DNA of 64,000 nt from Chromatiaceae bacterium (GTDB taxonomy: Bacteria; Pseudomonadota; Gammaproteobacteria; Chromatiales; Chromatiaceae). This document shows, piece by piece, positions 1-64,000 of this stretch. The stretch is taken from NCBI GenBank assembly GCA_024639005.1, contig JAHEJD010000003.1:31541-95540 (forward strand), given 5' to 3'. Under the pieces are notes generated by a model, which was given only the letters and a program-made list of their open reading frames with translations, made no database searches and was not told where the DNA came from. The position numbers and the translations under genes were made by a program. Within the stretch, counting starts at the first letter, position 1; each line of letters starts with the position of its first letter.

Positions 1-170
1 TCGGTCGACGGCATGTCGAGGCGTTTTGCCCCCTGCGCCGGCGGCCGCTGGCCGTAATGCACCTGCCCGCTGTCGTCCGTCCAGCGATAGATATCGGCAG
101 CGGCTGCCGCCAGTGCCGCCAGTGCCGCCAGTGCCGCCATCAGGCTGAAGAAGAATAGCAGCCATCGCAT
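1..170 (-). CDS. DUF4124 domain protein, N-terminal part (runs off left edge)
   Basis: Reading leftward from an ATG at 170 gives a short signal peptide (MRWLLFFFSLMAAL followed by an alanine-rich stretch) and then DIYRWTDDSGQVHYGQRPP. That pattern (YxWxDxxGxxHYxxxPP) is the hallmark of DUF4124, a small periplasmic or envelope domain of unknown function common in Gammaproteobacteria. Only about 56 residues lie in the window; the C-terminus is missing. The alanine stretch of the signal peptide is encoded by a 9-bp unit repeated about four times (around 107-150), which could vary in length by slippage. Function unknown. Confidence 0.75.
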   Translation of the reverse strand, partial: MRWLLFFFSLMAALAALAALAAAAADIYRWTDDSGQVHYGQRPPAQGAKRLDMPST

Positions 171-465
171 CCTCGGGTTCCTCGCACGGGGTCTGGAGAT
201 ATCATACCGCCTTCGCCCCGCATTCAACCGCGCCCCTAAGACCAATGGCACTTGCTTGGCGGGCCAACAGGCATCGATCAGCGCGCGGGCGTGTTCGATC
301 ATCGGGCGTCTGCCGCAGGGATGCGGCAGTCGAGCCTCCACGGACGGATTCACGGCGTCCCGTGGGTCGAATGCGCCGGGGCGCAAGTACCGAAGTAGTG
401 CCATTGCCTCTGAGACGGCATGAGATCGGTTGCCCGTTAGACAGAAAGATGCTGCGCGGCGGTGC
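171..465. other. intergenic stretch with no supported gene
   Basis: About 295 bases between the DUF4124 start and the amtB terminator. Open frames cross it on both strands, but they have no ribosome binding site and no recognisable domain, and they run into the terminator or antisense through amtB. I see no gene or convincing promoter here. Confidence 0.5.
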
Positions 466-491
466 AAAAAAATGGGCGCCCGAGGGCGCCC
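466..491 (-). terminator. Rho-independent terminator after amtB
   Basis: On the minus strand an 8-bp GC-only stem (GGGCGCCC, two-base loop, GGGCGCCC) is followed by ATTTTTTT. It lies 25 bases past the amtB stop codon and closes the porin-glnK-amtB unit. Confidence 0.85.
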
Positions 492-515
492 AAATGAGGC
501 TCGTCGAAGTAGGTC

Positions 516-1802
516 TCAGCCGATGCCGGAGCCGCGTGTGCCGGTGAATTCCGGATAGGCCTCGAGGCCGCACTCGCCAATGTCGGTGCCTTCGTACTCC
601 TCTTCTTCGCTGACGCGGATACCCATGACGGCCTTGATGACCAGCCACACCACGAAGCTCACGACGAACACCCAGACGAAGATGGTGGCGGCGCCGACCA
701 ACTGGCCGGTGAAACTGGCACCTTCGTTTGTCAGCGGCACCGCCAGCAGGCCCCATAGTCCCACGGTCCCGTGGACCGAAATGGCACCGACGGGATCGTC
801 CAGCTTCATTTTGTCCAGGGCGATGATCGAGAACACCACCAGTGCACCACCGGCCGCACCGATCAGGGTCGCAGTCAATGGCGACGGCGTTGACGGTTCT
901 GCGGTAATCGCCACCAGGCCCGCCAGGGCACCGTTCAGCGCCATGGTGAGGTCGGCCTTGCCGAACAGCAGTCGGGCGACGATCAGTGCAGTAACCAAGC
1001 CGCCGGCAGCGGCGGTATTGGTATTCAGGAAGACCATCGCGACCGAGTTCGCATTGGCGATATCGCCGAGCTTGAGCACCGACCCGCCGTTGAATCCGAA
1101 CCAACCCATCCAGAGGATGAAGGTACCCAGCGTGGCGAGCGGCAGATTGGCACCAGGGATGGCATTGACCCTGCCGTCTTTGCTGTATTTGCCTTTACGC
1201 GCGCCGAGTAACAACACACCGGCAAGCGCGGCAGACGCACCGGCCATATGCACAATGCCGGAGCCCGCGAAGTCGGAGAAGCCGAAATCGTCGCCGAGGC
1301 TGTACATGCCGAACACGGAGCCACCGCCCCAGGTCCAGTTGCCCTCCATCGGATAGATGAAGCCGGTCATCACGACTGCGAACACAAGAAACGCCCACAG
1401 CTTCATGCGCTCGGCGACCGCGCCGGAGACAATCGACATCGCGGTGGCGACAAACACCACCTGGAAGAAGAAGTCAGAGGCACCGGCGTAGACCGAATCG
1501 CCACCGAAGCCGTTCTCCGCCGAGGCCTTGAGGGCATCATCGACCAGCGTCTCGCCGCCTGCGATGCCGGTCAAGAAGTAGTCGCCCCCGTACATGATCG
1601 CGTAGCCGCAGATCAGGTACATGATGCATGAAACGGCATACAGGGAAACGTTCTTTGTCAGGATCTCGGTGGTGTTCTTGGCACGCACCAGACCCGATTC
1701 CAGCATGGCGAAGCCAGCCGCCATCCACATTACCAGTGCGCCACAGATCAGGAAGTAGAACGTGTCCATAGCGTACTGGAGTTCGAAAATATTGTTTTCC
1801 AT
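516..1802 (-). CDS. amtB: ammonium transporter AmtB
   Basis: 428-residue inner-membrane channel of the Amt/MEP/Rh family that conducts ammonia/ammonium. About eleven hydrophobic segments span the protein. The twin pore histidines are visible in IVHMAGASAALAG and in SVHGTVGLWG, and the family's GGSVFGM and GWFGFNGGS motifs are present. It is the last gene of a minus-strand unit, 18 bases after glnK, the arrangement in which the PII protein GlnK plugs AmtB when nitrogen is sufficient. The ATG at 1802 is preceded by a G-rich ribosome binding site. No long extra signal peptide is apparent; the N-terminus goes straight into the first helix. Probably expressed under nitrogen limitation, given the sigma-54 promoter upstream of the first gene. 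Confidence 0.96.
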   Translation of the reverse strand: MENNIFELQYAMDTFYFLICGALVMWMAAGFAMLESGLVRAKNTTEILTKNVSLYAVSCIMYLICGYAIMYGGDYFLTGIAGGETLVDDALKASAENGFGGDSVYAGASDFFFQVVFVATAMSIVSGAVAERMKLWAFLVFAVVMTGFIYPMEGNWTWGGGSVFGMYSLGDDFGFSDFAGSGIVHMAGASAALAGVLLLGARKGKYSKDGRVNAIPGANLPLATLGTFILWMGWFGFNGGSVLKLGDIANANSVAMVFLNTNTAAAGGLVTALIVARLLFGKADLTMALNGALAGLVAITAEPSTPSPLTATLIGAAGGALVVFSIIALDKMKLDDPVGAISVHGTVGLWGLLAVPLTNEGASFTGQLVGAATIFVWVFVVSFVVWLVIKAVMGIRVSEEEEYEGTDIGECGLEAYPEFTGTRGSGIG

Positions 1803-1820
1803 TGGAAACCCCCAGCCGGT

Positions 1821-2159
1821 TTAGAGTGCTTCAGAACCGGACTCGCCCGTGCGGATACGGACGGCCTGGTTCAGTTCGTAGATGAAGATCTTGCCGTCGC
1901 CGATCTTGCCGGTCTTGGCAGCCGCGCTGATCGCCTCGATCACCGCATCGAGCTGAGCGTCGTCGATCGCGATCTCGACCTTGATCTTGGGTAAAAAGTC
2001 CACGACGTATTCGGCGCCGCGGTAAAGCTCGGTGTGGCCCTTCTGACGACCGAAGCCCTTGACCTCGGTCACGGTGATACCCGTGACGCCGATGTCGGAC
2101 AGGGCCTCGCGCACGTCATCGAGCTTGAACGGCTTGATGATTGCTGCAACCAGTTTCAT
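1821..2159 (-). CDS. glnK: nitrogen regulatory protein PII (GlnK)
   Basis: 112 residues, the standard PII length. The N-terminus MKLVAAIIKPFKLDDVREAL, the T-loop with the uridylylation tyrosine Y51 (context YRGAEYVVDFLPK) and the C-terminal signature GKIGDGKIF are all intact. It senses ATP/ADP and 2-oxoglutarate and binds AmtB directly; uridylylation at Y51 would release it. Its position just before amtB marks it as the GlnK-type paralog rather than GlnB. It sits between the TorF-type porin gene and amtB, and a ribosome binding site (GGAGAAGT) lies just before the ATG. Confidence 0.96.
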   Translation of the reverse strand: MKLVAAIIKPFKLDDVREALSDIGVTGITVTEVKGFGRQKGHTELYRGAEYVVDFLPKIKVEIAIDDAQLDAVIEAISAAAKTGKIGDGKIFIYELNQAVRIRTGESGSEAL

Positions 2160-2232
2160 GTTTACTTCTCCTTGGCTCTAGATGGAATCGGCACCCGCGA
2201 GGGGTGCCGACAGGTGTTTCAGGCAGGGGGGA

Positions 2233-2901
2233 TTACTCGAAGGTCTTCGCCCAGGAGACGACGAACAGCGGATCCTTGTCGTTATCGACGCTATTACTCT
2301 GGTCGAGTACGCCGGAAACCGTGAACGTGAACGAGCCGAAGTCGCCTACCTCTTTGCTGACGTCGATCTGGCCATGCGTATAGTGTCCGCCGCCTTTGAA
2401 ATCGTAATATCCGAGGGTCGCGCCGATCCCCCAGGTCGGGGCGATCTCGGTTCCGGCGCCGAGCGTGTAGTAAAAGTCGTTCGTGTCGCCGCTCTGTTCC
2501 TTCCAGAACGTCCAGTTGACACCCGCGCTGAAGGGACCGTAACTCAGGTTGAGGTAGGCCTCGGAAAAATTGATGTCTGCGTCGGAGTCCCTGCTCGGGT
2601 AGTAGTAGTAAATCGCGCCCACGTCGTAGCCGAGGTTGTCGAGCTGGTTGGCAAACCCACCGTAGAAGTCGACCTCGGCACTCGCGCCGCCATAGTCGAC
2701 ATTGGATACCCAGGTGCCGGCGTACAGACCGTTGTCGTTCGCATAATCGAGACCGCCGGAGACGGCCGCGTCGTTGCTGGTCTGGGTGACGCCGCGCCAA
2801 ATATAATTGTTGGTGGCGCCGATGTTGGCGGATACCTCGGCGATCGCGGAACCCCCAATCATGAGCGTACCGGCCGCCACGGCAATTTTCGTAAGTTTCA
2901 T
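2233..2901 (-). CDS. TorF family (TIGR02001) putative outer-membrane porin
   Basis: About 222 residues with a cleavable signal peptide (MKLTKIAVAAGTLMIGGSAIAE) followed by alternating aromatic beta-strand segments (NNYIWRGVTQTSND, GLYAGTWVSNVDYG) typical of the TIGR02001/TorF proteobacterial outer-membrane proteins. The ATG at 2901 is preferred to one 15 bases upstream because the sequence between them contains the ribosome binding site (GGGAGTCC). It is the first gene of the unit with glnK and amtB, an association seen in other Gammaproteobacteria that suggests a role in letting nitrogen compounds through the outer membrane. The substrate is not known. Confidence 0.85.
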   Translation of the reverse strand: MKLTKIAVAAGTLMIGGSAIAEVSANIGATNNYIWRGVTQTSNDAAVSGGLDYANDNGLYAGTWVSNVDYGGASAEVDFYGGFANQLDNLGYDVGAIYYYYPSRDSDADINFSEAYLNLSYGPFSAGVNWTFWKEQSGDTNDFYYTLGAGTEIAPTWGIGATLGYYDFKGGGHYTHGQIDVSKEVGDFGSFTFTVSGVLDQSNSVDNDKDPLFVVSWAKTFE

Positions 2902-2971
2902 TTCTTGGACTCCCAATATGGCTTAACATCTTGATGTACATCGGTGCTGGGCACCCGAGTGAACAGGGGAA

Positions 2972-2987
2972 AGCAGAAGGCGTGCCA
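2972..2987 (-). promoter_or_regulatory. sigma-54 promoter of porin-glnK-amtB
   Basis: On the minus strand TGGCACGCCTTCTGCT matches the -24/-12 consensus TGGCAC-N5-TTGCW with one mismatch and the required GG-N10-GC spacing. It lies about 70 bases before the porin start codon. Nitrogen-responsive sigma-54 control is expected for glnK-amtB. Confidence 0.8.
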
Positions 2988-3082
2988 ACGGGCTTTTCCT
3001 TGTTCCGTTCAAACAGTTAAGTGACAAGAACGTGAAAGTAAGTTGACGCTAATGCACCACCAGCAGCCAGTGGAAAGGTCCC

Positions 3083-3110
3083 GCACCAAGTTAATGCATC
3101 ATTTTGGTGC
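3083..3110. promoter_or_regulatory. tandem NtrC-like enhancer sites
   Basis: GCACCAAGTTAATGC (3083-3097) and GCATCATTTTGGTGC (3096-3110) resemble the NtrC dyad GCACC-N5-GGTGC; the second has one mismatch and the first is a good half with a weaker partner. They lie 95-125 bases upstream of the -24 element, the usual enhancer distance. Another half-site GCACCA is at 3054-3059. Confidence 0.6.
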
Positions 3111-3188
3111 GACATGCGACAGTGGACAAAGGACAGGCACTTTCCTAGTCTTCGTCCTAGACCGCAGACCCGCATCCCGGAGGCGATT

Positions 3189-3440
3189 TTGGCGCTCGAC
3201 CCCAAGTTGATTGACGATCTTTCGCGACGTCTGGCGGATAATTTGCCGCGCGGATTTCAGACCCTTCAGGACGATCTGCACCGCAACCTTCGCGCCAGCC
3301 TCGAGGCCGCACTGAGTCGGCTGAACCTGGTCACCCGTGAGGAGTTCGAGATCCAGCAGGCAGTGCTGCAGCGCACACGTGAAAAGCTCAAGGCGCTGGA
3401 GGCGCAGGTGGCTGCGCTGGAGGCAACGGCCGAGGGCTGA
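3189..3440 (+). CDS. ubiK: ubiquinone biosynthesis accessory factor UbiK
   Basis: 83 residues beginning LALDPKLIDDLSRRLADNLP when read from a TTG start at 3189. The TTG is favoured because CCCGGAGGCGAT supplies a strong ribosome binding site directly before it, whereas the more distant ATG at 3114 has none and would add residues with no family resemblance. UbiK (formerly YqiC, DUF526/BMFP) is an amphipathic-helix plus C-terminal coiled-coil protein that partners UbiJ in the soluble ubiquinone-synthesis complex. The C-terminal helix (LQRTREKLKALEAQVAALEA) is a clear heptad coiled coil. It is divergent from the nitrogen unit, so their regulatory regions overlap. Confidence 0.88.
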   Translation: MALDPKLIDDLSRRLADNLPRGFQTLQDDLHRNLRASLEAALSRLNLVTREEFEIQQAVLQRTREKLKALEAQVAALEATAEG

Positions 3441-3489
3441 TTCCGTATCGCCCGCCGGAAGCGGCGGGTCCGAACGACCAAGGAAGGTC

Positions 3490-4998
3490 ATGACACTCGC
3501 AACAACTGTATGCCGTGCCGCCGTCGGCGTCACATCACCCGCGGTGATGGTCGAAACCCATCTCGCCAATGGCCTACCGAGCTTCAACATCGTCGGTCTG
3601 CCGGAAAAGGCCGTGCAGGAGAGCCGCGATCGCGTCCGCAGCGCGCTGCTCAACAGCGGGTTCGACTTTCCGGCGCGCCGCATCACCGTCAATCTTGCCC
3701 CCGCCGACCTGCCGAAACAGGGCAGCCGCTTCGACCTTGCGATCGCGGTGGGCATCCTGATCGCCAGCGACCAACTGCCGTCGCAGGCGGCCGACGGCCA
3801 TGAGTTCATTGGCGAACTCAGCCTGGCCGGCGCGCTGCGCCCGGTAAGCGGCATCCTGCCAATGGCCTTGGCGACGCGCCGACAAGGCGCAGACCTGGTC
3901 CTTCCCGTGGAGAATTTCGCCGAGGCTTGTCTGGTCAAGGGGCTGGTGCTGTGCCCGGTCACGCACCTGCTGGGCGTCAGCGCCTTCCTCGACGGCCGCC
4001 AGGATGGACTGGCCAAGCCGCCGGCGCCGCCGCCGCCTGAACGCCCACCGCTGGCCGATCTGGCCGAGGTGGCCGGTCAGGCGCAGGCCAGGCGCGCACT
4101 TGAAGTCGCGGCCGCGGGACGTCACAACCTGCTGATGATGGGACCGCCCGGCAGCGGCAAGTCCATGCTGGCGCGTCGACTCCCCGGCATCCTGCCAATG
4201 CTGACCGAGGACGAGGCGCTGCAGAGCGCGGCGATCCGCTCAGTCGCGGGCCTGCCGTTTGTGCCAGGTGACTGGTTGCGCCGGCCGTTTCGCGCACCCC
4301 ACCACACCGCATCGGGCGCCGCCCTGGTCGGCGGAGGCGGCGCGCCCAGGCCCGGCGAGATCTCGCTGGCCCATCATGGCGTGCTGTTTCTCGATGAGCT
4401 GCCCGAATTCGACAGCAGGGTGCTGGAGGTGCTGCGCGAGCCCCTGGAGACCGGGCGGATTTTGATTTCACGTGCGGCGCGCCAGGCCGAGTTCCCCGCC
4501 GACTTTCAGCTGGTCGCGGCGATGAACCCCTGCAAGTGCGGCTATGCCGGCGACCCGTTACGCGCCTGTGCCAGCTGCAGTAGCGAACAGGCATCCCGCT
4601 ACCAGCGCCGTATATCCGGCCCGCTGCGTGACCGCATCGACATCCAGATCGAGGTACCCGGCCTGCCCCAGGCAACCCTGCTCGACGGTCTCAACGTGAA
4701 CGCAGAGGACAGTAAGACCGTGCGCGACCGGGTGCAGAGGGCATGGGACAGGCAGCTGCAACGTCAGGGCACGGCGAATGCGCGAATGAACCAGAAGCAA
4801 ATGAAACGCCACTGCGGCCTGCCAGACCTGGGGCAGCGTCTGCTGGCCGACGCGATCGATAAGCTCGGGCTGTCGGCGCGTGCATTTCACCGCATCCTGC
4901 GCATCGCCAGGACCGTGGCAGACCTGGATACCAGTGAGCGCATTGAACCTCGACACCTGACCGAGGCCATCGGTTATCGACGACTCGATCGGGCCTGA
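3490..4998 (+). CDS. comM: YifB/ComM family AAA+ Mg-chelatase-like ATPase
   Basis: 502 residues, the usual length. The N-terminal Lon-protease-like domain (ETHLANGLPSFNIVGLPEKA) is followed by the Mg-chelatase AAA+ core with Walker A GPPGSGKS near residue 218, Walker B LFLDELPEF, and the zinc-ribbon-like CNPCKCGY..CSSEQ region, then the C-terminal Mg-chelatase domain. In Vibrio ComM is a hexameric helicase that promotes branch migration during natural transformation. The ATG at 3490 follows AAGGAAGGTC, a good ribosome binding site; upstream frame lacks family resemblance. It lies 49 bases after ubiK, a neighbour pair found in many Gammaproteobacteria. Confidence 0.93.
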   Translation: MTLATTVCRAAVGVTSPAVMVETHLANGLPSFNIVGLPEKAVQESRDRVRSALLNSGFDFPARRITVNLAPADLPKQGSRFDLAIAVGILIASDQLPSQAADGHEFIGELSLAGALRPVSGILPMALATRRQGADLVLPVENFAEACLVKGLVLCPVTHLLGVSAFLDGRQDGLAKPPAPPPPERPPLADLAEVAGQAQARRALEVAAAGRHNLLMMGPPGSGKSMLARRLPGILPMLTEDEALQSAAIRSVAGLPFVPGDWLRRPFRAPHHTASGAALVGGGGAPRPGEISLAHHGVLFLDELPEFDSRVLEVLREPLETGRILISRAARQAEFPADFQLVAAMNPCKCGYAGDPLRACASCSSEQASRYQRRISGPLRDRIDIQIEVPGLPQATLLDGLNVNAEDSKTVRDRVQRAWDRQLQRQGTANARMNQKQMKRHCGLPDLGQRLLADAIDKLGLSARAFHRILRIARTVADLDTSERIEPRHLTEAIGYRRLDRA

Positions 4999-5063
4999 AG
5001 ATAGGGCGGCTGGGCCAGGATATAATCGGCCAAATTCCGCACCCGCCCCCCGGATCCTGAATC

Positions 5064-6953
5064 ATGTTGCAGTTCGACAACGTCTCCCTGCGCCGTGGAC
5101 CCCGGCTGCTGTTCGAGGGCGCGAGCTTTCAGATACACCCTGGCAAGAAGACCGGCCTGACCGGCGCCAACGGAACCGGCAAATCGAGCCTGTTCGCCCT
5201 GGTCCTCGGCAGCCTGACCAGCGACCAGGGAAGGGTGAATCACCCTGCCGGCTGGGTCATTGCGCATGTCGCACAAGAGATGCCGAGCACACAGCGGGCG
5301 GCAATAGAGTATGTCCTCGATGGGGATGCCCAGCTGCGCGGCTTGCAAAAACAGCTCGCGACGGCCGAGCAGGTCGACGATGGTGCAGGCATCGCGCATC
5401 TGCACGCCGAACTCGAGCACATCGGCGGCTATCAGGCCAACAGTCGCGCCGCCAGTCTGATGAGCGGACTGGGCTTTCAAACCGAGGACGAGGTACGCCC
5501 GCTCGCCAGCTTCTCCGGCGGCTGGCGTATGCGCCTGAATCTCGCGCAGGCGCTGATGTGCCGCTCGGACCTGTTGCTGCTCGACGAACCGACCAACCAT
5601 CTGGATCTCGATGCAGTGATCTGGCTCGAGTCCTGGTTACAACAATACCGAGGCACCCTACTGTTGATCTCTCACGATCGCGATTTTCTCGACCGCGTTT
5701 GCGACCAGATCCTGCATATCGGGCACGCGCGCGCGACCCTCTACAGCGGCAACTACAGCGCCTTCGAACATACCCGCGCTGAGCAGCTGGCCAGTCAACA
5801 GGCCGCATATCAGAAGCAGCAGCGCGAGATCGCGCATATGCACGGCTTCGTTGAGCGCTTTCGCGCCAAGGCCACCAAGGCACGCCAGGCGCAAAGCCGG
5901 CTCAAGGCCCTCGAGCGCATGGAGACCATCGCGCCGGCGCACGTCGATTCGCCGTTTCATTTCGGCTTTCGCCCACCGCTCAAGAACCCGCATCCGCTGA
6001 TCAAGCTGGACGGCTGTGCAGCGGGTTATGCCGGCAAGGCCGTGATCGAACGAGCGACACTGGTGCTAAATCCAGGAGACCGCATCGGTCTGCTCGGCCC
6101 GAACGGCGCCGGCAAATCGACCCTGATCAAACTGCTGGCCGGTGCACTCGCCCCGCTGGAGGGAGAACGCGAGCCGGCGCGTTACCTGACGATCGGTTAT
6201 TTCGCGCAGCATCAGCTGGAGCAGCTGCAGCCCGGGCACAGCCCGCTGGAGCACCTGCAGCAGGTAGATCCGCAGGCCAGCGAGCAGTCGATGCGGGATT
6301 ATCTCGGCGGTTTCGGCTTTGTGGGCGACAAGGCGCTGGAGGCCGTCGCGCCCTTCTCCGGGGGCGAGAAATCACGCCTGGTGTTGGCCCTGCTGGTCTA
6401 TCAGCGGCCCAATCTGCTGCTGCTCGACGAACCGACCAACCACCTCGATCTGGAGATGCGCCAGGCGCTGGCGACCGCCCTGCAGGGGTTCGACGGCGCG
6501 ATGGTCGTGGTCTCACACGACCGTCACCTGCTGCGCCTTACCTGCGATCAACTGCTCCTGGTGCATTCCGGACGGGTCGAGGAGTTCACCGATGAACTCG
6601 ATGCCTATGCCAACTGGTTGACCACCCACAACCGCGCGGGTCGCCGACCCGGGACCGGCCAGCCGGCCTCCGCCGACCAGCGGCGCGAGCGCAAACGCCG
6701 CGCGGCCGAACAGCGCAAGGCGCTGCAGCCCATGCGGCGTGCGCTGCAGGCCTGCGAAGCGCGCGTCGACCACCTGCATGCCGAACAGGCAAAACTCGAG
6801 ACCATTTTGGCCGATACCGGTCTGTACGATGAAAGACGCAAGCACGAACTTCAGAAGATCCTGCACGACAAGGCGGCGGTCGATCAGCAGCTGGCGGCCG
6901 CAGAGGCCGACTGGCTGGAGGCCGCCGAGGCACTGGAGCAGGCCGAAGGCTAA
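5064..6953 (+). CDS. yheS: ABC-F family ATPase, YheS-like
   Basis: 629 residues with two ABC cassettes and no membrane domain, the ABC-F layout, close in length to E. coli YheS. First cassette: Walker A GANGTGKSS, signature FSGGWRMRLNLAQAL, Walker B LLLLDEPTNHLD. Second: Walker A GPNGAGKST, signature FSGGEKSRLVLAL, Walker B LLLLDEPTNHLD. A charged linker rich in Arg/Gln (AKATKARQAQSRLKALERME) joins them, and residues from about 545 on form a basic segment and a coiled coil. ABC-F proteins act on ribosomes, resolving stalls or setting translation states. A YheS assignment rests on length and linker; Uup is the main alternative but less likely. Confidence 0.9.
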   Translation: MLQFDNVSLRRGPRLLFEGASFQIHPGKKTGLTGANGTGKSSLFALVLGSLTSDQGRVNHPAGWVIAHVAQEMPSTQRAAIEYVLDGDAQLRGLQKQLATAEQVDDGAGIAHLHAELEHIGGYQANSRAASLMSGLGFQTEDEVRPLASFSGGWRMRLNLAQALMCRSDLLLLDEPTNHLDLDAVIWLESWLQQYRGTLLLISHDRDFLDRVCDQILHIGHARATLYSGNYSAFEHTRAEQLASQQAAYQKQQREIAHMHGFVERFRAKATKARQAQSRLKALERMETIAPAHVDSPFHFGFRPPLKNPHPLIKLDGCAAGYAGKAVIERATLVLNPGDRIGLLGPNGAGKSTLIKLLAGALAPLEGEREPARYLTIGYFAQHQLEQLQPGHSPLEHLQQVDPQASEQSMRDYLGGFGFVGDKALEAVAPFSGGEKSRLVLALLVYQRPNLLLLDEPTNHLDLEMRQALATALQGFDGAMVVVSHDRHLLRLTCDQLLLVHSGRVEEFTDELDAYANWLTTHNRAGRRPGTGQPASADQRRERKRRAAEQRKALQPMRRALQACEARVDHLHAEQAKLETILADTGLYDERRKHELQKILHDKAAVDQQLAAAEADWLEAAEALEQAEG

Positions 6954-6983
6954 GGGCCCGGCAGAAGCGGGAGACCGGTCGGC

Positions 6984-7574
6984 ATGCTGAAATGGCTGAT
7001 CATCCTGCTCACGGCACTGCTGGTTTGGCAGTTTTCGGTACGCGAGACGCCCGTCGAACTCGGCCCTGGCGTGCACGCGCCGGATACACCACAGCAACAG
7101 GCGCTGGAATCACCCGACAGCTTCGCCCTGAACGGCTACCGTATTACGCCGCTGGCCAAGTTCACGATCCGCGCCAAGGTCCTGTCGCGCGAAGACTACC
7201 GATTCGGCCGCGAGGCCGATCTGTCGCCGCTCGACGTGGCGCTCGGCTGGGGACGCATGTCGGACGAAGCGGTGCTGCGCAATATCACCATCAGTCAGTC
7301 CGGCCGCTGGTACCGCTGGCGCACGGACGCCTTCCCGATTCCGCGCCGCGAGATCGAGACCCATAGCGCCAATATGCACCTCATCCCGGCCAATGACCGC
7401 GTCGAGGATACGCTCGACGATGTCGACGCGGGCCAGGTCGTCGAGCTGCGCGGCATGTTGGTGCGGGCGGACGCGGACGACGGCTGGCGCTGGGTCAGTT
7501 CACTGACACGCAACGACACCGGCGCGCGCGCCTGCGAGCTGGTCTATGTGGAGCAGGTGCGCGCGGTCTTTTGA
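6984..7574 (+). CDS. conserved hypothetical membrane-anchored protein
   Basis: 196 residues. One N-terminal hydrophobic helix (MLKWLIILLTALLVWQF) and a soluble remainder predicted to lie outside the cytoplasm. The middle contains YRITPLAKFTIRAKVLSREDYRFG and SPLDVALGWGRMSDEAVL, a block I recognise from uncharacterised gammaproteobacterial proteins. No catalytic motif can be seen; function unknown. The gene starts 30 bases after yheS and is followed closely by the sugar dehydrogenase gene, so the three may be co-transcribed. A ribosome binding site-like GCGGGAGA precedes the ATG. Confidence 0.7.
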   Translation: MLKWLIILLTALLVWQFSVRETPVELGPGVHAPDTPQQQALESPDSFALNGYRITPLAKFTIRAKVLSREDYRFGREADLSPLDVALGWGRMSDEAVLRNITISQSGRWYRWRTDAFPIPRREIETHSANMHLIPANDRVEDTLDDVDAGQVVELRGMLVRADADDGWRWVSSLTRNDTGARACELVYVEQVRAVF

Positions 7575-7604
7575 CCTTTCGGGCCGCCCGGTTAGAGTAA
7601 CGGT

Positions 7605-8717
7605 ATGAAATCTGTGTTCATCACCTGCCTGGGCCTGTTCGCCCCGGCCTTCGCCCTCGCCGCGCTGCAGACCGAGCAGCACCGTATCGACGTCGAGGTC
7701 ATCGCACGGGGACTGAAGAATCCCTGGTCGGTCGCCTTTCTTCCCGACGGTGGCTATCTGGTCACCGAGCGTCCCGGGCGGCTGCGGCTGGTCGAGGCCG
7801 ACGGCACGCTGGTCGGACAACCTATCGCTGGCCTTCCGGCGATCAAGGCACACGGCCAGGGTGGCCTGATGGATGTCGTGCTGCATCCGGAATTCAAAAA
7901 GAACCGCTGGGTCTATCTCAGTTACGCCGAGGCCGGTCGGGGCGGCGTCGGCACCGCGGTGGCACGCGGGCGTCTCGACGGCCTCCGGCTGCGCGACACG
8001 GAGGTGCTGTTTCGTCTGACACCGAAGTCATCCAACGGGCGCCATTTCGGCTCGCGCCTGGTGTTCGACCAACAGGGATATCTGTACATCACGCTGGGAG
8101 ACCGTGGCGACCGCCCGCGGGCGCAGGACCTCGGCGATCATGCCGGCTCGGTGATCCGCCTGCATGACGACGGCCGCATCCCAGAGGACAACCCCTTCGT
8201 CGGCCGCCGCGGTGCCCTGCCCGAGATCTACAGCTACGGCCATCGCAACATCCAGGGGGCGACCTTGGAGCCCGTCAGCGGACGCTTGTGGACCCACGAG
8301 CATGGGCCGCAGGGCGGCGACGAAATCAATCTGCCCGAGCCGGGTGTCAATTATGGCTGGCCGGTAATCACCTATGGCGTGAACTACGGAATCGGCACAT
8401 CGATCGGTGAAGGCACCGAAAAACCGGGCATGGCGCAGCCGCTGTACTACTGGGTACCGTCTATCGCGCCATCCGGGATGAGTTTCTACACCGGCGATGC
8501 CTTCCCCGAATGGCGCGGTGATCTGTTCGTCGGTTCCCTGAAATTCGGCCTGCTGGTGCGCCTGTCACTGGAGAACGGCCGCGTGGCCCATGAAGAACGC
8601 CTGTTGCAGGATACGCTCGGACGGATCAGGGACGTACGTCAGGGTCCTGACGGCCTGATATATCTATTGACCGATGCCGGCGATGGCCAGTTGGTCCGCC
8701 TGGTGCCTGCCGACTGA
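7605..8717 (+). CDS. PQQ-dependent sugar (aldose) dehydrogenase, secreted
   Basis: 370 residues with a signal peptide (MKSVFITCLGLFAPAFALAA). The remainder is a six-bladed propeller of the soluble glucose dehydrogenase/YliI (Asd) family: GLKNPWSVAFLPDGGYLVTERPG opens the first blade, and GGLMDVVLHPEF, YSYGHRNIQG, HEHGPQGGDEIN and NYGWPVITYG are the family blocks that form the PQQ and calcium site. It oxidises aldoses to lactones in the periplasm, passing electrons to the respiratory chain. Length matches E. coli YliI. Only 10 bases separate it from arfB. The actual sugar substrate cannot be told from sequence. Confidence 0.9.
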   Translation: MKSVFITCLGLFAPAFALAALQTEQHRIDVEVIARGLKNPWSVAFLPDGGYLVTERPGRLRLVEADGTLVGQPIAGLPAIKAHGQGGLMDVVLHPEFKKNRWVYLSYAEAGRGGVGTAVARGRLDGLRLRDTEVLFRLTPKSSNGRHFGSRLVFDQQGYLYITLGDRGDRPRAQDLGDHAGSVIRLHDDGRIPEDNPFVGRRGALPEIYSYGHRNIQGATLEPVSGRLWTHEHGPQGGDEINLPEPGVNYGWPVITYGVNYGIGTSIGEGTEKPGMAQPLYYWVPSIAPSGMSFYTGDAFPEWRGDLFVGSLKFGLLVRLSLENGRVAHEERLLQDTLGRIRDVRQGPDGLIYLLTDAGDGQLVRLVPAD

Positions 8718-8727
8718 GGGTCCGGCG

Positions 8728-9141
8728 ATGATAAAGATCACACCCGGGATCCTGCTCGCTGAGGACGACCTGGAGTGGCAGCCGATCCGCGCGCAGGGTG
8801 CCGGTGGGCAAAATGTCAACAAGGTCTCTTCCGCGCTGCACCTGCGCTTCGACATCCCCGCCTCCTCGCTGCCTGAATCGGTTAAACAGCGGCTGCTGGG
8901 CATGCGCGATCAGCGCATCTCGCGCGAGGGAATCTTGGTCATAAAGGCGCAGCGCTTTCGCACCCGGGAGAAGAATCGCGCCGATGCCATTGAACGCCTG
9001 CAGCAACTTATCGTCGCCGCCAGCCGGGTGCAGAAGACACGTAAACAGACCCGGCCCACCCGTGCGGCCCGCCAGCGACGCATGGAGGACAAGAGCAAAC
9101 GCGGTCAAATCAAACGCCTGCGCCGTTCGCTGGATGATTGA
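8728..9141 (+). CDS. arfB: alternative ribosome-rescue peptidyl-tRNA hydrolase ArfB
   Basis: 137 residues from the ATG at 8728. The catalytic loop GAGGQNVNKVSSA has the GGQ motif of class I release factors, and the basic C-terminal tail (TRAARQRRMEDKSKRGQIKRLRR) is the part that threads into the mRNA channel of stalled ribosomes. ArfB (YaeJ) hydrolyses peptidyl-tRNA on non-stop ribosomes. Length and architecture match E. coli YaeJ (140 residues). It overlaps no gene but follows the sugar dehydrogenase by 10 bases and converges with the TSUP transporter. Confidence 0.94.
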   Translation: MIKITPGILLAEDDLEWQPIRAQGAGGQNVNKVSSALHLRFDIPASSLPESVKQRLLGMRDQRISREGILVIKAQRFRTREKNRADAIERLQQLIVAASRVQKTRKQTRPTRAARQRRMEDKSKRGQIKRLRRSLDD

Positions 9142-9167
9142 CGCCATCACGGCGGGCAGGCCGCCTA

Positions 9168-9908
9168 TCAGATCAGGCGCCGGACGGCATCGATCAGGAT
9201 GGCGATAGAGATCACCCACAACGCGGCGCGCAGCATGCCACGATAGGTCTCCACGTCGACCCGCTTGCGAATGCGAATGCCCAGCCACAGCGCGCCGAGG
9301 ATCAGCGGCAGGGCAAGCAGCGTCAGGCCAACGATCTCGAGATCGAAGGCGCCATGGCTGACGAAACCGAGGATCTGGCCGGATTTGCTGGTGATGAAGC
9401 TGAGGTTGAAGGTCGCCACCATCAGCGTCGCCGGCATCTGCGTATACAGGGCGTAGATGACCACCAGCGGCGAGAAGATGTTCACCACGCCGGCGAACAG
9501 GCCGAGCAGCAGGCCGAACAGGGCCATGCCCCAGCGCGGGACCTGCACCACGTGTTCGCCTCGATGCATGTGCTCGCTGACCAGATAGCCGATCATCATG
9601 ATGGCCAGCAGCATACGAAAAGGCTCGGGATCGACCTCGAGCAGCACCTGGGTTCCGAGAAAACTGCCGACAATGGTGAATGCCGGGATGGGCCAGTAAT
9701 CGCGCAGCGCCTCGCGCCAGTGGCGTTCCGTCAGGATGCTCACCAGGTTGATGGATACCGTCGGCACCAGTGTCAAGAGGATCGCCGTGCGCAGATCGAA
9801 GCCGAATGCCAACAGGGGCGTCGACAACACCGGGAAACCGAAACCAAAGGCGCCGTGCACGAAGGCGGCCAACAGGCTGACGGCGATAAACAGGAGTTCG
9901 TTGTGCAA
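9168..9908 (-). CDS. TSUP family membrane transporter (TauE/SafE type)
   Basis: About 246 residues with 7-8 hydrophobic segments. The first repeat starts LLFIAVSLLAAFVHGAFGFG, and the second half opens WGMALFGLLLGLFAGVVN; the duplicated GAFGFG/GLFAGV pattern is characteristic of TauE/SafE (TSUP) transporters, which export sulfite, sulfonates or other organic anions. No ATG is available near the first helix. A TTG at 9908 (Leu-His-Asn-Glu) gives the expected length and follows the DUF1415 stop by 26 bases; the start is therefore inferred. Third gene of a MOSC-DUF1415-TSUP unit. In a sulfur oxidiser a sulfur-anion substrate is attractive but unproven. Confidence 0.8.
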   Translation of the reverse strand: MHNELLFIAVSLLAAFVHGAFGFGFPVLSTPLLAFGFDLRTAILLTLVPTVSINLVSILTERHWREALRDYWPIPAFTIVGSFLGTQVLLEVDPEPFRMLLAIMMIGYLVSEHMHRGEHVVQVPRWGMALFGLLLGLFAGVVNIFSPLVVIYALYTQMPATLMVATFNLSFITSKSGQILGFVSHGAFDLEIVGLTLLALPLILGALWLGIRIRKRVDVETYRGMLRAALWVISIAILIDAVRRLI

Positions 9909-9934
9909 GCCAGGCAGGTCCGGGTGAGGCGAAT

Positions 9935-10507
9935 CTAATCGAGCTCGCTTGTCCCAACGACCTGGCGCCGCAACGCGCGGATCCCCGCCAGGCCGAGTGC
10001 GCGCAGGCGCTGAACGTTGCGTTCGGGAATCCGCTCGGGATGTGGATACGTGGCCAATGCGGCCTCGAGGGCATCCTCGCGAATCAGGTGAAACATCGGA
10101 TAGGGCGAACGGTTGGTAAAGTTCGCAGGGTCGTCCGCCGCTGCGCCGGCGAAACAATAGTCCGGATGAAAGCTGGCCAACTGGATCACGCCGGTCAATC
10201 CCGCCTCACTGACGGCCTGTTCGGCCAATGCCAGCAGATCGAGGTATTCACTGAAGTCCGCCAATCCCTCGGTAACGATCAGCAGTGCCGTCTCCTGCTG
10301 CATCGCATCGGCCGCCACGAAGCCCTCGAGGGTCTGCAGAAAGCACTGGTAGACGGCCTCGGCCGGCGCCTCTTCACAGACGCTATAGGCGATCCGCCCT
10401 GCGCGCGCCGGTGCGGCCGCGAACGGACACAACCCAAGCCCGATCACGATATCGTCCAACCAGCGCTGGGTGCGGGCGATCGCCAACGCCGGTTCGCTGC
10501 AAGTCAA
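9935..10507 (-). CDS. DUF1415 family protein
   Basis: 190 residues, cytoplasmic. Conserved blocks of DUF1415 are visible: ARTQRWLDDIVIGLGLCPFA near the N-terminus and LASFHPDYCFAGAAADDPANFTNRSPYP, PMFHLIRED further on. Function is unknown for the family. Translation probably begins at a TTG (10507) whose first bases overlap the stop codon of the upstream MOSC gene, which suggests translational coupling. The two conserved cysteines and the Asn/Arg/Ser-Pro-Tyr loop hint at an enzyme, but nothing further can be said. Confidence 0.85.
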   Translation of the reverse strand: MTCSEPALAIARTQRWLDDIVIGLGLCPFAAAPARAGRIAYSVCEEAPAEAVYQCFLQTLEGFVAADAMQQETALLIVTEGLADFSEYLDLLALAEQAVSEAGLTGVIQLASFHPDYCFAGAAADDPANFTNRSPYPMFHLIREDALEAALATYPHPERIPERNVQRLRALGLAGIRALRRQVVGTSELD

Positions 10508-11301
10508 GCCAGCACCTCAACCGGCATATCGACTGCCAGACGCCCACTGCCCCGATGCACAAGGTTCTGTCCAAAGTAGATCTTGTTGTCGCGCCGACGA
10601 TAGCCCCTCAAGGTACGCAGCGGCTCCGCACTGCGCTGCGCGGTCGCCGGGTCGATGGTCGGGATAATGCAGCGTGAACAGGGCTTGGCGATGCGAAATT
10701 CCAGATCCCCGATGCGCAGACGCCGCCAGCGGTCTTCGGCATAGGGATCACATCCGCTGACCACCAGATTGGGGCGGAAACGCAGCATCGGAAGCGGACG
10801 CTCGAGGCGGGAATTCAGGTCATCCAGCGAGGCCTGCGAGATCAGCAGGAACGGGAAGCCATCGGCGAAGCCGACCTGATCAGACGGACCGGCGTAATCG
10901 GGGTCGACTGGCCTGGCCACGTGGTCCGGCAGACTCACCAGGCGGCATGGCAACGCCAGAAATTCGCTCAACCAGCGATCTGCGGCCGGACCGGCGGCGC
11001 TCGCCGACAGCACGTCGTCCCAGACGCGCACCTCCAACCGTTCCGCACGACGCTCGCCGCCGCAAATCTCGGGCATACCTGGCGCCGTCAACCACAAGGC
11101 CCGTTCATCGTCTGTTCGGGCCTGGATCAGGCACATGCGCGGCTGCTGGCGCTGGGTGATGAAGCGACCATCGGCATCGACCACCATCCAGTGGCGATCG
11201 AACTGGGGGCCACGCGGCCCCACCTCCAGGCTGCTCGACGCCTCGCCGCCGAGCGACTTGACCGGATAGCGGTACAGACCTGAGACGCGCAATGACTGCA
11301 T
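10504..11301 (-). CDS. MOSC domain protein, YcbX-like
   Basis: 265 residues: MOSC N-terminal beta-barrel (SGLYRYPVKSLGGE, FDRHWMVVDADGRFITQRQ) and the MOSC domain with RFRPNLVVSG and the cysteine region AKPCSRCIIPTIDP. The conserved cysteine is expected to coordinate a molybdenum cofactor, as in mARC and YcbX, which reduce N-hydroxylated compounds. E. coli YcbX carries an additional C-terminal ferredoxin domain; this protein ends after the MOSC domain, so it needs a separate electron donor. A GAAGAGGT ribosome binding site precedes the ATG. First gene of a unit with DUF1415 and the TSUP transporter, overlapping DUF1415 by 4 bases. Confidence 0.88.
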   Translation of the reverse strand: MQSLRVSGLYRYPVKSLGGEASSSLEVGPRGPQFDRHWMVVDADGRFITQRQQPRMCLIQARTDDERALWLTAPGMPEICGGERRAERLEVRVWDDVLSASAAGPAADRWLSEFLALPCRLVSLPDHVARPVDPDYAGPSDQVGFADGFPFLLISQASLDDLNSRLERPLPMLRFRPNLVVSGCDPYAEDRWRRLRIGDLEFRIAKPCSRCIIPTIDPATAQRSAEPLRTLRGYRRRDNKIYFGQNLVHRGSGRLAVDMPVEVLA

Positions 11302-11373
11302 ACCTCTTCATCCTCAACTTTTAGGGTGTACGGCCGATCTAATCGATCGATCCAAGACATTAATGGAGAAGCT

Positions 11374-12483
11374 ATGGAACTCGCCCCCTACCTGCGCCTG
11401 ATGGTACAGCGCAGCGCCTCCGATCTGTACTTCAGCACGGGCGCCTGTCCGCACGTGAAGATCAATGGTCAGACGGTGGCGATCGGCGACAATCCGCTGA
11501 ACTCAGGCGATGTGTCGGGGCTGGCCTATTCGATCATGACTGACGAACAGGTACGCGAGTTCGAGGGAACCCTGGAGTGCAATCTTGCCATCTCCGTGCA
11601 GCAGCTGGGGCGTTTCCGGGTCAATGTGTTCCGCCAGCGCGGGGATGTGGCGATGGTCATCCGCTACATCAAGGGTGAGATCCCGAGCATCGAGGAGCTT
11701 TACCTTCCGCAGACCCTGAAACGGCTGATCCTGGAGAAGCGCGGCCTGATCCTGGTCGTCGGCTCTACCGGCTCAGGCAAGTCGACCACGCTGGCCTCAA
11801 TGATCGATTACCGCAATCAGCAAGCGACCGGGCACATACTGTCCATCGAGGATCCGATCGAGTTCCTGCACTCGCATAAGAAGTCGGTGGTCAATCAGCG
11901 TGAGATCGGGCTCGACTCCATGAGCTACGAGAACGCGCTCAAGAACGCGCTGCGCGAGGCACCCGACGTGATCCTGATCGGTGAGATCCGTGATGCGGCG
12001 ACGATGCAGCATGCGATTGCCTATGCGGAGACCGGCCACCTGTGTCTCTCGACGCTGCATGCGAATAACGCCAATCAGGCCCTGGACAGAATCGTCAACT
12101 TCTTCCCCGATAGCGCCCACCGGCAGCTGCTCAACGACCTGTCATTGAATCTTCGTGCGGTGGTCTCGCAGCGTCTGATCCCGACGGTGGACGGCAAGCG
12201 CCGCGCGGCGGTGGAGCTGCTGATCCAGACCAGTTTCACCGCGGAACTGATCCAAAAGGGCAAGATCCATGACCTGAAAGAGGCCATGGAGCAGGGCAAT
12301 GACCGCGGCATGATCACCTTCGACCAGTCGCTTTACGACCTCTATAACGAGGGCGCGATCACGCTCGAAGAGGCCCTGAACCATGCCGATTCGCGCAATA
12401 ACCTGGCACTGCGCATCCGCCTGAACGCGGGCGCCGAGGCCGAAGACAAAGGGGCGAGCGTCAAGGGCCAGGCGATAGGCTGA
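11374..12483 (+). CDS. pilU: type IV pilus retraction ATPase PilU
   Basis: 369 residues from an ATG with ribosome binding site GGAGA. PilT/PilU family ATPase: N-terminal PAS-like domain beginning MELAPYLRLMVQRSASDLYF, Walker A GSTGSGKST at about residue 130, Asp box ILSIEDPIEFLH, Walker B DVILIGEIRD and His box HLCLSTLHANNA. The N-terminus and the C-terminal extension beyond residue 340 (HADSRNNLALRIRLN) match PilU rather than PilT. PilU assists PilT in pulling back type IV pili. No pilT is adjacent, whereas many relatives have pilT-pilU side by side. Confidence 0.93.
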   Translation: MELAPYLRLMVQRSASDLYFSTGACPHVKINGQTVAIGDNPLNSGDVSGLAYSIMTDEQVREFEGTLECNLAISVQQLGRFRVNVFRQRGDVAMVIRYIKGEIPSIEELYLPQTLKRLILEKRGLILVVGSTGSGKSTTLASMIDYRNQQATGHILSIEDPIEFLHSHKKSVVNQREIGLDSMSYENALKNALREAPDVILIGEIRDAATMQHAIAYAETGHLCLSTLHANNANQALDRIVNFFPDSAHRQLLNDLSLNLRAVVSQRLIPTVDGKRRAAVELLIQTSFTAELIQKGKIHDLKEAMEQGNDRGMITFDQSLYDLYNEGAITLEEALNHADSRNNLALRIRLNAGAEAEDKGASVKGQAIG

Positions 12484-12498
12484 CCGACAGGCCGGCCT

Positions 12499-12682
12499 CT
12501 AGCCTGCATATCTCACCGTTTTTCGTGACGAGGGCGCTGAGACCCCGCCATGGCGGGGTGCACGGAGTGGAAGGCGGTGAAGGCGTAGTCGACGCGACGT
12601 CGAAGCGTCCGCAACGAGTATGCCCCGTTATGGCGAGCGCATCGGGGGCCGCAGCAGGAAAGCGGTGAGATCTGCAGGCTAG
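12499..12682. mobile_element. 184-bp inverted-repeat element, family A copy 1 (MITE-like)
   Basis: Bounded by near-perfect 20-bp terminal inverted repeats: CTAGCCTGCATATCTCACCG on the left and its complement with one mismatch on the right. It has no coding capacity and contains an internal 16-bp palindrome centred on CCATGG. A second copy with clear full-length similarity lies at 49342-49523. Both ends carry CTAG or nearly so, possibly a target duplication. Size, ends and dispersal fit a non-autonomous transposable element or a REP-type repeat; no matching transposase gene is in the window. Confidence 0.8.
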
Positions 12683-12768
12683 TCATAGCCAAGAGTTAGA
12701 CCAACCGCCATACAGAGGCGCGATCGGCGATAATGAGGTATCGCTGACTCAACCGCGGTCTCTGCAAC

Positions 12769-13965
12769 GTGAATCCATTCCACGCATTCCACGTCGCCCG
12801 ATTGCCGGAGATCCGTTTCGGCAGCGGCACCCTCGAACAGCTGCCGGATGTCCTGGCCGCTTATGGCAACCAGGTGCTGCTGGTAACCGGCAGGCGCTCG
12901 CTGCAGGATTCGCCGCGCTGGCAGCGGCTGCGGTCCGGGCTACAGGCGGGCAGCCTCGACTGGCGGCACGTCACGGTCGACGACGAGCCATCGCCGGATC
13001 TGGTGGACGAAATCGTCGCGCTGCAGCGAGGCCACCCGATCGATGTCGTGGCGGGTGTCGGCGGCGGCAGCGTACTGGACGCTGCCAAGGCGATCGCGGG
13101 CCTGCTTCGCACCGGTACCAGCGTGCTGGACCACCTCGAGGGCGTCGGCAAGGGCATCCCCTACCCTGGCCCTGCAGTCCCCTTCGTCGCGGTACCGACC
13201 ACCGCCGGCACCGGCAGTGAGGCGACCAAGAACGCGGTCTTGTCGCGCCGCGGACCCAATGGCTTCAAAAAGTCTTTCCGCGACAATCGCCTGGTGGCCG
13301 AGGTCGCGATCGTCGATCCCAGCCTGCTCGACAGCTGTCCCAAGGCCCTGATCGCGGCAAACGGCATGGACGCCTTTACCCAGCTGCTGGAATCCTTTGT
13401 CTCGCGGCGCGCAAGTCCATTCACCGATGCGCTGGCGTCGTCCGGCATGCAGGCCTTCCGCGACGGCTTCTGGGGTGCATGGGCAAGCGACGCAGATCCG
13501 GCCGGGCCGGCCTATGGGCGATTGGCCTATGCCTCACTGTGCTCCGGAATCACCCTCGCCCAATGCGGCCTGGGGTCGGTGCATGGCCTGGCCTCCCCGC
13601 TGGGGGCCTTCTTCCCGATACCGCACGGCGTGGTCTGCGGCACCCTGGTGGCAGCGGCGGCACAGGTGAATATCGCCGCGCTGCGCGCACGCGAGCCCGA
13701 CAATCCCGCGCTGCACAAATACGCCGAGGCCGGCGTACTGCTGAATGCGCGCCCGTATCCCAACGAGGCCGCCGCACAGGACGGCCTGCTCGAACTGCTC
13801 GCTGCCTGGACCGCGCAGCTGGCGCTGCCGCGCCTGCGCGATTTCGGCATGCGGCACAGCGATCTCGATCGGGTGGTGGCGAACTGTCGTGGCGGCAGCA
13901 TGCAGACCAACCCGCTGGAGCTCACGGATCAAGAGCTTCTGAGTCTGCTGCAGCAACGGCTTTGA
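12769..13965 (+). CDS. iron-containing alcohol dehydrogenase
   Basis: 398 residues of the group III (Fe-ADH) family. The NAD(P)-binding loop GVGGGSVLDAAKAIA, the family block VPTTAGTGSEATKNAV and metal ligands in NGMDAFTQLLES, GSVHGLASPLG and PIPHGVVCG are all present. It interconverts alcohols and aldehydes or ketones in the cytoplasm; the substrate is not predictable. Starts at GTG (12769), since no ATG precedes the conserved core and the first residues PFHAFHVARLPEIRFGSG align with the family's usual opening. Monocistronic in appearance, just downstream of the family A element. Confidence 0.88.
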   Translation: MNPFHAFHVARLPEIRFGSGTLEQLPDVLAAYGNQVLLVTGRRSLQDSPRWQRLRSGLQAGSLDWRHVTVDDEPSPDLVDEIVALQRGHPIDVVAGVGGGSVLDAAKAIAGLLRTGTSVLDHLEGVGKGIPYPGPAVPFVAVPTTAGTGSEATKNAVLSRRGPNGFKKSFRDNRLVAEVAIVDPSLLDSCPKALIAANGMDAFTQLLESFVSRRASPFTDALASSGMQAFRDGFWGAWASDADPAGPAYGRLAYASLCSGITLAQCGLGSVHGLASPLGAFFPIPHGVVCGTLVAAAAQVNIAALRAREPDNPALHKYAEAGVLLNARPYPNEAAAQDGLLELLAAWTAQLALPRLRDFGMRHSDLDRVVANCRGGSMQTNPLELTDQELLSLLQQRL

Positions 13966-14190
13966 CGACGAGCATCGTACTCGCACGTGCGGCCGACCGG
14001 GCATCGGCCTTCGCGCGCAAGGTTTGGCCTGCAGATCTAACCGGCATCGCCGCGAAAACAGGGTGTCATTGCTCGAAGTGGGTTCATTCAGGCTCATACG
14101 GCCGCAAGTTCAAACACTTACGCGCCAGCCGTTGGCCGGCTGGTGTGATTTCCAGGTTAGTATTTGCGTCTGTCCTGAAGGTAAAACGAC

Positions 14191-14469
14191 ATGCTCGACA
14201 ATGGCCTGCATTGCTGGGTCTACCGCAGTCCCCACAAACAGGAAATGTATCTCTACTTGGCGCAGGAGGACGGCTTCGATCGCGTCCCGGAGGCACTGTT
14301 GGCGCGCTTTGGTGATCCTGTTCTGGTGATTGAACTCGAACTCGATCCGGGGCGCAGGCTGGCGCGTGAAGACGTCAGCAGCGTGATCAAGAATCTGCGC
14401 AACCTCGGCTATCACCTGCAGCTGCCGCCACGGCTGGAACCCGCGCTGTATCAAGGCAACCAGGACTGA
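14191..14469 (+). CDS. ycgL: YcgL domain protein
   Basis: 92 residues. The sequence LHCWVYRSPHKQEMYLYLAQEDGFDRVPEALLARFG with the following FGDPVLVIELEL block is characteristic of the YcgL family, a small cytoplasmic fold of unknown function found mainly in Gammaproteobacteria and often located with RNase D or near minD/minE. Here it is followed directly by an uncharacterised reading frame and then a membrane-anchored protein. Ribosome binding site GAAGG precedes the ATG. Confidence 0.88.
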   Translation: MLDNGLHCWVYRSPHKQEMYLYLAQEDGFDRVPEALLARFGDPVLVIELELDPGRRLAREDVSSVIKNLRNLGYHLQLPPRLEPALYQGNQD

Positions 14470-14470
14470 G

Positions 14471-14605
14471 ATGGCAGAACTCGTCAAGACGGCTCGGATC
14501 GGCGATCCGCTGCCGGCCGTCGCCGAGACGGCAATGCGCGCAGTTATCCCTTGCGACGCGGGCTGCGCGACGCGCACTGCCGCGCCGGACATCCCAACAG
14601 GCTAG
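14471..14605 (+). CDS. possible 44-residue small protein
   Basis: An ATG one base past the ycgL stop codon opens a 44-codon frame (MAELVKTARIGDPLPAVAET at the start, four cysteines or prolines later) that ends 10 bases before the next gene. The tight spacing argues for coding, but there is no independent ribosome binding site and no family I recognise. It may equally be spacer. Confidence 0.3.
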   Translation: MAELVKTARIGDPLPAVAETAMRAVIPCDAGCATRTAAPDIPTG

Positions 14606-14615
14606 GGACCACGGT

Positions 14616-15287
14616 ATGAAGATCCCTCTCACGATTCTGGCCCTGGTTGCCATCATCCTGTTGGGCTTTGTGGTGTTCGGGCCGGCACCCGGCCCGGATG
14701 CGCTGCAGCGCAGGACCGATCTGCCCTGGCAGATAACCGTATCTTCGGATGGTGGTAGCCAGGTGTTCGGCCTGGCACTGGGCAGCGCTACGCTGGCCGA
14801 CGCCATGGCGAAGTTCGGCGGCCTCGAGGGACTGGCGGTGTTTGAGCCCACGACGGGCCCGATGTCACTGGAGGCCTACTTCGGCAATGTGCAGCATGGT
14901 CCGCTGAAGGCCAAGGTGATCGTCGCACTCGAGGCCGGCAACGAGGAACTGGCGGCTATACGCGAGCGCAGCCGACGCCGTGAGGGCTCGCCCAGCGGCG
15001 ACTGGAAGTACCGCTTGAGTGATGCCCCCAGAGATCATGCGAGGCGTCGCATCAGGGTCCTGACCTATCTGCCGGGCACGCGCGGCCTGGACCGGGGGTT
15101 TTTCCGCTCCCGGTTCGGCGAACCCGCGGCCACCCTGCAGGAAACGGAACAGGCGGTCAGCTGGTTCTATCCCTCACTCGGTCTGTCGGTGCTGATCGAT
15201 GACAACGCGGGCGAGGTATTGGATTATCAGGCACCGCGCGATTTCGTCATGCCTGCCGGGGCGACCCCCCATTCCGCCGCGCAGTAA
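14616..15287 (+). CDS. uncharacterised membrane-anchored protein
   Basis: 223 residues with one N-terminal transmembrane helix (MKIPLTILALVAIILLGFVVFG) and a soluble domain placed in the periplasm. Segments such as SQVFGLALGSATLADAMAKFG, SLEAYFGNVQHGPLKAKV and FFRSRFGEPAATL recall a repeated two-lobed substrate-recognition fold seen in uncharacterised gammaproteobacterial proteins that sit near ycgL. No catalytic residues can be assigned. Function unknown. Confidence 0.65.
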   Translation: MKIPLTILALVAIILLGFVVFGPAPGPDALQRRTDLPWQITVSSDGGSQVFGLALGSATLADAMAKFGGLEGLAVFEPTTGPMSLEAYFGNVQHGPLKAKVIVALEAGNEELAAIRERSRRREGSPSGDWKYRLSDAPRDHARRRIRVLTYLPGTRGLDRGFFRSRFGEPAATLQETEQAVSWFYPSLGLSVLIDDNAGEVLDYQAPRDFVMPAGATPHSAAQ

Positions 15288-15319
15288 AGGTCGGCAGCGG
15301 ACTTGACTACGCATCGCTG

Positions 15320-15586
15320 TCATCCGGCGCGCACCAGCTCGTCCATCCGCACCTTGGCGCTGCGCCAGTCGGCGCTGGCATTGGCATTTTCGACCATCAG
15401 CTCCATCAGGCCATAGGCCAGGCGTCGCTGGTCGGCGCTCAGGGCACGCAGCTTCGCCAGTTTGAACAGATAGCCGGCGCGTTCGAACTCGAGTGTCGAA
15501 ACCAGGGCATACAGGGTGAGCGCGGCACCACCGTCCGGCGCCGCCGCGATCTCTGCGACGACTTTTTCGAGCACGCTAGACATCAT
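15320..15586 (-). CDS. small uncharacterised protein
   Basis: 88 residues, predicted all-helical (EKVVAEIAAAPDGGAALTLY, LRALSADQRRLAYGLMELMVE). No signal peptide or motif. The start lies 6 bases past the stop of the PilZ gene, so it is probably translated as the third gene of the phosphohexomutase-PilZ unit. I do not recognise the family. Confidence 0.6.
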   Translation of the reverse strand: MMSSVLEKVVAEIAAAPDGGAALTLYALVSTLEFERAGYLFKLAKLRALSADQRRLAYGLMELMVENANASADWRSAKVRMDELVRAG

Positions 15587-15592
15587 GTCAAG

Positions 15593-15889
15593 TCATCCAA
15601 GCACCCGACGGATCTGACAGGCGACGGCGAAGCTCCCACCGTCGTCGACCGCCGTGCAGCGCAAAACCTCTACCTCGGCCTGCAACGGCGGAGTGATATC
15701 GTTGCAGGGAATCACCTCGATCTTGAGCGCCGAACCCGGTGTGATCTCGCGCTCAATCCATATCAACAGACCGCCCCCGCTGAGATTCTTGACGATGGCA
15801 CCACCAGCTTCGCCGCCGACGATGGTGAATCGAGCCGGACATTCGATGCCCAACCGCGGGTAGTTCCTCTTTTCGTCACCGACCTGCAT
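15593..15889 (-). CDS. PilZ domain protein
   Basis: 98 residues, a single PilZ domain. The N-terminal basic motif (EKRNYPRLGIECPARF, an RxxxR-type c-di-GMP hook in reduced form) and the NLSGGGLLI loop, matching the (D/N)xSxxG element, are visible. PilZ domains bind cyclic di-GMP and act as effectors in surface behaviours; the hook here reads K-R-N-Y-P-R, so binding is likely but should not be assumed. Strong ribosome binding site GGAGGG. It follows the phosphohexomutase gene by 16 bases. Confidence 0.85.
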   Translation of the reverse strand: MQVGDEKRNYPRLGIECPARFTIVGGEAGGAIVKNLSGGGLLIWIEREITPGSALKIEVIPCNDITPPLQAEVEVLRCTAVDDGGSFAVACQIRRVLG

Positions 15890-15905
15890 GTGCCCTCCTC
15901 GCGCA

Positions 15906-17390
15906 TCACTGGCGCCAGTTATTTATCAGGGCCAGACACTCGGCATTCAGCAGCGCAGCTCGCTCGGCGCTGTCCGCTTCAGTGTAGCAGCGCAGTTCCG
16001 GGGCGTTGCCGGAGGGCCTGAGATGCACAATCTCATCGTTTCGTAAGGTCATCCGCAGGCCGTCCGTGGTATCCAGGTCAGCCACCGCGCCCAGGCCGGG
16101 AAACTCGATCTCAAAGCGCTGCCGGTCGCCTGCGAGATGGTCGATACGCTGCCGGCTCAGTTCTGCCGGAAAATCCTGCAGGCGGTCGCTGGCGGTAAAG
16201 CGGGTCGGCAGCAAGGCCGGCAGCAGCGACACCGGCGTCCCGCGGCGCTTGGCCAGCAGCAGCACCGCCAGGGCCACAATGACCGCGTCGCGCGTCGGCA
16301 ACGGGGTCATTTGTCGACCCTCGCCGGTGATCGGCGTCATCGTCAGAAAGCCGCCGTTGGCCTCATAGCCAACGACGCATTCACCACCGGCGTTCACCGC
16401 CTGCTGCATGGCCTCGATCACATAAGGCGAACCGATCCGAGTTCGCACCACCTCGGAGAACCAGGCGGATCTCTCTACTGCGGTGTTGCTGCTGACCGGC
16501 GTCACCACGGTGTCGGCGTCCAGATAGTGCGCGGTGAGGATGCCAAGGATGTCACCACGCAGCCATGCGCCGTGCTCATCGCCGACCAGTGGCCGATCGC
16601 CGTCGCCGTCGGCCGATACCAATAGATCAAAACGTTCCGCCTCGGTCCATGCCCTGGCCAGCGCGATGTCTTCGCTACGCACTGCCTCGGTATCTACCGG
16701 CACGAACAGCTCGGAATAACCGCGTCGGACGACATCCGCACCCAGGCCGCCAAAGATCTCAGTCAGCGGGCTCGCCGCCACGCTGGAGTGTTCATAGACC
16801 AGCACCCGACTACCTAACAGACACTGACTGGGAAAGAAATCCAGATAGCGCGCAATATAGTGACGATAGGCGGTACTGTCCGCCGGCGGCAAATCGCGCG
16901 CTGTTGTGAAACACCCCTGATCATCGAATAGCGCGCGCGAGAAACTGACCACCTGATCGCGTATCCCTTCTTCATCGGCCTTCAGCACTTCGCCGACGGC
17001 TTTGTTGAACTTGATGCCGTTGCGGTCGTCCGGGATGTGGCTGCCGGTTATCATCAGGCTCGCGATACCCTCACCGATGGCGTAGTTGACCACAGCCGGC
17101 GTTGGGATATTGCCGCAATTGACGGGCTGATAGCCGAGATCCGTGATGGCCGCAGCGGCTGCGGCCATGATTCGCGGCGTGCTCGGTCGAAAATCGCCGG
17201 CCAGCGCTATTGTGTCACCAGGATGAATAGCTTCAGTCTTTTCAAGGAACTGCACAAAGCCGACGGTGTAGAGGTAGCAGACGCGATCGCTCATCGCATC
17301 GGCGAGGCCGCGCGCGCCGCTGGTGCCAAATGCGACGCCGCTCTGGGACATCAGATCGGCGATGGCGATAGTCTCGATCTTGTCGTTCAT
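15906..17390 (-). CDS. phosphohexomutase (phosphomannomutase/phosphoglucomutase family)
   Basis: 494 residues of the alpha-D-phosphohexomutase superfamily. The four active-site loops are in order: catalytic serine loop MITGSHIPDDRNGIKF (a TGSHIP variant of the usual TASHNP), metal loop SADGDGDRPL, sugar loop GYEANGGFL and phosphate loop RPSGNAPELRCY. It would shift phosphate between C6 and C1 of a hexose, feeding nucleotide sugars for surface polysaccharide. The variant serine loop matches a subgroup distinct from AlgC/ManB, so the sugar is uncertain. The ATG at 17390 is chosen over one 21 bases upstream because GGGCAAGGG lies immediately before it. First gene of a unit with PilZ. Confidence 0.88.
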   Translation of the reverse strand: MNDKIETIAIADLMSQSGVAFGTSGARGLADAMSDRVCYLYTVGFVQFLEKTEAIHPGDTIALAGDFRPSTPRIMAAAAAAITDLGYQPVNCGNIPTPAVVNYAIGEGIASLMITGSHIPDDRNGIKFNKAVGEVLKADEEGIRDQVVSFSRALFDDQGCFTTARDLPPADSTAYRHYIARYLDFFPSQCLLGSRVLVYEHSSVAASPLTEIFGGLGADVVRRGYSELFVPVDTEAVRSEDIALARAWTEAERFDLLVSADGDGDRPLVGDEHGAWLRGDILGILTAHYLDADTVVTPVSSNTAVERSAWFSEVVRTRIGSPYVIEAMQQAVNAGGECVVGYEANGGFLTMTPITGEGRQMTPLPTRDAVIVALAVLLLAKRRGTPVSLLPALLPTRFTASDRLQDFPAELSRQRIDHLAGDRQRFEIEFPGLGAVADLDTTDGLRMTLRNDEIVHLRPSGNAPELRCYTEADSAERAALLNAECLALINNWRQ

Positions 17391-17454
17391 CCCTTGCCCA
17401 CGAGGCGACAACGCGCGAATTCTAACGTGTTATTGCGGGGGTGGCCGCTGCTTT

Positions 17455-18489
17455 TCATTGGTAGCGTTTGCTGAGGTAGAGCCCGCCCCAGAAGTGTTGA
17501 TTGCGGGCATCTTTCAACCGAGTTTCTGCCCCTTTGGCGTTGAAGGCAAGGGTCAGCTGGTACCCTCGCCAACCCGTGGTGATGCCGACCCCGGCATCCC
17601 ACAACAGTCGGCGGACATCGCCGGAATCGACCGTTACCCTGCTGTCGCGGAATTGCCCCTGCAGCATGGCGTCGTAGGCTACGCCGCGCAGTCGGGCAGC
17701 ACCCCAGACATAGAGCTCGTCGCCGCCGAAGGCGGGGACGAAGTTGCCGCGATTGATGGGATCGTAGGGAATACTCCAGAACGGGCTTCTGAGTTCGCCG
17801 AAACGAGCGTTCAGACCGATGCTGGCGTTGGTCTGAAAACCGAGATTGAGGTCCCAGGCGTGCGACAGGTCCCAGTGATTGCTGTGCGCGAAGCGGCGCG
17901 AATCGCTGACCCGCAGCCGGGCGGTGGGCTCGCCACCGTCCGAAATCTGATATCGCCAACCCTTCGGATCCTCTGGATCGGAGCTGCCACGCAGTTCTCT
18001 GTTCCAGCGATGCAGCGCCGTTTGTACCTCGTCGGCAATGCCGAGGCCCAGGGCGCCCACCATCAGCTCAACCCCCAAGGCACGGTCGTCGTCAGCGACC
18101 ACTTTCTTGTTGGCCAGATACAGCAGTGAGGCATAGGGGCGGTCATCAAATATTGGTGCCGGATCGCCGATGTCATCGGGCGTGAAGTTCACCGAAGCGA
18201 GCAGAAAGCTGCGGTATACGCGGCCGCAGCGCCGATCGAAGCCCACAAAGGGCTCGATGCGCCGCAGCAGATCGCCCAACACCTGCAACGGGCCCTGATT
18301 CTGAAAGACCTCTATACCGATCCCCATGGTGTAGTCGCGGTCTTCGTTGGCACCGGGGATGAACAGATCCTGGTCAAAATAGATGCCCCACCCCAGGCCG
18401 CTCTGCTGCGCCGGCGAGACGCATGAAGCGCCGGCCGTGAGTGGCCAACAGATCAGGATGCCGATCAAAAAGCGCAGGGCATTCACCAT
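17455..18489 (-). CDS. lpxR: LpxR-family outer-membrane lipid A 3'-O-deacylase (DUF2219)
   Basis: 344 residues with signal peptide ([21 protein letters not shown]) and many amphipathic beta strands of an outer-membrane barrel. Family blocks: [20 protein letters not shown] (ExD/xDRxYTxG region), [13 protein letters not shown] (DRPYxGxxY) and [15 protein letters not shown]. LpxR removes the 3'-acyloxyacyl group of lipid A using calcium. The N-terminal Asn/Asp-rich calcium region and the DRPY motif are present, but I could not verify the catalytic His-Lys pair by eye. Divergent from purT. Confidence 0.8.
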
Positions 18490-18594
18490 GGTCTCACGAA
18501 GACGATCGACACCTCACCCCCCACGGCTCGCCAAACGCCGCTGCAATCGCTAACCTTGCGCAACACCGCACCGCGTATCGTCGAGACACAAGTT

Positions 18595-19794
18595 ATGCGC
18601 ATCGGAACCCCACTCAGCGCGACCGCCACGCGAGTTATGCTGCTCGGTGCAGGCGAACTGGGCAAAGAGGTCATCATCGCTCTGCAGCGTCTCGGCGTCG
18701 AGGTGATCGCGGTGGACCGCTATCCGAATGCGCCCGGCCATCAGGTGGCACACCGTGCCCACGTGATTGATATGACCGACCCTCAGGTGCTGCGCGAGCT
18801 GGTCGAGCGCGAAAGGCCGCACTTGATTGTCCCTGAGATCGAGGCTATCGCCACTGATGCGCTGGCCGAGATCGAGGCCGCCGGCCTCGGCGAGGTGATC
18901 CCCACCGCACGGGCCACCCAACTGACCATGAACCGTGAGGGCATTCGTCGTCTGGCGGCAGAGCGCCTCGGGTTGCCGACATCGGGTTACGCCTTCGCCG
19001 ACAGCCTGGGGGCCGCGCGCGAAGCGGCCGACCGGTTGAGCTATCCCTGCATTGTCAAACCGGTCATGTCATCTTCGGGCAAGGGCCAATCGACGGTGCA
19101 GGATCCGGCGGGGCTTGAGGCGGCCTGGGAATATGCAATGCGTGCCGGTCGGGTGAACCGCGGCCGGGTAATCATCGAGGAGCGCGTCCTATTCGACTAC
19201 GAGATCACCCAGCTGACGGTGCGGGCAAGCAACCCTGATGGCGAGATCGGGACGCACTTCTGCGCCCCGATCGGACATCGTCAGGAGCACGGCGACTACG
19301 TAGAGAGTTGGCAACCGCAGCCCATGTCTGCAGACACCCTTGGCCAGGCACGCCAGATCGCCGAGCGCATTACGAGCGAACTGGGCGGGCGTGGATTATT
19401 TGGCGTAGAGCTCTTCGTACGAGGCGAAGATGTGTTGTTCAGCGAGGTCAGCCCGCGCCCGCACGATACCGGCATGGTGACCATGATTACGCAACAGCAG
19501 AACGAGTTCGCACTGCACGCGCGGGCTATTCTGGGCCTGCCGGTGGATACCCGGTTGACGCACACGGGCGCGAGCGCGGTAATCTATGGCGGCCTGGATG
19601 CCGAAGGCATCGCCTTCGAGGGACTGGAGCGGGCGTTGGCGACGGCTGACAGCGATCTGCGCCTTTTCGGCAAGCCCGTGAGCTACCGGCGCCGTCGTAT
19701 GGGCGTTGCGCTTGCACGGGCTGCAGATACGGATTCAGCCCGGCAAAAGGCGGCCGAGGTCGCCGCAGGGGTCGTCACTGTCTCACCAAGGTGA
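18595..19794 (+). CDS. purT: formate-dependent GAR transformylase PurT
   Basis: 399 residues, ATP-grasp fold. The start [20 protein letters not shown] aligns with the N-terminus of E. coli PurT. Diagnostic blocks are present: [67 protein letters not shown] and [15 protein letters not shown]. It makes formylglycinamide ribonucleotide from GAR, formate and ATP in purine synthesis. The ATG at 18595 lacks a strong ribosome binding site. An upstream in-frame ATG at 18556 would add 13 residues without family similarity. Confidence 0.95.
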
Positions 19795-19812
19795 GGGAAA
19801 TTCGGCCCAGAA

Positions 19813-19826
19813 CGCGATATTTCACG
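19813..19826. promoter_or_regulatory. 14-bp palindrome, distal copy
   Basis: CGCGATATTTCACG is the exact complement of the copy at 20213-20226. It lies 19 bases beyond the purT stop codon and about 500 bases upstream of the sigma-54 promoter at 20333. Probably a binding site for the same regulator as the proximal pair. Confidence 0.55.
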
Positions 19827-20212
19827 TCAATTACGCATAATCCGCAAGGCTGCCACGAGCCGCCCGCGCACGGCGTCCCAGCGTGTGACCAAGATCTCAG
19901 TGCTAGGTTTTCATTTCTGTTAGGAGATCCGGCTATTGCTGTCATGGGTCACAACAATCGTCTCTGAGCGCCATTCATGATGATGAGCGTTACGCGCAAT
20001 TAGACAAACTTTCGACGCAATTACCAACATTCAAAGAGAATTCGGGCAAGACTGTGGACTAGCGACAGACGGCGTCATTGGCGCAGATCGGGAGTTGAGG
20101 CCGTTGACGATCGCTCGTCCGATAGCGAGAACCGCGCACCGCGCGTAACACCGACCATCAGCGGAAGCGAGCGGGCAAAGGGAACGCCAACCCTGCTTCG
20201 ACAACCGCCCGC

Positions 20213-20255
20213 CGTGAAATATCGCGTCAATGGCTGGGCCACACGAAATATCGTG
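20213..20255. promoter_or_regulatory. paired 14-bp palindromes, candidate enhancer of the sigma-54 promoter
   Basis: CGTGAAATATCGCG (20213-20226) and CACGAAATATCGTG (20242-20255) share the pattern CRYGAAATATCGYG; the second is a perfect 5+5 dyad around AATA. Their centres are 29 bases apart (near three helical turns), and they sit 78-120 bases upstream of the -24 element. This is where sigma-54 activators bind. The intact activator gene at 22010-23884 is the obvious candidate protein. Confidence 0.6.
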
Positions 20256-20332
20256 TCGACGGGCCGCGAATACACATTTAAAGTCTATTAGAAAATCCAC
20301 TATCTTATTGTTTTACCGAGGTTTTCTATTCG

Positions 20333-20348
20333 TGGCGCAAGGCTTGCA
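20333..20348 (+). promoter_or_regulatory. sigma-54 promoter
   Basis: TGGCGCAAGGCTTGCA matches TGGCAC-N5-TTGCW with one mismatch and exact GG-N10-GC spacing. Transcription would begin near 20360, about 65 bases before the small membrane-protein gene at 20425. Confidence 0.8.
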
Positions 20349-20424
20349 TATGCTCTGGCGCACGGGTTGCGGGATTGAAAGTGCCCCGCTGTCGTTTCTT
20401 AAGCTGTAATTCAAAGGCACCCAA

Positions 20425-20679
20425 ATGCAAACTTCGTACTCACCTTCAGACGCACACGAGCCCGGCGACCGCGTCGGGACGCTGCTGAGTATCGCCGGAT
20501 TGATCGCCTGGTTGAGCGCCATGATGATGGCGATCGCAGGCCCGCTATTCGGGGTGCACGTGCCACCGCTGCTGATCGTTGGCATGGTGGTCTTTTCGGG
20601 TGGCTTCTCGTTGCTGTCGCTGCCTCGGCTGGTGGGCCTCGGCAGGCAGCCGAAAAATGAGCAACATCGACACGCCTGA
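20425..20679 (+). CDS. small two-helix membrane protein under sigma-54 control
   Basis: 84 residues. A polar N-terminus of about 15 residues (SYSPSDAHEPGDRVG) is followed by two hydrophobic segments (LLSIAGLIAWLSAMMMAIAG and PPLLIVGMVVFSGGFSLL) and a short basic tail ending NEQHRHA. No family recognised. The gene stands alone between a sigma-54 promoter and a strong terminator, so it is its own transcription unit and a probable direct target of a nearby activator. The ribosome binding site is weak (AAAGG). Confidence 0.7.
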   Translation: MQTSYSPSDAHEPGDRVGTLLSIAGLIAWLSAMMMAIAGPLFGVHVPPLLIVGMVVFSGGFSLLSLPRLVGLGRQPKNEQHRHA

Positions 20680-20756
20680 GGCGTGTCGTGATGCGTAGGA
20701 ACTCCGCTCTGTTCTCCGAGTAACAACAAAGCTGAATCCCGTTTCGACGGACACTG

Positions 20757-20782
20757 CCCCCCGCACTCCGGGGGATTTTTTT
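20757..20782 (+). terminator. Rho-independent terminator
   Basis: Stem CCCCCG, loop CACTC, stem CGGGGG, then ATTTTTTT. It ends the transcript of the small membrane protein and isolates it from the kinase remnant downstream. Confidence 0.9.
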
Positions 20783-20858
20783 CGCCTGTTATTCAGTCCG
20801 GCATCACGTCTTGCCGCGCTCCCAAACACTGCAGGCGCCTTCCCTTTAGATTGTCGGT

Positions 20859-21951
20859 GTGAACCTGAACATTCGCAGCAAGCTTGTTCTCTCGACGGTA
20901 CTGCCTGTCCTGCTGGTTTACGCTCTTTTATTCTGGCTGGGTGTCAGTCAGGTGCGGGCACACTTGGGCGCCGACAGTCAGCAATGGCTGCTGGAACACG
21001 CCAGGTACCAGGCCGCAAGACTGGCGCTCGGGTTGTCCCAGTTGCCGGCCCTGGCCGAGGGCCTGGGCGACGTGATGCTCGCGGACACCGATCGCTCCCA
21101 GGCCCTGCTGTACGCACATCTGATCGACGGCCTAAGGCGGGCACCCCTTGCCAGCGCGGCTGCGGTCGCGCTCCACTCGCCGGCCCGTGGCGCCCTGATG
21201 CGCCGCGGACAAAGGACTGGAGCTGCGCTTGGACGTCACGCCTGATTTACCCCAAGAAATCCTCACCGATGCGGTCAAGCTGAAACAGATACTCTTGAAT
21301 CTGCTGGGGAATGCAGTCAAGTTCACCCCACATGGCGTGATCACGCTGACCGCCAGCCTGTCTGAGGACCGCCTGATTTTCGGGGTCGCGGACACCGGTA
21401 TCGGAAAACCTGCCGACAAGCTGGACCGGGTTTTCTATGCCTTTCATCAGGTGCGGGACGGCCAGCCGGTGGACGGAACCGGCCTGGGCCTGGCGACCAA
21501 TCAACGCTTGATCCGCCTGCTGGGCGGCGAGTCGCTGCGCGTCGACAGCATCCCTGACAAAGGCGGCCTGTTCCGCTTCTCGATACCCTACCAAACGGCG
21601 GCAGAGGCAACCCGGATAGTGGCCGAACATGCGGTGCCGGAGGCCGCGGGTAGAAGACGCCTGCCGCCTGGCATTGCCTGCGCCGTGAAGAGTCAACGCA
21701 CAGCCGCGCCCTCGGCAATGGCCGAGAGGCCGGAGGCGCTGGCCAACGCCACAGCGCGCGAGATCACCGCGGCGGTCGATCTGAGCGATATGGCCCAATT
21801 GTTGGAGGTTGCCGATGCCCTGTCAGCGAACCCGGCGGCACCACCTGCCGATGTCGAGAATATGGCACTGATGTCACGCATGTTCGATTTCGATGGTCTG
21901 CGCGCATTGTCTGAACGCCTGCAGCGCAGCCGTGCGCAGGCCGGTGCATGA
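20859..21951 (+). pseudogene. sensor histidine kinase with internal deletion and frameshift
   Basis: Two kinase pieces lie in different frames. Piece one (GTG at 20859 to about 21200) has a membrane helix (LVLSTVLPVLLVYALLFWLG) and the start of an extracytoplasmic sensor domain. Piece two, in the +1 frame from about 21208 to 21951, begins DKGLELRLDVTPDLP and holds a full HATPase core: N box LLNLLGNAVKFTPHG, G1 box GVADTGIGKP, G2 box GTGLGLATNQRLIRLLGG. Everything normally between them (second membrane helix, HAMP or PAS, and the H-box dimerisation domain) is absent. The residual C-terminal tail (MSRMFDFDGLRALSERLQ) resembles the end of hybrid kinases. Without the phosphorylatable histidine this cannot act as a kinase. 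The adjacent response regulator is intact. Confidence 0.85.
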
Positions 21952-22009
21952 CATCACTGCGACTTTTCTCCTATCATCCCGCCAGGCAGGCTTCTCTCGT
22001 CGCGTCATC

Positions 22010-23884
22010 TTGAATCAACCCGAGCACAATCACAGCACCATCCTGCTGGTCGACGACAACCCGACTAACCTGCAGCTACTGTTTGGCACACTGAAGGGGC
22101 TCGGCCACAAGCTGTTGGTGGCCAAGAGCGGCGAGGATGCATTGAAGGTCGCACAATGGGCCCAGCCGGATCTGATCCTTCTGGATATCCTGATGTCAGG
22201 CATGGACGGCTTCGAGACCTGCGAGCGGCTCAAGGCCGACCCGCAGACCCAGAGCATCGCGGTGGTCTTTTTATCCGCGCTGGACGACACCGACGATAAA
22301 ATCAAGGGTCTGTCGATGGGGGCAGTCGACTACATTGCGAAGCCCTTTCAGGCCGAAGAGGTCATCGCCCGCGTCGAGACCCACCTTACGATCGCACGGC
22401 TTCGTAACGAACTGGCGGAGCGCAACCGCCAGCTGGAGTCTGCAAATCAACCCATCCTCGACGCAGTCGGCGACGGCATCTACGGGCTCGACCGGGAGGG
22501 CAACATCAGCTTCGCCAATCCCGCCGCGATGCAACTGACCGGCTACCCGAAGGAAGCCCTGATCGGCCATTCGATTCATGAGCTACATCTCTATGCACGC
22601 TGGGACGGCACCCCGTATCACTTCATAGAGACGGGCGTCTATCAGACTCTGAAGCAGGGCGTGGCCAAGCAGAGTGACAGCGATGTGTTCTGGCGCCATG
22701 CGGGAGATCACTTTGCCGTCAGCTGGACCTGCACACCGATTATGCGCGGCGGCAATGTGCAGGGCGCCGTGCTGGCTTTCCGCGACATTACCCAACGCAA
22801 ACGCCAGGAACACCAGCTGCGCGAGGCGCTCGCCGAGGTTGAGACGCTTCGCGATCGACTGCAGGCCGAGAACGCCTACCTGCAGGCCGAGGTGAAGACC
22901 GAGGGGCGGTTCGACAGCATTGTCGGCGAAAGCGCTGCGCTGCGCGCCGTGCTCGAGCAGATCGAACAGGTTGCACCGACCAACAGCTCGGTGCTGATTA
23001 CCGGCGAATCCGGGACCGGCAAGGAGGCCATGGCGCGTGCCATCCATGACCTCAGCCCACGTCGCGACCGTCCGTTGATCAAGGTCAACTGCGGCGCCAT
23101 CACGCCGACACTGATCGAGAGCGAACTTTTCGGTCATGAGAAAGGGGCATTTACCGGTGCCAGCAGGCAGCGGCAGGGACACTTCGAACTGGCCGATGGC
23201 GGCACGATCTTCCTTGACGAAGTCGGCGAGCTTCCTCTCGATGCTCAGGTCAAGTTGCTGCGTGTACTGCAAGAGCAAGAGATCAGCCGGCTGGGCTCCG
23301 AGCGCGCGATCCAGGTCGATGTTCGGTTGATTGCCGCAACCAACCGTGACCTCGTCGAGATGGTAGAAGCGGGCAGTTTCCGTATGGATCTTTTTTATCG
23401 CCTCAACGTGTTCCCGCTGAACGTGCCACCGTTACGTGACCGGCGTGACGACATCCCGCTGCTGGTGACCAAGTTCCTCGCCGATCAAGGCCGCGCACAG
23501 GGACGCACCTTCAGCCGCATATCCGAGGACGGCATGCAGCTGCTGATGGAATACCGCTGGCCTGGCAATATCCGTGAGTTGCAGAACGTCATCGAGCGCT
23601 CGGCCATTCTGGCGCGCGACAAGGTCGTTCCGATCGCGCGCCATCTGGTCTACTCGGGCATTGCCGCCGGGTTGGAGCCCGCTAGGGATGTCACGCCGCA
23701 GACCGATGAGACGCAGCAGGTATTCGTCAGCCTGGCCAGCAACGAGGCGGGCTACATCCGCCGCGTATTGGAACACACCGGTTGGACGATCGCTGGCAAG
23801 GGCGGCGCAGCGGAAATTCTCGACCTGCCTGCTAGCACGCTCAGGTCGCGGATGAAGAAACTGGGCATCGAGCGGCTCGGCTAG
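22010..23884 (+). CDS. sigma-54 activator with receiver and PAS domains
   Basis: About 624 residues. A receiver domain opens [21 protein letters not shown] with phospho-acceptor aspartate in [20 protein letters not shown] domain follows ([20 protein letters not shown]), then a coiled linker and the AAA+ domain: Walker A GESGTGKE, the sigma-54 contact loop EKGAFTGAS, Walker [12 protein letters not shown] and sensor [16 protein letters not shown] Fis-type helix-turn-helix ends the protein ([19 protein letters not shown]). The start is uncertain: the TTG at 22010 begins 9 residues before the receiver; a GTG at 21944 overlapping the kinase stop is another option. Its natural kinase partner upstream is broken, so it must be activated by another kinase, by its PAS domain, or not at all. 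Likely acts at the promoter at 20333. Confidence 0.9.
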
Positions 23885-24017
23885 CAGCCCGACGAATCTA
23901 ACACTGTCTGGCCGCAAACAGTCAAACCTGACAGGCTAGGCGGGCAGATCATGCCGCACAGCCGTGCTAGCCTTGCGGCCTTGACCGGGACATTCAGCAT
24001 TCCAGCAGGGTAACTAC

Positions 24018-24692
24018 ATGGCGCGCCGCAAACACCTGACCGCCGTCCTGACAGCCATCGGCATCTCCACGAGCCTGTCGGGCAATGTGTCGGGGGCCCC
24101 GGAGGCGCCCGCGAATTTTCGTATCATGAACGCACAAGAGATCACCGCACACACTGCTGCAATGAAGAATCTGCAAGGCTCGGCGCGCGAGGAATATCGC
24201 AATACGCATTACAGAGAGCTGCAGGAACGTGCCCGGCGGCAGGGTTACCAGATGCCGGCAGCCCCCCCGTGGGCAGCAAGAACCGCCGGCACCACTGCGC
24301 AGGCCAATCCGTTGCCTACGATGCCCATCGCCCCTGCGCCGGTCGACGCACCAGGTCCCGCGCCGCGCATTGATATACCGGCGCCACGAGCCGCAGGCGA
24401 CATCCAGCCGGGAACCTCTGCCGACGCCTCGGATGCGATGACCGCTTACCGCGAGGCCATGCGCTCGCGCTTTGACGCATTCATGCGCGATCGCCAGGCA
24501 CAGTACGAAGAAGAGGACCTGCGGCGCCAGCGCGAACAAATGGCCGCAGCCAGGCGACAGAATGACTCAACGCAGCAACCGCCGCCGCGCGACACTTTTC
24601 AGCCACCACGCTACCCTGGCATGCCGGTCTGGGCACCACCCTATCCCATGGCCTTTCCCGGCTATCGTGAGCCCTACCCGGAGCAACGCTGA
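24018..24692 (+). CDS. secreted proline-rich protein of unknown function
   Basis: 224 residues with a signal peptide (cleavage likely after SLSGNVSGA). The first half holds FRIMNAQEITAHTAAMKNLQ and the helical motif REEYRNTHYRELQERARRQG, a pattern found in uncharacterised proteins of sulfur-oxidising Gammaproteobacteria. The remainder is rich in Pro, Ala, Gln and Arg, and the C-terminal 30 residues are Pro/Tyr-rich (PPRYPGMPVWAPPYPMAFPG). A low-complexity, probably extended envelope protein. Ribosome binding site AGGG. It has no partner genes. Confidence 0.6.
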   Translation: MARRKHLTAVLTAIGISTSLSGNVSGAPEAPANFRIMNAQEITAHTAAMKNLQGSAREEYRNTHYRELQERARRQGYQMPAAPPWAARTAGTTAQANPLPTMPIAPAPVDAPGPAPRIDIPAPRAAGDIQPGTSADASDAMTAYREAMRSRFDAFMRDRQAQYEEEDLRRQREQMAAARRQNDSTQQPPPRDTFQPPRYPGMPVWAPPYPMAFPGYREPYPEQR

Positions 24693-24759
24693 GGCGTATT
24701 CAACGGCCTAACGGGCGCACAGTACCCAAGTCGCAAGCCCTGACGCACCGAATCGCACC

Positions 24760-25581
24760 TTACCCCCGGGCCTCCCGAATCCTTTCGTAGGCCTGGCGAA
24801 TCTCGTGCGTCTTCTGTGCCGCGACCTTCATCATCTCCTCCGGAAGGCCCTTGGACACCAGCTTGTCGGGATGATGCTGGCTGAGTAGGCGTCGATAGGC
24901 GCGCTTGACATCGGCATCACTCGCCTGCGCGTCCACGCCAAGCACCTGGTAGGCATCCGCGAGCTTCGGCCTGGCCGCTGGCCCGCCTTGCCGAGAGCCG
25001 CCACCCTGGCGTTGGCCATAAAATCCACGCTGTGCACGTATCATCCGCTCCAGTCGACGATAGTCGAGTTCGGAGACACCCAGACGCCCGCAGATGTGCG
25101 CCAACAGGCGGTCCTCGGACTTGCTCAGCTGACCATCGGCATAGGCGGCCTGCAGCTGTATCTCGATGAACATGCCGATCAGCGTGACCCGACCGTGGCA
25201 TTCCCGGCGAAACTGATCGAGAACCGCATCGAGATCGAAACCCTCGGCCTTGCCCTGACTGAACAGACTGATCGCCGCCTGGCGCTTGGCCGCATCGAGC
25301 GCCATCTCGGCCATCAATGCCTCCGCCACGCGGATCTCCTCCGGACTGACCCGGCCATCCGCCTTGGCAAGGTTCCCCATTACGGCAAAGGTCGCGGTGA
25401 AAAACGCCGTTTGCACGCGCTCGCGGTCACCGGCGTTGAATGGTCCTAGATCCGGTAATGCTTTCAGACCTCTGTCGAAGTTGTGACCCAGCGCCACGCC
25501 GAGTAACGCGCCGAGCGGGCCACCGAGCATGAACCCGAAGGCGCCCCCGACGAGCTTGCCCCACCAGCTCAACGCATCCAC
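24760..25581 (-). CDS. djlA: co-chaperone DjlA
   Basis: 273 residues. An N-terminal single membrane helix with glycine-rich dimerisation character (GGAFGFMLGGPLGALLGVALG), a central TerB-like helical domain (residues about 55-175) and a C-terminal J domain with the HPD motif in SQHHPDKLVSKG. DjlA is a membrane-anchored DnaJ homolog that stimulates DnaK at the inner membrane. Length and order match E. coli DjlA (271). Confidence 0.94.
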   Translation of the reverse strand: MDALSWWGKLVGGAFGFMLGGPLGALLGVALGHNFDRGLKALPDLGPFNAGDRERVQTAFFTATFAVMGNLAKADGRVSPEEIRVAEALMAEMALDAAKRQAAISLFSQGKAEGFDLDAVLDQFRRECHGRVTLIGMFIEIQLQAAYADGQLSKSEDRLLAHICGRLGVSELDYRRLERMIRAQRGFYGQRQGGGSRQGGPAARPKLADAYQVLGVDAQASDADVKRAYRRLLSQHHPDKLVSKGLPEEMMKVAAQKTHEIRQAYERIREARG

Positions 25582-25650
25582 CCGCGCGGCTGCGGACCTG
25601 GCGGTCCAACGTGCCGGCCCGACCCGGATTCAACCCAAGCCGCGGATGAT

Positions 25651-26316
25651 CTACTTGCCATGCAGATACTCCTCATCGCGAAACGACACCACCCAGTGAG
25701 GTTTGAATCCCACCATGATGGAGACCAGCCAGCCATTGAGGACCGCCTCAGGAAAGAACATCAACGGAAGAAACAGCAGGTAGGTGTCACTGAGTCTTTC
25801 CAGCGAGAAAGCGCCCGCGGCCAGCAAGAGTCCCGTTGCGGTAAACGCCACCAGGATAGCCACCAGCCCACCGGCAAAGAAGGCGTTGACAAAGACATAG
25901 ACAAAATAGTGTTTGGGCAGATGGGCCCGCGCCAAACCGAGAATCAACTGGGTCAGGCTCGCCGGGAGCACGATAAAGACCAGCGCCGACGGGACGAAGC
26001 CCGCCCAGTCGTTCAGCCCGAACAGGGCCGCAGCGAACAGGCTGAGACTGCCGGCCACAATGGCCAGCGACCAACCGAACATCAAGGTCAGTGTGACCAT
26101 TCCCGAGAGGTGCCAGGCAAAACCTGGCTGAATCTCCGTGCGCAGCGTCCAAAGCACCAGCAAACACACCACGGCACCGAGAAAAACATTCAGCTGATCC
26201 GTACGGCCCAGGCGCCGCCAGTCGGCCCAGCGCAGGGCACGACTGAGGGACCACGCATACAGCGCCCCGAACAACCACAACCAGGACGTGGGGAAAAGTT
26301 CGCCAGAGAATTCCAT
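25651..26316 (-). CDS. CbiM-like energy-coupling factor permease
   Basis: 221 residues with six or seven hydrophobic segments. The middle block FAWHLSGMVTLTLMFGW followed by HYFVYVFVNAFFAGG matches the short gammaproteobacterial relatives of CbiM, the substrate-binding/permease part of cobalt or nickel ECF transporters. Full CbiM starts with a metal-binding N-terminal Met-His segment; here the N-terminus is MEFSGELFPTSWLW and carries no histidine near residue 2, so cobalt or nickel uptake is not assured. No ATPase or T-component gene is adjacent. Confidence 0.8.
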   Translation of the reverse strand: MEFSGELFPTSWLWLFGALYAWSLSRALRWADWRRLGRTDQLNVFLGAVVCLLVLWTLRTEIQPGFAWHLSGMVTLTLMFGWSLAIVAGSLSLFAAALFGLNDWAGFVPSALVFIVLPASLTQLILGLARAHLPKHYFVYVFVNAFFAGGLVAILVAFTATGLLLAAGAFSLERLSDTYLLFLPLMFFPEAVLNGWLVSIMVGFKPHWVVSFRDEEYLHGK

Positions 26317-26353
26317 AAATGCAGCGATACCAACAAAGCCTGGAGTTTAACCG

Positions 26354-27397
26354 ATGCAATACCGCCCGCTGTGCGATACGGGGATTGACGTCAGTGTCCT
26401 GTGTCTCGGCACCATGACCTTTGGCGAACAGAACACCGAGCAGGAGGCCTTTGAGCAGCTCGACATGGCGCTGGACAGCGGGGTGAACTTCATAGACACC
26501 GCGGAGATGTACTCCGTGCCACCTCGTGAGGAGACCATGGGGAGCACCGAGCGCATCATTGGGCGCTGGCTACACACGCGCGGCTGTCGCGACCGGGTGG
26601 TTATCGCCACCAAGGTGGCCGGTCCGGGGCGGGACTGGCTGCCGTACGTCCGCGGCGGCGGCAACCGACTCGATCGTGGCAACATTCAGGCTGCGGTCGA
26701 GGGGAGCCTGCGCCGCCTGCAGACCGATTTCATTGACCTCTATCAGCTACATTGGCCAGACCGGCCGACCAATTTTTTCGGGCAACTGGGCTATGTGCAC
26801 GAGGACGATGTACAGGCGACACCTTTGCTGGAATCCCTGCAGGTCCTGGGGGACCTCGTCAAGGCCGGCAAGGTGCGTCATGTCGGCGTATCGAACGAGA
26901 CACCCTGGGGATTGATGCGCTATCTCGCCCTCGCCGAGCTGCATGACCTACCGCGCATGGTCTCGGTCCAGAACCCCTACAATCTCTTGAACCGCACCTA
27001 CGAGGTGGGCATGGCCGAGATCAGCCACCGCGAGCGGGCTGGTTTGCTGGCGTACTCGCCGCTCGGCTTCGGCGTGCTGTCGGGCAAGTACCTGGGCAAC
27101 AGTCACCCCCCGGGAGCACGCCTTACGCTGTTCCCCAGCTATGAACGCTACTCTGGCCCAGCTGCGGTGACGGCCACAGCGGACTACGTCAGCCTGGCGC
27201 GGGATCACGGCCTGGACCCGGCGCAAATGGCACTGGCCTATGTCAACAGTCGCCCATTTCTGACCAGCAACATCATCGGTGCAACCACAATCGGCCAATT
27301 GCGCGACAACCTGGGCAGCGCCGATCTCGAACTTGGCGCCGATATCCTCGAAGCGATCGAAGAGATCCATCGGCGCCACCCCAACCCCAGTCCATGA
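26354..27397 (+). CDS. tas: NADPH-dependent aldo-keto reductase, Tas-like
   Basis: 347 residues, nearly the size of E. coli Tas (346). The catalytic tetrad is visible: Asp and Tyr in FIDTAEMYSVPP, Lys in VIATKVAGP and His in LYQLHWPDRPTN. The TIM-barrel continues through VRHVGVSNETPWGLMRYL and AYSPLGFGVLSGKYL, with the NADPH-site block IIGATTIGQLRDNLG near the end. It reduces carbonyl compounds in the cytoplasm; the physiological substrate is unknown. Divergently placed from the CbiM-like gene with only 37 bases between. Confidence 0.92.
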   Translation: MQYRPLCDTGIDVSVLCLGTMTFGEQNTEQEAFEQLDMALDSGVNFIDTAEMYSVPPREETMGSTERIIGRWLHTRGCRDRVVIATKVAGPGRDWLPYVRGGGNRLDRGNIQAAVEGSLRRLQTDFIDLYQLHWPDRPTNFFGQLGYVHEDDVQATPLLESLQVLGDLVKAGKVRHVGVSNETPWGLMRYLALAELHDLPRMVSVQNPYNLLNRTYEVGMAEISHRERAGLLAYSPLGFGVLSGKYLGNSHPPGARLTLFPSYERYSGPAAVTATADYVSLARDHGLDPAQMALAYVNSRPFLTSNIIGATTIGQLRDNLGSADLELGADILEAIEEIHRRHPNPSP

Positions 27398-27622
27398 GCG
27401 AGAGAGGGTTCGTGATCAAGCCGCTGTCCCAGGAGTCATCACGCTGCATGGCGCATAGACGCCAACGAAATGCCAGCAGCGTGCGGCGCCGATGCGGTTT
27501 TACCTGCCGGTTCAAGCCGTCGACTTTGGGGCCGATATGCTTGCAGGTAGGAAGGTCGACGTACGCAAACGTAAATCACAAAGCTATGGCTCTAATGCCC
27601 AGGTAAGCCCGGGAGGCGAATC

Positions 27623-27829
27623 ATGATCACGCAGTTCGACATGACCACAGGCGACGTGATGGAAAACGATCACGAACAGCCGACGCGACATCCCCAAGAG
27701 GCTGAGCAACGCGCCGCGTTGCGTCTAATGACCGTGGCCGAAGCGACCGAGATTGAGGGCGTCCGCACAACGCTGTCGCCTGACAGCGCCACGCGGCGGT
27801 TTGCTCATTGGCTTGCCAGGCCGGCCTGA
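27623..27829 (+). CDS. possible small protein
   Basis: 68 residues, hydrophilic (starts MITQFDMTTGDVMENDHEQP). The ATG follows a clear GGGAGG ribosome binding site seven bases upstream. No domain is recognised, and it lies between the aldo-keto reductase and the convergent Rieske gene. Coding status rests on the ribosome binding site alone. Confidence 0.4.
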   Translation: MITQFDMTTGDVMENDHEQPTRHPQEAEQRAALRLMTVAEATEIEGVRTTLSPDSATRRFAHWLARPA

Positions 27830-27860
27830 ACTATTAGCCGAATAGGATCGCCACGCCTCA

Positions 27861-28241
27861 CTACCCCTCTGCAGGTAACCGGTACCCTGGCTGCAGCCGC
27901 ACGCGAATACGGCTATCCACGACCTCCAGGGCCAAGGGCTCCAAAGACTGGCCCACGCAGGGGCCGCGCAAACAGTACCCGTCCTCGGGGCGAAACAGAG
28001 CGCCGTGGATCGCACACTGTATGAAGCTGTTGTCGAGATCGAGAAATTGATTGGGCAGCCATTCGAGCGGCGCGCCAGTATGTGGGCAGCGATTGCGATA
28101 GGCCGCCAAGATCCCGCCTTTGCGGACTACGAACAGGCGCTGTGGCGGCTGCGCGCCCAGCATCAACTCAAAGCCACGCGACCCCGGGTCGGCGATATCA
28201 TCAAGGTCACAGAGTTCGTAGCATGACGCAGTGGTGCTCAC
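27861..28241 (-). CDS. Rieske 2Fe-2S domain protein
   Basis: 126 residues. The cluster ligands are complete: CPHTGAPLEW (Cys-x-His) and CAIHGALFRPEDGYC (Cys-x2-His), with a downstream GPCVGQSLEPLALEV block as in stand-alone Rieske ferredoxins and NirD-like proteins. No signal peptide, so it is cytoplasmic. It starts at a GTG whose bases overlap the TGA of the preceding large coiled-coil gene, so the two are translationally coupled. It is a one-electron carrier or a sensor; its partner enzyme is not evident. Confidence 0.88.
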   Translation of the reverse strand: MSTTASCYELCDLDDIADPGSRGFELMLGAQPPQRLFVVRKGGILAAYRNRCPHTGAPLEWLPNQFLDLDNSFIQCAIHGALFRPEDGYCLRGPCVGQSLEPLALEVVDSRIRVRLQPGYRLPAEG

Positions 28242-31200
28242 TGACCGAGCTGTTTCAGCTGATTCAACAGAACATTGAGCAGATCCTCGTTGCCCATCAC
28301 GATGGCGATTGCCCCCAGCAGCAGCACCAGCAATGCGGCACCGGCCAGTCCCGCCAGCCAGCGACGGGGCTTGGCCACATTGGCCATTCCAATCGGCCGA
28401 CTGCTCGGCCGCAGACGCTCGTCGCGCAAGTCCGTAACCTCCGCGTCTTCCTGCACGCGGATCAACGCCTGCTGCAGTTGATCGCGGGCCTTTTCTGCCT
28501 CACCTCGGCTCGCCAATGCCTCGTCGGCCTCGGTCTGCGCCTTCTCGAGTTCACGACGCATCTCGTCGAGCTGGCGATTCACATCCTCCAGACCGTCTTC
28601 GAGCATATGCTGCGCCTGCTCGGCCCCGGTGAGTTCCCGCTGGCGCTCACCGAGTGACGACTCCAGGGTCTCGATGCGCTGCCGCATCACCTCGTAGGAT
28701 ATCGCCTCACGACCATCGGCCTGCTGCAGCCGGCGTTGCTGCGTCTCCGCGGCTGCGAGCTGTTCTCGCATCTGGGCCACATCGCCGATCGCCCGATCCC
28801 GCACCATCTCGAGTTCTGCCCGCAGCGCGATGAGTTCCGATGCATTGTCGTCGGGTTGACCCGAACGGGCCTGGCCGGCACCTTCGGCGATAACGCCCCT
28901 CAACTCTTCGACTTCACTGTCGCGCATCGCAACATCCGCCAGCAGCGCGTCCCGCTGTTCGCGCAGCGCCTGCTCGTCGCCCTTGTCACTGGCTGCGAGT
29001 TGCAGAGTCTCACGCTCCGCACTCGCCGCTTTCAATGCTTCGCTAAGTTCGGCCTGCTCCGCGCGCGCGGTTGCCAGCGCATGCTCACGTTCCTCAAGCC
29101 GCTGCTTGATTTCCAGCAACTCTGCGCGCAGCCCCTCCATGGCCTGTTCGCCACCCGACGCCTGTTCACCAAGCTGCGACTGCAGGGAGTCGTTTTCTGC
29201 GCGCAATTGCTCCAGTGCTGTTTCCATCCTTTCCGCGACCTGCTGTGCCTGTTGGTCAGCGGCAAAGAACGTCTGTTCCGAGCTGGCACGGACTTCCTCG
29301 GCCTCGGCAATGGCGGCGTCCAGGCGCCGCTGTAGATCCTCGACCTGCCGCTGCGCCTGGTCCCGTCCGGCATCGGCAGTCGCCAGTGCCGCCTGTTGAT
29401 CACCCGCCTGTTGGCTCGCGTCCTGCAAGCCAGCTTCCAGTTCACCGATCCGCGCGTTGGCCTGCTGCAGCGCCTCCAACCGGTCCTCGCCGGCAGCGGT
29501 GAGGCGCGACTCCAGGCCCGCATTGGCCTCCCGCAGTTGCACCAGTTCCCTGGCCGATTCCTCGGCCCCACGCTCGGCCTCCTCCAGCGCACGCTGTTGC
29601 GCCGCGAGCTGCCCTGCTGCGCCCTGCTGCGCTTCGTTCAGCAGGCCTTCAAGCTCGGCGATCCGCGCCTGCGTCTGTTCCGCTGTCTCACGTGAGGCCT
29701 GGCGCGCATCGTCGAACTCGGTCTGCAACGCAGTGTGGTCACTGCGTAGACTATCCGCCGCCGCATGGGCGGCGATCAAATCCTGCTCGGCCTTGACCTG
29801 CAGGGCCGACAGCTCTTCACGTGCCTTATCCAGTTCAGCCTGCAGCTGGCCGCTAGACTCGGCAGACTGTTCCTTGATCTGCGCGAGTGCGCGACTGGAG
29901 GCCTCCGCCGCCTCCCGCAGTTGTTCCTGCAATGCGTCGCGTTGTTCGGTCAACTGCGTCATATCGGCACGCAGCTGCTCAGCGTTCTGTCTGGCCTCTT
30001 CCTCCTGGCGGGCGAGCTGCTGTTGAAGCTCGACTACCTCTGTCTGACCGGTCTGGAGCTGATCGAGCCGGTCGGCCAGCAGCGTGCCTCTGGCGGCCTC
30101 GGCGTCGGCCTGCGCGGCCATCTTCTTCTGATAGTCCTCGAGATCCTGCCGCGCCTCTTCCAAATCCAGCTGCAACGCCGTCATCTCTTCTTTGAGTTCG
30201 CCGCGTTCACGCGCGTTTTGCTCGCGCTCCTCTTCGCGGTGCCCCAGCACCTCGTTGAGTCGTTCGGCCAACTCTTCGAGGCTGCTGTTGGCCGACTCGG
30301 CGCGCTCGCGCTCACCGATGAGTTCACGCTCGGCCTTGGCCAGCCTTGCCTGCAGCTGTTTGTCCAGACCCTCGATCTCCAGCATGCGATCACGCAGCGA
30401 GGCGCGCTCGCTCTCGACTTCATCGAGATTGCTGGTCAGCTTTTCCATCTCGGCGTAGGCCTGCTGCTGCGCAGCCAGGGCCTCACGCTTTTGCGCCTCC
30501 GTTTCAAGCAGTTTGCGGCGCGCCTGGTCCACTGCATGCCGAACGTGCTCGAGATGCTGCTGGCGTTCTGCTGCGGCACTCTCCTGATCGCGTTGGACCA
30601 GGTGCAGGCGCTCCTCGAGCTCCTTGGCCCTGCGCTCTGCCTCGCGCACCTGCTCCTGTACGATCGCAGCGTCGGCAGGCTCCATGGCAGCTTGTTCTTG
30701 CGCGGGTTCCTGCTGCGCGACAGCGGCGCTGCTGTTGCCCTTGAGCACCGAGACATCGAACCCACGCTCGGCCAGCAGGAAAGCGCCGGCCATTGCCCGG
30801 CCCCCGCTGTTGCTGTACAGCACGTAATGCCGATCCGGCGCCAGGCTCGAGGTCTGATAACGCAGCGACTCGAACGGCAGATTGATCGCGCCGGGCCGAT
30901 GCGATTCATCGAATTCGTCGCTGCTGCGCAGATCCAGCCAGACCGCGCCCTGCGCCACTTTTTTCTCCGCCGCCTTCGAATTGAGCCGCTCGAGCAGCGG
31001 GTCCTGGATCAGGTCGAGGAAATCGGCCTTGCTCAGACGCAGGACTTCACCATCCTGCAGCATACTGACCGTCGAGTTGCGTGGGGTATCCGACAGCAGG
31101 GCCTCTTCACCGAAGGCATCGCCGGGACCCAGAGTGGCGAGCTCGACGGGCCCCTTGCCGTCCCCAGCATCGCGCCTCACGACCGCGCGTCCGCTGGTCA

Positions 31201-31774
31201 GCATGTAATAGAAGTCACCGGAGTCTCCCTGGCACACCAGATCGCTGCCCTTCTCGACTTCAACCTGCTCGACACTCATCATGACCCGCTGCAGATTGGA
31301 GGCGGGCACCTGCAGCAGCACCGGCGACTGCAGCAGCATGCTCATCCAGTCATCTTCGGTGGCGGCGTCGAAATCCTTGACCTGGTAGTCGACCGTCTCG
31401 CTGCGTGCCAGCAGATCGTTCAAGCGGCGACTGTCGATACGCGCAATGCGCACAGGTGATTTGGCACGCGCGGAATAGCTCCTCGGGATCTGATGGGCTA
31501 GCGGAAAACGTGCCGTATCACTCCCCGCCTCAATCGTCTCCACCGCCTTACGACCGTTAAGCAGAGCGACGTTCCCTTTCAGCAGGTAGATATGTTCATG
31601 GTCGGTATCCCCCTGTTCGAAAAGCATTTTTCCCTTGCCTAAAGACTCGAATCGGACCTCGTCGAGGAGTTCGCCAAGAGCCTCTTCCGGCAGGGTATGC
31701 AGCGGCACCAAGGCGCGCAGGCGCGCCGTTCCCTCATCGCGCGGATTGTCTGTCGTACGAGTGGCTGTATCCAT
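28238..31774 (-). CDS. dual cyclic-nucleotide/pseudo-rhodanese/coiled-coil membrane protein
   Basis: 1178 residues from the ATG at 31774 (an alternative ATG at 31795 adds seven). Residues about 20-130 form a first, divergent cyclic-nucleotide-binding fold; about 148-265 a second with a recognisable phosphate-binding cassette (PGDAFGEEALLSDTPRNSTV, keeping the Glu and Arg). Residues about 275-350 are a rhodanese domain (WLDLRSSDEFDESHRPGAIN), but the active-site loop reads YSNSGGRA: Ser321 stands where the catalytic Cys should be. Residues about 360-1110 are an uninterrupted Glu/Gln/Ala/Arg-rich coiled coil. A single helix near the C-terminus (WLAGLAGAALLVLLLGAIAIVMG) anchors it. It is coupled by a 4-base overlap to the Rieske gene. 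Inference: a filamentous or membrane-tethered sensor; real function unknown. Confidence 0.85.
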   Translation of the reverse strand: MDTATRTTDNPRDEGTARLRALVPLHTLPEEALGELLDEVRFESLGKGKMLFEQGDTDHEHIYLLKGNVALLNGRKAVETIEAGSDTARFPLAHQIPRSYSARAKSPVRIARIDSRRLNDLLARSETVDYQVKDFDAATEDDWMSMLLQSPVLLQVPASNLQRVMMSVEQVEVEKGSDLVCQGDSGDFYYMLTSGRAVVRRDAGDGKGPVELATLGPGDAFGEEALLSDTPRNSTVSMLQDGEVLRLSKADFLDLIQDPLLERLNSKAAEKKVAQGAVWLDLRSSDEFDESHRPGAINLPFESLRYQTSSLAPDRHYVLYSNSGGRAMAGAFLLAERGFDVSVLKGNSSAAVAQQEPAQEQAAMEPADAAIVQEQVREAERRAKELEERLHLVQRDQESAAAERQQHLEHVRHAVDQARRKLLETEAQKREALAAQQQAYAEMEKLTSNLDEVESERASLRDRMLEIEGLDKQLQARLAKAERELIGERERAESANSSLEELAERLNEVLGHREEEREQNARERGELKEEMTALQLDLEEARQDLEDYQKKMAAQADAEAARGTLLADRLDQLQTGQTEVVELQQQLARQEEEARQNAEQLRADMTQLTEQRDALQEQLREAAEASSRALAQIKEQSAESSGQLQAELDKAREELSALQVKAEQDLIAAHAAADSLRSDHTALQTEFDDARQASRETAEQTQARIAELEGLLNEAQQGAAGQLAAQQRALEEAERGAEESARELVQLREANAGLESRLTAAGEDRLEALQQANARIGELEAGLQDASQQAGDQQAALATADAGRDQAQRQVEDLQRRLDAAIAEAEEVRASSEQTFFAADQQAQQVAERMETALEQLRAENDSLQSQLGEQASGGEQAMEGLRAELLEIKQRLEEREHALATARAEQAELSEALKAASAERETLQLAASDKGDEQALREQRDALLADVAMRDSEVEELRGVIAEGAGQARSGQPDDNASELIALRAELEMVRDRAIGDVAQMREQLAAAETQQRRLQQADGREAISYEVMRQRIETLESSLGERQRELTGAEQAQHMLEDGLEDVNRQLDEMRRELEKAQTEADEALASRGEAEKARDQLQQALIRVQEDAEVTDLRDERLRPSSRPIGMANVAKPRRWLAGLAGAALLVLLLGAIAIVMGNEDLLNVLLNQLKQLGQ

Positions 31775-32251
31775 TAGAAAATGCTGACCCCCCATGGCGC
31801 CGGTGGATCCCGGTGCGCTTCACTGCTTATCGGCCCCTGGCATAGCCTTCTTGAACGTTTCCACTGCAAGTCGATGTCCCGTGATGCGAAAAGTGGCGCT
31901 AGATCAAAATCGGTGTCTCAGGGACGGCATGCACGGCGGCCTCAGACCGCCTGGCAACATCGAGTGCTTTGGCGCACAGAGGCAACCCATCAGGGCGCGC
32001 AATTGCCTTTCGTCCGCAGCGCCGCCGTATGACAACCGCACGCGTCTGGCAATCATGCGGCAGTAGAAGCCGGTGACGGATCGTGCAGCGACTCCGAGGG
32101 TCCGCCTTCTGTTCTCTCGTGGGATCATCAGCCTAGTTGGAGGATCCAATTTTTCGATTGAGGGCGTAAAATACGGCATTTCCATGTACTGAAGCCCTTT
32201 CTTCTATGCTATGTTTTGCGCGGTTTCCCACCAAGTGAGCAGGAGTCAACT
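31775..32251. other. intergenic stretch, upstream region of HU gene
   Basis: About 480 bases between divergent genes. Short overlapping open frames lack ribosome binding sites and family features. The last 120 bases become AT-rich (around 32150-32215) and likely hold the HU promoter, but I cannot assign -35/-10 boxes with confidence. Confidence 0.5.
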
Positions 32252-32638
32252 ATGGCAGTCAAGAAGAAGGCCGCGAAAAAGACCGCGGCCAAGAAAGCGG
32301 CAGTCGCCGCGCCCGCAGTGAAAGCTATTACCGCAAAGCAGACAAAAACGCAGATCGTCACCGCAATCGCGGAATCCACCGAACTCTCCAGGAAGGATGT
32401 CGCCGCGGTCTTTTCAGCGCTTGGCGGCATGATCGAGGCGCACATGAAGCGGCGCGGCTCCGGAGAGTTCACGATCCCCGATACCGGCGTCAAGGTCCGT
32501 CGCGTGAAAAAGCCGGCCAGGAAGGCACGGATGGGCCGCAACCCGGCCACCGGTGAGCCGATGAAGATTGCCGCAAAACCGGCATCGACCGTCGTCCGCG
32601 TGACTGCCCTGAAGGCACTCAAAGACACGATCGCTTGA
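32252..32638 (+). CDS. HU/IHF-family DNA-binding protein with basic N-terminal tail
   Basis: 128 residues from an ATG with ribosome binding site AGCAGGAG. The first 28 or so residues are a Lys/Ala/Val tail (AVKKKAAKKTAAKKAAVAAP) like histone H1 or the basic extensions of some bacterial HU proteins. The body is the HU fold: TKTQIVTAIAESTELSRKDV, FSALGGMIEAHMK, the DNA-arm region RMGRNPATGEPMKIAAKP with the conserved R-N-P tip, and TVVRVTALKALKD. It would bend and coat DNA; the tail probably adds non-specific DNA contact. Confidence 0.9.
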   Translation: MAVKKKAAKKTAAKKAAVAAPAVKAITAKQTKTQIVTAIAESTELSRKDVAAVFSALGGMIEAHMKRRGSGEFTIPDTGVKVRRVKKPARKARMGRNPATGEPMKIAAKPASTVVRVTALKALKDTIA

Positions 32639-32665
32639 CGTCCGACGCGCTCGCCAGGCCAATCG

Positions 32666-32694
32666 AAAAAGCGCCGCTGCCGCGGCGCTTTTTC
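32666..32694. terminator. bidirectional terminator between HU and aspartic protease genes
   Basis: AAAAAGCGCCG ... CGGCGCTTTTT forms an 11-bp stem with a six-base loop, flanked by A-run on one side and T-run on the other, so it can stop transcripts from both converging genes. Confidence 0.85.
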
Positions 32695-32698
32695 TTTT

Positions 32699-33232
32699 TC
32701 ACTGCGGCTGGCGGAGGATCAACTGATCATCGCGCTGTGTGAATTCCAGCTGCTTGAGAAAACTCATCCCCAGCAGCACCGGGCTGCCGGCAGGCATCGA
32801 GGGCACAATCGAGGCGCGCACCTCTTGCAGATGGATGCTGCCCAGCCCCACCTGATCGAGCACAGTCTGCCAAACCGCAACCGGGCCGTTGGCGGTCTGA
32901 CTGATGCCGCCGTTGCGTCGGTCCAGCGCCAATCGCTCCGCCAGGGCCTCGGGCACCGCCACGTCCGTCGCGCCGGTATCGAGCAGGAAGGTCACGCGCC
33001 TTCCATTGATCAGGCCATCGGCCACATAGTGCCCTTGTACATTGCGCTGAAGCACGACCTCCTCGGACCCGTCACTGCCGGTCTGGACCAGCGGCGTTGC
33101 GTTGGGGTTGAGACGTGATTCAAGGACATCCTGGAACACCAGCGTCAGCAGCACGAGCCCGGCGATCCACGCCATAAGCAGCATGGCGCGGCCGGTGCGC
33201 TGAACTCCAGGCTGATCTGGCTGTTGTGACAT
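32699..33232 (-). CDS. membrane-anchored retropepsin-like aspartic protease (TIGR02281)
   Basis: 177 residues. One N-terminal transmembrane helix (AMLLMAWIAGLVLLTLVF) and a single retropepsin-like domain with the active-site motif FLLDTGATDVAVPE and the partner block LLGMSFLKQLEF, as in TIGR02281 clan AA proteases. Such proteins work as dimers, with one DTG per chain. The domain is on the periplasmic side if the helix is a signal anchor. Divergent from the DsbA-like gene. Confidence 0.88.
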   Translation of the reverse strand: MSQQPDQPGVQRTGRAMLLMAWIAGLVLLTLVFQDVLESRLNPNATPLVQTGSDGSEEVVLQRNVQGHYVADGLINGRRVTFLLDTGATDVAVPEALAERLALDRRNGGISQTANGPVAVWQTVLDQVGLGSIHLQEVRASIVPSMPAGSPVLLGMSFLKQLEFTQRDDQLILRQPQ

Positions 33233-33318
33233 CGACTTGTTACCTTATGAAATCCAACAGTTCTTTTGGAGCGGGTCTTGTCCACGAAGTTCAGGCCGAT
33301 CGATTCTCGGGTGAACGC

Positions 33319-33948
33319 ATGACGACAGGTCGCCAGCTAATCTATATCCACGACCCCATGTGCAGCTGGTGTTGGGGATTCCGACGCACCTTCGAGCAAC
33401 TGTGCGCGAACCTACCCCAGCACGTGTCAGTCACGCGGCTGCTCGGTGGGCTCGCCCCCGACAGCGACCAGCCGATGCCGGCCGATATGCAGATGCGACT
33501 GCAGCAGACCTGGCGTCGTATCCAGCAGCGCATTCCGGGCACGCGGTTCAATTTCGACTTCTGGCAGGTTTGCGATCCGCGGCGCAGTACCTGGCCGGCG
33601 TGCCGCGCAGTGATCGCCGCACGCGAATTCGATAGGGCACTCGAGACGGCGATGATCACCGCTATTCAACGTGCGTATTATCTGGAGGCCAGGAACCCAT
33701 CGGATAGCAATACCTTGGTTTCGCTTGCCGAGCATCTGGGCATCGGCGGCATGGCTTTCGCTCGGCGCCTCGACGCGCCGGAGACTCAGGCGACACTCGC
33801 CGATGAAATCGCGCGGGCGCGCGGTATGGGCGCCGACAGCTTCCCCAGCCTGCGTGTGCAGATGGGGGATAGCCTGTGGCCGGTGCCGCTGGACTATACC
33901 GACGCGGGCGTGATGCTGGCGACCATACAGGCCCTTAGCGACACCTAG
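33319..33948 (+). CDS. DsbA-family thiol oxidoreductase, cytoplasmic
   Basis: 209 residues from the ATG at 33319; upstream ATGs would run into the divergent protease gene. The thioredoxin-fold active site is CSWC in IYIHDPMCSWCWGFR, typical of DsbA-family proteins without a signal peptide (FrnE-like). The helical insert (residues about 55-145) and the cis-proline region DSFPSLRV follow. It may reduce or isomerise disulfides, or bind glutathione conjugates. The stop TAG at 33946-33948 lies inside the end of the inverted-repeat element that begins at 33945, so the element may have trimmed the original C-terminus. Confidence 0.82.
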   Translation: MTTGRQLIYIHDPMCSWCWGFRRTFEQLCANLPQHVSVTRLLGGLAPDSDQPMPADMQMRLQQTWRRIQQRIPGTRFNFDFWQVCDPRRSTWPACRAVIAAREFDRALETAMITAIQRAYYLEARNPSDSNTLVSLAEHLGIGGMAFARRLDAPETQATLADEIARARGMGADSFPSLRVQMGDSLWPVPLDYTDAGVMLATIQALSDT

Positions 33949-34212
33949 TGGGCCAAGTGGAAAGTTCTGTAACGCTCAGCCGCGCCACAAGCATTGTGGG
34001 CAAGGCGCAGTCCGCAGGGAATGGCAGGCCCTTTCCAAGGACTGCAACACAGCCCACGATGCTTGTGGCGCGGCCCTTAGGGAGCCGCTGAGCGAGCGCG
34101 ACTCGGTGTTGCGTTTCTTGCCAAGGGAGGGGCCATTGCCTGCGAAACGCGCCTTGATTCGCACTCGCACAGTGGCTCTGAGTGTTACAGAACTTTCCAC
34201 TTGGCCCACTAG
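33945..34212. mobile_element. 268-bp inverted-repeat element, family B (MITE-like)
   Basis: Terminal inverted repeats of 35 bases match at 34 positions (left end CTAGTGGGCCAAGTGGAAAG; right end its complement). A second internal pair (about 33979-34001 and 34053-34075) is 22/23 inverted. No open frame with features. The ends carry CTAG, as in family A, but the sequence is unrelated to family A. It lies between the DsbA-like gene and mlaC and could fold into a long hairpin in RNA. Confidence 0.8.
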
Positions 34213-34235
34213 CAGCCTGATCGACCCGCCAATGC

Positions 34236-34260
34236 GAAAAACCGGGCTGGGCCCGGTTTC
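34236..34260 (-). terminator. terminator after mlaC
   Basis: On the minus strand AACCGGGC, loop CCA, GCCCGGTT then TTT. It lies just past the mlaC stop codon and abuts the family B element. Confidence 0.75.
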
Positions 34261-34265
34261 TCTGT

Positions 34266-34955
34266 TCAACGCAGCTGGGAAGGACCATAGCCCGGAGGAG
34301 GCATGCCCCGCTGGTACATGGGCATGGGTGGAGCCATCGGCCGCATACGACGCATCTGGCGTTGTTGCATGTCACGCATCAGCTGGCGGCGGTAATGCAC
34401 AATGGCGCTCTGTCCATTGGCTGCGACATCGTACACGCGCCACTGCTCGCTCTGCCGATACAGACGGAAGTCGAGACGTGCCGGATAGGTGCCGGGGTTG
34501 AGGATCGCGACGGATACCAGCGCGGTACGGCCATCGTTGCCGGCACGCGGCGGCAGGAAACGCACCTGCTGGTCATCATAGCCTTCCAGTTTTTGCGCCA
34601 TCTTGGTCAGGAATGTGCGCTTGATATCCTCGGCCATTGCCTGACGTCGCGGTTCATCGAGGTTCTCAAAGAGCCGACCGCCGGCCGACCTTGCCATATA
34701 ATCGAAATCGAAGTAGGGCGCGATCTCGCTATTTAGAAAGGCGGCCAGCGCCTCGGCCGAGGGTCTCGCGTCAGCATTCAGAAAAGCCAGCAGCCTGTCG
34801 ACGCCGGCGCGCAGCACCAGTGCAGGATTTCTTGGCGGTGCGACCGCCAGAGGCCCACGCACACCCGTTACGGGTGTCGATTCATACTGCGGTACGGCCT
34901 GCGCGCCGCCCATCACTAACAGAGCACCCACCAGCAGCCATTGAGCTGATTTCAT
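34266..34955 (-). CDS. mlaC: MlaC/Ttg2D-family phospholipid-binding periplasmic protein
   Basis: 229 residues from the ATG at 34955, chosen because GGGGAGGACAACA directly precedes it. A signal peptide (MKSAQWLLVGALLVMGGAQA) and the MlaC fold follow: FLNSEIAPYFDFDYMARSAGGRLF, the helix of RQAMAEDIKRTFLTKMAQKL and the strand block YPARLDFRLYRQSEQWRVYDV with NGQSAIVHYR. MlaC shuttles phospholipids between outer and inner membrane. The C-terminus adds an unusual Met/Pro/Gln/Arg tail of about 35 residues. No mlaFED or mlaB gene is adjacent, so it is a solitary paralog. Confidence 0.82.
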   Translation of the reverse strand: MKSAQWLLVGALLVMGGAQAVPQYESTPVTGVRGPLAVAPPRNPALVLRAGVDRLLAFLNADARPSAEALAAFLNSEIAPYFDFDYMARSAGGRLFENLDEPRRQAMAEDIKRTFLTKMAQKLEGYDDQQVRFLPPRAGNDGRTALVSVAILNPGTYPARLDFRLYRQSEQWRVYDVAANGQSAIVHYRRQLMRDMQQRQMRRMRPMAPPMPMYQRGMPPPGYGPSQLR

Positions 34956-34996
34956 TGTTGTCCTCCCCAGTTGAATTTTCATCGGAAGCTTCCCTG

Positions 34997-35014
34997 TAGC
35001 CTGAAGATCTCACC
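34997..35014 (+). repeat. solitary family A element end
   Basis: TAGCCTGAAGATCTCACC matches the left terminal repeat of the family A element at 17 of 18 positions allowing one change, but no matching right end or internal sequence follows. It lies 30-40 bases upstream of mlaC. Confidence 0.5.
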
Positions 35015-35085
35015 AGCGGCGGGGCCGCTGCAATCGTGGCAGAGATTGCCAAGCCGCGCCGCTGATTGCAATGCGGAGACCCCAC

Positions 35086-35811
35086 TCAGGTGGTGATCTC
35101 GCGATAGATGTCGGAGACCTTGAGCGGGAGCTTGGCGACATCATCCAACACGGTGTAGTTGGCGGCGCCGTACATGTGTGGCAGATAATCCTGCCCCTCG
35201 CGATCGATAGTGATGCAGTAGGCGTGAATACCTTCACGACGCGCCTCGAGGAGCGCTTGGCGGGTATCTTCGATGCCGTACTCGCCGCGATACTCCAGAT
35301 CGTAGTCGTCGGGTTTGCCGTCGGACAGGGTGACCAGCAGTTTGGTACGCGCCTCGATCTCCTTTAGCTTATGCGCCAGATGGCGGATCGGCGCGCCCAT
35401 GCGCGTGTAATCCTTCGGCTCGATGCCACACACCCGGCCGATTACCAGGTCGTCCCAGGGATCATCGAAACCCTTCACGCGGAACGCCTCGCAGCGCTTG
35501 CGGGTCCAGCCGGAGAACCCATAGATGGCATAGCGATCACCCAGGGTATTCAACGCCTCGGCCAGCAAGATCAGTGCCTCCCGCTCTGCCTCGAGCAGCG
35601 CCTCTTTGGCCCGGTTGGCGAATTGAAACGCCAGTTCGGTGTTGGTGGCGGCGGCGCGGCGCGTCCACTCGAGGACGAAGTCCTGGCGATCACGTGGCAT
35701 CCCGGCCAGTACCGCCGCCAGCTGGTCGGTGCGGATGAACGTAAATTCGGCCTCGAGGTAGTCATTGAGACGCGAGACGATGGTGGTGGCGTCGAGGGGC
35801 TGTCGGCTCAC
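35086..35811 (-). CDS. internally deleted NorD/CbbO-type VWA protein
   Basis: 241 residues, far below the 600-780 of the NorD/CbbO family. The first 68 or so residues (LNDYLEAEFTFIRTDQLAAVLAG, WTRRAAATNTELAFQFANRA) look like the start of a CbbO-like protein. The rest is only the C-terminal half of a VWA domain: LGDRYAIYGFSGWTRKRCEA, IEPKDYTRMGAPIRHLAHKL and TLSDGKPDDYDLEYRGEYG. The intervening several hundred residues, including the first VWA strand with the metal-ion DxSxS site, are missing, yet the frame stays open. Such proteins pair with a MoxR-type ATPase (CbbQ/NorQ) to activate Rubisco or nitric oxide reductase; no such partner is nearby. Probably a relic, or a small protein with a changed role. 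Confidence 0.7.
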   Translation of the reverse strand: MSRQPLDATTIVSRLNDYLEAEFTFIRTDQLAAVLAGMPRDRQDFVLEWTRRAAATNTELAFQFANRAKEALLEAEREALILLAEALNTLGDRYAIYGFSGWTRKRCEAFRVKGFDDPWDDLVIGRVCGIEPKDYTRMGAPIRHLAHKLKEIEARTKLLVTLSDGKPDDYDLEYRGEYGIEDTRQALLEARREGIHAYCITIDREGQDYLPHMYGAANYTVLDDVAKLPLKVSDIYREITT

Positions 35812-35888
35812 GGGCAGTGGCGGTCTGTGGCCCGCCGGAAGCGCGAACGTCCGCGAACGCTATCAACAACTCAGCGTGAGCACGACCT

Positions 35889-35908
35889 CTAGCCTGCGAA
35901 TCCCACCG
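35889..35908 (+). repeat. solitary family A element end
   Basis: CTAGCCTGCGAATCCCACCG resembles the left terminal repeat of the family A element with three changes. It lies on the far side of the deleted NorD/CbbO gene from the copy at 34997 and in the same orientation. Confidence 0.45.
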
Positions 35909-35943
35909 CAGTGGCGCCGGAAGATATTAGGGCGTCGGCGCAT

Positions 35944-38217
35944 TCACGCACGCCGGTCGGCGGGAAACTGAGTGACATTATCGAACGGCACTCTGCTGCG
36001 GTTGGCCTTTTGCGACGGCTTACCCATCAGATACCCCTGGCCGCGTGCGAAGCCGGCAGCGCGCGCTGCATCCAGAATGGCATCGTCCTCGATGCCCTCG
36101 GCGACCAGCTGATGCCCCGAATCGCGAATCATCTGGGCCAGGTGAGTAACCATATTGCGCTGCGTCTCATCCTGCAGCCCCTGGACGAGGGTGATGTCGA
36201 ACTTGACGACGTCGACCGGCATGCTGGCGAGGTAGCGCACCGAAGAATAACCGCTGCCGAAGTCATCCAGTGCGATCTCAAACCCCCGTTGCCGTAGCTC
36301 GGTCAGATTGTCATTGGCAAGTCCGATCTGGGTGATCAACGCCGTCTCCGTTACCTCGAGCATCACCCGGTAGTCTTTCAGAAACGCCTGGAATCCGCTC
36401 AACCAGGTGCACACCTGCTCATGCACGACCGTCGGCCCAGACAGATTGATCGAGACCCCGGTGCCAGGCTGCAACCTGCCCTCACGCAGATCCGTCAGCA
36501 CGCGGCCTATCGCGGCCCGGTCCAGTTCGACTTCGAGGCGGCGCGCCTCTACCACGGGAAAGATATTCGACGGCTGAATCAGCTCTCCGTCTTGGTGTAT
36601 GCGCACCAGCGCCTCATAGTGGCAGATAGTGCCGTCGTTCAGATCGACGATCGGCTGATAGTGCATCGTCAATCCCGTACCGTAGATCACGGCATCGTAT
36701 ACCGCCATGTTGACCCAACTCGAGAACAGGCCCTCGGAATCGCGAGCCAATGCCTCGGTGAACATCACGACACTGGCGTGACCCGGGCGCTTCGCGCGGA
36801 ACATCGCAACATCCGCCTTCCACTGCAGGGTCTGCAGGTCGTCGAGATCATCGACCCGCGCATTCGCCAGCCCGGCACTGATTCGCAGGGGCTCGCGAAT
36901 CCCCAGTTTGCCGAAATCATAGCCGACGATCTTTTCATGACAGCGCTCTGCAATACGCAGGGCCGATGACTTGTCGCAGTCGAGCAATACCACCGCAAAC
37001 TCATCGCCACCAATTCGGAAGAGTTCTTCACCGCGGCGCAACACGGAGTTGATACGGCTGGCGATAACCTTGAGAACCTGATCGCCGATGCTGTGGCCAT
37101 AAGAGTCGTTGAGTGCCTTGAAGTGGTTGACGTCGAACAGGGCGAAGCAGACGCCCAGGTCTCTGTCGCCCAGGACCTGAGGCAGGTTCTGCATGAACTC
37201 ATCGAAGGCACGTCTGTTCTTTGCACCCGTCAGTGCATCGTGGTGCGCCATCGCCCAGAGTTCCTGGCTCTTCTCCTCGAGGCTGGTATGCACATCGGTC
37301 AGCTGACCCTGGTACACGTTCAACGATTCGCGGATTTTCTCCATCTCGGCGATCGGCAATACCCCCCCCAGCGAGTCGAGCATCAGGCCGCCCGGGCTGT
37401 CTTTCAGCCGATCGATATGCGCCGATATCGCGCGTAGCGGACGCGCGATCAACAACACCAGGGCGGGGAACAGCATCAGCGCAAATACCCCCAAGATCAC
37501 GCTCAGGTTCAGGATCGCGCCCGACAGCATCGCGGACACCGCCTCGACCATCGGATTGTCGCGCAATTCAAACTGCACCGCAGATTGCAGCTCCGGCCAG
37601 GTAAGGCTCGTCCCGTTGCCGCGGGCAAACTCGATGGTGCGTGGGTTCAAGTAGCGATACGCATGCCGCTCGCGCATCTGATCGACGAAGCGAATACGCA
37701 TGCCCACATAGCCCCGCGGCCCCTGACCGATTGCACCGCTGCGCCCGAAAACCGGTCGAAAGACCAGCAAGGTCGGTTCGCTCGAGGAATAATCGACATA
37801 GGCAGGAGGAGGCGGTGCAGCAACCTGGTGCGGCATCGCCTTGTGGCCCAGCTCGGCCAACGCGAGGCCCTCGCGATCATAGACCTCGGCGTCGACCACC
37901 TCGCGCGGCAGATAATCGGAATTCTGCAGGCGCTGATCGCGCCAGAAGGCGTAGTGGCGCGGCGACCGCAGCTGTTGGCCGACCTCTTCCCATGCGGCGA
38001 ACCGCTCGACCGTGCCCTCGGCATCCTGACGAAGGTAGTCCATGACCTCGCCGATCTCTTCGCGTGCAGCCGCCAGACTGGTGGCCTCCATTTCACCGCG
38101 GACGCGCTGGAACTCGCTGTAGGTGAAGGCGCCGTAGCCCAAGAAGGCGAGCAGCACCAGACCGACCATGAAGACTGCGTAGCTGCTGATGGACAAGCCA
38201 CGTTGTGCCCTATCCAT
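35944..38217 (-). CDS. membrane diguanylate cyclase/phosphodiesterase (GGDEF-EAL)
   Basis: 757 residues. Two membrane helices (YAVFMVGLVLLAFLGYGAFTY and a second near 235-255, LSVILGVFALMLFPALVLLI) bracket an extracytoplasmic sensor region, followed by a HAMP-like segment, a GGDEF domain with intact RIGGDEFAVV and an EAL domain with intact YEALVRI, DDFGSGYSSVRYL and the EGIE motif. Both active sites look complete, so it can potentially both make and break cyclic di-GMP. The ATG overlaps the hydrolase stop by 8 bases, so the two are co-translated. A c-di-GMP effector (PilZ protein) occurs at 15.6 kb. Confidence 0.92.
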   Translation of the reverse strand: MDRAQRGLSISSYAVFMVGLVLLAFLGYGAFTYSEFQRVRGEMEATSLAAAREEIGEVMDYLRQDAEGTVERFAAWEEVGQQLRSPRHYAFWRDQRLQNSDYLPREVVDAEVYDREGLALAELGHKAMPHQVAAPPPPAYVDYSSSEPTLLVFRPVFGRSGAIGQGPRGYVGMRIRFVDQMRERHAYRYLNPRTIEFARGNGTSLTWPELQSAVQFELRDNPMVEAVSAMLSGAILNLSVILGVFALMLFPALVLLIARPLRAISAHIDRLKDSPGGLMLDSLGGVLPIAEMEKIRESLNVYQGQLTDVHTSLEEKSQELWAMAHHDALTGAKNRRAFDEFMQNLPQVLGDRDLGVCFALFDVNHFKALNDSYGHSIGDQVLKVIASRINSVLRRGEELFRIGGDEFAVVLLDCDKSSALRIAERCHEKIVGYDFGKLGIREPLRISAGLANARVDDLDDLQTLQWKADVAMFRAKRPGHASVVMFTEALARDSEGLFSSWVNMAVYDAVIYGTGLTMHYQPIVDLNDGTICHYEALVRIHQDGELIQPSNIFPVVEARRLEVELDRAAIGRVLTDLREGRLQPGTGVSINLSGPTVVHEQVCTWLSGFQAFLKDYRVMLEVTETALITQIGLANDNLTELRQRGFEIALDDFGSGYSSVRYLASMPVDVVKFDITLVQGLQDETQRNMVTHLAQMIRDSGHQLVAEGIEDDAILDAARAAGFARGQGYLMGKPSQKANRSRVPFDNVTQFPADRRA

Positions 38218-39073
38218 GTCGACTCCCTGCGATCAAATGCAGCACGCGATCGAATAGATCGGACGCGTTGGCGAGATCCAGTAAATGGTTGGCGCCGGCC
38301 ACCGCGTGCACGCTGACGCCGGCGTCTCGCAATGCGGCCAACCAATCTCTGTCGATGTCTTTGTCCCGGTCCCCGAAGATCACGGTGACCGGCATCCTGC
38401 CGTCGGCCACTATCTGTTGCATGCGGTCCCGACCCCATTCGCTGTAAGACAGAAAGGCTGCAGCCGTGGTGCTGTAAGGGTTGCAGAACTGCAGTGCATA
38501 GACATCGAGGGCGTTATCGCTGCGGCGCAGTGCGTCATGCGCGTGTTTCCGCATGGCGCTGAAACGATCTGCGGCCTGCTCTTCGCCAAAGTACGATGGG
38601 CTGACCAGCAGCAACTGGTCGACGGCCAGGTCGGGATGTGCCTCGAGCAGTGCGGCCAGCTGAACGCCGCCGCTCCCGTGCCCGATCAGGATCGGTGGCT
38701 TCCCTGTGCGTTTGCTCAACCAACCCGCCCAGGCATGCAGCTCGGCCACGTCCTGCTGCATCGAATGGGTGTGGATGGCGGCGCAATCCAGACCCTGCTG
38801 GCGGCGGTCCAGACCGAGGCTCAACGAGGGCGTAAGTACACTGAAGCCTTCACCGGCGAGCCCCTCCGCCAGGCGCCGAACGGCGGGGAAATCGTGCGTC
38901 TGCAGCCAGCCGTGCAGGATCAGGATCGCCGGCCTGTCGACGGCCCCGGGCCAGTACTCGGCCTGGGCGGCCCGATCCTGGGAGATCGCAAGCTCCATTC
39001 GCGCGCTGCCCGCCTGGAGTGTTGTCGGCAGCCCAATCAGCAGCAGCCAAACAATCAGCGAGGTTAGGGGCAC
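38210..39073 (-). CDS. alpha/beta hydrolase, secreted
   Basis: 287 residues from a GTG at 39073 preceded by GGGAGAGCAA; a more distant ATG (39118) has no such site and would interrupt the signal peptide (PLTSLIVWLLLIGLPTTLQA). Fold blocks: ILILHGWLQTH (oxyanion HG), nucleophile serine in LIGHGSGGVQLAALL, aspartate in IFGDRDKDI and histidine in VAGANHLLDL. Substrate unknown. Translationally coupled to the downstream GGDEF-EAL gene. Confidence 0.8.
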   Translation of the reverse strand: MPLTSLIVWLLLIGLPTTLQAGSARMELAISQDRAAQAEYWPGAVDRPAILILHGWLQTHDFPAVRRLAEGLAGEGFSVLTPSLSLGLDRRQQGLDCAAIHTHSMQQDVAELHAWAGWLSKRTGKPPILIGHGSGGVQLAALLEAHPDLAVDQLLLVSPSYFGEEQAADRFSAMRKHAHDALRRSDNALDVYALQFCNPYSTTAAAFLSYSEWGRDRMQQIVADGRMPVTVIFGDRDKDIDRDWLAALRDAGVSVHAVAGANHLLDLANASDLFDRVLHLIAGSRHG

Positions 39074-39304
39074 TTGCTCTCCCAAACAATCAAGACATTT
39101 TTCTAACCCGCTAAACAATAGCTCATTTTTTTAATTCGTACACCCCTATGTCTTATCGCCGGGATCACTGCGGCCGGGCATGGGGCCGCGACCCTGCCAG
39201 GCAGAGTGCTATGACGACGGGGAGAAATGAGGCGATTCGGAACGGCCTCAGGCCAATTCCATGGGCGTGGCAGCGCGGCCTTGTATGCAATGGTGGGGCG
39301 AGAT

Positions 39305-39730
39305 CTAGTCGGGGATGGCGTCGTCGGCGTTGTCGAAGCTACCGTCGGGGCCGGCACTGCGCAGCTCGTATTCCTGGGGATTCGCGGTCGCCGCGGTGCG
39401 CTGATAGCGATAGATGTTGCCCCAGGGATCGAGCCAGGGCTGGGTCCCGGCCGGCGCTGAGCCCGCCACCTGGATGCCATTGTCGTTGGTGTAGACATTG
39501 ACGTCAGCGGGCGGCGTATAGCCCGCGGGCTCAATGGCCGCCAGACTGTTGTCCAGCGCGAGGTCGTCGAGGATCAGCTGCATCTGCCGGATGTCCTTCA
39601 GCGCCGTGCCGTAGCGGGCCTCGACGACGTAGCCCTGGTACAGCGGTACCGCAATCGCCGACAGGATCGCGAGGATCGCCACGGCGATCATGATCTCGAT
39701 CAGGGTCAATCCGGTCTGTTTCCTCATCAT
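39305..39730 (-). CDS. GspG-like type II pseudopilin, solitary
   Basis: 141 residues. A prepilin leader MMRKQTG is followed by LTLIEIMIAVAILAILSAIA, so leader peptidase would cut after Gly; the glutamate at +5 is conserved, but the residue after the cut is Leu where most have Phe or Met. The rest has the GspG features: LDDLALDN, DPWGNIYRYQ and the C-terminal RSAGPDGSFDNADD. An AGGAGGTGA ribosome binding site precedes the ATG. No gsp or pil assembly genes are adjacent. Confidence 0.82.
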   Translation of the reverse strand: MMRKQTGLTLIEIMIAVAILAILSAIAVPLYQGYVVEARYGTALKDIRQMQLILDDLALDNSLAAIEPAGYTPPADVNVYTNDNGIQVAGSAPAGTQPWLDPWGNIYRYQRTAATANPQEYELRSAGPDGSFDNADDAIPD

Positions 39731-40276
39731 GGCCTCACCTCCTGTAGCTTGCTGCCCGGCGTTTGTACCGAATGATGGCACAACGCGAGTAGCTGAACTG
39801 CGGCCTGCTCCGCCGCCGCTCCGATAGCCCCGCCGCTCCTGACTGCCGGTCAGCCGCGCGCCACCTCGACCTGCGATGGGCATACGGCTGATAGCGTCCC
39901 GACGGGGCGACATCTTTAATCCTGCAAACTTTGAGGACGCCAGCCGCCACTCAACCGGGGGTTCACCCGAGGCATTCCGGCATGGGGCCCTGGTGGGGCT
40001 CAGATGGGACCCTTCAGCAGCACCGGCAAATCGTTGCGATAGGCGGCCTCAAAGACGGCGATCTCGTCGCCGTCCGGCGGGCGTTTCTACGCTATGCACT
40101 GAATCGACCGCACCATGCCGGCGACTTTTCTTGCTCTGCATCGGCACTCTAGGGGCAGCACCACCACCCTGTGCCGACGTCGGGTTTTTTTGGCCCTGCG
40201 CAAAGAAATAGCTTCCAATTTTGATAACCATAATATTCGCATGTGCTGATATTTAGAATTTACTGAGGAGAGAGTC
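39731..40276. other. divergent intergenic region with no supported gene
   Basis: About 545 bases between the pseudopilin and the sulfur-globule-like gene. Several short frames lack ribosome binding sites. A possible weak hairpin with a following T-run lies near 40145-40190. The 70 bases before 40277 are AT-rich and must include the globule protein promoter. Confidence 0.45.
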
Positions 40277-40633
40277 ATGAAAAAACTGACACTTTCACTG
40301 CTGGCAGCGATGCTTATCGCGGTTGCTGGCAGCGCATCGGCCTGGTGGGGCAACTGGGGTGGCTATGGCTGGAACCCCTATGATCCCTGGGATCCGCGCT
40401 TTTGGCTCGAGGAGTTCTTCGGCGGCGGTTACTATGGCGGTGGGCCCTGGGGCTATCGCGGGCCCTGGGGCGGCTGCGGCTATCCTTATTACGGAGGCTA
40501 TGGTTACGCCCCCTGGGGCGTGTATGGTTTCGGTTATGCCCCCTGGGCAGGTTATGGATATCCGGCCCATAGTGGCTGGGGCTACCCCCTCTATGCGTCC
40601 TTACCGGCGCAGGTCACCAGCACCACCGAGTAA
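40277..40633 (+). CDS. sulfur-globule-protein-like secreted Gly/Tyr/Trp-rich protein
   Basis: 118 residues with a clear signal peptide (MKKLTLSLLAAMLIAVAGSASA). The mature part is nearly all Gly, Tyr, Trp, Pro and Phe in short repeats (WGGYGWNPYDPWD, GGGYYGGGPWGYRGPWGG, GGYGYAPWGVYGFGYAPW) with a single cysteine. This composition and the secretion signal match the sulfur globule proteins (Sgp) that coat periplasmic sulfur inclusions in purple sulfur bacteria and relatives. The alternative is a generic Gly-rich envelope protein. Strong ribosome binding site GAGGAGAG. The apr operon only 1.6 kb away supports a sulfur role. Confidence 0.78.
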   Translation: MKKLTLSLLAAMLIAVAGSASAWWGNWGGYGWNPYDPWDPRFWLEEFFGGGYYGGGPWGYRGPWGGCGYPYYGGYGYAPWGVYGFGYAPWAGYGYPAHSGWGYPLYASLPAQVTSTTE

Positions 40634-40653
40634 TCGTCAACCATGTCGTAAGA

Positions 40654-40672
40654 CCCGCGCTAGACGCGCGGG
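40654..40672 (+). terminator. probable terminator of the globule-protein gene
   Basis: CCCGCG, seven-base loop, CGCGGG followed by CCTTGC. The stem is good but the T-run is poor, so termination may be partial or Rho-assisted. Confidence 0.45.
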
Positions 40673-40760
40673 CCTTGCTGCATGACCGGGGTTTCCATAG
40701 CCATTTTCGAGGCGGGCGGCGTCTCAACAGATTGAACGGTGCTGCGAAAGCGGGAGTCGG

Positions 40761-41057
40761 GTGTCACCCATGGATGATCCGGTCGCCTGGATAATCATCA
40801 TCGCGTTCTACGCCCCGCTGCATTTTCTGCTGCCGGTACTCGTGTTGTTCATCACCGGCAACGAAGCGGAGGTACTGCGCAGAGAGCTGATTAGACACGC
40901 GCTGATTGACGCCGGCGTGTCTATGGCCGCGGCCTTTGCGCTCGTCATCTATCTGGTACAACAGGGCGATTTATCGGTCGCGATGTTCATTCTGCTGCTG
41001 TCGATAGCCTTCCCGTTCATCCGCATCTGGCGCCATCGGCGCGAGATTACCGACTGA
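40761..41057 (+). CDS. small three-helix membrane protein
   Basis: 98 residues starting at GTG 40761 (GGGAG five bases upstream); an in-frame ATG at 40770 is the alternative. Hydrophobic segments lie at about 9-32 (WIIIIAFYAPLHFLLPVLVL), 46-66 (DAGVSMAAAFALVIYLV) and 71-88 (VAMFILLLSIAFPFI), with a basic C-terminus. No family is recognised. Not related in sequence to the globule protein. Confidence 0.55.
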   Translation: MSPMDDPVAWIIIIAFYAPLHFLLPVLVLFITGNEAEVLRRELIRHALIDAGVSMAAAFALVIYLVQQGDLSVAMFILLLSIAFPFIRIWRHRREITD

Positions 41058-41152
41058 CAAGATCCACACACAGGCCGGGCGGCACGCATGCCACTGGGTT
41101 AGGCACAACCTGCAAACGCGTCCCAAATACCAATAGTCCTGGACTGCTGCCG

Positions 41153-42070
41153 TCAAATCTCTGAGCCACCCGTTGTTTCATCACGCATCTGCTGTTCTGC
41201 CTTCGCGTTGCGCGCCTCGATCTCGGCCTTGGCACGTGCCTCCCAGGCCTCTTTGCGTTCCTCGACGCGCTTTTCCCATGCGCCGCTCTTTTCCGGGATA
41301 GTCTTTTCGCCGAACAGCGCCTGGCGCATCAGTTTGTTGCCCAGCTTTATTAAGGCAACATTGTCTTCGGCGACCTCGGCATAGGTCTCGGCCGGCAGAT
41401 CATAGGTGGCCTTGAAGTTGTCGCTCATCACGAAGCGACGCAGCATGTCAAAATTGAACGAGGCCATGAAGAACAGCTGCAGGCTCATCTCACTGGGCTT
41501 ACCGACACCGGGTCCACCCGACTTCTTCTTCAGGATGAGCTCATACCAACTGCGATTCAGCGCGTCGAATTCCTCAACACCTTGCTCCTTGCGATAGTCG
41601 CGCAGGGTGATCTCGCGCGGCTCCTGATGGCCCTTGCAGTGATCTTCGCGAACCAATGAATACTTCTGCTTTGCCTCATAGGTGTCCTTTTCACGCATAT
41701 TCAACAGCGCAACAGGATAATAGCGACAGACCGTTGGGCGATCCTGGTAGACGCTGCAGCCATTGTCGCCATCGAGGAATAGGCAAGCGCCATCGTCGTC
41801 GGTACGCAGCTTGATTCCGGGGGTGCCATCCGCATCCAATTCGAAGGGAACGGTGTGCTGGCTCACAAACTGTTCGGAATTCATCCCGAGGCGCTTCTGC
41901 AACCGCAGGACGTCGTAAGGCGCCAAAGTGACATCGGCATGCTTGCAGCAGGCATTGAAGCACGAGATACCCTTGAAGCAACTGAACTGGATGACGCTGT
42001 CTTCCGTCAGCAATGCCGGGACGGCGGGGCTGGCGAACTGCTCGGGGATGTCGAATTTCTCGTCGCTCAT
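41153..42070 (-). CDS. YkgJ-family cysteine-cluster protein
   Basis: 305 residues from the ATG at 42070 (ribosome binding site GAGGGAAG). The N-terminal part holds the YkgJ cluster: FSCFKGISCFNACCKHADV, then GACLFLDGDNGCSVYQDRPTVCRYYPV, giving eight cysteines likely to bind zinc or an iron-sulfur centre. The C-terminal 60 residues are a charged coiled helix (WEKRVEERKEAWEARAKAEI). It follows aprA on the same strand but with a strong terminator between, so it is a separate transcript. Function of YkgJ proteins is unknown. Confidence 0.85.
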   Translation of the reverse strand: MSDEKFDIPEQFASPAVPALLTEDSVIQFSCFKGISCFNACCKHADVTLAPYDVLRLQKRLGMNSEQFVSQHTVPFELDADGTPGIKLRTDDDGACLFLDGDNGCSVYQDRPTVCRYYPVALLNMREKDTYEAKQKYSLVREDHCKGHQEPREITLRDYRKEQGVEEFDALNRSWYELILKKKSGGPGVGKPSEMSLQLFFMASFNFDMLRRFVMSDNFKATYDLPAETYAEVAEDNVALIKLGNKLMRQALFGEKTIPEKSGAWEKRVEERKEAWEARAKAEIEARNAKAEQQMRDETTGGSEI

Positions 42071-42194
42071 GAAATCTTCCCTCGACGCTACCAAACGCCG
42101 CATTGATTAGCGTAAGTTAGAACGGTAGCGCATGACGGCAGGCCACGCGGGGCGAACATTATAAGGTTTTTCTGATCTAGCAGCCTGAAACCAT

Positions 42195-42224
42195 AAAAAA
42201 ACCGGGCGCCTAGCGGCGCCCGGT
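42195..42224 (-). terminator. Rho-independent terminator of aprBA
   Basis: On the minus strand ACCGGGCGCC, four-base loop, GGCGCCCGGT then TTTTTT, starting 30 bases past the aprA stop codon. It separates aprBA from the YkgJ-family gene. Confidence 0.92.
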
Positions 42225-42253
42225 GGAGCAGTCTCTCTACCCTCGAACGGGGC

Positions 42254-44257
42254 TTATTTGAACAGCTTCGACTTGTCGACCAGGTCCTTGTGGGCGCGCT
42301 TGAAGCAGTTCCAGGTCTTGGTCTCTTTGTCGTAAACGGAGTTTACAAAGCAGTGCCAGTTTTCTTCGTCGATGAAGTTCTTGTCCATGCGATAGTAGAA
42401 GCCTGGATAGCGGGTTTCCTCACGAAACTGAATATGTTTCATATGGGCTTCCGCCGTCAGAACGCGGTGGTAATTCTCCCACGCACGCAGCAGCTCGTGA
42501 AGATCCTTGGCACGCATCTCTAGCGCGTCTTCCTTCAGCATTTCAAGCTTCTGCTCGGCCAGATATAGCATATGCTCATTGGTGGTGTAGTAAGTCGACA
42601 CACCCGCGACGTACTCGTCCATGATTTTCTGCAGACGGAACTGCAGCATACGCGGCGTGATGTAGTTAGGGTTGACGTCGATCGCGGTCGAGTAGTCCTT
42701 GTGCTCGAGGAAGTTGCGCACCGGACGGTAGATCTCTTCGATCAGTTCGTCGACCGTGGTATCGAGTTCCGGCTGATGGTCTGTGCTGTCCATCACGAAC
42801 TTGACCATCGACTTGGCACACATACGCCCCTCGGCATGAGAGCCGGACGAAAACTTGTGGCCGGAGGCACCCACGCCGTCACCGGCTGTGAACAGACCCT
42901 TGACAGTGGTCATGCCGCGGTAACCCCAGTTCCAGCCTTGCGGGAGGTGGCTCGGGATCCTGTCCCTGTCGGGATGCTCTTCGGAGGTCGGCGCGCCGAC
43001 GTCGGTCGGACCCGATGCCCAGATGCCACAGCAGCCCGAGTGCGAGCCGAGCAGGTAGGGCTCGGTCGGCATCAGTTCGGAGTTCTTCTTCTCCGGCTCG
43101 ATGTTCTCACCGGCCCAGATACCACACTGCCCGACACACATGTCCAGGAAGTCTTCCCAGGCCTCGGCCTCGAGGTGCTTGACCTCGCGCGGCGAAAGCG
43201 TATCACGCAGGTTCGCCAGCGCGGTGACGGTGTCAATCCAGATCGGACCGCGACCCTCGCGCATTTCCTTCAGCATCAGGTGGTTGCGCAGGCAGGCAGC
43301 AGGCACTCTGGTCTGGCCGTACGGGGGATAGTCCTTCAGCAGTTCCTTGTTGGTCTCCAGGTAGACGTCGCCGTACGCATTGGTGGACTTTGCCTTAAAC
43401 AACAGGAACCAAGCACCGACCGGACCGTAACCATCTTTGAAGCGGGTCGGCACAAAGCGGTTCTCCATCATAGTTAGCTCGGCACCGGCCTCGGCGGCCA
43501 TCGCATAGGTGGAACCGGCGTTCCACACTGGGTACCAGGCGCGGCCCAGGCCTTCACCGACGGATCGAGGACGAAAGATGTTCACACAACCGCCGGCGAC
43601 CAGCAGGATGGCCTTGGTCCGGTAGACGAACAGCTTGTGCTCGCGAATCGAGAAACCGACCGCGCCGGCGATACGGTTCTTGTCATTCTTGTCGTTGATC
43701 AGCCTGACAATAAACACATGCTCCTGGATACGCTCGCCACCCAGGGCCTTCTTTGCCGCCTCGGCGACGATCCACTTGTAGGACTCGCCGTTGATCATGA
43801 TCTGCCATCTGCCCGTGCGGACCGGCTTGCCACCGTCCTTTAGCGCCGTCATGTCTTTCGAACCGTCGTGACGCTCGCCGGTCTCGTCGGTCTTCCAGAT
43901 CGGCAGGCCCCACTCTTCGAACAGGTGCACCGACTCGTCGACGTGACGCGCCAGGTCATATGTCAGGTCGTCGCGGGTGATACCCATTAGGTCATTGGAA
44001 ATCATGCGGGCGTGATCCGCCGGGTCCTGTTCCGGGCCGATATACGTGTTGATAGCGGACAGACCCTGGGCAACTGCGCCGGAACGGTCCAGCGCGGCCT
44101 TGTCGACCAGCTTCACCTTGATGTCAACGCCCTGCGCTTTAGCAGCCTCGAGCCACGGGCCAATCTCGTAGCCGGCACCACAGGCAGCCATGCCGCCGCC
44201 AACGATCAGTATATCCACCGCTTCTTGGACGACGTCGGGTTTACCGAATTCAGCCAT
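42254..44257 (-). CDS. aprA: adenylylsulfate reductase alpha subunit AprA
   Basis: 667 residues, normal length. FAD-binding N-terminus (VDILIVGGGMAACGAGYEIG), QGLSAINTYIGPEQDP, RTGRWQIMINGESYK, LLVAGGCVNIFRPRS and the CVGQCGIWAGENIEP and GSHSGCCGIWASGPTD blocks are diagnostic of AprA. It holds FAD and catalyses APS + 2e- to AMP + sulfite; in sulfur oxidisers the reaction runs in reverse to make APS from sulfite. Cytoplasmic heterodimer with AprB. A strong ribosome binding site (AGAGGAACG) is present 49 bases after aprB. No sat, qmo or aprM gene is in the window next to it. Confidence 0.97.
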   Translation of the reverse strand: MAEFGKPDVVQEAVDILIVGGGMAACGAGYEIGPWLEAAKAQGVDIKVKLVDKAALDRSGAVAQGLSAINTYIGPEQDPADHARMISNDLMGITRDDLTYDLARHVDESVHLFEEWGLPIWKTDETGERHDGSKDMTALKDGGKPVRTGRWQIMINGESYKWIVAEAAKKALGGERIQEHVFIVRLINDKNDKNRIAGAVGFSIREHKLFVYRTKAILLVAGGCVNIFRPRSVGEGLGRAWYPVWNAGSTYAMAAEAGAELTMMENRFVPTRFKDGYGPVGAWFLLFKAKSTNAYGDVYLETNKELLKDYPPYGQTRVPAACLRNHLMLKEMREGRGPIWIDTVTALANLRDTLSPREVKHLEAEAWEDFLDMCVGQCGIWAGENIEPEKKNSELMPTEPYLLGSHSGCCGIWASGPTDVGAPTSEEHPDRDRIPSHLPQGWNWGYRGMTTVKGLFTAGDGVGASGHKFSSGSHAEGRMCAKSMVKFVMDSTDHQPELDTTVDELIEEIYRPVRNFLEHKDYSTAIDVNPNYITPRMLQFRLQKIMDEYVAGVSTYYTTNEHMLYLAEQKLEMLKEDALEMRAKDLHELLRAWENYHRVLTAEAHMKHIQFREETRYPGFYYRMDKNFIDEENWHCFVNSVYDKETKTWNCFKRAHKDLVDKSKLFK

Positions 44258-44306
44258 TGTTCGTTCCTCTTCTCTTAATCTCGGTTGTCCGCACGAAAGC
44301 GCGCGA

Positions 44307-44774
44307 TTACTTCGCGATCAGCTCGTTCGGATCGCCGGGGCGGAAACCGTTGCATTCGACAAAGAACCCGTTGTCTTCGATCTTGCTGATGTCAGCGGCC
44401 GGCTTGTCGCTGTAAGGATCGATGGAGCCTTCCGGCGTGGTGCGGATCGGGAACTTGAAGCGCTTCAGGCTGCCATCGCGGAACTTGATGCTCCACATGA
44501 TGGAGTCCGTGCCGCGCAACGGTAGAACCGACCCTCCCAGCGGAACGATGTCTGCGTACGGACGCACCTCGACGGCATTCTGCGGACAGATCTTCACGCA
44601 GCAGTAACACTCCCAGCACTGCTCCGGCTCCTGGTTGTAGGCCTTCATGGCATGCCCGGTCTCGGAACCGTCCATGTCCAGCTTCATCAGGTCGTGCGGG
44701 CAGATGTACATGCACGCCGCCTTGTCCTGGCCCTTACAACCATCGCACTTGTCAGTACGCACAAATGTCGGCAT
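44307..44774 (-). CDS. aprB: adenylylsulfate reductase beta subunit AprB
   Basis: 155 residues. Two [4Fe-4S] clusters are bound by CDGCKGQDKAACMYICPHDLM and CWECYCCVKICPQNA. The C-terminal tail that wraps around AprA (DNGFFVECNGFRPGDPNEL) is intact. It carries electrons from the membrane or soluble donor to the FAD of AprA. Ribosome binding site AGGAGA. First gene of aprBA; the 385-base gap upstream holds its promoter and that of a divergent thioredoxin/HEAT gene. Confidence 0.97.
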   Translation of the reverse strand: MPTFVRTDKCDGCKGQDKAACMYICPHDLMKLDMDGSETGHAMKAYNQEPEQCWECYCCVKICPQNAVEVRPYADIVPLGGSVLPLRGTDSIMWSIKFRDGSLKRFKFPIRTTPEGSIDPYSDKPAADISKIEDNGFFVECNGFRPGDPNELIAK

Positions 44775-45159
44775 CGATGAGTCTCCTGAATTCAGACTGC
44801 GGTGTTAACGCCACTCGCAAGCGGCAGTTTTCGTAGAAGTGATCGGGTGGCACCCATGCGCCAGCCGTGCAGCTTCTGATTGCTTGGTCCTTCCTGTCTG
44901 ACGATCCGGCATTCGGACGGCTGACGAGTCGCCAGGCGATGTCTGCAATGTGCCTTGAGCGCGGCTGCCCAACATGGGCCCTGGGGATGGTAAACATAAA
45001 GAGAGTGGGGGGGAAAGGCCAAATAGTTTTAGGGCCCGCAAGCATAGATAAGTCTTATTTCTTTTTCTAAAACTCGAAACCAAGGAACTGTTTTTCCTTA
45101 CATTTTCTATTCAATACCCGAACCGGCCGGTATATTCCCCCGATTAGCTGGACAAGCCC
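44775..45159. other. divergent promoter region between aprBA and the thioredoxin/HEAT gene
   Basis: About 385 bases with no supported gene. The part near 45050-45110 is unusually AT-rich compared with the window and probably holds one or both promoters, but I cannot assign boxes confidently. No sigma-54 -24/-12 pattern was seen. Confidence 0.5.
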
Positions 45160-45849
45160 ATGACAGAACCAACGGACACGAACAACGCGGCAACAGAAAG
45201 CGGTCCCAGCGTCCCAGACGCTGAACTGCTGATCGCCCCGGGTTGCGCCCACTGTGGGGCGGTCCTCGCGGCCCTGACGGATCTGGTCAAACGCGGAGAC
45301 CTCGGGCGCCTGAACGTCGTTCACCTGGGCGCCCACCCGGAGGCCGCCGCGGCCGTAGGTGCGCGCAGCGTGCCGTGGATCAGGATGGGGCCATACGAAC
45401 TCACCGGGGCCCACACGCAGACCGAACTGGCGAGCTGGGCGCGGCGTGCCGGCACCCCCGAAGGACTGCGCGCCTATCTGCTGGAGCAGCTGCAGAGCGG
45501 GCAGCTCGACAACGCGATCGCCGCCTGCCGCCGCGAGCCGGCGTTCCTGCCGCCACTGCTGTCGCTGTCGGCCGATCTAGACACCCCATTTGCGGTCCGC
45601 ATCGGCGTCGGCGCCGTGCTGGAGGATCTGTCGCCCGACGGCCTGCTGCGGGGACTGGTCGATCCCATCGAAGAGCGGCTCTCGCGCAGCCCGCACGCCC
45701 AGGTTCGCGCGGACGCCGCGCACTTCCTTGGTCTCACCGGCTCGTCGCGCGCGCGCGAGGCGCTCCGGCGGGTGTCCAATGACGAGAACGCGGAGGTGCG
45801 CGAGATCGCGCATGAGTCCATGACCGCGCTGGACAAAACCGCGCGATGA
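45160..45849 (+). CDS. thioredoxin-fold protein with C-terminal HEAT repeats
   Basis: 229 residues. Residues about 20-95 form a thioredoxin-like domain with a redox pair in APGCAHCGAVLAALTDLV (CxxC) and the cis-proline region ARSVPWIRMGPYEL. The rest is helical: a linker (PEGLRAYLLEQLQSGQLDN) then two or three HEAT-type repeats (HAQVRADAAHFLGLTG, AREALRRVSNDENAEVREIA). No signal peptide, so cytoplasmic. The fusion of a redox domain to a protein-binding HEAT scaffold is reminiscent of a client-specific thiol enzyme. It is divergent from aprBA, so it may serve sulfur metabolism, but that is only positional. Confidence 0.8.
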   Translation: MTEPTDTNNAATESGPSVPDAELLIAPGCAHCGAVLAALTDLVKRGDLGRLNVVHLGAHPEAAAAVGARSVPWIRMGPYELTGAHTQTELASWARRAGTPEGLRAYLLEQLQSGQLDNAIAACRREPAFLPPLLSLSADLDTPFAVRIGVGAVLEDLSPDGLLRGLVDPIEERLSRSPHAQVRADAAHFLGLTGSSRAREALRRVSNDENAEVREIAHESMTALDKTAR

Positions 45850-45923
45850 TCTCGACCCCCCGAGGAGGCGAACAGGCGCGGCCTCGTCCGTTACACTGGC
45901 TGCGCCAACGAACAGGAAGCGAC

Positions 45924-46478
45924 ATGGTGTCGATACCCGATCGCGATCAGCAGATCATCCGAACCCACGCGGCATTCATCTGCCAGGCAGTTGAATGCAT
46001 CCAAAATCCGACGGCGCGGCAGAGGCTCGACAATCTCCTGCGGGTCGCCGAAGACAACGGCTGGACCGCGCTCGTCGCTGCCGTCCGGCGGTTTGCCACC
46101 GGGCGGCGTGAGCTCGATGCGCTCAGCGCACTCGACGAGGAGGACCGGGTGATCGCCCAGGCGATCCTTCAGGGGCTGCAAGATCCGCGCACGCTGCCCG
46201 ACCCCACCACAAAAGGTGATCCGACGTTGGCCGCACCTGGCCTTGCGCAGATGATCCATGCAGCGGCCACCGGCGACGTCCAGGCTCTGACCCTGCTCAG
46301 CCAGATGGCCGAGCAGATGAGCAAGGTGGGTGGCGATATGCGTCGGGTGGCGGCGGTGATCCGACCATTGGTGAACGGCGAGCGCGACCCTGACAGTCTG
46401 TGTGAACATCTCGACACGCGCGGTCGACAGCTGGTGCTGCAGATCCTCGAAGCGCTCGGGAGGTTGGACCGTCATTGA
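45924..46478 (+). CDS. uncharacterised helical protein
   Basis: 184 residues from the ATG at 45924 (ribosome binding site AGGAAG). Predicted all-helical and hydrophilic, with a repeated small-domain look in VECIQNPTARQRLDNLLRVA and AQMIHAAATGDVQALTLLSQ. No motif or family recognised. It begins 75 bases after the thioredoxin/HEAT gene and its stop codon overlaps the start of the DUF423 gene, so it is probably in one unit with both. Confidence 0.65.
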   Translation: MVSIPDRDQQIIRTHAAFICQAVECIQNPTARQRLDNLLRVAEDNGWTALVAAVRRFATGRRELDALSALDEEDRVIAQAILQGLQDPRTLPDPTTKGDPTLAAPGLAQMIHAAATGDVQALTLLSQMAEQMSKVGGDMRRVAAVIRPLVNGERDPDSLCEHLDTRGRQLVLQILEALGRLDRH

Positions 46479-46861
46479 TGAACCCGCTGCGGCATTTTCT
46501 GTTTCTTGGCGCTGTTAACGGTTTTCTCGCCGTGGCCTTCGGGGCATTTGCCGCCCATGGTCTGAAAGACCTGCTGAGCAGCGGTCTGCTGGCGGTCTTC
46601 CAGACCGGCGTCGAATACCAGGCCATGCATGCATTGGCGCTGCTGGCGGTCGGGATCCTCGGGGCCCACAGCGCGCAGCTCAAGCCGCTGCAACTGGCCG
46701 GCTGGGCGTTCGCGACCGGCATTCTGCTGTTCTCCGGCAGCCTGTACCTACTGGCGCTCACGGATGCACGCTGGCTGGGCGCGGTTACCCCGTTTGGCGG
46801 CGCGGCATTTCTGCTCGGCTGGGGCGCGCTGGCCTGGCATGCGCGCCGTCTCTCGATGTGA
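46478..46861 (+). CDS. DUF423 family membrane protein
   Basis: 127 residues with four hydrophobic helices. The start FLFLGAVNGFLAVAFGAFAAHGLKD and the later QYQAMHALALLAVG-like segment (EYQAMHALALLAVGILG) and GSLYLLALTDARWLGAVTPFGG are classic DUF423 (YgdD) blocks. Function unknown. The ATG shares one base with the stop of the upstream gene, and its own end overlaps the methyltransferase start by four bases, so these genes are coupled. Confidence 0.9.
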   Translation: MNPLRHFLFLGAVNGFLAVAFGAFAAHGLKDLLSSGLLAVFQTGVEYQAMHALALLAVGILGAHSAQLKPLQLAGWAFATGILLFSGSLYLLALTDARWLGAVTPFGGAAFLLGWGALAWHARRLSM

Positions 46862-47790
46862 CCGATACCGAGAACCTGAGCAACCGGGTCCTGAAGAATC
46901 AGCGCCACCTGCAGAAATGGGCGCGACGCGAGGGCATCGAGGCGTATCGGCTCTACGATCGCGACATCCCCGAGTTCCCACTCGCCATCGACCGTTACGC
47001 GGACTGGCTACACGTCCAGGCGTTCGAAAAGAGACGCCCGCTCGGTGCCAACGAGCTCGACAGCATCCGCGAAGGGCTCGCCGAGGCACTGCAGCTGCCG
47101 CAAGACCAGGTGATCATCAAGCACCGGCGTCGGCAGCGTGGCTCGTCGCAATACGAAAAACAGCAGGGATCGGCGCCGTCATTCAACGTCAACGAACGTG
47201 GATTGAGCTTCGAGGTCAACCTCGGGCGCTATCTCGATACCGGCCTGTTTCTCGACCATCGCGATACCCGAAAACTGATCCGCGGACGCGCGAATGGCAC
47301 CAGATTTCTGAATCTGTTCGCCTATACCGGGAGTTTCACGGTGTATGCCGCTGCGGCCGGTGCAGAAAGCACGGTGACGGTCGACATGTCCAAGACCTAT
47401 CAGGCATGGAGCCGTCGTAATCTGCTGCACAATCGGCTCGAAGACCCGCGTCACGATTTCGTGCAGTGCGATGTGTTCCCGTTCCTCGAACGCATGCGCG
47501 GCAGTCGCGCACGCTTTGATCTCATCGTTCTCGACCCGCCGAGCTTTTCCAACTCGAAACGCATGCGTGCGTCGTTCGACGTGCAGCGCGATCATCCCGA
47601 CCTGCTGCGTGGGACCTTGGGGCTGCTCGCACCCGGTGGTGAGCTCTTCTTCTCCAATAACCGGCAGGGCTTCCGACTGGATCAGGCGGTAGCCGAGCTG
47701 GCCGATGTGAGCGAGATCACCGACCAGACGGTCCCGCGGGACTTCTTACGTCATCCGCCACACCGCTGCTGGCGTATGCGCAGGGACTGA
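46858..47790 (+). CDS. class I SAM methyltransferase, RlmK-like
   Basis: 310 residues starting at a GTG that overlaps the DUF423 stop. The region resembles the RlmK half of E. coli RlmKL (m7G2069 of 23S rRNA): QVIIKHRRRQRGSSQYEK, LGRYLDTGLFLDHRDTRKLI, SAM motif I FLNLFAYTGSFTVYAAAAGA, motif II VTVDMSKTYQAW and the catalytic-type DPPSFSNSKRM. A separate RlmL homolog is not in the window. It is a cytoplasmic RNA methyltransferase; the exact base is inferred. Confidence 0.85.
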   Translation: MTDTENLSNRVLKNQRHLQKWARREGIEAYRLYDRDIPEFPLAIDRYADWLHVQAFEKRRPLGANELDSIREGLAEALQLPQDQVIIKHRRRQRGSSQYEKQQGSAPSFNVNERGLSFEVNLGRYLDTGLFLDHRDTRKLIRGRANGTRFLNLFAYTGSFTVYAAAAGAESTVTVDMSKTYQAWSRRNLLHNRLEDPRHDFVQCDVFPFLERMRGSRARFDLIVLDPPSFSNSKRMRASFDVQRDHPDLLRGTLGLLAPGGELFFSNNRQGFRLDQAVAELADVSEITDQTVPRDFLRHPPHRCWRMRRD

Positions 47791-47965
47791 ACTATCCATC
47801 GCACTGATATGCGGCTGAGACCTGACGTTGGCGGCTGTCGGCGGCCAGTGCGATACAAGCACATGGCGCCTTGAAAACAGACGGCCCGTCCAGGAATTCG
47901 CCGGCGCCGCGAACCAATCAATACCCCGCTTTCCCCATCCGGGTCACGCAGACTACTATCTCGCC

Positions 47966-49330
47966 ATGTCGACCAGCATGCTGATTATCGAAGACGACCC
48001 GGCCCTCAACCAGATGCTGACGCTGCACTTCGAGGACCAGGGTTTCACAGTGCATAGTGCCGACCGGTGTGCAGTGGGCCTCGAGCTAGCCCGCGAGCAT
48101 GCGGTCGAGCTGGTACTCCTGGACCAACAGCTGCCTGACGGTGAGGGCATCGAACTCCTGCCGCGCCTGCGGGAGCTGCAGCCCATGGCCGGGGTGATCA
48201 TGATGACCGGACAACACGACCTCGAACTGGCGATCGAGGCGATCAAGTCGGGCGCCGCCGACTTTATTCACAAACCCCTGCAGACCGCCTCGCTGCAGGC
48301 GACCGTCGACAAGGTCCTGGCAGGCCATGCCGAAGAGCCTGAGCACAGACCACCCGTGCGCGATCGCCCGTTGGGCGACCTGATCGGCCGCAGCGAGGCC
48401 ATGCTCGAGGTCAGTAAACAGATCGCACTGAGCGCGTCGAAGACCGCGACCGTGCTGATCACGGGCGAATCGGGGACCGGGAAAGAGGTCGTGGCGCGTC
48501 TGATCCATCAGCACAGCAACCGTGATGGCCCATTCGTTGCGGTGAACTGTGCGGCGATTGTCGACACATTGCTCGAGAGTGAGCTGTTCGGCCATGAGAA
48601 AGGCGCCTTTACCGGTGCGGAGCGCAGCAAACCGGGGAAATTCGAGATGGCCGCGGGCGGCACGCTGTTTCTCGACGAAATCGCAGAGTTGGCGCAGCCG
48701 CTCCAGGCCAAACTGCTACGCGCACTGCAGGAACGCACCATAGAGCGCGTGGGCGGCACCACGCCGATCGCGGTCAGCGCACGCATTATCGCGGCGACCC
48801 ATCGCGATCTGTTCGCGCGGGCCGGTACCGGCGAGTTTCGCGAGGACCTGGCCTACCGACTCAATGTGCTCAACATCGAACTGCCAGCGCTGCGCGCGCG
48901 CCGCGAGGATATTCCGCTGTTGGCGAGTGCCTTGCTTGCAAAGGCGGCCCGGCAGAATCAACAGGCGCCGCCGGCGCTGTCCCAGTCCGCGGTCGAGCTG
49001 TTGCAGCAGTATGATTGGCCGGGCAATGTGCGCGAGCTGGAGAACGTCCTGACGCAGGCCATGGTCTTGGCCCGAGATGGCCAGATCAGCGAAAGCCACC
49101 TGCGCTTTCGACAGGCCCCAGAGGCGACGATCACAACGGCGGAAACGCCGGCCGCCACGCAGCCGTTCGCGCTGCAGTCGCTGGAAGAGGTCGAGGCCGC
49201 GCATATCCAAAGAGTTCTCGACCACACCGGCGGCCACAAAGGCCGCAGTTGCGAGATCCTCGGCATCTCGCGCCCGGCGCTGGATCGCAAGATCCAAAAG
49301 TACTCGCTGAGCCTACCGAACCGCGACTGA
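47966..49330 (+). CDS. sigma-54-dependent response regulator, NtrC type
   Basis: 454 residues from the ATG at 47966; the longer upstream frame has no family features. Receiver domain MLIIEDDPALNQMLTLHFED with phosphorylation aspartate in LVLLDQQLPDGEGIEL, AAA+ domain with [28 protein letters not shown] and WPGNVRELENVL, then the Fis helix-turn-helix CEILGISRPALDRKIQKYSL. All sigma-54 activator elements are intact. No histidine kinase gene is next to it, so it is an orphan. Its gene is separated from the methyltransferase by 175 bases. Confidence 0.92.
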   Translation: MSTSMLIIEDDPALNQMLTLHFEDQGFTVHSADRCAVGLELAREHAVELVLLDQQLPDGEGIELLPRLRELQPMAGVIMMTGQHDLELAIEAIKSGAADFIHKPLQTASLQATVDKVLAGHAEEPEHRPPVRDRPLGDLIGRSEAMLEVSKQIALSASKTATVLITGESGTGKEVVARLIHQHSNRDGPFVAVNCAAIVDTLLESELFGHEKGAFTGAERSKPGKFEMAAGGTLFLDEIAELAQPLQAKLLRALQERTIERVGGTTPIAVSARIIAATHRDLFARAGTGEFREDLAYRLNVLNIELPALRARREDIPLLASALLAKAARQNQQAPPALSQSAVELLQQYDWPGNVRELENVLTQAMVLARDGQISESHLRFRQAPEATITTAETPAATQPFALQSLEEVEAAHIQRVLDHTGGHKGRSCEILGISRPALDRKIQKYSLSLPNRD

Positions 49331-49341
49331 CGACCGGGAAC

Positions 49342-49523
49342 CAGCCTGCAAATCTCACCGTTTTTCGTCGCGAGGGTGTCGAGACGCCGCCATGGCGGGG
49401 TGCACGCAGTGAAAGACGGTGAAGGCGTAGCTGACACTACGTCGAACCGGCTGTAGCGAGTACGCCCCGTCAGGGCGAGTGTATCGCCGCCCGCAGCAGG
49501 AAATCGGTGAGATTTGCAGGCTA
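49342..49523. mobile_element. 182-bp inverted-repeat element, family A copy 2 (MITE-like)
   Basis: Same family as 12499-12682. The terminal repeats (left AGCCTGCAAATCTCACCG and its complement at the right end) are nearly perfect. The internal sequence matches copy 1 over the full length with scattered changes, including the GCCATGGCGGGGTGCACG core. The element begins 12 bases after the stop of the sigma-54 response-regulator gene. Confidence 0.8.
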
Positions 49524-49557
49524 CAAGCCCGTTATCGACGCAGACGGCACCATCACA

Positions 49558-49597
49558 ATTCGTTACAACCTCACATGATTTAACGATTCGTTACAAC
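49558..49597. promoter_or_regulatory. direct repeat upstream of ECF sigma gene
   Basis: The 12-mer ATTCGTTACAAC occurs twice (49558-49569 and 49586-49597), 28 bases apart from start to start. It lies about 125-165 bases before the ECF sigma gene and could be an operator or autoregulated promoter. The copies are not a dyad. Confidence 0.45.
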
Positions 49598-49721
49598 GAA
49601 GCGTTGAATATTCATGCCGTGAACTCGAAAATACTCTATGTCTTTCAATTAGTTAATTGATGGCATGTGTTCTGCTAAGTGGTTTGGCATCGACACAAAC
49701 CGCTTGCAGAAGGAAAACGAC

Positions 49722-50255
49722 ATGACTGCCATCGCACTAGCCCATACCGCCACCCTGACCGCTGACGTAGGCCAGTCGAGCTCGAGCCGCGAAAACGAAT
49801 TCAATGCGCTAATCGCCGTCTACATGGACGACCTGTATCGCTATGCCTATTGGCTGAGCAGCCATCCTGCGGTCGCTGACGACCTGGTCCAGGAGACCTT
49901 GGTGCGCGCCTGGAAATCGATGGACAAACTCAACGACGCCAAGGCGGTAAAGGGCTGGCTGCTGACTATCCTGCGGCGTGAGAACGCACGCCGCTTCGAG
50001 CGTATCCGCCCACAGGAGAGCGCGATTCCGACCGAAGAGCTGGCCGCAAACCGCAAGGACTATGACACCTCGACCGAGGCCTTTGTGCTACGCGGCGCGC
50101 TGGAGCAGCTGCCCAAAGAATACCGTGAACCCCTGTTGATGCAGGTGATCTACGGCCATTCGCAAAAAGAGATCGCCGCGCACCTGGGCATCTCGGTCGC
50201 CGGTGCCGGGACCCGATTGTTTCGCGCCCGCGAAAAAATGCGGGAGTTGCTGTGA
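49722..50255 (+). CDS. ECF-type RNA polymerase sigma factor
   Basis: 177 residues from the ATG at 49722 (ribosome binding site AGAAGGAA). Region 2 NALIAVYMDDLYRYAYWLSS and DDLVQETLVRAWKSMDKL, and region 4 LEQLPKEYREPLLMQVIYGHSQKEIAAHLGISVAGAGTRLFRAREKM are complete. It directs RNA polymerase to a small regulon. The expected adjacent anti-sigma gene is absent: the next gene is on the other strand. Regulation must therefore be unusual or the anti-sigma lies elsewhere. Confidence 0.9.
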   Translation: MTAIALAHTATLTADVGQSSSSRENEFNALIAVYMDDLYRYAYWLSSHPAVADDLVQETLVRAWKSMDKLNDAKAVKGWLLTILRRENARRFERIRPQESAIPTEELAANRKDYDTSTEAFVLRGALEQLPKEYREPLLMQVIYGHSQKEIAAHLGISVAGAGTRLFRAREKMRELL

Positions 50256-50302
50256 CGGCGGGAACGCTCGCGCGCGGGCCGGGAGCCCGCTGAGACGGCG
50301 CC

Positions 50303-50632
50303 CTAGCGGGCGCCGTCGAGGGCCTTCTGCGACCGTTTACGAAAGACACCCATCTCTTTGGCCGCCTGTGCATCGCCCCGCCGCTCGGCGACCGCGATAC
50401 CCTGATCCAGCACGTCGACCGCCTCATCGTGATTCCCGGCCGTGGCCAGCGCCTTGCCCAGCATCTTCCACGCCGCAGAGTATTCCGCGTCGAACTTGAG
50501 CGCCTCGCGCAGGTGCGCAATGGCCGCATCCGCGCGGCCAATCTTTAGAAACTCGTTACCCAACGTATAACGCAGCAACGCGCTGTCGACGCCGCGCTCG
50601 AGCATCCCGTGCAAATTTTCGATCATCGTCAT
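50303..50632 (-). CDS. small tetratricopeptide-repeat protein
   Basis: 109 residues from the ATG at 50632, after an AGAGGG ribosome binding site. Helical TPR-like units are visible (SALLRYTLGNEFLKIGRADAAIAHLREALKFDAEYSAAWKMLGKAL, then HDEAVDVLDQGIAVAERRGD), about three repeats. No signal peptide; cytoplasmic scaffold. It converges on the ECF sigma gene with 48 bases between. A GC-rich hairpin overlapping its end may terminate one or both transcripts. Confidence 0.78.
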   Translation of the reverse strand: MTMIENLHGMLERGVDSALLRYTLGNEFLKIGRADAAIAHLREALKFDAEYSAAWKMLGKALATAGNHDEAVDVLDQGIAVAERRGDAQAAKEMGVFRKRSQKALDGAR

Positions 50633-50805
50633 GGCTAAGCCCTCTACGCCACCTTCGCCCCAAGTTTGAACGCCGGCGTTCAGTCTTGTTTCAGACATTT
50701 ACAGGGTAGAAATCATCGCGCATCTTTCGCGAGGACAGCGCATGGAAAACTCACTTTTCATTATAAGAACAGGCGTGTGTCTCAAGAGACCACAAGTGGG
50801 CTGCG

Positions 50806-52680
50806 TCAGGTCTTGAGATAGGTGTAGCCCTGCAGGCCGGCCCTCAATTCCCGATAGTAGCTATCGACATAGGGAGCGCTGATACCCTGTTCGCGCAGTT
50901 TGCGCAGATAAGATTCCAACATCTCTTCCGGGTCGAAATGGACGTACCGCAGGAGTTCGTCGACGGAATCTCCGCGCTCCGGCTCGGCGAGGCGGTAGTG
51001 CCCATCGGATCCCACAATGACATTCACCGCATCGGTGTCGCCGAACAGGTTGTGCATGTCACCCAGGATCTCCTGATAGGCGCCGACCAGAAAAATACCC
51101 AAGAGATAGGGCTCCCCCGCGCGTTCGGGGTGTAACGTCAGGGTGGCCTCCACGCCGTCCTGATCGACATAACGCGCGATGCAGCCATCCGAATCACAGG
51201 TCAGGTCGTGCAGCAGGCCCGCCTGATTCGGCGACTCATCGAGACGGTGGAGTGGCATCACCGGAAAGATCTGATCAATCGCCCAGACGTCCGGCAACGA
51301 CTGGAACAGGGAAAAATTGCAGAACACCCGGTCAGCGAGCAGTTCGTTGAGGGCGTCCAGCAGCTCGCGGTGCCGGCGCGACTCCGGCCGCAGGATGGCC
51401 TTGACTGAGCGTGCAACGGCGAAGAACAGGGTCTCGGCGAGTGCCCTCTGCTGCAGGCTCATGTCGCCCTGGGCAAAGCGCTCGCTGGCCTCGTCGAGCA
51501 GGTGCCTGGCGTTCTGAAAGCTCTGCGTCGGCACACTGTCGTGCAGGCCATCGAGGACGTCGCCCAGTCGCTGCAGCAGGTCGTCGCCCTCTGCGATTAC
51601 ACCGGGGACCTCGGCAAACGGGGCCTCGCGCTCAATGACGTCGGTGATCAGGACCGCATGATGTGCCGTCATCGCGCGCCCCGACTCTGTGAATACCATG
51701 GGTTGCGCCAGGCCGTGCTCGGCACACACCCTGGCGATTGGCCGCAAGACCGCGTCTGCGTAGGCCACGAGATCGTAGTCTGCCGAGCAGTAGTGCTGTG
51801 AGCGACTGCCTTCGTAGTCGATACCGAGCCCGCCGCCGACATCGATCGCGCGAATGTCCGCGCCCAGGCCGTGCAGCTCGACAAAATAGCGGGCCGCCTC
51901 ACTGATGCCGCGGTGAATATCACGCAGGTCCGGGATCTGCGACCCGATATGCGAATGCAGCAGGACCAACCAGTGCAGACGGTCCTGGGCACGCAGGCGC
52001 TCGACCAGATCGAGCAGCTGTGGCGCCGACAGACCGAACTTCGACTTGGTGCCGCCGGAGTTCTGCCACTTCCCCGAGGCCACCGCCGCCAGCCGCACCC
52101 GCACCCCGAGCAGTGGCTCGATACCCAGGTCCTCGGACTCGGCGATCACCAGGTCCAGCTCGCTCGCCTTCTCGAGCACGATGTGGACCGCATAGCCCAG
52201 GCGGCGGCCGATCAGCGCCAGGCGAATGTACTCGCGGTCCTTGTAGCCATTGCAGACGATCACCCCGCCCGGCGGCGCGCTGGCCAATACCGCCATCAGC
52301 TCCGGCTTGCTGCCGGCCTCGAGACCGATACAGTCACCGCCACCGGCGACGATCTGTTCGACGACGCTGCGCTGCTGGTTGACCTTGATCGGATAGACGG
52401 CGCGGTAACCCCCCGAATAGCCCAGGCTGGTCGCCATCGCCGCGAAGGCCTCGCACAGGGTCTGCGCACGATGCTGCAGGATGTCGTTGAAACGCACCAG
52501 CACCGGGAGACGCAGATCACTGGCGGTCAACTCGCGTGCCAATTCATACAGGTCAAGGTCTGCACCCTCTGCATGCCGTGGGTTTACCGTGGCATGGCCA
52601 CGTTGATTGATCCCAAAGTAACCCTCGCCCCAGCGACTGATGGCATATGTCTGCGGCACACTGAATACTTTGGCTGGCAT
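50806..52680 (-). CDS. speA: biosynthetic arginine decarboxylase SpeA
   Basis: 624 residues, PLP-dependent fold III (ornithine/arginine decarboxylase alanine-racemase fold). The PLP lysine is in YRAVYPIKVNQQRSVVE; KSKFGLSAPQLLDLV, DVGGGLGIDYEGSRS and VNVIVGSDGHYRLAE are further family blocks. It makes agmatine for polyamine synthesis in the cytoplasm and is mid-sized for SpeA (about 630-660). No speB or speE gene follows in the window. Confidence 0.96.
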   Translation of the reverse strand: MPAKVFSVPQTYAISRWGEGYFGINQRGHATVNPRHAEGADLDLYELARELTASDLRLPVLVRFNDILQHRAQTLCEAFAAMATSLGYSGGYRAVYPIKVNQQRSVVEQIVAGGGDCIGLEAGSKPELMAVLASAPPGGVIVCNGYKDREYIRLALIGRRLGYAVHIVLEKASELDLVIAESEDLGIEPLLGVRVRLAAVASGKWQNSGGTKSKFGLSAPQLLDLVERLRAQDRLHWLVLLHSHIGSQIPDLRDIHRGISEAARYFVELHGLGADIRAIDVGGGLGIDYEGSRSQHYCSADYDLVAYADAVLRPIARVCAEHGLAQPMVFTESGRAMTAHHAVLITDVIEREAPFAEVPGVIAEGDDLLQRLGDVLDGLHDSVPTQSFQNARHLLDEASERFAQGDMSLQQRALAETLFFAVARSVKAILRPESRRHRELLDALNELLADRVFCNFSLFQSLPDVWAIDQIFPVMPLHRLDESPNQAGLLHDLTCDSDGCIARYVDQDGVEATLTLHPERAGEPYLLGIFLVGAYQEILGDMHNLFGDTDAVNVIVGSDGHYRLAEPERGDSVDELLRYVHFDPEEMLESYLRKLREQGISAPYVDSYYRELRAGLQGYTYLKT

Positions 52681-52892
52681 GGCGATCGCGCTCCACTGGC
52701 TGCCGAGATTATCCGGGATCCGCGGCGGAAATGCCTAGCCTGGTAAGAGCGCGCATTGGTGAAGACAGGGTGCGCCGCAGCGCATCGCCAGTATCGGTGG
52801 CAGCGGATCCATCACTTTGCGCGACGCGCTGAAATACCCGGAGGTCGATCAGACAATGGCGCGTGACACCGCGTGACATTTCCCCGGGGCTT

Positions 52893-52915
52893 CGTGAGTC
52901 CGATAGCGACTCACG
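52893..52915. other. 8-bp inverted repeat
   Basis: CGTGAGTC, seven-base loop, GACTCACG. It lies in the 283-base gap between speA start and the folA end, which otherwise has no gene I can support. No T-run follows on either strand, so it is not a clear terminator. Confidence 0.4.
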
Positions 52916-52963
52916 CGCAAGGCTTCATTTGCAGCGGCGTCGGCTGGATCCGACGCGTGGCAG

Positions 52964-53488
52964 TCACACCATGCCTGTCGCTGTTGGGTCCCCCCGACGC
53001 TTCAGGGTCAGAAAACTGCAGGCGTGGGGGTTACGGGCGTCGGCTGCGTGCCGTTCGCGGGAGGTCTCCTCCCATTCTAGGCTGTCATAGGCCGGGAACA
53101 AGGCATCGCCCTCGAACTCTCCGTCCACAAGGGTCAGATACATGCGCGAGGCCAGCGGCAGCGCCTGCGCATACAGGTTCGCGCCGCCGATGACCATGAT
53201 CTCCGCGACATCGCCGACCAACGCGATCGCGTCGCTCAGCGAGTGCACGACTTCGGCACCCTCGGCCCGGTAGGCGCAGTCGTGGGAGAGCACGACATGT
53301 GTGCGATGCGGCAGCAACCCGGGCAACGATTCCCACGTCTTCCTGCCCATGACGATCGGCTTGCCCAGGGTCAGGCGCTTGAAGCGCGCGAGATCCGCCG
53401 GCATCCGCCACGGCAGCGCGTTGTCGCGCCCGATCACGCGGTTATCGGACATCGCTGCAATGATCGACAGATTCGGCAAGGGCTCCAT
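52964..53488 (-). CDS. folA: dihydrofolate reductase
   Basis: 174 residues. Family blocks in order: LSIIAAMSDNRVIGRDNALPW, LPWRMPADLARFKRLTLGKP, IVMGRKTWESLP, HVVLSHDCAYRAEG, IMVIGGANLYAQALPLASRMYLTLVDGEFEGDALFPAY. The catalytic Asp of the MPADL motif is present. It makes tetrahydrofolate, consumed by the thymidylate synthase encoded nearby. Same strand as thyA and lgt, with a 44-residue gene between. Confidence 0.95.
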   Translation of the reverse strand: MEPLPNLSIIAAMSDNRVIGRDNALPWRMPADLARFKRLTLGKPIVMGRKTWESLPGLLPHRTHVVLSHDCAYRAEGAEVVHSLSDAIALVGDVAEIMVIGGANLYAQALPLASRMYLTLVDGEFEGDALFPAYDSLEWEETSRERHAADARNPHACSFLTLKRRGDPTATGMV

Positions 53489-53562
53489 TAGTAAATGATA
53501 ACAGTGCCGAATCCTGCCGCACGCCCGTTAGGCAGCTTAAGCCCAGGCCAGCTGGCGACAGA

Positions 53563-53697
53563 TTACGCCTGCTCGTCGTCCGCGAACAACTCCTCGTCGG
53601 CCTCGATCATCATCTCGATAATCGCCTCTACCTGCTCTGGCGCCTCTTCAGACATCGCCAGCAGCTCCAGACCGTCGACTTTCAGTTCATCGCTCAT
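53563..53697 (-). CDS. small acidic 44-residue protein between folA and thyA
   Basis: ATG at 53697 preceded by GGGTGAGGACG, giving MSDELKVDGLELLAMSEEAP then an Asp/Glu-rich run and stop. About one-third of residues are Asp or Glu. It sits on the same strand as thyA and folA, 110 bases past thyA. No family recognised. Good ribosome binding site and strand agreement support coding; it is too short for routine gene callers. Confidence 0.6.
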   Translation of the reverse strand: MSDELKVDGLELLAMSEEAPEQVEAIIEMMIEADEELFADDEQA

Positions 53698-53807
53698 CGT
53701 CCTCACCCGATATAACAGTATGTGTTAAATTGCTTATACGCTGAGCATCGCGGGGCCGATCGGCCTGCGGCCGCGAGAACTTGATATGCGTCGGGGCGCG
53801 CCCCGCC

Positions 53808-54641
53808 TCAGACGGCTATCGGGGCCTTGATGTGCGGGTGATACCGATAATCGCTCAATGCGAAGTCGTCGAAATCGAAGGCGAACAGATCTTTGACCGC
53901 GGGATTCAACGTCAGTGTCGGCAGGTCGAAAGGCGTGCGCGTCAGTTGCTCATCCGCCTGCTCGAGGTGGTTGGTATAGAGATGCGCATCGCCAAGGGTG
54001 TGAATGAATTCACCGACCTGGAGCTCGCAGGCCTGGGCGATCATCATGGTCAACAGGGCATAGCTGGCGATATTGAACGGCACCCCCAGAAAGATGTCGG
54101 CGCTGCGCTGATAGAGCTGGCACGAGAGCCTTCCCTCACAGACGTAGAACTGAAAAAAGGCGTGACAGGGCGCCAGCGCCATTCTGCCGCTGGCCACATT
54201 GGCCTGGGGTGACAGGCCCTCGTCCGGGAGGTCAGCGGGATTCCAGGCGGACACGATGATCCGGCGCGAGTCCGGGTTGCTCTCGATCTGCGCGACGACC
54301 TGAGCGATCTGATCGATGTGGCGGCCGTCCGGGGCCGGCCACGACCGCCACTGATAACCATACACGGGCCCGAGGTCGCCCCCTTCAGCCGCCCATTCGT
54401 CCCAGATCCGGACGCCATTCTCCCTGAGGTAACGGATATTGGTGTCGCCCTTGAGAAACCATAGCAGCTCGTGGATCACGGACTTAAGATGAATCTTCTT
54501 GGTCGTCACCAGCGGAAAACCCTGGCGCAAGTCAAACCGCATCTGGTGGCCAAACAATGACCAGGTGCCGGTGCCGGTGCGATCACCCTTGAAATCACCG
54601 AACTGGCGGACGCGATAGAGCAGATCGAGATACTGTTTCAT
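53808..54641 (-). CDS. thyA: thymidylate synthase
   Basis: 277 residues from the ATG at 54641. Diagnostic blocks: [56 protein letters not shown], and the nucleophile [13 protein letters not shown], followed by [21 protein letters not shown]. It methylates dUMP using methylene-tetrahydrofolate, linking to folA. The ATG overlaps the lgt stop in an ATGA. Longer upstream frame is discarded. Confidence 0.97.
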
Positions 54642-55474
54642 GTCGTGCTGTGTCTTCGGTAAGCGACCATCAGCAGCACCAGTCCAAACACCACCATCGG
54701 CGCCGACAAGAGCTGTCCCATGGTAACCCATCCGAAGGCCAGGTATCCGAGATGGGCATCCGGCAGGCGGACAAACTCCACGGCGAAACGGAACAGTCCG
54801 TAACACAGCAGAAACATTCCGGACACGGCCATGCTGGGCCGTGGTCTGGCGCTGAATACCCACAGCAGCAGGAACAGCGCAACCCCCTCCAGGGCCGCTT
54901 CATACAGCTGCGTTGGGTGCAACAGCGGGGTCAGCGGGCTGCCGGGCGGAAGCAGCAGCTTGTCAAAACACAATCCCGGGTGGCTCGCACAAGAGACCTG
55001 CATCCCCCAAGGCAGCTGCGTAGGTGCCCCCCATAGCTCGCCGTTGACGAAGTTGCCTATCCGACCGGCCAACAAGCCAACCGGGACCAGCGGCGCGATG
55101 AAGTCGGTCAGGGCAAAAAACCCGATATCCCTGCGGCGCCCGTACCACCAGACCGAAAACAACACGCCCAAGAACCCCCCATGGAATGACATGCCGCCTT
55201 CCCAGACGCGAAACATCTGCAGCGGATCCGCGAGCCAACTGTCGTAACCGTAAAAAAGGATGTAGCCGAGGCGACCTCCAAGAATTACACCGAGCGCGGC
55301 GTAGAACAGCAAGTCTTCCATCTGCGGCGGCGAAATCAAGGCCCCCGGCCGACTTGCACGCAACCGCCCCAACCACCAGGCCGCGGCAAATCCGGCGAGG
55401 TACATCAAACCATACCAGCGGACCGCAACAGGACCGAGCTGGACGGCAACGGGATCGATTTCCGGGAACAGCAT
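54638..55474 (-). CDS. lgt: prolipoprotein diacylglyceryl transferase
   Basis: 278 residues from the ATG at 55474. About seven membrane helices; the family signature [13 protein letters not shown] and early block [19 protein letters not shown] are present, with the HGG motif in [10 protein letters not shown]. It adds diacylglycerol to the cysteine of lipobox signal peptides. A 15-residue insert with two cysteines follows the signature, common in Gammaproteobacteria. Forms an lgt-thyA pair by start-stop overlap. Confidence 0.96.
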
Positions 55475-55582
55475 GGCGCGCGATTCTAGCAGCTCCCGGC
55501 GCGTGTCTCCCCGTCCGGTTCGCCGGCATAGACAGCCCGGATAACCACCAGTAGTCTTCACGATGACATTCCGGAGCTCGGC

Positions 55583-56836
55583 ATGCGCCCGCTACTCAAG
55601 CTGTCTCTGCTGCTCTTGCTGCTCAGCCCAATTGCCATCGCAGCAACCCTCTGGCTGGCATTGTCCACCACCCCGCTGGTGACGCAGCACGCCATGCTGT
55701 CGCACCAGGATATTGCCCGTGCCAAGGCGATTCTGCAGAGCAACGACCCACGCCGACTAGCGACCGGCTCACGGCGTACCATTGAGCTGAAAAGCCAGGA
55801 TCTGGATCTCGCTGCCGACTACCTGCTCCAGACCCTGGCCAGCGGCAATTCGGAACTGACACTGTCCGCGAACCGCTTAGATCTGCGTATGACCCTGCGG
55901 CTTCCACGCCTGCCTGCACGGCACTTTCTCAATATCGATGGCAGTATCGAGGCCGTCGGCGGACGGCCAGTGATTCGCGACCTGGTGATCGGCGAGGTGC
56001 CAATCCCCGGCGGGCTGGCCAATTGGCTCGCCGAGTACCTGCTGCGCGGTGCTCACGCTGAAGCGCCTGAGAATTTCATACAGGATGTGATTGAAGGGCT
56101 CGAGATTTTCCCCGATCGACTGCGCCTCACCTACCGCTGGCATCCGCAGCTGCTGGAGCAGGCGCGCGATACCCTGCTGACCGGCGGTGACCGTGCCGCG
56201 TTGCGCTACTATCACGACCTTTTAGTTGCACTGCAGTCGCAGGGCGTGGGCCGAACCGGATCTGCGGTGGCGTTGCTTCAATCGATGTTCGCAGCGGCGC
56301 GGACCCGCTCGCAAGACGGGGACCCCATCGCCGAGAACAAGGCCATGCTCACCGTGCTCGGCACCTGGGCCAGCGGTCGCGATATCGCAAATCTGGTCCC
56401 TGGCAACCTTGCCAGACCGCAAAGGTTCCGCCTCAAGCTCGAGCGACGGAGGGATTTTGCCCAGCACTTTCTGTCTTCTGCGGCCCTTGCTGCGCGCGGT
56501 GACACCAGTCTGTCGAATGCTGTCGGCCTTTTTAAGGAGATTGTCGATATCGATCGCGGCTCTGGTTTCAGCTTCACCGACATCGCTGCCGATCGCGCCG
56601 GTACGCGATTCGGCGAACTCGCCACTCGCTCAACCGAGGACGCGCGCCGGGTGCAGCGCCTGCTCGCCGACGGGGTCGAGGAAACCGCGATCATGCCGCC
56701 GGCCCGAGATCTACCTGAACACCTCAATACCCAGCGCTTCCAGGAACTCTATGGGCATGTCGGCAGCCCTGCCTATCAGCTCGTCATGCAGGACATCGAG
56801 CGCCGAATTGCGGCCTGTAGCCTGTACCGTCTTTGA
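55583..56836 (+). CDS. conserved hypothetical membrane-anchored protein
   Basis: 417 residues with an N-terminal signal anchor (MRPLLKLSLLLLLLSPIAIAA). The middle contains LDLAADYLLQTLASGNSELTLSAN and RLPARHFLNIDGSIEA, which look like a lipid-handling or envelope module; the C-terminal half is helical (FAQHFLSSAALAARGDTSLSN). I recognise it only as a conserved gammaproteobacterial protein of unknown function. A ribosome binding site (GGAG) precedes the ATG. Divergent from lgt. Confidence 0.65.
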   Translation: MRPLLKLSLLLLLLSPIAIAATLWLALSTTPLVTQHAMLSHQDIARAKAILQSNDPRRLATGSRRTIELKSQDLDLAADYLLQTLASGNSELTLSANRLDLRMTLRLPRLPARHFLNIDGSIEAVGGRPVIRDLVIGEVPIPGGLANWLAEYLLRGAHAEAPENFIQDVIEGLEIFPDRLRLTYRWHPQLLEQARDTLLTGGDRAALRYYHDLLVALQSQGVGRTGSAVALLQSMFAAARTRSQDGDPIAENKAMLTVLGTWASGRDIANLVPGNLARPQRFRLKLERRRDFAQHFLSSAALAARGDTSLSNAVGLFKEIVDIDRGSGFSFTDIAADRAGTRFGELATRSTEDARRVQRLLADGVEETAIMPPARDLPEHLNTQRFQELYGHVGSPAYQLVMQDIERRIAACSLYRL

Positions 56837-56968
56837 GGCGGATTCAGGGGTCCTGATTGCGCGAATCAGCCGTTAATTCCTGACTTTCTGCAAGTTCTCA
56901 AGTTTCCCCCCCGGACGCCGTTAGCTAAGCCACGACACCCTTCAGCAAATTTATCGCGAGAGTTGGTT

Positions 56969-57337
56969 ATGAGGCTTTTAGGCATGAACGGAACGAAGGT
57001 CATCCCGCATCATTTGCGGACTCTCGGGGAGCGCCTGCGCTACCGGCGTCGCCAGATGGGATGGACTCAGGAACAGCTCGCTGTGCAGGCCGGCACCAAC
57101 CAGGCCGTCATCCAGAAAATCGAGAATGGCAAGAGCCTGCGCCCCCGCAAGATCGATGAGATTGCTTCAGTCCTCGATGTGAACCCCGCATGGCTGATGT
57201 TCGGTGATGAGAAGGCGACCCCGCTGACCGACGAGGCGCGCGAAGTAGCGGAGATCTGGATGACCTTGAGCGAAGGCGAACGCGAACGCGTGCGCAGCGA
57301 CATGCGCCTGCTCGCCAGCCGCCGTATGTCCTCCTGA
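56969..57337 (+). CDS. XRE-family helix-turn-helix regulator
   Basis: 122 residues from the ATG at 56969 (an ATG at 56984 is also possible). A HTH_3 domain (LGERLRYRRRQMGWTQEQLAVQAGTNQAVIQKIENG) spans residues about 20-70 and binds DNA. The C-terminus (LTDEAREVAEIWMTLSEGER) is helical and acidic. No protease or sensor domain is attached, unlike LexA/CI-type members. It may repress itself or neighbours. Confidence 0.82.
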   Translation: MRLLGMNGTKVIPHHLRTLGERLRYRRRQMGWTQEQLAVQAGTNQAVIQKIENGKSLRPRKIDEIASVLDVNPAWLMFGDEKATPLTDEAREVAEIWMTLSEGERERVRSDMRLLASRRMSS

Positions 57338-57344
57338 ACAGCGG

Positions 57345-58538
57345 CTATAGCGTCGGCAAAACACGCAGAAAAAAGGCCTTCAGATAGGCGGTTTCCGAAA
57401 TCGCGGGATGGATAGGGTGATCGGGACTCTGTTGACCTTGCTGCAAAAGCTGCAAAGAGCGATCACCATGCCGCGCGGCCTGCTGCACAATTCTCAACAA
57501 CTGATCCCGCTGCATGTGAAACGAACAAGACGCCGTCACTAGGATGCCATCGCGTCCCAACAGACCGAGTGCTGCCTCGTTGAGCCGCCGATAGGCCAGC
57601 GCACCTTCTTTGAGATCTTTTTTGCGCTTGATGAAGGCCGGCGGATCCAACACCACGACATCAAAACGCTCGCGCTGCGCACGCAGGTCGCGCAGCAACT
57701 GAAACGCATCCCCCTGCAGGTTATCGATAAGGCCTTCCACCTGATTTAGCCGGGCATTGATGGTCAACTGCGCCAAGGCCTTGGTCGAGACATCGACAGC
57801 GGTCACTGCACTGGCTCCGGCGCGCGCCGCGCGCACGGACCAGGCGCCGGAATAGCTGCAGACGTCGAGCATGCGCTTACCGCCCACATAGCGTACCAGT
57901 TGATCGCGGTTGGCGGCCTGATCGAAGAACCAGCCGGTCTTCTGTCCCTCCGTCAGCGAGACCTCGAAGCGACAATCACCCTCGTCGAGCGCTACGGCAT
58001 CGGGCAAATCGCCATGGACGAGTTCTACATAGCGGGGCAACGCTTCGAGTTCACGCACCGCACCGTCGTTGCGCAGGATCACGCCGGACGGTCGCAGTAC
58101 CTTGACCAGTGCGGTCACCAGGGCTTCGCGCTGCAGCTCCATCCCAGCCGTTGTGATCTGCACCGCGAGGTAATCACCATAGCGGTCCACGACCACCCCC
58201 GGTACGCCATCGGCCTCGCCGAACAACAGCCGATAATACGGCCTGGCATACAGGCGTTCGCGCAAGGCCAGGGCGACTTTGATGCGGTGCACCAGCAGTG
58301 AGGCATCGATCGCCGTCCCCGGCGTTCGGGTCACGATACGCGCACAGATCAGCGAGCCTGGATTGACATAGCCCCGTCCCAGCCATTTGCCCTGGGCGCT
58401 CTCGACATCCACCGCCTGCCCCGGCTCAAAGCCTTTCAGTGGCGTCGCTACACTATCGACCTCGTTGGAATAGATCCATAGATGGCCGGCCCGCAGCCGT
58501 CGGTCCTGATTCTTCGCCAGGCGCAGAAGACCGTTCAT
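57345..58538 (-). CDS. rlmI: 23S rRNA (cytosine-1962) methyltransferase RlmI
   Basis: 397 residues from the ATG at 58538. PUA domain at the N-terminus (LLRLAKNQDRRLRAGHLWIYSNEV), an EEHEAD-type middle domain (YRLLFGEADGVPGVVVDRYGD) and the class I methyltransferase (MLDVCSYSGAWSVRAARAGA, DPPAFIKRKKD, VTASCSFHMQRDQL). The family makes m5C1962 in 23S rRNA. Length matches E. coli RlmI (396). It closely follows the YpfJ-like gene with 16 bases between. Confidence 0.93.
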   Translation of the reverse strand: MNGLLRLAKNQDRRLRAGHLWIYSNEVDSVATPLKGFEPGQAVDVESAQGKWLGRGYVNPGSLICARIVTRTPGTAIDASLLVHRIKVALALRERLYARPYYRLLFGEADGVPGVVVDRYGDYLAVQITTAGMELQREALVTALVKVLRPSGVILRNDGAVRELEALPRYVELVHGDLPDAVALDEGDCRFEVSLTEGQKTGWFFDQAANRDQLVRYVGGKRMLDVCSYSGAWSVRAARAGASAVTAVDVSTKALAQLTINARLNQVEGLIDNLQGDAFQLLRDLRAQRERFDVVVLDPPAFIKRKKDLKEGALAYRRLNEAALGLLGRDGILVTASCSFHMQRDQLLRIVQQAARHGDRSLQLLQQGQQSPDHPIHPAISETAYLKAFFLRVLPTL

Positions 58539-58554
58539 TTCTGACCCGTTGCGC

Positions 58555-59484
58555 TCAAAGCTCATCGGCCGCGAAGGTGTTGCAGGCCGAAAGCGTGCCC
58601 TGCTCCAGCCCGAACTTGAACCAGCGCACGCGCTGCGCCGAGCTGCCGTGGGTAAAGGATTCCGGGGTCACATAGCCCCGCGACTGCTTCTGCAGGCGGT
58701 CATCACCGATGGCACTCGCCGCATTTAGGCCCTCTTCGATGTCGCCCTGTTCCAGCAGCTGCCGGCTGCGGCTCGCGTGGTGTCCCCAGATCCCCGCAAA
58801 ACAGTCCGCCTGAAGCTCCTGTTTGACGGCCAGTCGATTGGCCTCAACCTCCCCCAGGCCGCGCTTGGCCTTCTGGACCTCGGCAGAGATCCCGAGCAGT
58901 GTCTGAACATGATGGCCGACCTCATGCGCCACCACGTAGGCCTGAGCGAAATCACCGGGTGCGTCGTGTCGTTGCCTGAGGTCGTCAAAGAACCCCAGAT
59001 CGAGATAGACCTTCTGATCCCCTGGGCAATAAAACGGCCCCATCGCGGCCTGGCCGAGGCCGCAGGCCGAATTCACGGCTCCGCGGTACAGCACCAGGCG
59101 CGGTTCACGGTAGCTTTTGCCGCCCGCCTGGAACAGGCTGTTCCAGGTCTCTTCGGTGTCGGCCAGAACGACTGACACGAATTCGACCATCTCCTTTTCC
59201 TGCGCGCTCTGCTCGATCTGTCCGCGAGGTTGTCCCTGCGTGCTGGGCGCACCCGTCCCTGCCAGCCCGCCCAGCAGATCCCCCAGCCCGGCGCCGCTGA
59301 AGTAACTGTAGGCGCCGAGTGCCAACACCACGGCCAGCGTGCCCTTGACGCCGAGAAAGCGGAAAACTACTGGCAGTACTCGCAGCAGACCGCCACCGCT
59401 ACCTCGCAGGCCGCCCAGGCCACCGGCCGAGGAAGCGCGGCGGTCCTCGATGTTGCTGCTCTGTCTCCTACCCTTCCAACGCAT
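58555..59484 (-). CDS. ypfJ: YpfJ-family neutral zinc metallopeptidase
   Basis: 309 residues from the ATG at 59484 (ribosome binding site GGGAGAAA). A basic N-terminus, one transmembrane segment (VKGTLAVVLALGAYSYFSG) and the zinc site AYVVAHEVGHHVQTLLG (HExxH) with the third ligand in EVEANRLAVKQELQADCFAGIWGHH. It is a single-pass inner-membrane protease of unknown substrates. Placed with rlmI as a two-gene unit. Confidence 0.92.
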   Translation of the reverse strand: MRWKGRRQSSNIEDRRASSAGGLGGLRGSGGGLLRVLPVVFRFLGVKGTLAVVLALGAYSYFSGAGLGDLLGGLAGTGAPSTQGQPRGQIEQSAQEKEMVEFVSVVLADTEETWNSLFQAGGKSYREPRLVLYRGAVNSACGLGQAAMGPFYCPGDQKVYLDLGFFDDLRQRHDAPGDFAQAYVVAHEVGHHVQTLLGISAEVQKAKRGLGEVEANRLAVKQELQADCFAGIWGHHASRSRQLLEQGDIEEGLNAASAIGDDRLQKQSRGYVTPESFTHGSSAQRVRWFKFGLEQGTLSACNTFAADEL

Positions 59485-59667
59485 GGATTTTTCTCCCGGA
59501 CGAACGACAAACCGCGGCGGCCGGCGCATCGGGCGCGGTGAAACGCGCGACGCCTCATCTTTATCCGCCCGCCGGCCAAAAGATCTTTAAGTGTAAACCT
59601 TTGCGCCGTAGCGGTGCCGCCAACCGCCCTTTCGGGTTAAAGTCTGGCGGAGCTTGCGGAGAGATAC

Positions 59668-61176
59668 ATGGCCGACAACGACATCCTGCTCGGCGGGACC
59701 GGCAGCAGACAGGTCCGACTCAACGCCGGAATGGCCAATCGACATGGCCTGATCACCGGGGCCACGGGGACCGGCAAGACAGTCACTCTGCAGGTGCTGG
59801 CTGAGTCGTTCTCGCGCCTGGGTGTCCCGGTATTCACCGCTGACGTGAAGGGCGATCTGTCCGGCCTTGCCGGGCCCGGCAAGGACAACCCAAAGATCGA
59901 TGAGCGCCTGCGGTTCATCGGTGTCGAGGGACACGCCTTCGAGGCGAGCCCGACCGTCTTCTGGGACGTTTACGGCAAAAAGGGGCATCCGGTGCGCACC
60001 ACGGTGTCCGAGATGGGGCCGATTCTGCTGAGCAATCTGCTGGAACTCAACGAGACCCAGGAGGGCATCCTGCAGATCGCCTTCAGCGTCGCCGACGACG
60101 AGGGCCTGCTGCTGCTCGATCTAAAGGACCTGCGCGCGATGCTCAACTGGGTGGCCGACAATGCCAGGGAGCTGGAGCGCAGCTACGGGCGGATATCCAG
60201 CGCCAGCGTCACCGCCATCCTCCGGCGTCTGCTGGTGCTCGAGGAGGCCGGCGGCGAGATCTTCTTTGGGGAGCCGGCGATACGTATTGAACACCTGATG
60301 CAGAACGACTTTTCCGGACGGGGCGTGATCAGCATCCTGGATGCCACCACGCTGTACCACTCGCCGCGCATCTATGCGACCTTTCTGCTGTGGCTGTTGT
60401 CCGAGTTGATGGAGGAGCTGCCAGAACGCGGCGACGCCGACCGACCACGTCTGGTGTTCTTCTTCGACGAGGCGCACCTGCTGTTCGACAACGCGCCCAA
60501 GGCGCTGCTCGAGAAGATTACCCAGGTGATCCGTCTGATTCGTTCCAAGGGCGTCGGGGTGTTCTTCATTTCACAGTACCCGAACGACGTGCCGGACGAG
60601 GTGATCGGGCAACTGGGCAATCGTGTCCAACACGCGCTGCGCGCCTTTACCCCGCGCGACCGCAAGGCGCTCAGGGCAGCCGCCGAGACCTTCCGCGAGA
60701 ACCCCGCATTCGACACCGAAGCGGTGATTGGCCAGCTGGGGGTAGGTGAGGCGCTGATCTCCACGCTGGATGCAAAGGGCATCCCCAGCATGGTCGAACG
60801 CACGCTGATGGCGCCACCGCGCTCCCAGTTCGGTCCCATTGACGAGGGCAGACGGGCCGAGCTGATCAGCCGCTCACCGTTGAACAGCACCTATGAGCGG
60901 ACCATCGATCGCGAATCGGCGTACGAAATGCTGCAGAAACGCGACCAGGAAATCCGCGCGCAGCGCGAGCGCGAGGCGCAGGCGGCGGCACAGGAAAAGG
61001 CCGCAGCAGAACGCCGCAGGCAGGAAGAACGGGCGGCACGTGCCGCGCAGCCGAGCCGGAGCAACCGTCAGAGCGTCGGCGAGGCGCTGGCAAAGTCGGT
61101 CGCGCGCACCATCGGAACGACGCTCGGCCGACAGATCATGCGCGGCATCCTGGGCTCGATTACCGGGCGCCGCTGA
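59668..61176 (+). CDS. DUF853/HerA-like ATPase
   Basis: 502 residues. Walker [21 protein letters not shown] at about residue 31, Walker [14 protein letters not shown], and arginine-finger block [16 protein letters not shown]853 (YjgR) proteins are soluble P-loop ATPases related to HerA and VirB4/FtsK-like motors; the cellular role is unknown. The C-terminal 100 residues are an Arg/Glu-rich coiled coil and a glycine-rich tail ([14 protein letters not shown]). Monocistronic; GGAGAG ribosome binding site. Confidence 0.92.
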
Positions 61177-61196
61177 GCCAGACCCAACCGGCGCCA

Positions 61197-61421
61197 TCAG
61201 TCGGAGAAGCCGGAACACCTCGGCGTCTGATCGGAGAATTCCTGGGTACACTTGCGGACCCTTCCGCTGCGTGTATCGACAATCCAGACCGCGTTCTCCG
61301 AGGCGACGATGCCCTCGTAGGCCCCCTGCGGCCCTGCGGTTTGCCGGTCCGGCTCGGTTTGCGCCTGCTGCGCGGCGAACAGGATAGCGATACCGATGAC
61401 AACAACCGACCCTTTCTTCAT
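61197..61421 (-). CDS. small secreted protein
   Basis: 74 residues with a signal peptide (MKKGSVVVIGIAILFAAQQA). The mature part has the block ENAVWIVDTRSGRVRKCTQEF and two cysteines, perhaps a disulfide. A GGAGGCGCGC ribosome binding site precedes the ATG. No known family beyond similar short gammaproteobacterial proteins. It converges with the DUF853 gene (20 bases between). Confidence 0.65.
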   Translation of the reverse strand: MKKGSVVVIGIAILFAAQQAQTEPDRQTAGPQGAYEGIVASENAVWIVDTRSGRVRKCTQEFSDQTPRCSGFSD

Positions 61422-61629
61422 TGCGCGCCTCCATAGCGGGAATCAATACGGGAAGGCGTCGGCCGCAGTGCCCGTAGTCGATGGCGAACGATCGGCGCCG
61501 AACGTCAGAGTAGGCAGCAATGCGTACCGCCGCGCAACAACCCGGTGCGGAATTACCCTTCGCTAAGTCTATTTGTTCCCACTACACCAAGGCTTAAGGT
61601 CACGAGATGTTCAGCCAGCGGAATCCATC

Positions 61630-63654
61630 ATGAGTGCAAGGCGCCTGCGCGACGCGACCAGCCCCTACCTGCAACAGCATGCCGAAAACCCGGTGGACTG
61701 GTGGCCCTGGTGTGACGAGGCGCTGTCACTGGCAAGACGCGAAGACAAGCCTATCCTTTTATCGATTGGCTATTCGGCCTGTCACTGGTGTCATGTGATG
61801 GCGCATGAATCCTTCGAAGACCCTACCACTGCGGAGTTGATGAACGCGCTCTACGTCAACATAAAGGTCGACCGCGAGGAGCGGCCCGATCTCGACAAGA
61901 TCTACCAGACCGCGCACCAGCTGTTGTCGCGCCGCCCTGGCGGCTGGCCGCTCACGGTCTTTCTCACCCCCGACGACCACAGCGCATTTTTCGCAGGCAC
62001 CTACTTCCCGCCGCAGCCACGGCATGGGCTGCCGGCGTTTCGAGATCTGTTGCGCCAGATCGAACACGCGTTCCGCGAGCAGCGTGAAGCGATCGATGAA
62101 CAGAACGACGCACTCCGGGCCGCTCTGCGGCAGCTCGACGCCACGGATGGCGAAGGTGCGATTACCTCCGGCCCGATCGAGCAGGCGCTGGGTCAGTTGG
62201 AGGCACAGTTCGACACGCGCTACGGAGGCTTCGGTGATGCGCCCAAGTTTCCTCACCCGACCACGCTACGTTTCCTGCTATGCGAAGGTCAGCGGCGCGA
62301 TGACCCGGGTGCGCGGCAAATGGCGCTTCACACCCTGGAACAGATGGCCAGGGGCGGCATCCGGGATCACCTCGCCGGGGGCTTCTGCCGCTATTCGGTC
62401 GACGAACAATGGATGATCCCGCATTTCGAAAAGATGCTGTACGACAACGGCCAGCTGTTGGCGCTGTATGCAGAGGCCTGGGCGGCCAGCGATCACCGGC
62501 CATTGTTCCAAGACGTCTGCGAGCGCACGGCGGCATGGCTGATGGCCGAGATGCAGTCTCCGCTTGGCGGTTATTACTCCAGCCTCGATGCCGACAGCGA
62601 GGGTGAAGAGGGGCGCTTCTATGTCTGGAAACCCGAGGAAGTGGCGGGACTGCTGGATCCCGACGAGTATCCTGTGTTCGCGGCACGTTTCGGCCTCGAC
62701 CGCCCTGCAAACTTCGAGGGCCGCTGGCACCTGCACTGTTTCGTCGATACCGAGGCATTGGCGCAGTCCACCGGTCTCGATGCAGCTAGGGTCCGCGAGC
62801 TGCTGCTGAGTGCGCGCGGCAAGTTGCTAGCCGCACGCGCCATTCGGGTACGCCCGGGCCGCGACGAAAAGATCCTGACCAGCTGGAATGCGCTGGCGAT
62901 CCGTGGCATGGCGGTCGCGGGACGCCTGCTCGACCGGCCCGAGTGGATCGATTCGGCCGAGCAGGCGTTGCGCTACTTGATCGAAAACCACTGGCAGGGC
63001 GGTCGCCTGTTGGCCAGCAGCCGTGACGGCAAGGCACAGCTCAATGCCTATCTGGACGACTACAGCTACCTGATCGACGCCATCCTCGCCGTGTTGCAGG
63101 CACGCTGGCGCAGCGACTATCTCGACTTCGCAGTCGCGCTGGGGCAACGGCTGCTGGACCATTACGAGGATCCCGAACGCGGCGGCTTCTTCTTTACCTC
63201 CGACGATCACGAGACGCTGCTGCATCGGCCCAAACCGCTGGCCGACGATGCCACGCCCAGCGGCAATGGCGTCGCGATCGAGGCGCTGCAGGAGCTCGCG
63301 TCGCTGAGCGGCGACATCCGCCTGCAGCGGGCCGCCGAGCGCGCATTGCAGGCGGCCTGGAAGGCCATCGAGCGGGCCTCCTATGCCCACGTGGGACTGC
63401 TCGAGGGTCTGCGGCGTCACCTCGAACCCGGCGAGCAGCTGATCATCCGGGGCGACGGACCGAGCCTCCCGACATGGCAACGCGCCGCCGCGGCACCTTA
63501 TCTGCCCGACCGCACGGTGTATGTAATCCCGACAGCCAGCAGCAGGCTGCCTGAAGCCCTGGCGGCCAAGCGCGCCGTGCCGGGCAAAGTCGTGGCCTAC
63601 CGCTGCCGTGGCAATCAATGTGAAGCGCCGTTCGATACCCTCGACGCGCTGTGA
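61630..63654 (+). CDS. YyaL-type thioredoxin-domain protein (DUF255)
   Basis: 674 residues from the ATG at 61630. N-terminal thioredoxin-like domain with [21 protein letters not shown] and the redox motif [17 protein letters not shown] (CxxC), followed by a glycoside-hydrolase-like alpha/alpha barrel ([54 protein letters not shown]). The family includes Bacillus YyaL and human SPATA20. Its substrate is unknown. Monocistronic. Confidence 0.92.
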
Positions 63655-63747
63655 GGATCCCACCCTACGAGGATACTAGCGGGCGCGTCTCACGCCGCGC
63701 CCACCAAAAAAAGGGAATAAAGGCCGGCCATGCGCGTCTTACCCCGC

Positions 63748-64000
63748 ATGAGTGACAAAATATTGAGGCCGTTTGGCGCTTTCGGGCGACGCCGCAGGCT
63801 GCGCAGCCAAATCTGTGCGGAGCGGGATCGCCTCTACCGGATAGCCTGGTCTTGGTGCCATGACAGTCACCAGGCGGATGACCTAGTGCAGGAGACGCTC
63901 GCACGCGCGCTGGCCCGGATCGACAGCCTGCGCGAGGAAGGCCGACTGCAGGTCTGGTTGACGCAGATACTAGCCAATCTGTATCGCGACCAATTTCGCC
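63748..64000 (+). CDS. ECF-type sigma factor, N-terminal part (runs off right edge)
   Basis: 84 residues of a sigma-70 family factor reach the window edge: LRSQICAERDRLYRIAWSWCHDSHQADDLVQETLARALAR covers region 2 with the core DDLVQETL. Region 4 lies outside the window. The ATG at 63748 or an in-frame ATG at 63730 could be used. Different from the ECF factor at 49722 (little similarity beyond the motif). Partner genes not visible. Confidence 0.8.
   Translation, partial: MSDKILRPFGAFGRRRRLRSQICAERDRLYRIAWSWCHDSHQADDLVQETLARALARIDSLREEGRLQVWLTQILANLYRDQFR

Follow-up and report, generated by a model that had tools for sequence, protein, structure and literature searches.

What would a bacterium do with a protein that places two cyclic-nucleotide (CNB) folds and a rhodanese domain without its catalytic Cys at the end of a very long coiled coil? 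The question is raised by a gene in the window, the 64,000-nucleotide stretch of Chromatiaceae DNA analysed here. We believe the best answer, still a tentative one to which we give a probability of roughly 0.4, is a scaffold or tether that responds to cAMP and is held in the membrane by its tail, with the pseudo-rhodanese serving as a module for binding; its ancestor would have been a transmembrane protein that carried an FGE-like domain on the outer side. The features on which the argument turns are these.

28238 to 31774, minus strand: CNB-CNB-pseudorhodanese-coiled coil-TM gene, 1178 aa (open reading frame and Pfam, homologues in all genus members)
31403 to 31645, minus strand: CNB1, degenerate, without the phosphate-binding Glu (PF00027 match G000:C50:62943-63185)
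31004 to 31264, minus strand: CNB2, intact, closest to PKG and PKA-RI (PF00027; best PDB sequence matches include PKG/PKA regulatory domains)
31067 to 31114, minus strand: phosphate-binding cassette FGEEALLSDTPRNSTV of CNB2, with Glu223 and Arg232 (conserved in homologue alignments)
30737 to 30967, minus strand: rhodanese domain, a pseudo-rhodanese (PF00581; AF2 model with pLDDT 86, matching persulfide-reductase-type rhodaneses)
30812 to 30814, minus strand: codon of Ser321, in place of the catalytic Cys (loop comparison with short homologues)
28421 to 30661, minus strand: coiled coil of about 750 residues, residues 372-1118 (heptad periodicity and composition)
28295 to 28351, minus strand: predicted C-terminal transmembrane (TM) segment, residues 1142-1160 (hydropathy; conserved in relatives)
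28241 to 28294, minus strand: last 18 residues, following the TM, at the point from which relatives go on into an FGE-sulfatase-like domain (comparison with relatives)
27861 to 28241, minus strand: Rieske [2Fe-2S] protein gene (PF00355, E 1.7e-10; relatives keep both the CxH and the CxxH ligand pair without exception)

The gene runs from an ATG at 31774 to a TGA at 28238. Another in-frame ATG lies 7 codons upstream, but it is an unlikely start because the homologue alignments begin at 31774. In the protein Pfam finds PF00027 in two stretches (whole-protein E 7.5e-30, 103.2 bits against a cut-off of 27.5) and PF00581 at residues 270-346 (E 1e-11, 45.6 bits against 22.2). Chance is excluded, since homologues with this architecture are present in 9/9 genus genomes, a few of them truncated where a contig stops, and also in numerous further genera. 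The initial annotation had read the order as two nucleotide folds, a rhodanese, about 750 residues of coil and a membrane anchor, and had proposed a domain search of both nucleotide folds. That order is borne out by the two PF00027 matches, the heptad signal and the hydropathy.

We assembled the family by searching 93 related genomes and scanning GTDB contigs, which gave 125 distinct CNB-CNB-rhodanese proteins with copies removed. It is gammaproteobacterial, with short forms (CNB-CNB-rhodanese, about 350 aa) and long forms that add the coiled coil. The short forms share the head and its order with the window's protein, and most keep the CNB2 cassette, but they have no long coil, no TM and another genomic locus; there, in a number of genomes from the same family, the neighbouring genes look by eye like lysS, prfB and tilS. 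Long forms lie in a syntenic locus with an HU-like gene, a retropepsin-like gene, gamma-glutamyltranspeptidase, pfkB, Rieske and an aldo-keto reductase; named carriers are Ca. Thiodiazotropha, the Lamellibrachia and Escarpia symbionts and cultured Sedimenticola. The window also holds aprA at 42254-44257, and aprA lies 14-36 kb from the long gene in several relatives. Long-form presence does not track aprA in the family (20/26 vs. 26/32, p = 0.75), so a link to sulfur oxidation, suggested earlier, fails as a specific claim when drawn through this gene.

The two CNB domains have fared differently. The GE motif of CNB1 is absent from every homologue. Glu223 and Arg232 of CNB2 are invariant in a 28-sequence alignment and its GE...R cassette is kept in 80 of the 82 long forms, in agreement with the earlier reading that the second domain retains both residues. 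Both sequence and fold searches place the tandem nearest to the regulatory subunits of PKG and PKA. PKA RI and PKG (1rgs, 4z07) likewise have two tandem CNB domains and a canonical Glu/Arg cassette in CNB2, but the relationship is remote (~20% identity), and here only CNB2 is canonical, there is no kinase, and a rhodanese comes next. With 22 matches to CNB domains and 4 to class III cyclases in the genome, cAMP signalling is plausible. Taking the intact cassette, the nearest relatives and these genomic matches together, CNB2 probably binds cAMP.

The coil has a strong heptad signal. Across residues 372-1118 the hydropathy power at 3.5 residues is 3.14 against 1.03 +/- 0.21 for shuffled sequence (500 shuffles, maximum 1.78), the periodicity peaks at 3.55, and there is 1 Pro in 747 residues. 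It is not an SMC/Rad50 protein, since it scores 43 bits against a cut-off of 567 and the match is confined to the coil. Hydropathy predicts one TM, at residues 1142-1160 or thereabouts (mean 2.63), with basic residues before it and almost none after, a positive-inside pattern that rests on few residues. The membrane anchor and the long tether-like coil of the initial annotation are thus supported by prediction. Coil length ranges from about 700 to 1067 residues across the genus while the head is without indels, as expected of a spacer. We set aside coil indels of 7, 14, 11 and 18 as evidence for a preserved register; the aligner favours gaps in heptad register.

Such a coil could instead belong to a structural protein, fibre-like or cytoskeleton-like, with CNB and rhodanese domains that only cap it as folded units and sense no nucleotide. 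The coil is most of the protein's mass, and in the clade of Ca. Thiodiazotropha and tubeworm symbionts the protein reaches 1349-1905 aa with neither TM nor FGE domain, ending mostly in a basic tail such as SLGRLFRRK. However, CNB2 is the most conserved region of the whole protein (80-83% identity in the genus vs. ~50% in the coil), its dN/dS is 0.03-0.12, and it keeps its phosphate cassette. We therefore consider a purely structural role unlikely.

The neighbouring gene invites another explanation, that the two genes form an operon for a membrane-tethered electron-transfer or Fe-S-sensing complex with the Rieske protein as redox partner. The GTG start of the Rieske gene overlaps the stop of the preceding CNB gene by 4 nt (GTGA), and the two genes are directly linked, by such an overlap or close spacing, in 7/9 genus members (G000, G002, G003, G004, G005, G006 and G008). 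A 4-nt overlap is also present in G072, from another family. Within the family the Rieske gene co-occurs with the long form (15/26 vs. 5/32, p = 0.002; 9/18 vs. 5/32 by genus, p = 0.02), a weak genome-level signal. The overlap behind the translational coupling proposed earlier is there to be seen in the genus, but a conserved linkage does not hold throughout. No Rieske match was found in G001 or G007, and G007 has the long gene. The Sedimenticola isolates have no Rieske of this type beside theirs. A pfkB-type gene separates the long gene from the Rieske gene in Ca. Thiodiazotropha and in several further genera. In G091, of another family, the same locus has no CNB gene, and next to its HU gene the Rieske gene and pfkB overlap by 4 nt. 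Because G091 has this arrangement, the adjacency looks inherited from an older locus. The link is real but probably older than the CNB gene and separable from it; direct adjacency in the genus is probably secondary and fits a deletion of the intervening pfkB. G091, G007 and Sedimenticola all weaken a strict partnership, and we regard such a redox complex as quite unlikely.

The rhodanese has lost its catalytic residue. Its loop reads Y320-S321-N-S-G-G-R-A, with Ser321 at the position of the Cys in short homologues. The AF2 model superposes on solved rhodanese structures with rmsd 0.9-2.0 for the best ones. Single-domain and persulfide-reductase rhodaneses (CoADR-RHD 3ict, CoAPR 8a56, YgaP) share the fold and loop position; theirs have the catalytic Cys where this one has Ser. 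All 9/9 genus members lack the Cys at position 321 and have Ser, as the initial annotation had seen in this one sequence. Its own check, whether homologues mostly retain the Cys, gives a mixed answer: Cys is present in 43/43 unique short forms (CxxGxR in 39/43) and in 36/82 long forms (CxxGxR in 5/82). In its place the remaining long forms carry Gly (28), Ser (15) or Asp (3). A tree built with the loop columns removed requires at least 5 changes of Cys state, and well-supported branches force 3 of them; judged from this tree, loss of the Cys is an event that occurred several times inside the coiled-coil lineage. Long and short forms interchange only twice on the tree, so gain of the coil and loss of the loop do not count as an independent correlation. 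An independent-pairs comparison has only 1-2 usable pairs and hence no power. The Fisher p of 2.8e-22 that relates loop to length leaves relatedness out of account and does not serve as a test of evolution.

Losing the Cys has not released the domain from constraint. Within the genus it is 70-78% identical to the window's, and its dN/dS is about 0.10-0.11 in four genus pairs, similar to CNB1 and lower than the coil, although these values are rough because dS is near saturation. Purifying selection on a rhodanese without Cys suggests that a role outside Cys chemistry maintains the domain, which supports the proposal that it is a non-catalytic binding or sensing module.

The C-terminus tells us what the protein may have been. 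In the seven long relatives that were scanned, Pfam places an FGE-sulfatase domain at the C-terminal end (E 4.8e-49 to 4.7e-58), and a model built from those seven finds it, with a TM ahead, in 18 distinct relatives, cultured Sedimenticola included. The window's protein has no such domain, ending 18 residues past its TM, but it shares with the FGE-bearing long family an orthologous head, the locus and the TM, as indicated by the tree, by the synteny and by the TM itself, which many FGE forms and the window's genus have in common together with the juxtamembrane G-x-GE(L/I) motif that comes after it. By parsimony we read this as loss in the genus rather than later gain elsewhere, so that the architecture looks truncated, but FGE presence needs 9 changes on a tree that is partly unresolved. 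L058, L138 and L141 likewise have the TM and no FGE domain. In G019 a headless coil-FGE protein occupies the same locus, so head and tail are separable modules. The nearest solved relative of the FGE domain is PvdO (5hha). The cysteines on which catalysis by copper-dependent FGE depends lie in the C-terminal RGG stretch. In the alignment the FGE relatives have no Cys there, so these domains are probably not sulfatase activators.

Put together, the scaffold or tether that we favour might work as follows. The head, with its degenerate CNB1, intact CNB2 and catalytically dead rhodanese, would be cytoplasmic and would sense cAMP through CNB2. The AF2 model places the single domains of this head but not their relative arrangement (pTM 0.61). 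The pseudo-rhodanese would offer a surface for binding a protein or ligand. A presumably dimeric coil, about 110 nm if straight, would span from the head to one TM in the inner membrane, oriented N-in/C-out, and the FGE/PvdO-like domain of relatives would then lie on the far side. Because relatives continue past the TM into that domain, the ancestral design may have been transmembrane coupling of a cytoplasmic cAMP-sensing head to a periplasmic domain, of which the window's genus would keep the cytoplasmic tether alone. A grander version, which we find doubtful, has a giant transmembrane family with a cAMP head and retired sulfurtransferase, a 100-250 nm coil, a TM and a periplasmic FGE/PvdO-like domain, pared down by lineage-specific losses. 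If true, the family would link the envelope of sulfur-oxidising bacteria and animal symbionts to their cyclic-nucleotide state; the window's genus would have lost the outer domain, and the Thiodiazotropha and tubeworm symbionts both that domain and the TM.

So many losses could also mean a decaying relic, a former transmembrane signalling protein shedding its catalytic loop and its FGE domain. Such decay would explain why long forms have repeatedly lost the Cys and the CxxGxR loop and why several lineages have no FGE domain or no TM, but the open reading frame is intact in the genus wherever contigs allow and the head domains, rhodanese included, are under purifying selection, which makes decay highly improbable. 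An active sulfurtransferase or persulfide sensor working through Ser321 or another residue has in its favour an otherwise near-canonical loop (SNSGGRA vs. CDTGRRS) and a modelled fold that matches persulfide-reductase rhodaneses, yet established rhodanese chemistry needs the loop Cys that all nine genus members lack as its persulfide carrier, and we give the idea almost no credence.

The domains in this protein are all known ones. Their combination and the losses of modules are undescribed as far as the searched literature shows. That search, which most subscription papers lay outside, found no description of a CNB-rhodanese fusion, short or long, and its sole co-mention of CNB and rhodanese concerns two different Acinetobacter genes. 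What we believe matters here is that a rhodanese, a standard enzyme-type domain, has repeatedly given up catalysis within a coiled-coil protein that is predicted to be anchored in the membrane and to sense cyclic nucleotides. The closest parallel is an analogy only: TBC1D23, eukaryotic and unrelated in architecture, has an enzymatically inactive rhodanese domain and works with golgin coiled-coil tethers (PMC7274447). The long form is also found in lucinid clam and tubeworm symbionts, where symbiosis regulatory proteins draw interest. The FGE-bearing architecture occurs in the culturable Sedimenticola selenatireducens and S. hydrogenitrophicus, so its function is testable.

One of the compared genomes, G019, carries at the same locus as the long gene a protein from which the CNB-CNB-rhodanese head is missing:

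Locus L180, 5762-7648, plus strand: 628-aa protein of coil and FGE-sulfatase domain.

This gene is followed by pfkB and then by Rieske, and G019 also encodes a short CNB-CNB-rhodanese protein at a different place in its genome. Short-form genes in the same family share one conserved locus, marked by the cluster genes c9, c10, c12 and c13 (L071, L075-L078, L091, L097 and L098); at L091 two diverged copies lie in tandem, with the unusual loops CDDDND and CDNDNEC. In another gammaproteobacterial family, L183 (4548-6636) holds the HU-like gene, pfkB and Rieske with a 4-nt overlap and no CNB gene, which is possibly an older version of the arrangement.

The Thiodiazotropha and tubeworm symbiont versions (L107-L126, L176) lack a transmembrane segment. 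Most of them have in common a basic C-terminal tail, SLGRLFRRK or SLGGLFKKK, and this is perhaps a peripheral membrane anchor.

Two other frames in the window lie at or near the coiled-coil gene:

29765-31459, plus strand: 564-aa open frame antisense to the coiled coil.
35944-38217, minus strand: protein in which motifs of the GGDEF and EAL types, and a transmembrane segment at the N-terminus, can be read by eye.

The first does not look like a real gene; it seems to arise from the biased codons of the coil. The second sits a few genes upstream, and its motifs suggest that c-di-GMP signalling may also be encoded close to the coiled-coil gene.

In the window (aprA at 42254-44257) and in relatives, aprA falls into two lineages, with scores of about 1100 versus about 910 bits, and both are present together in several genomes (e.g. 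G001, G006, G008, G039 and G056).
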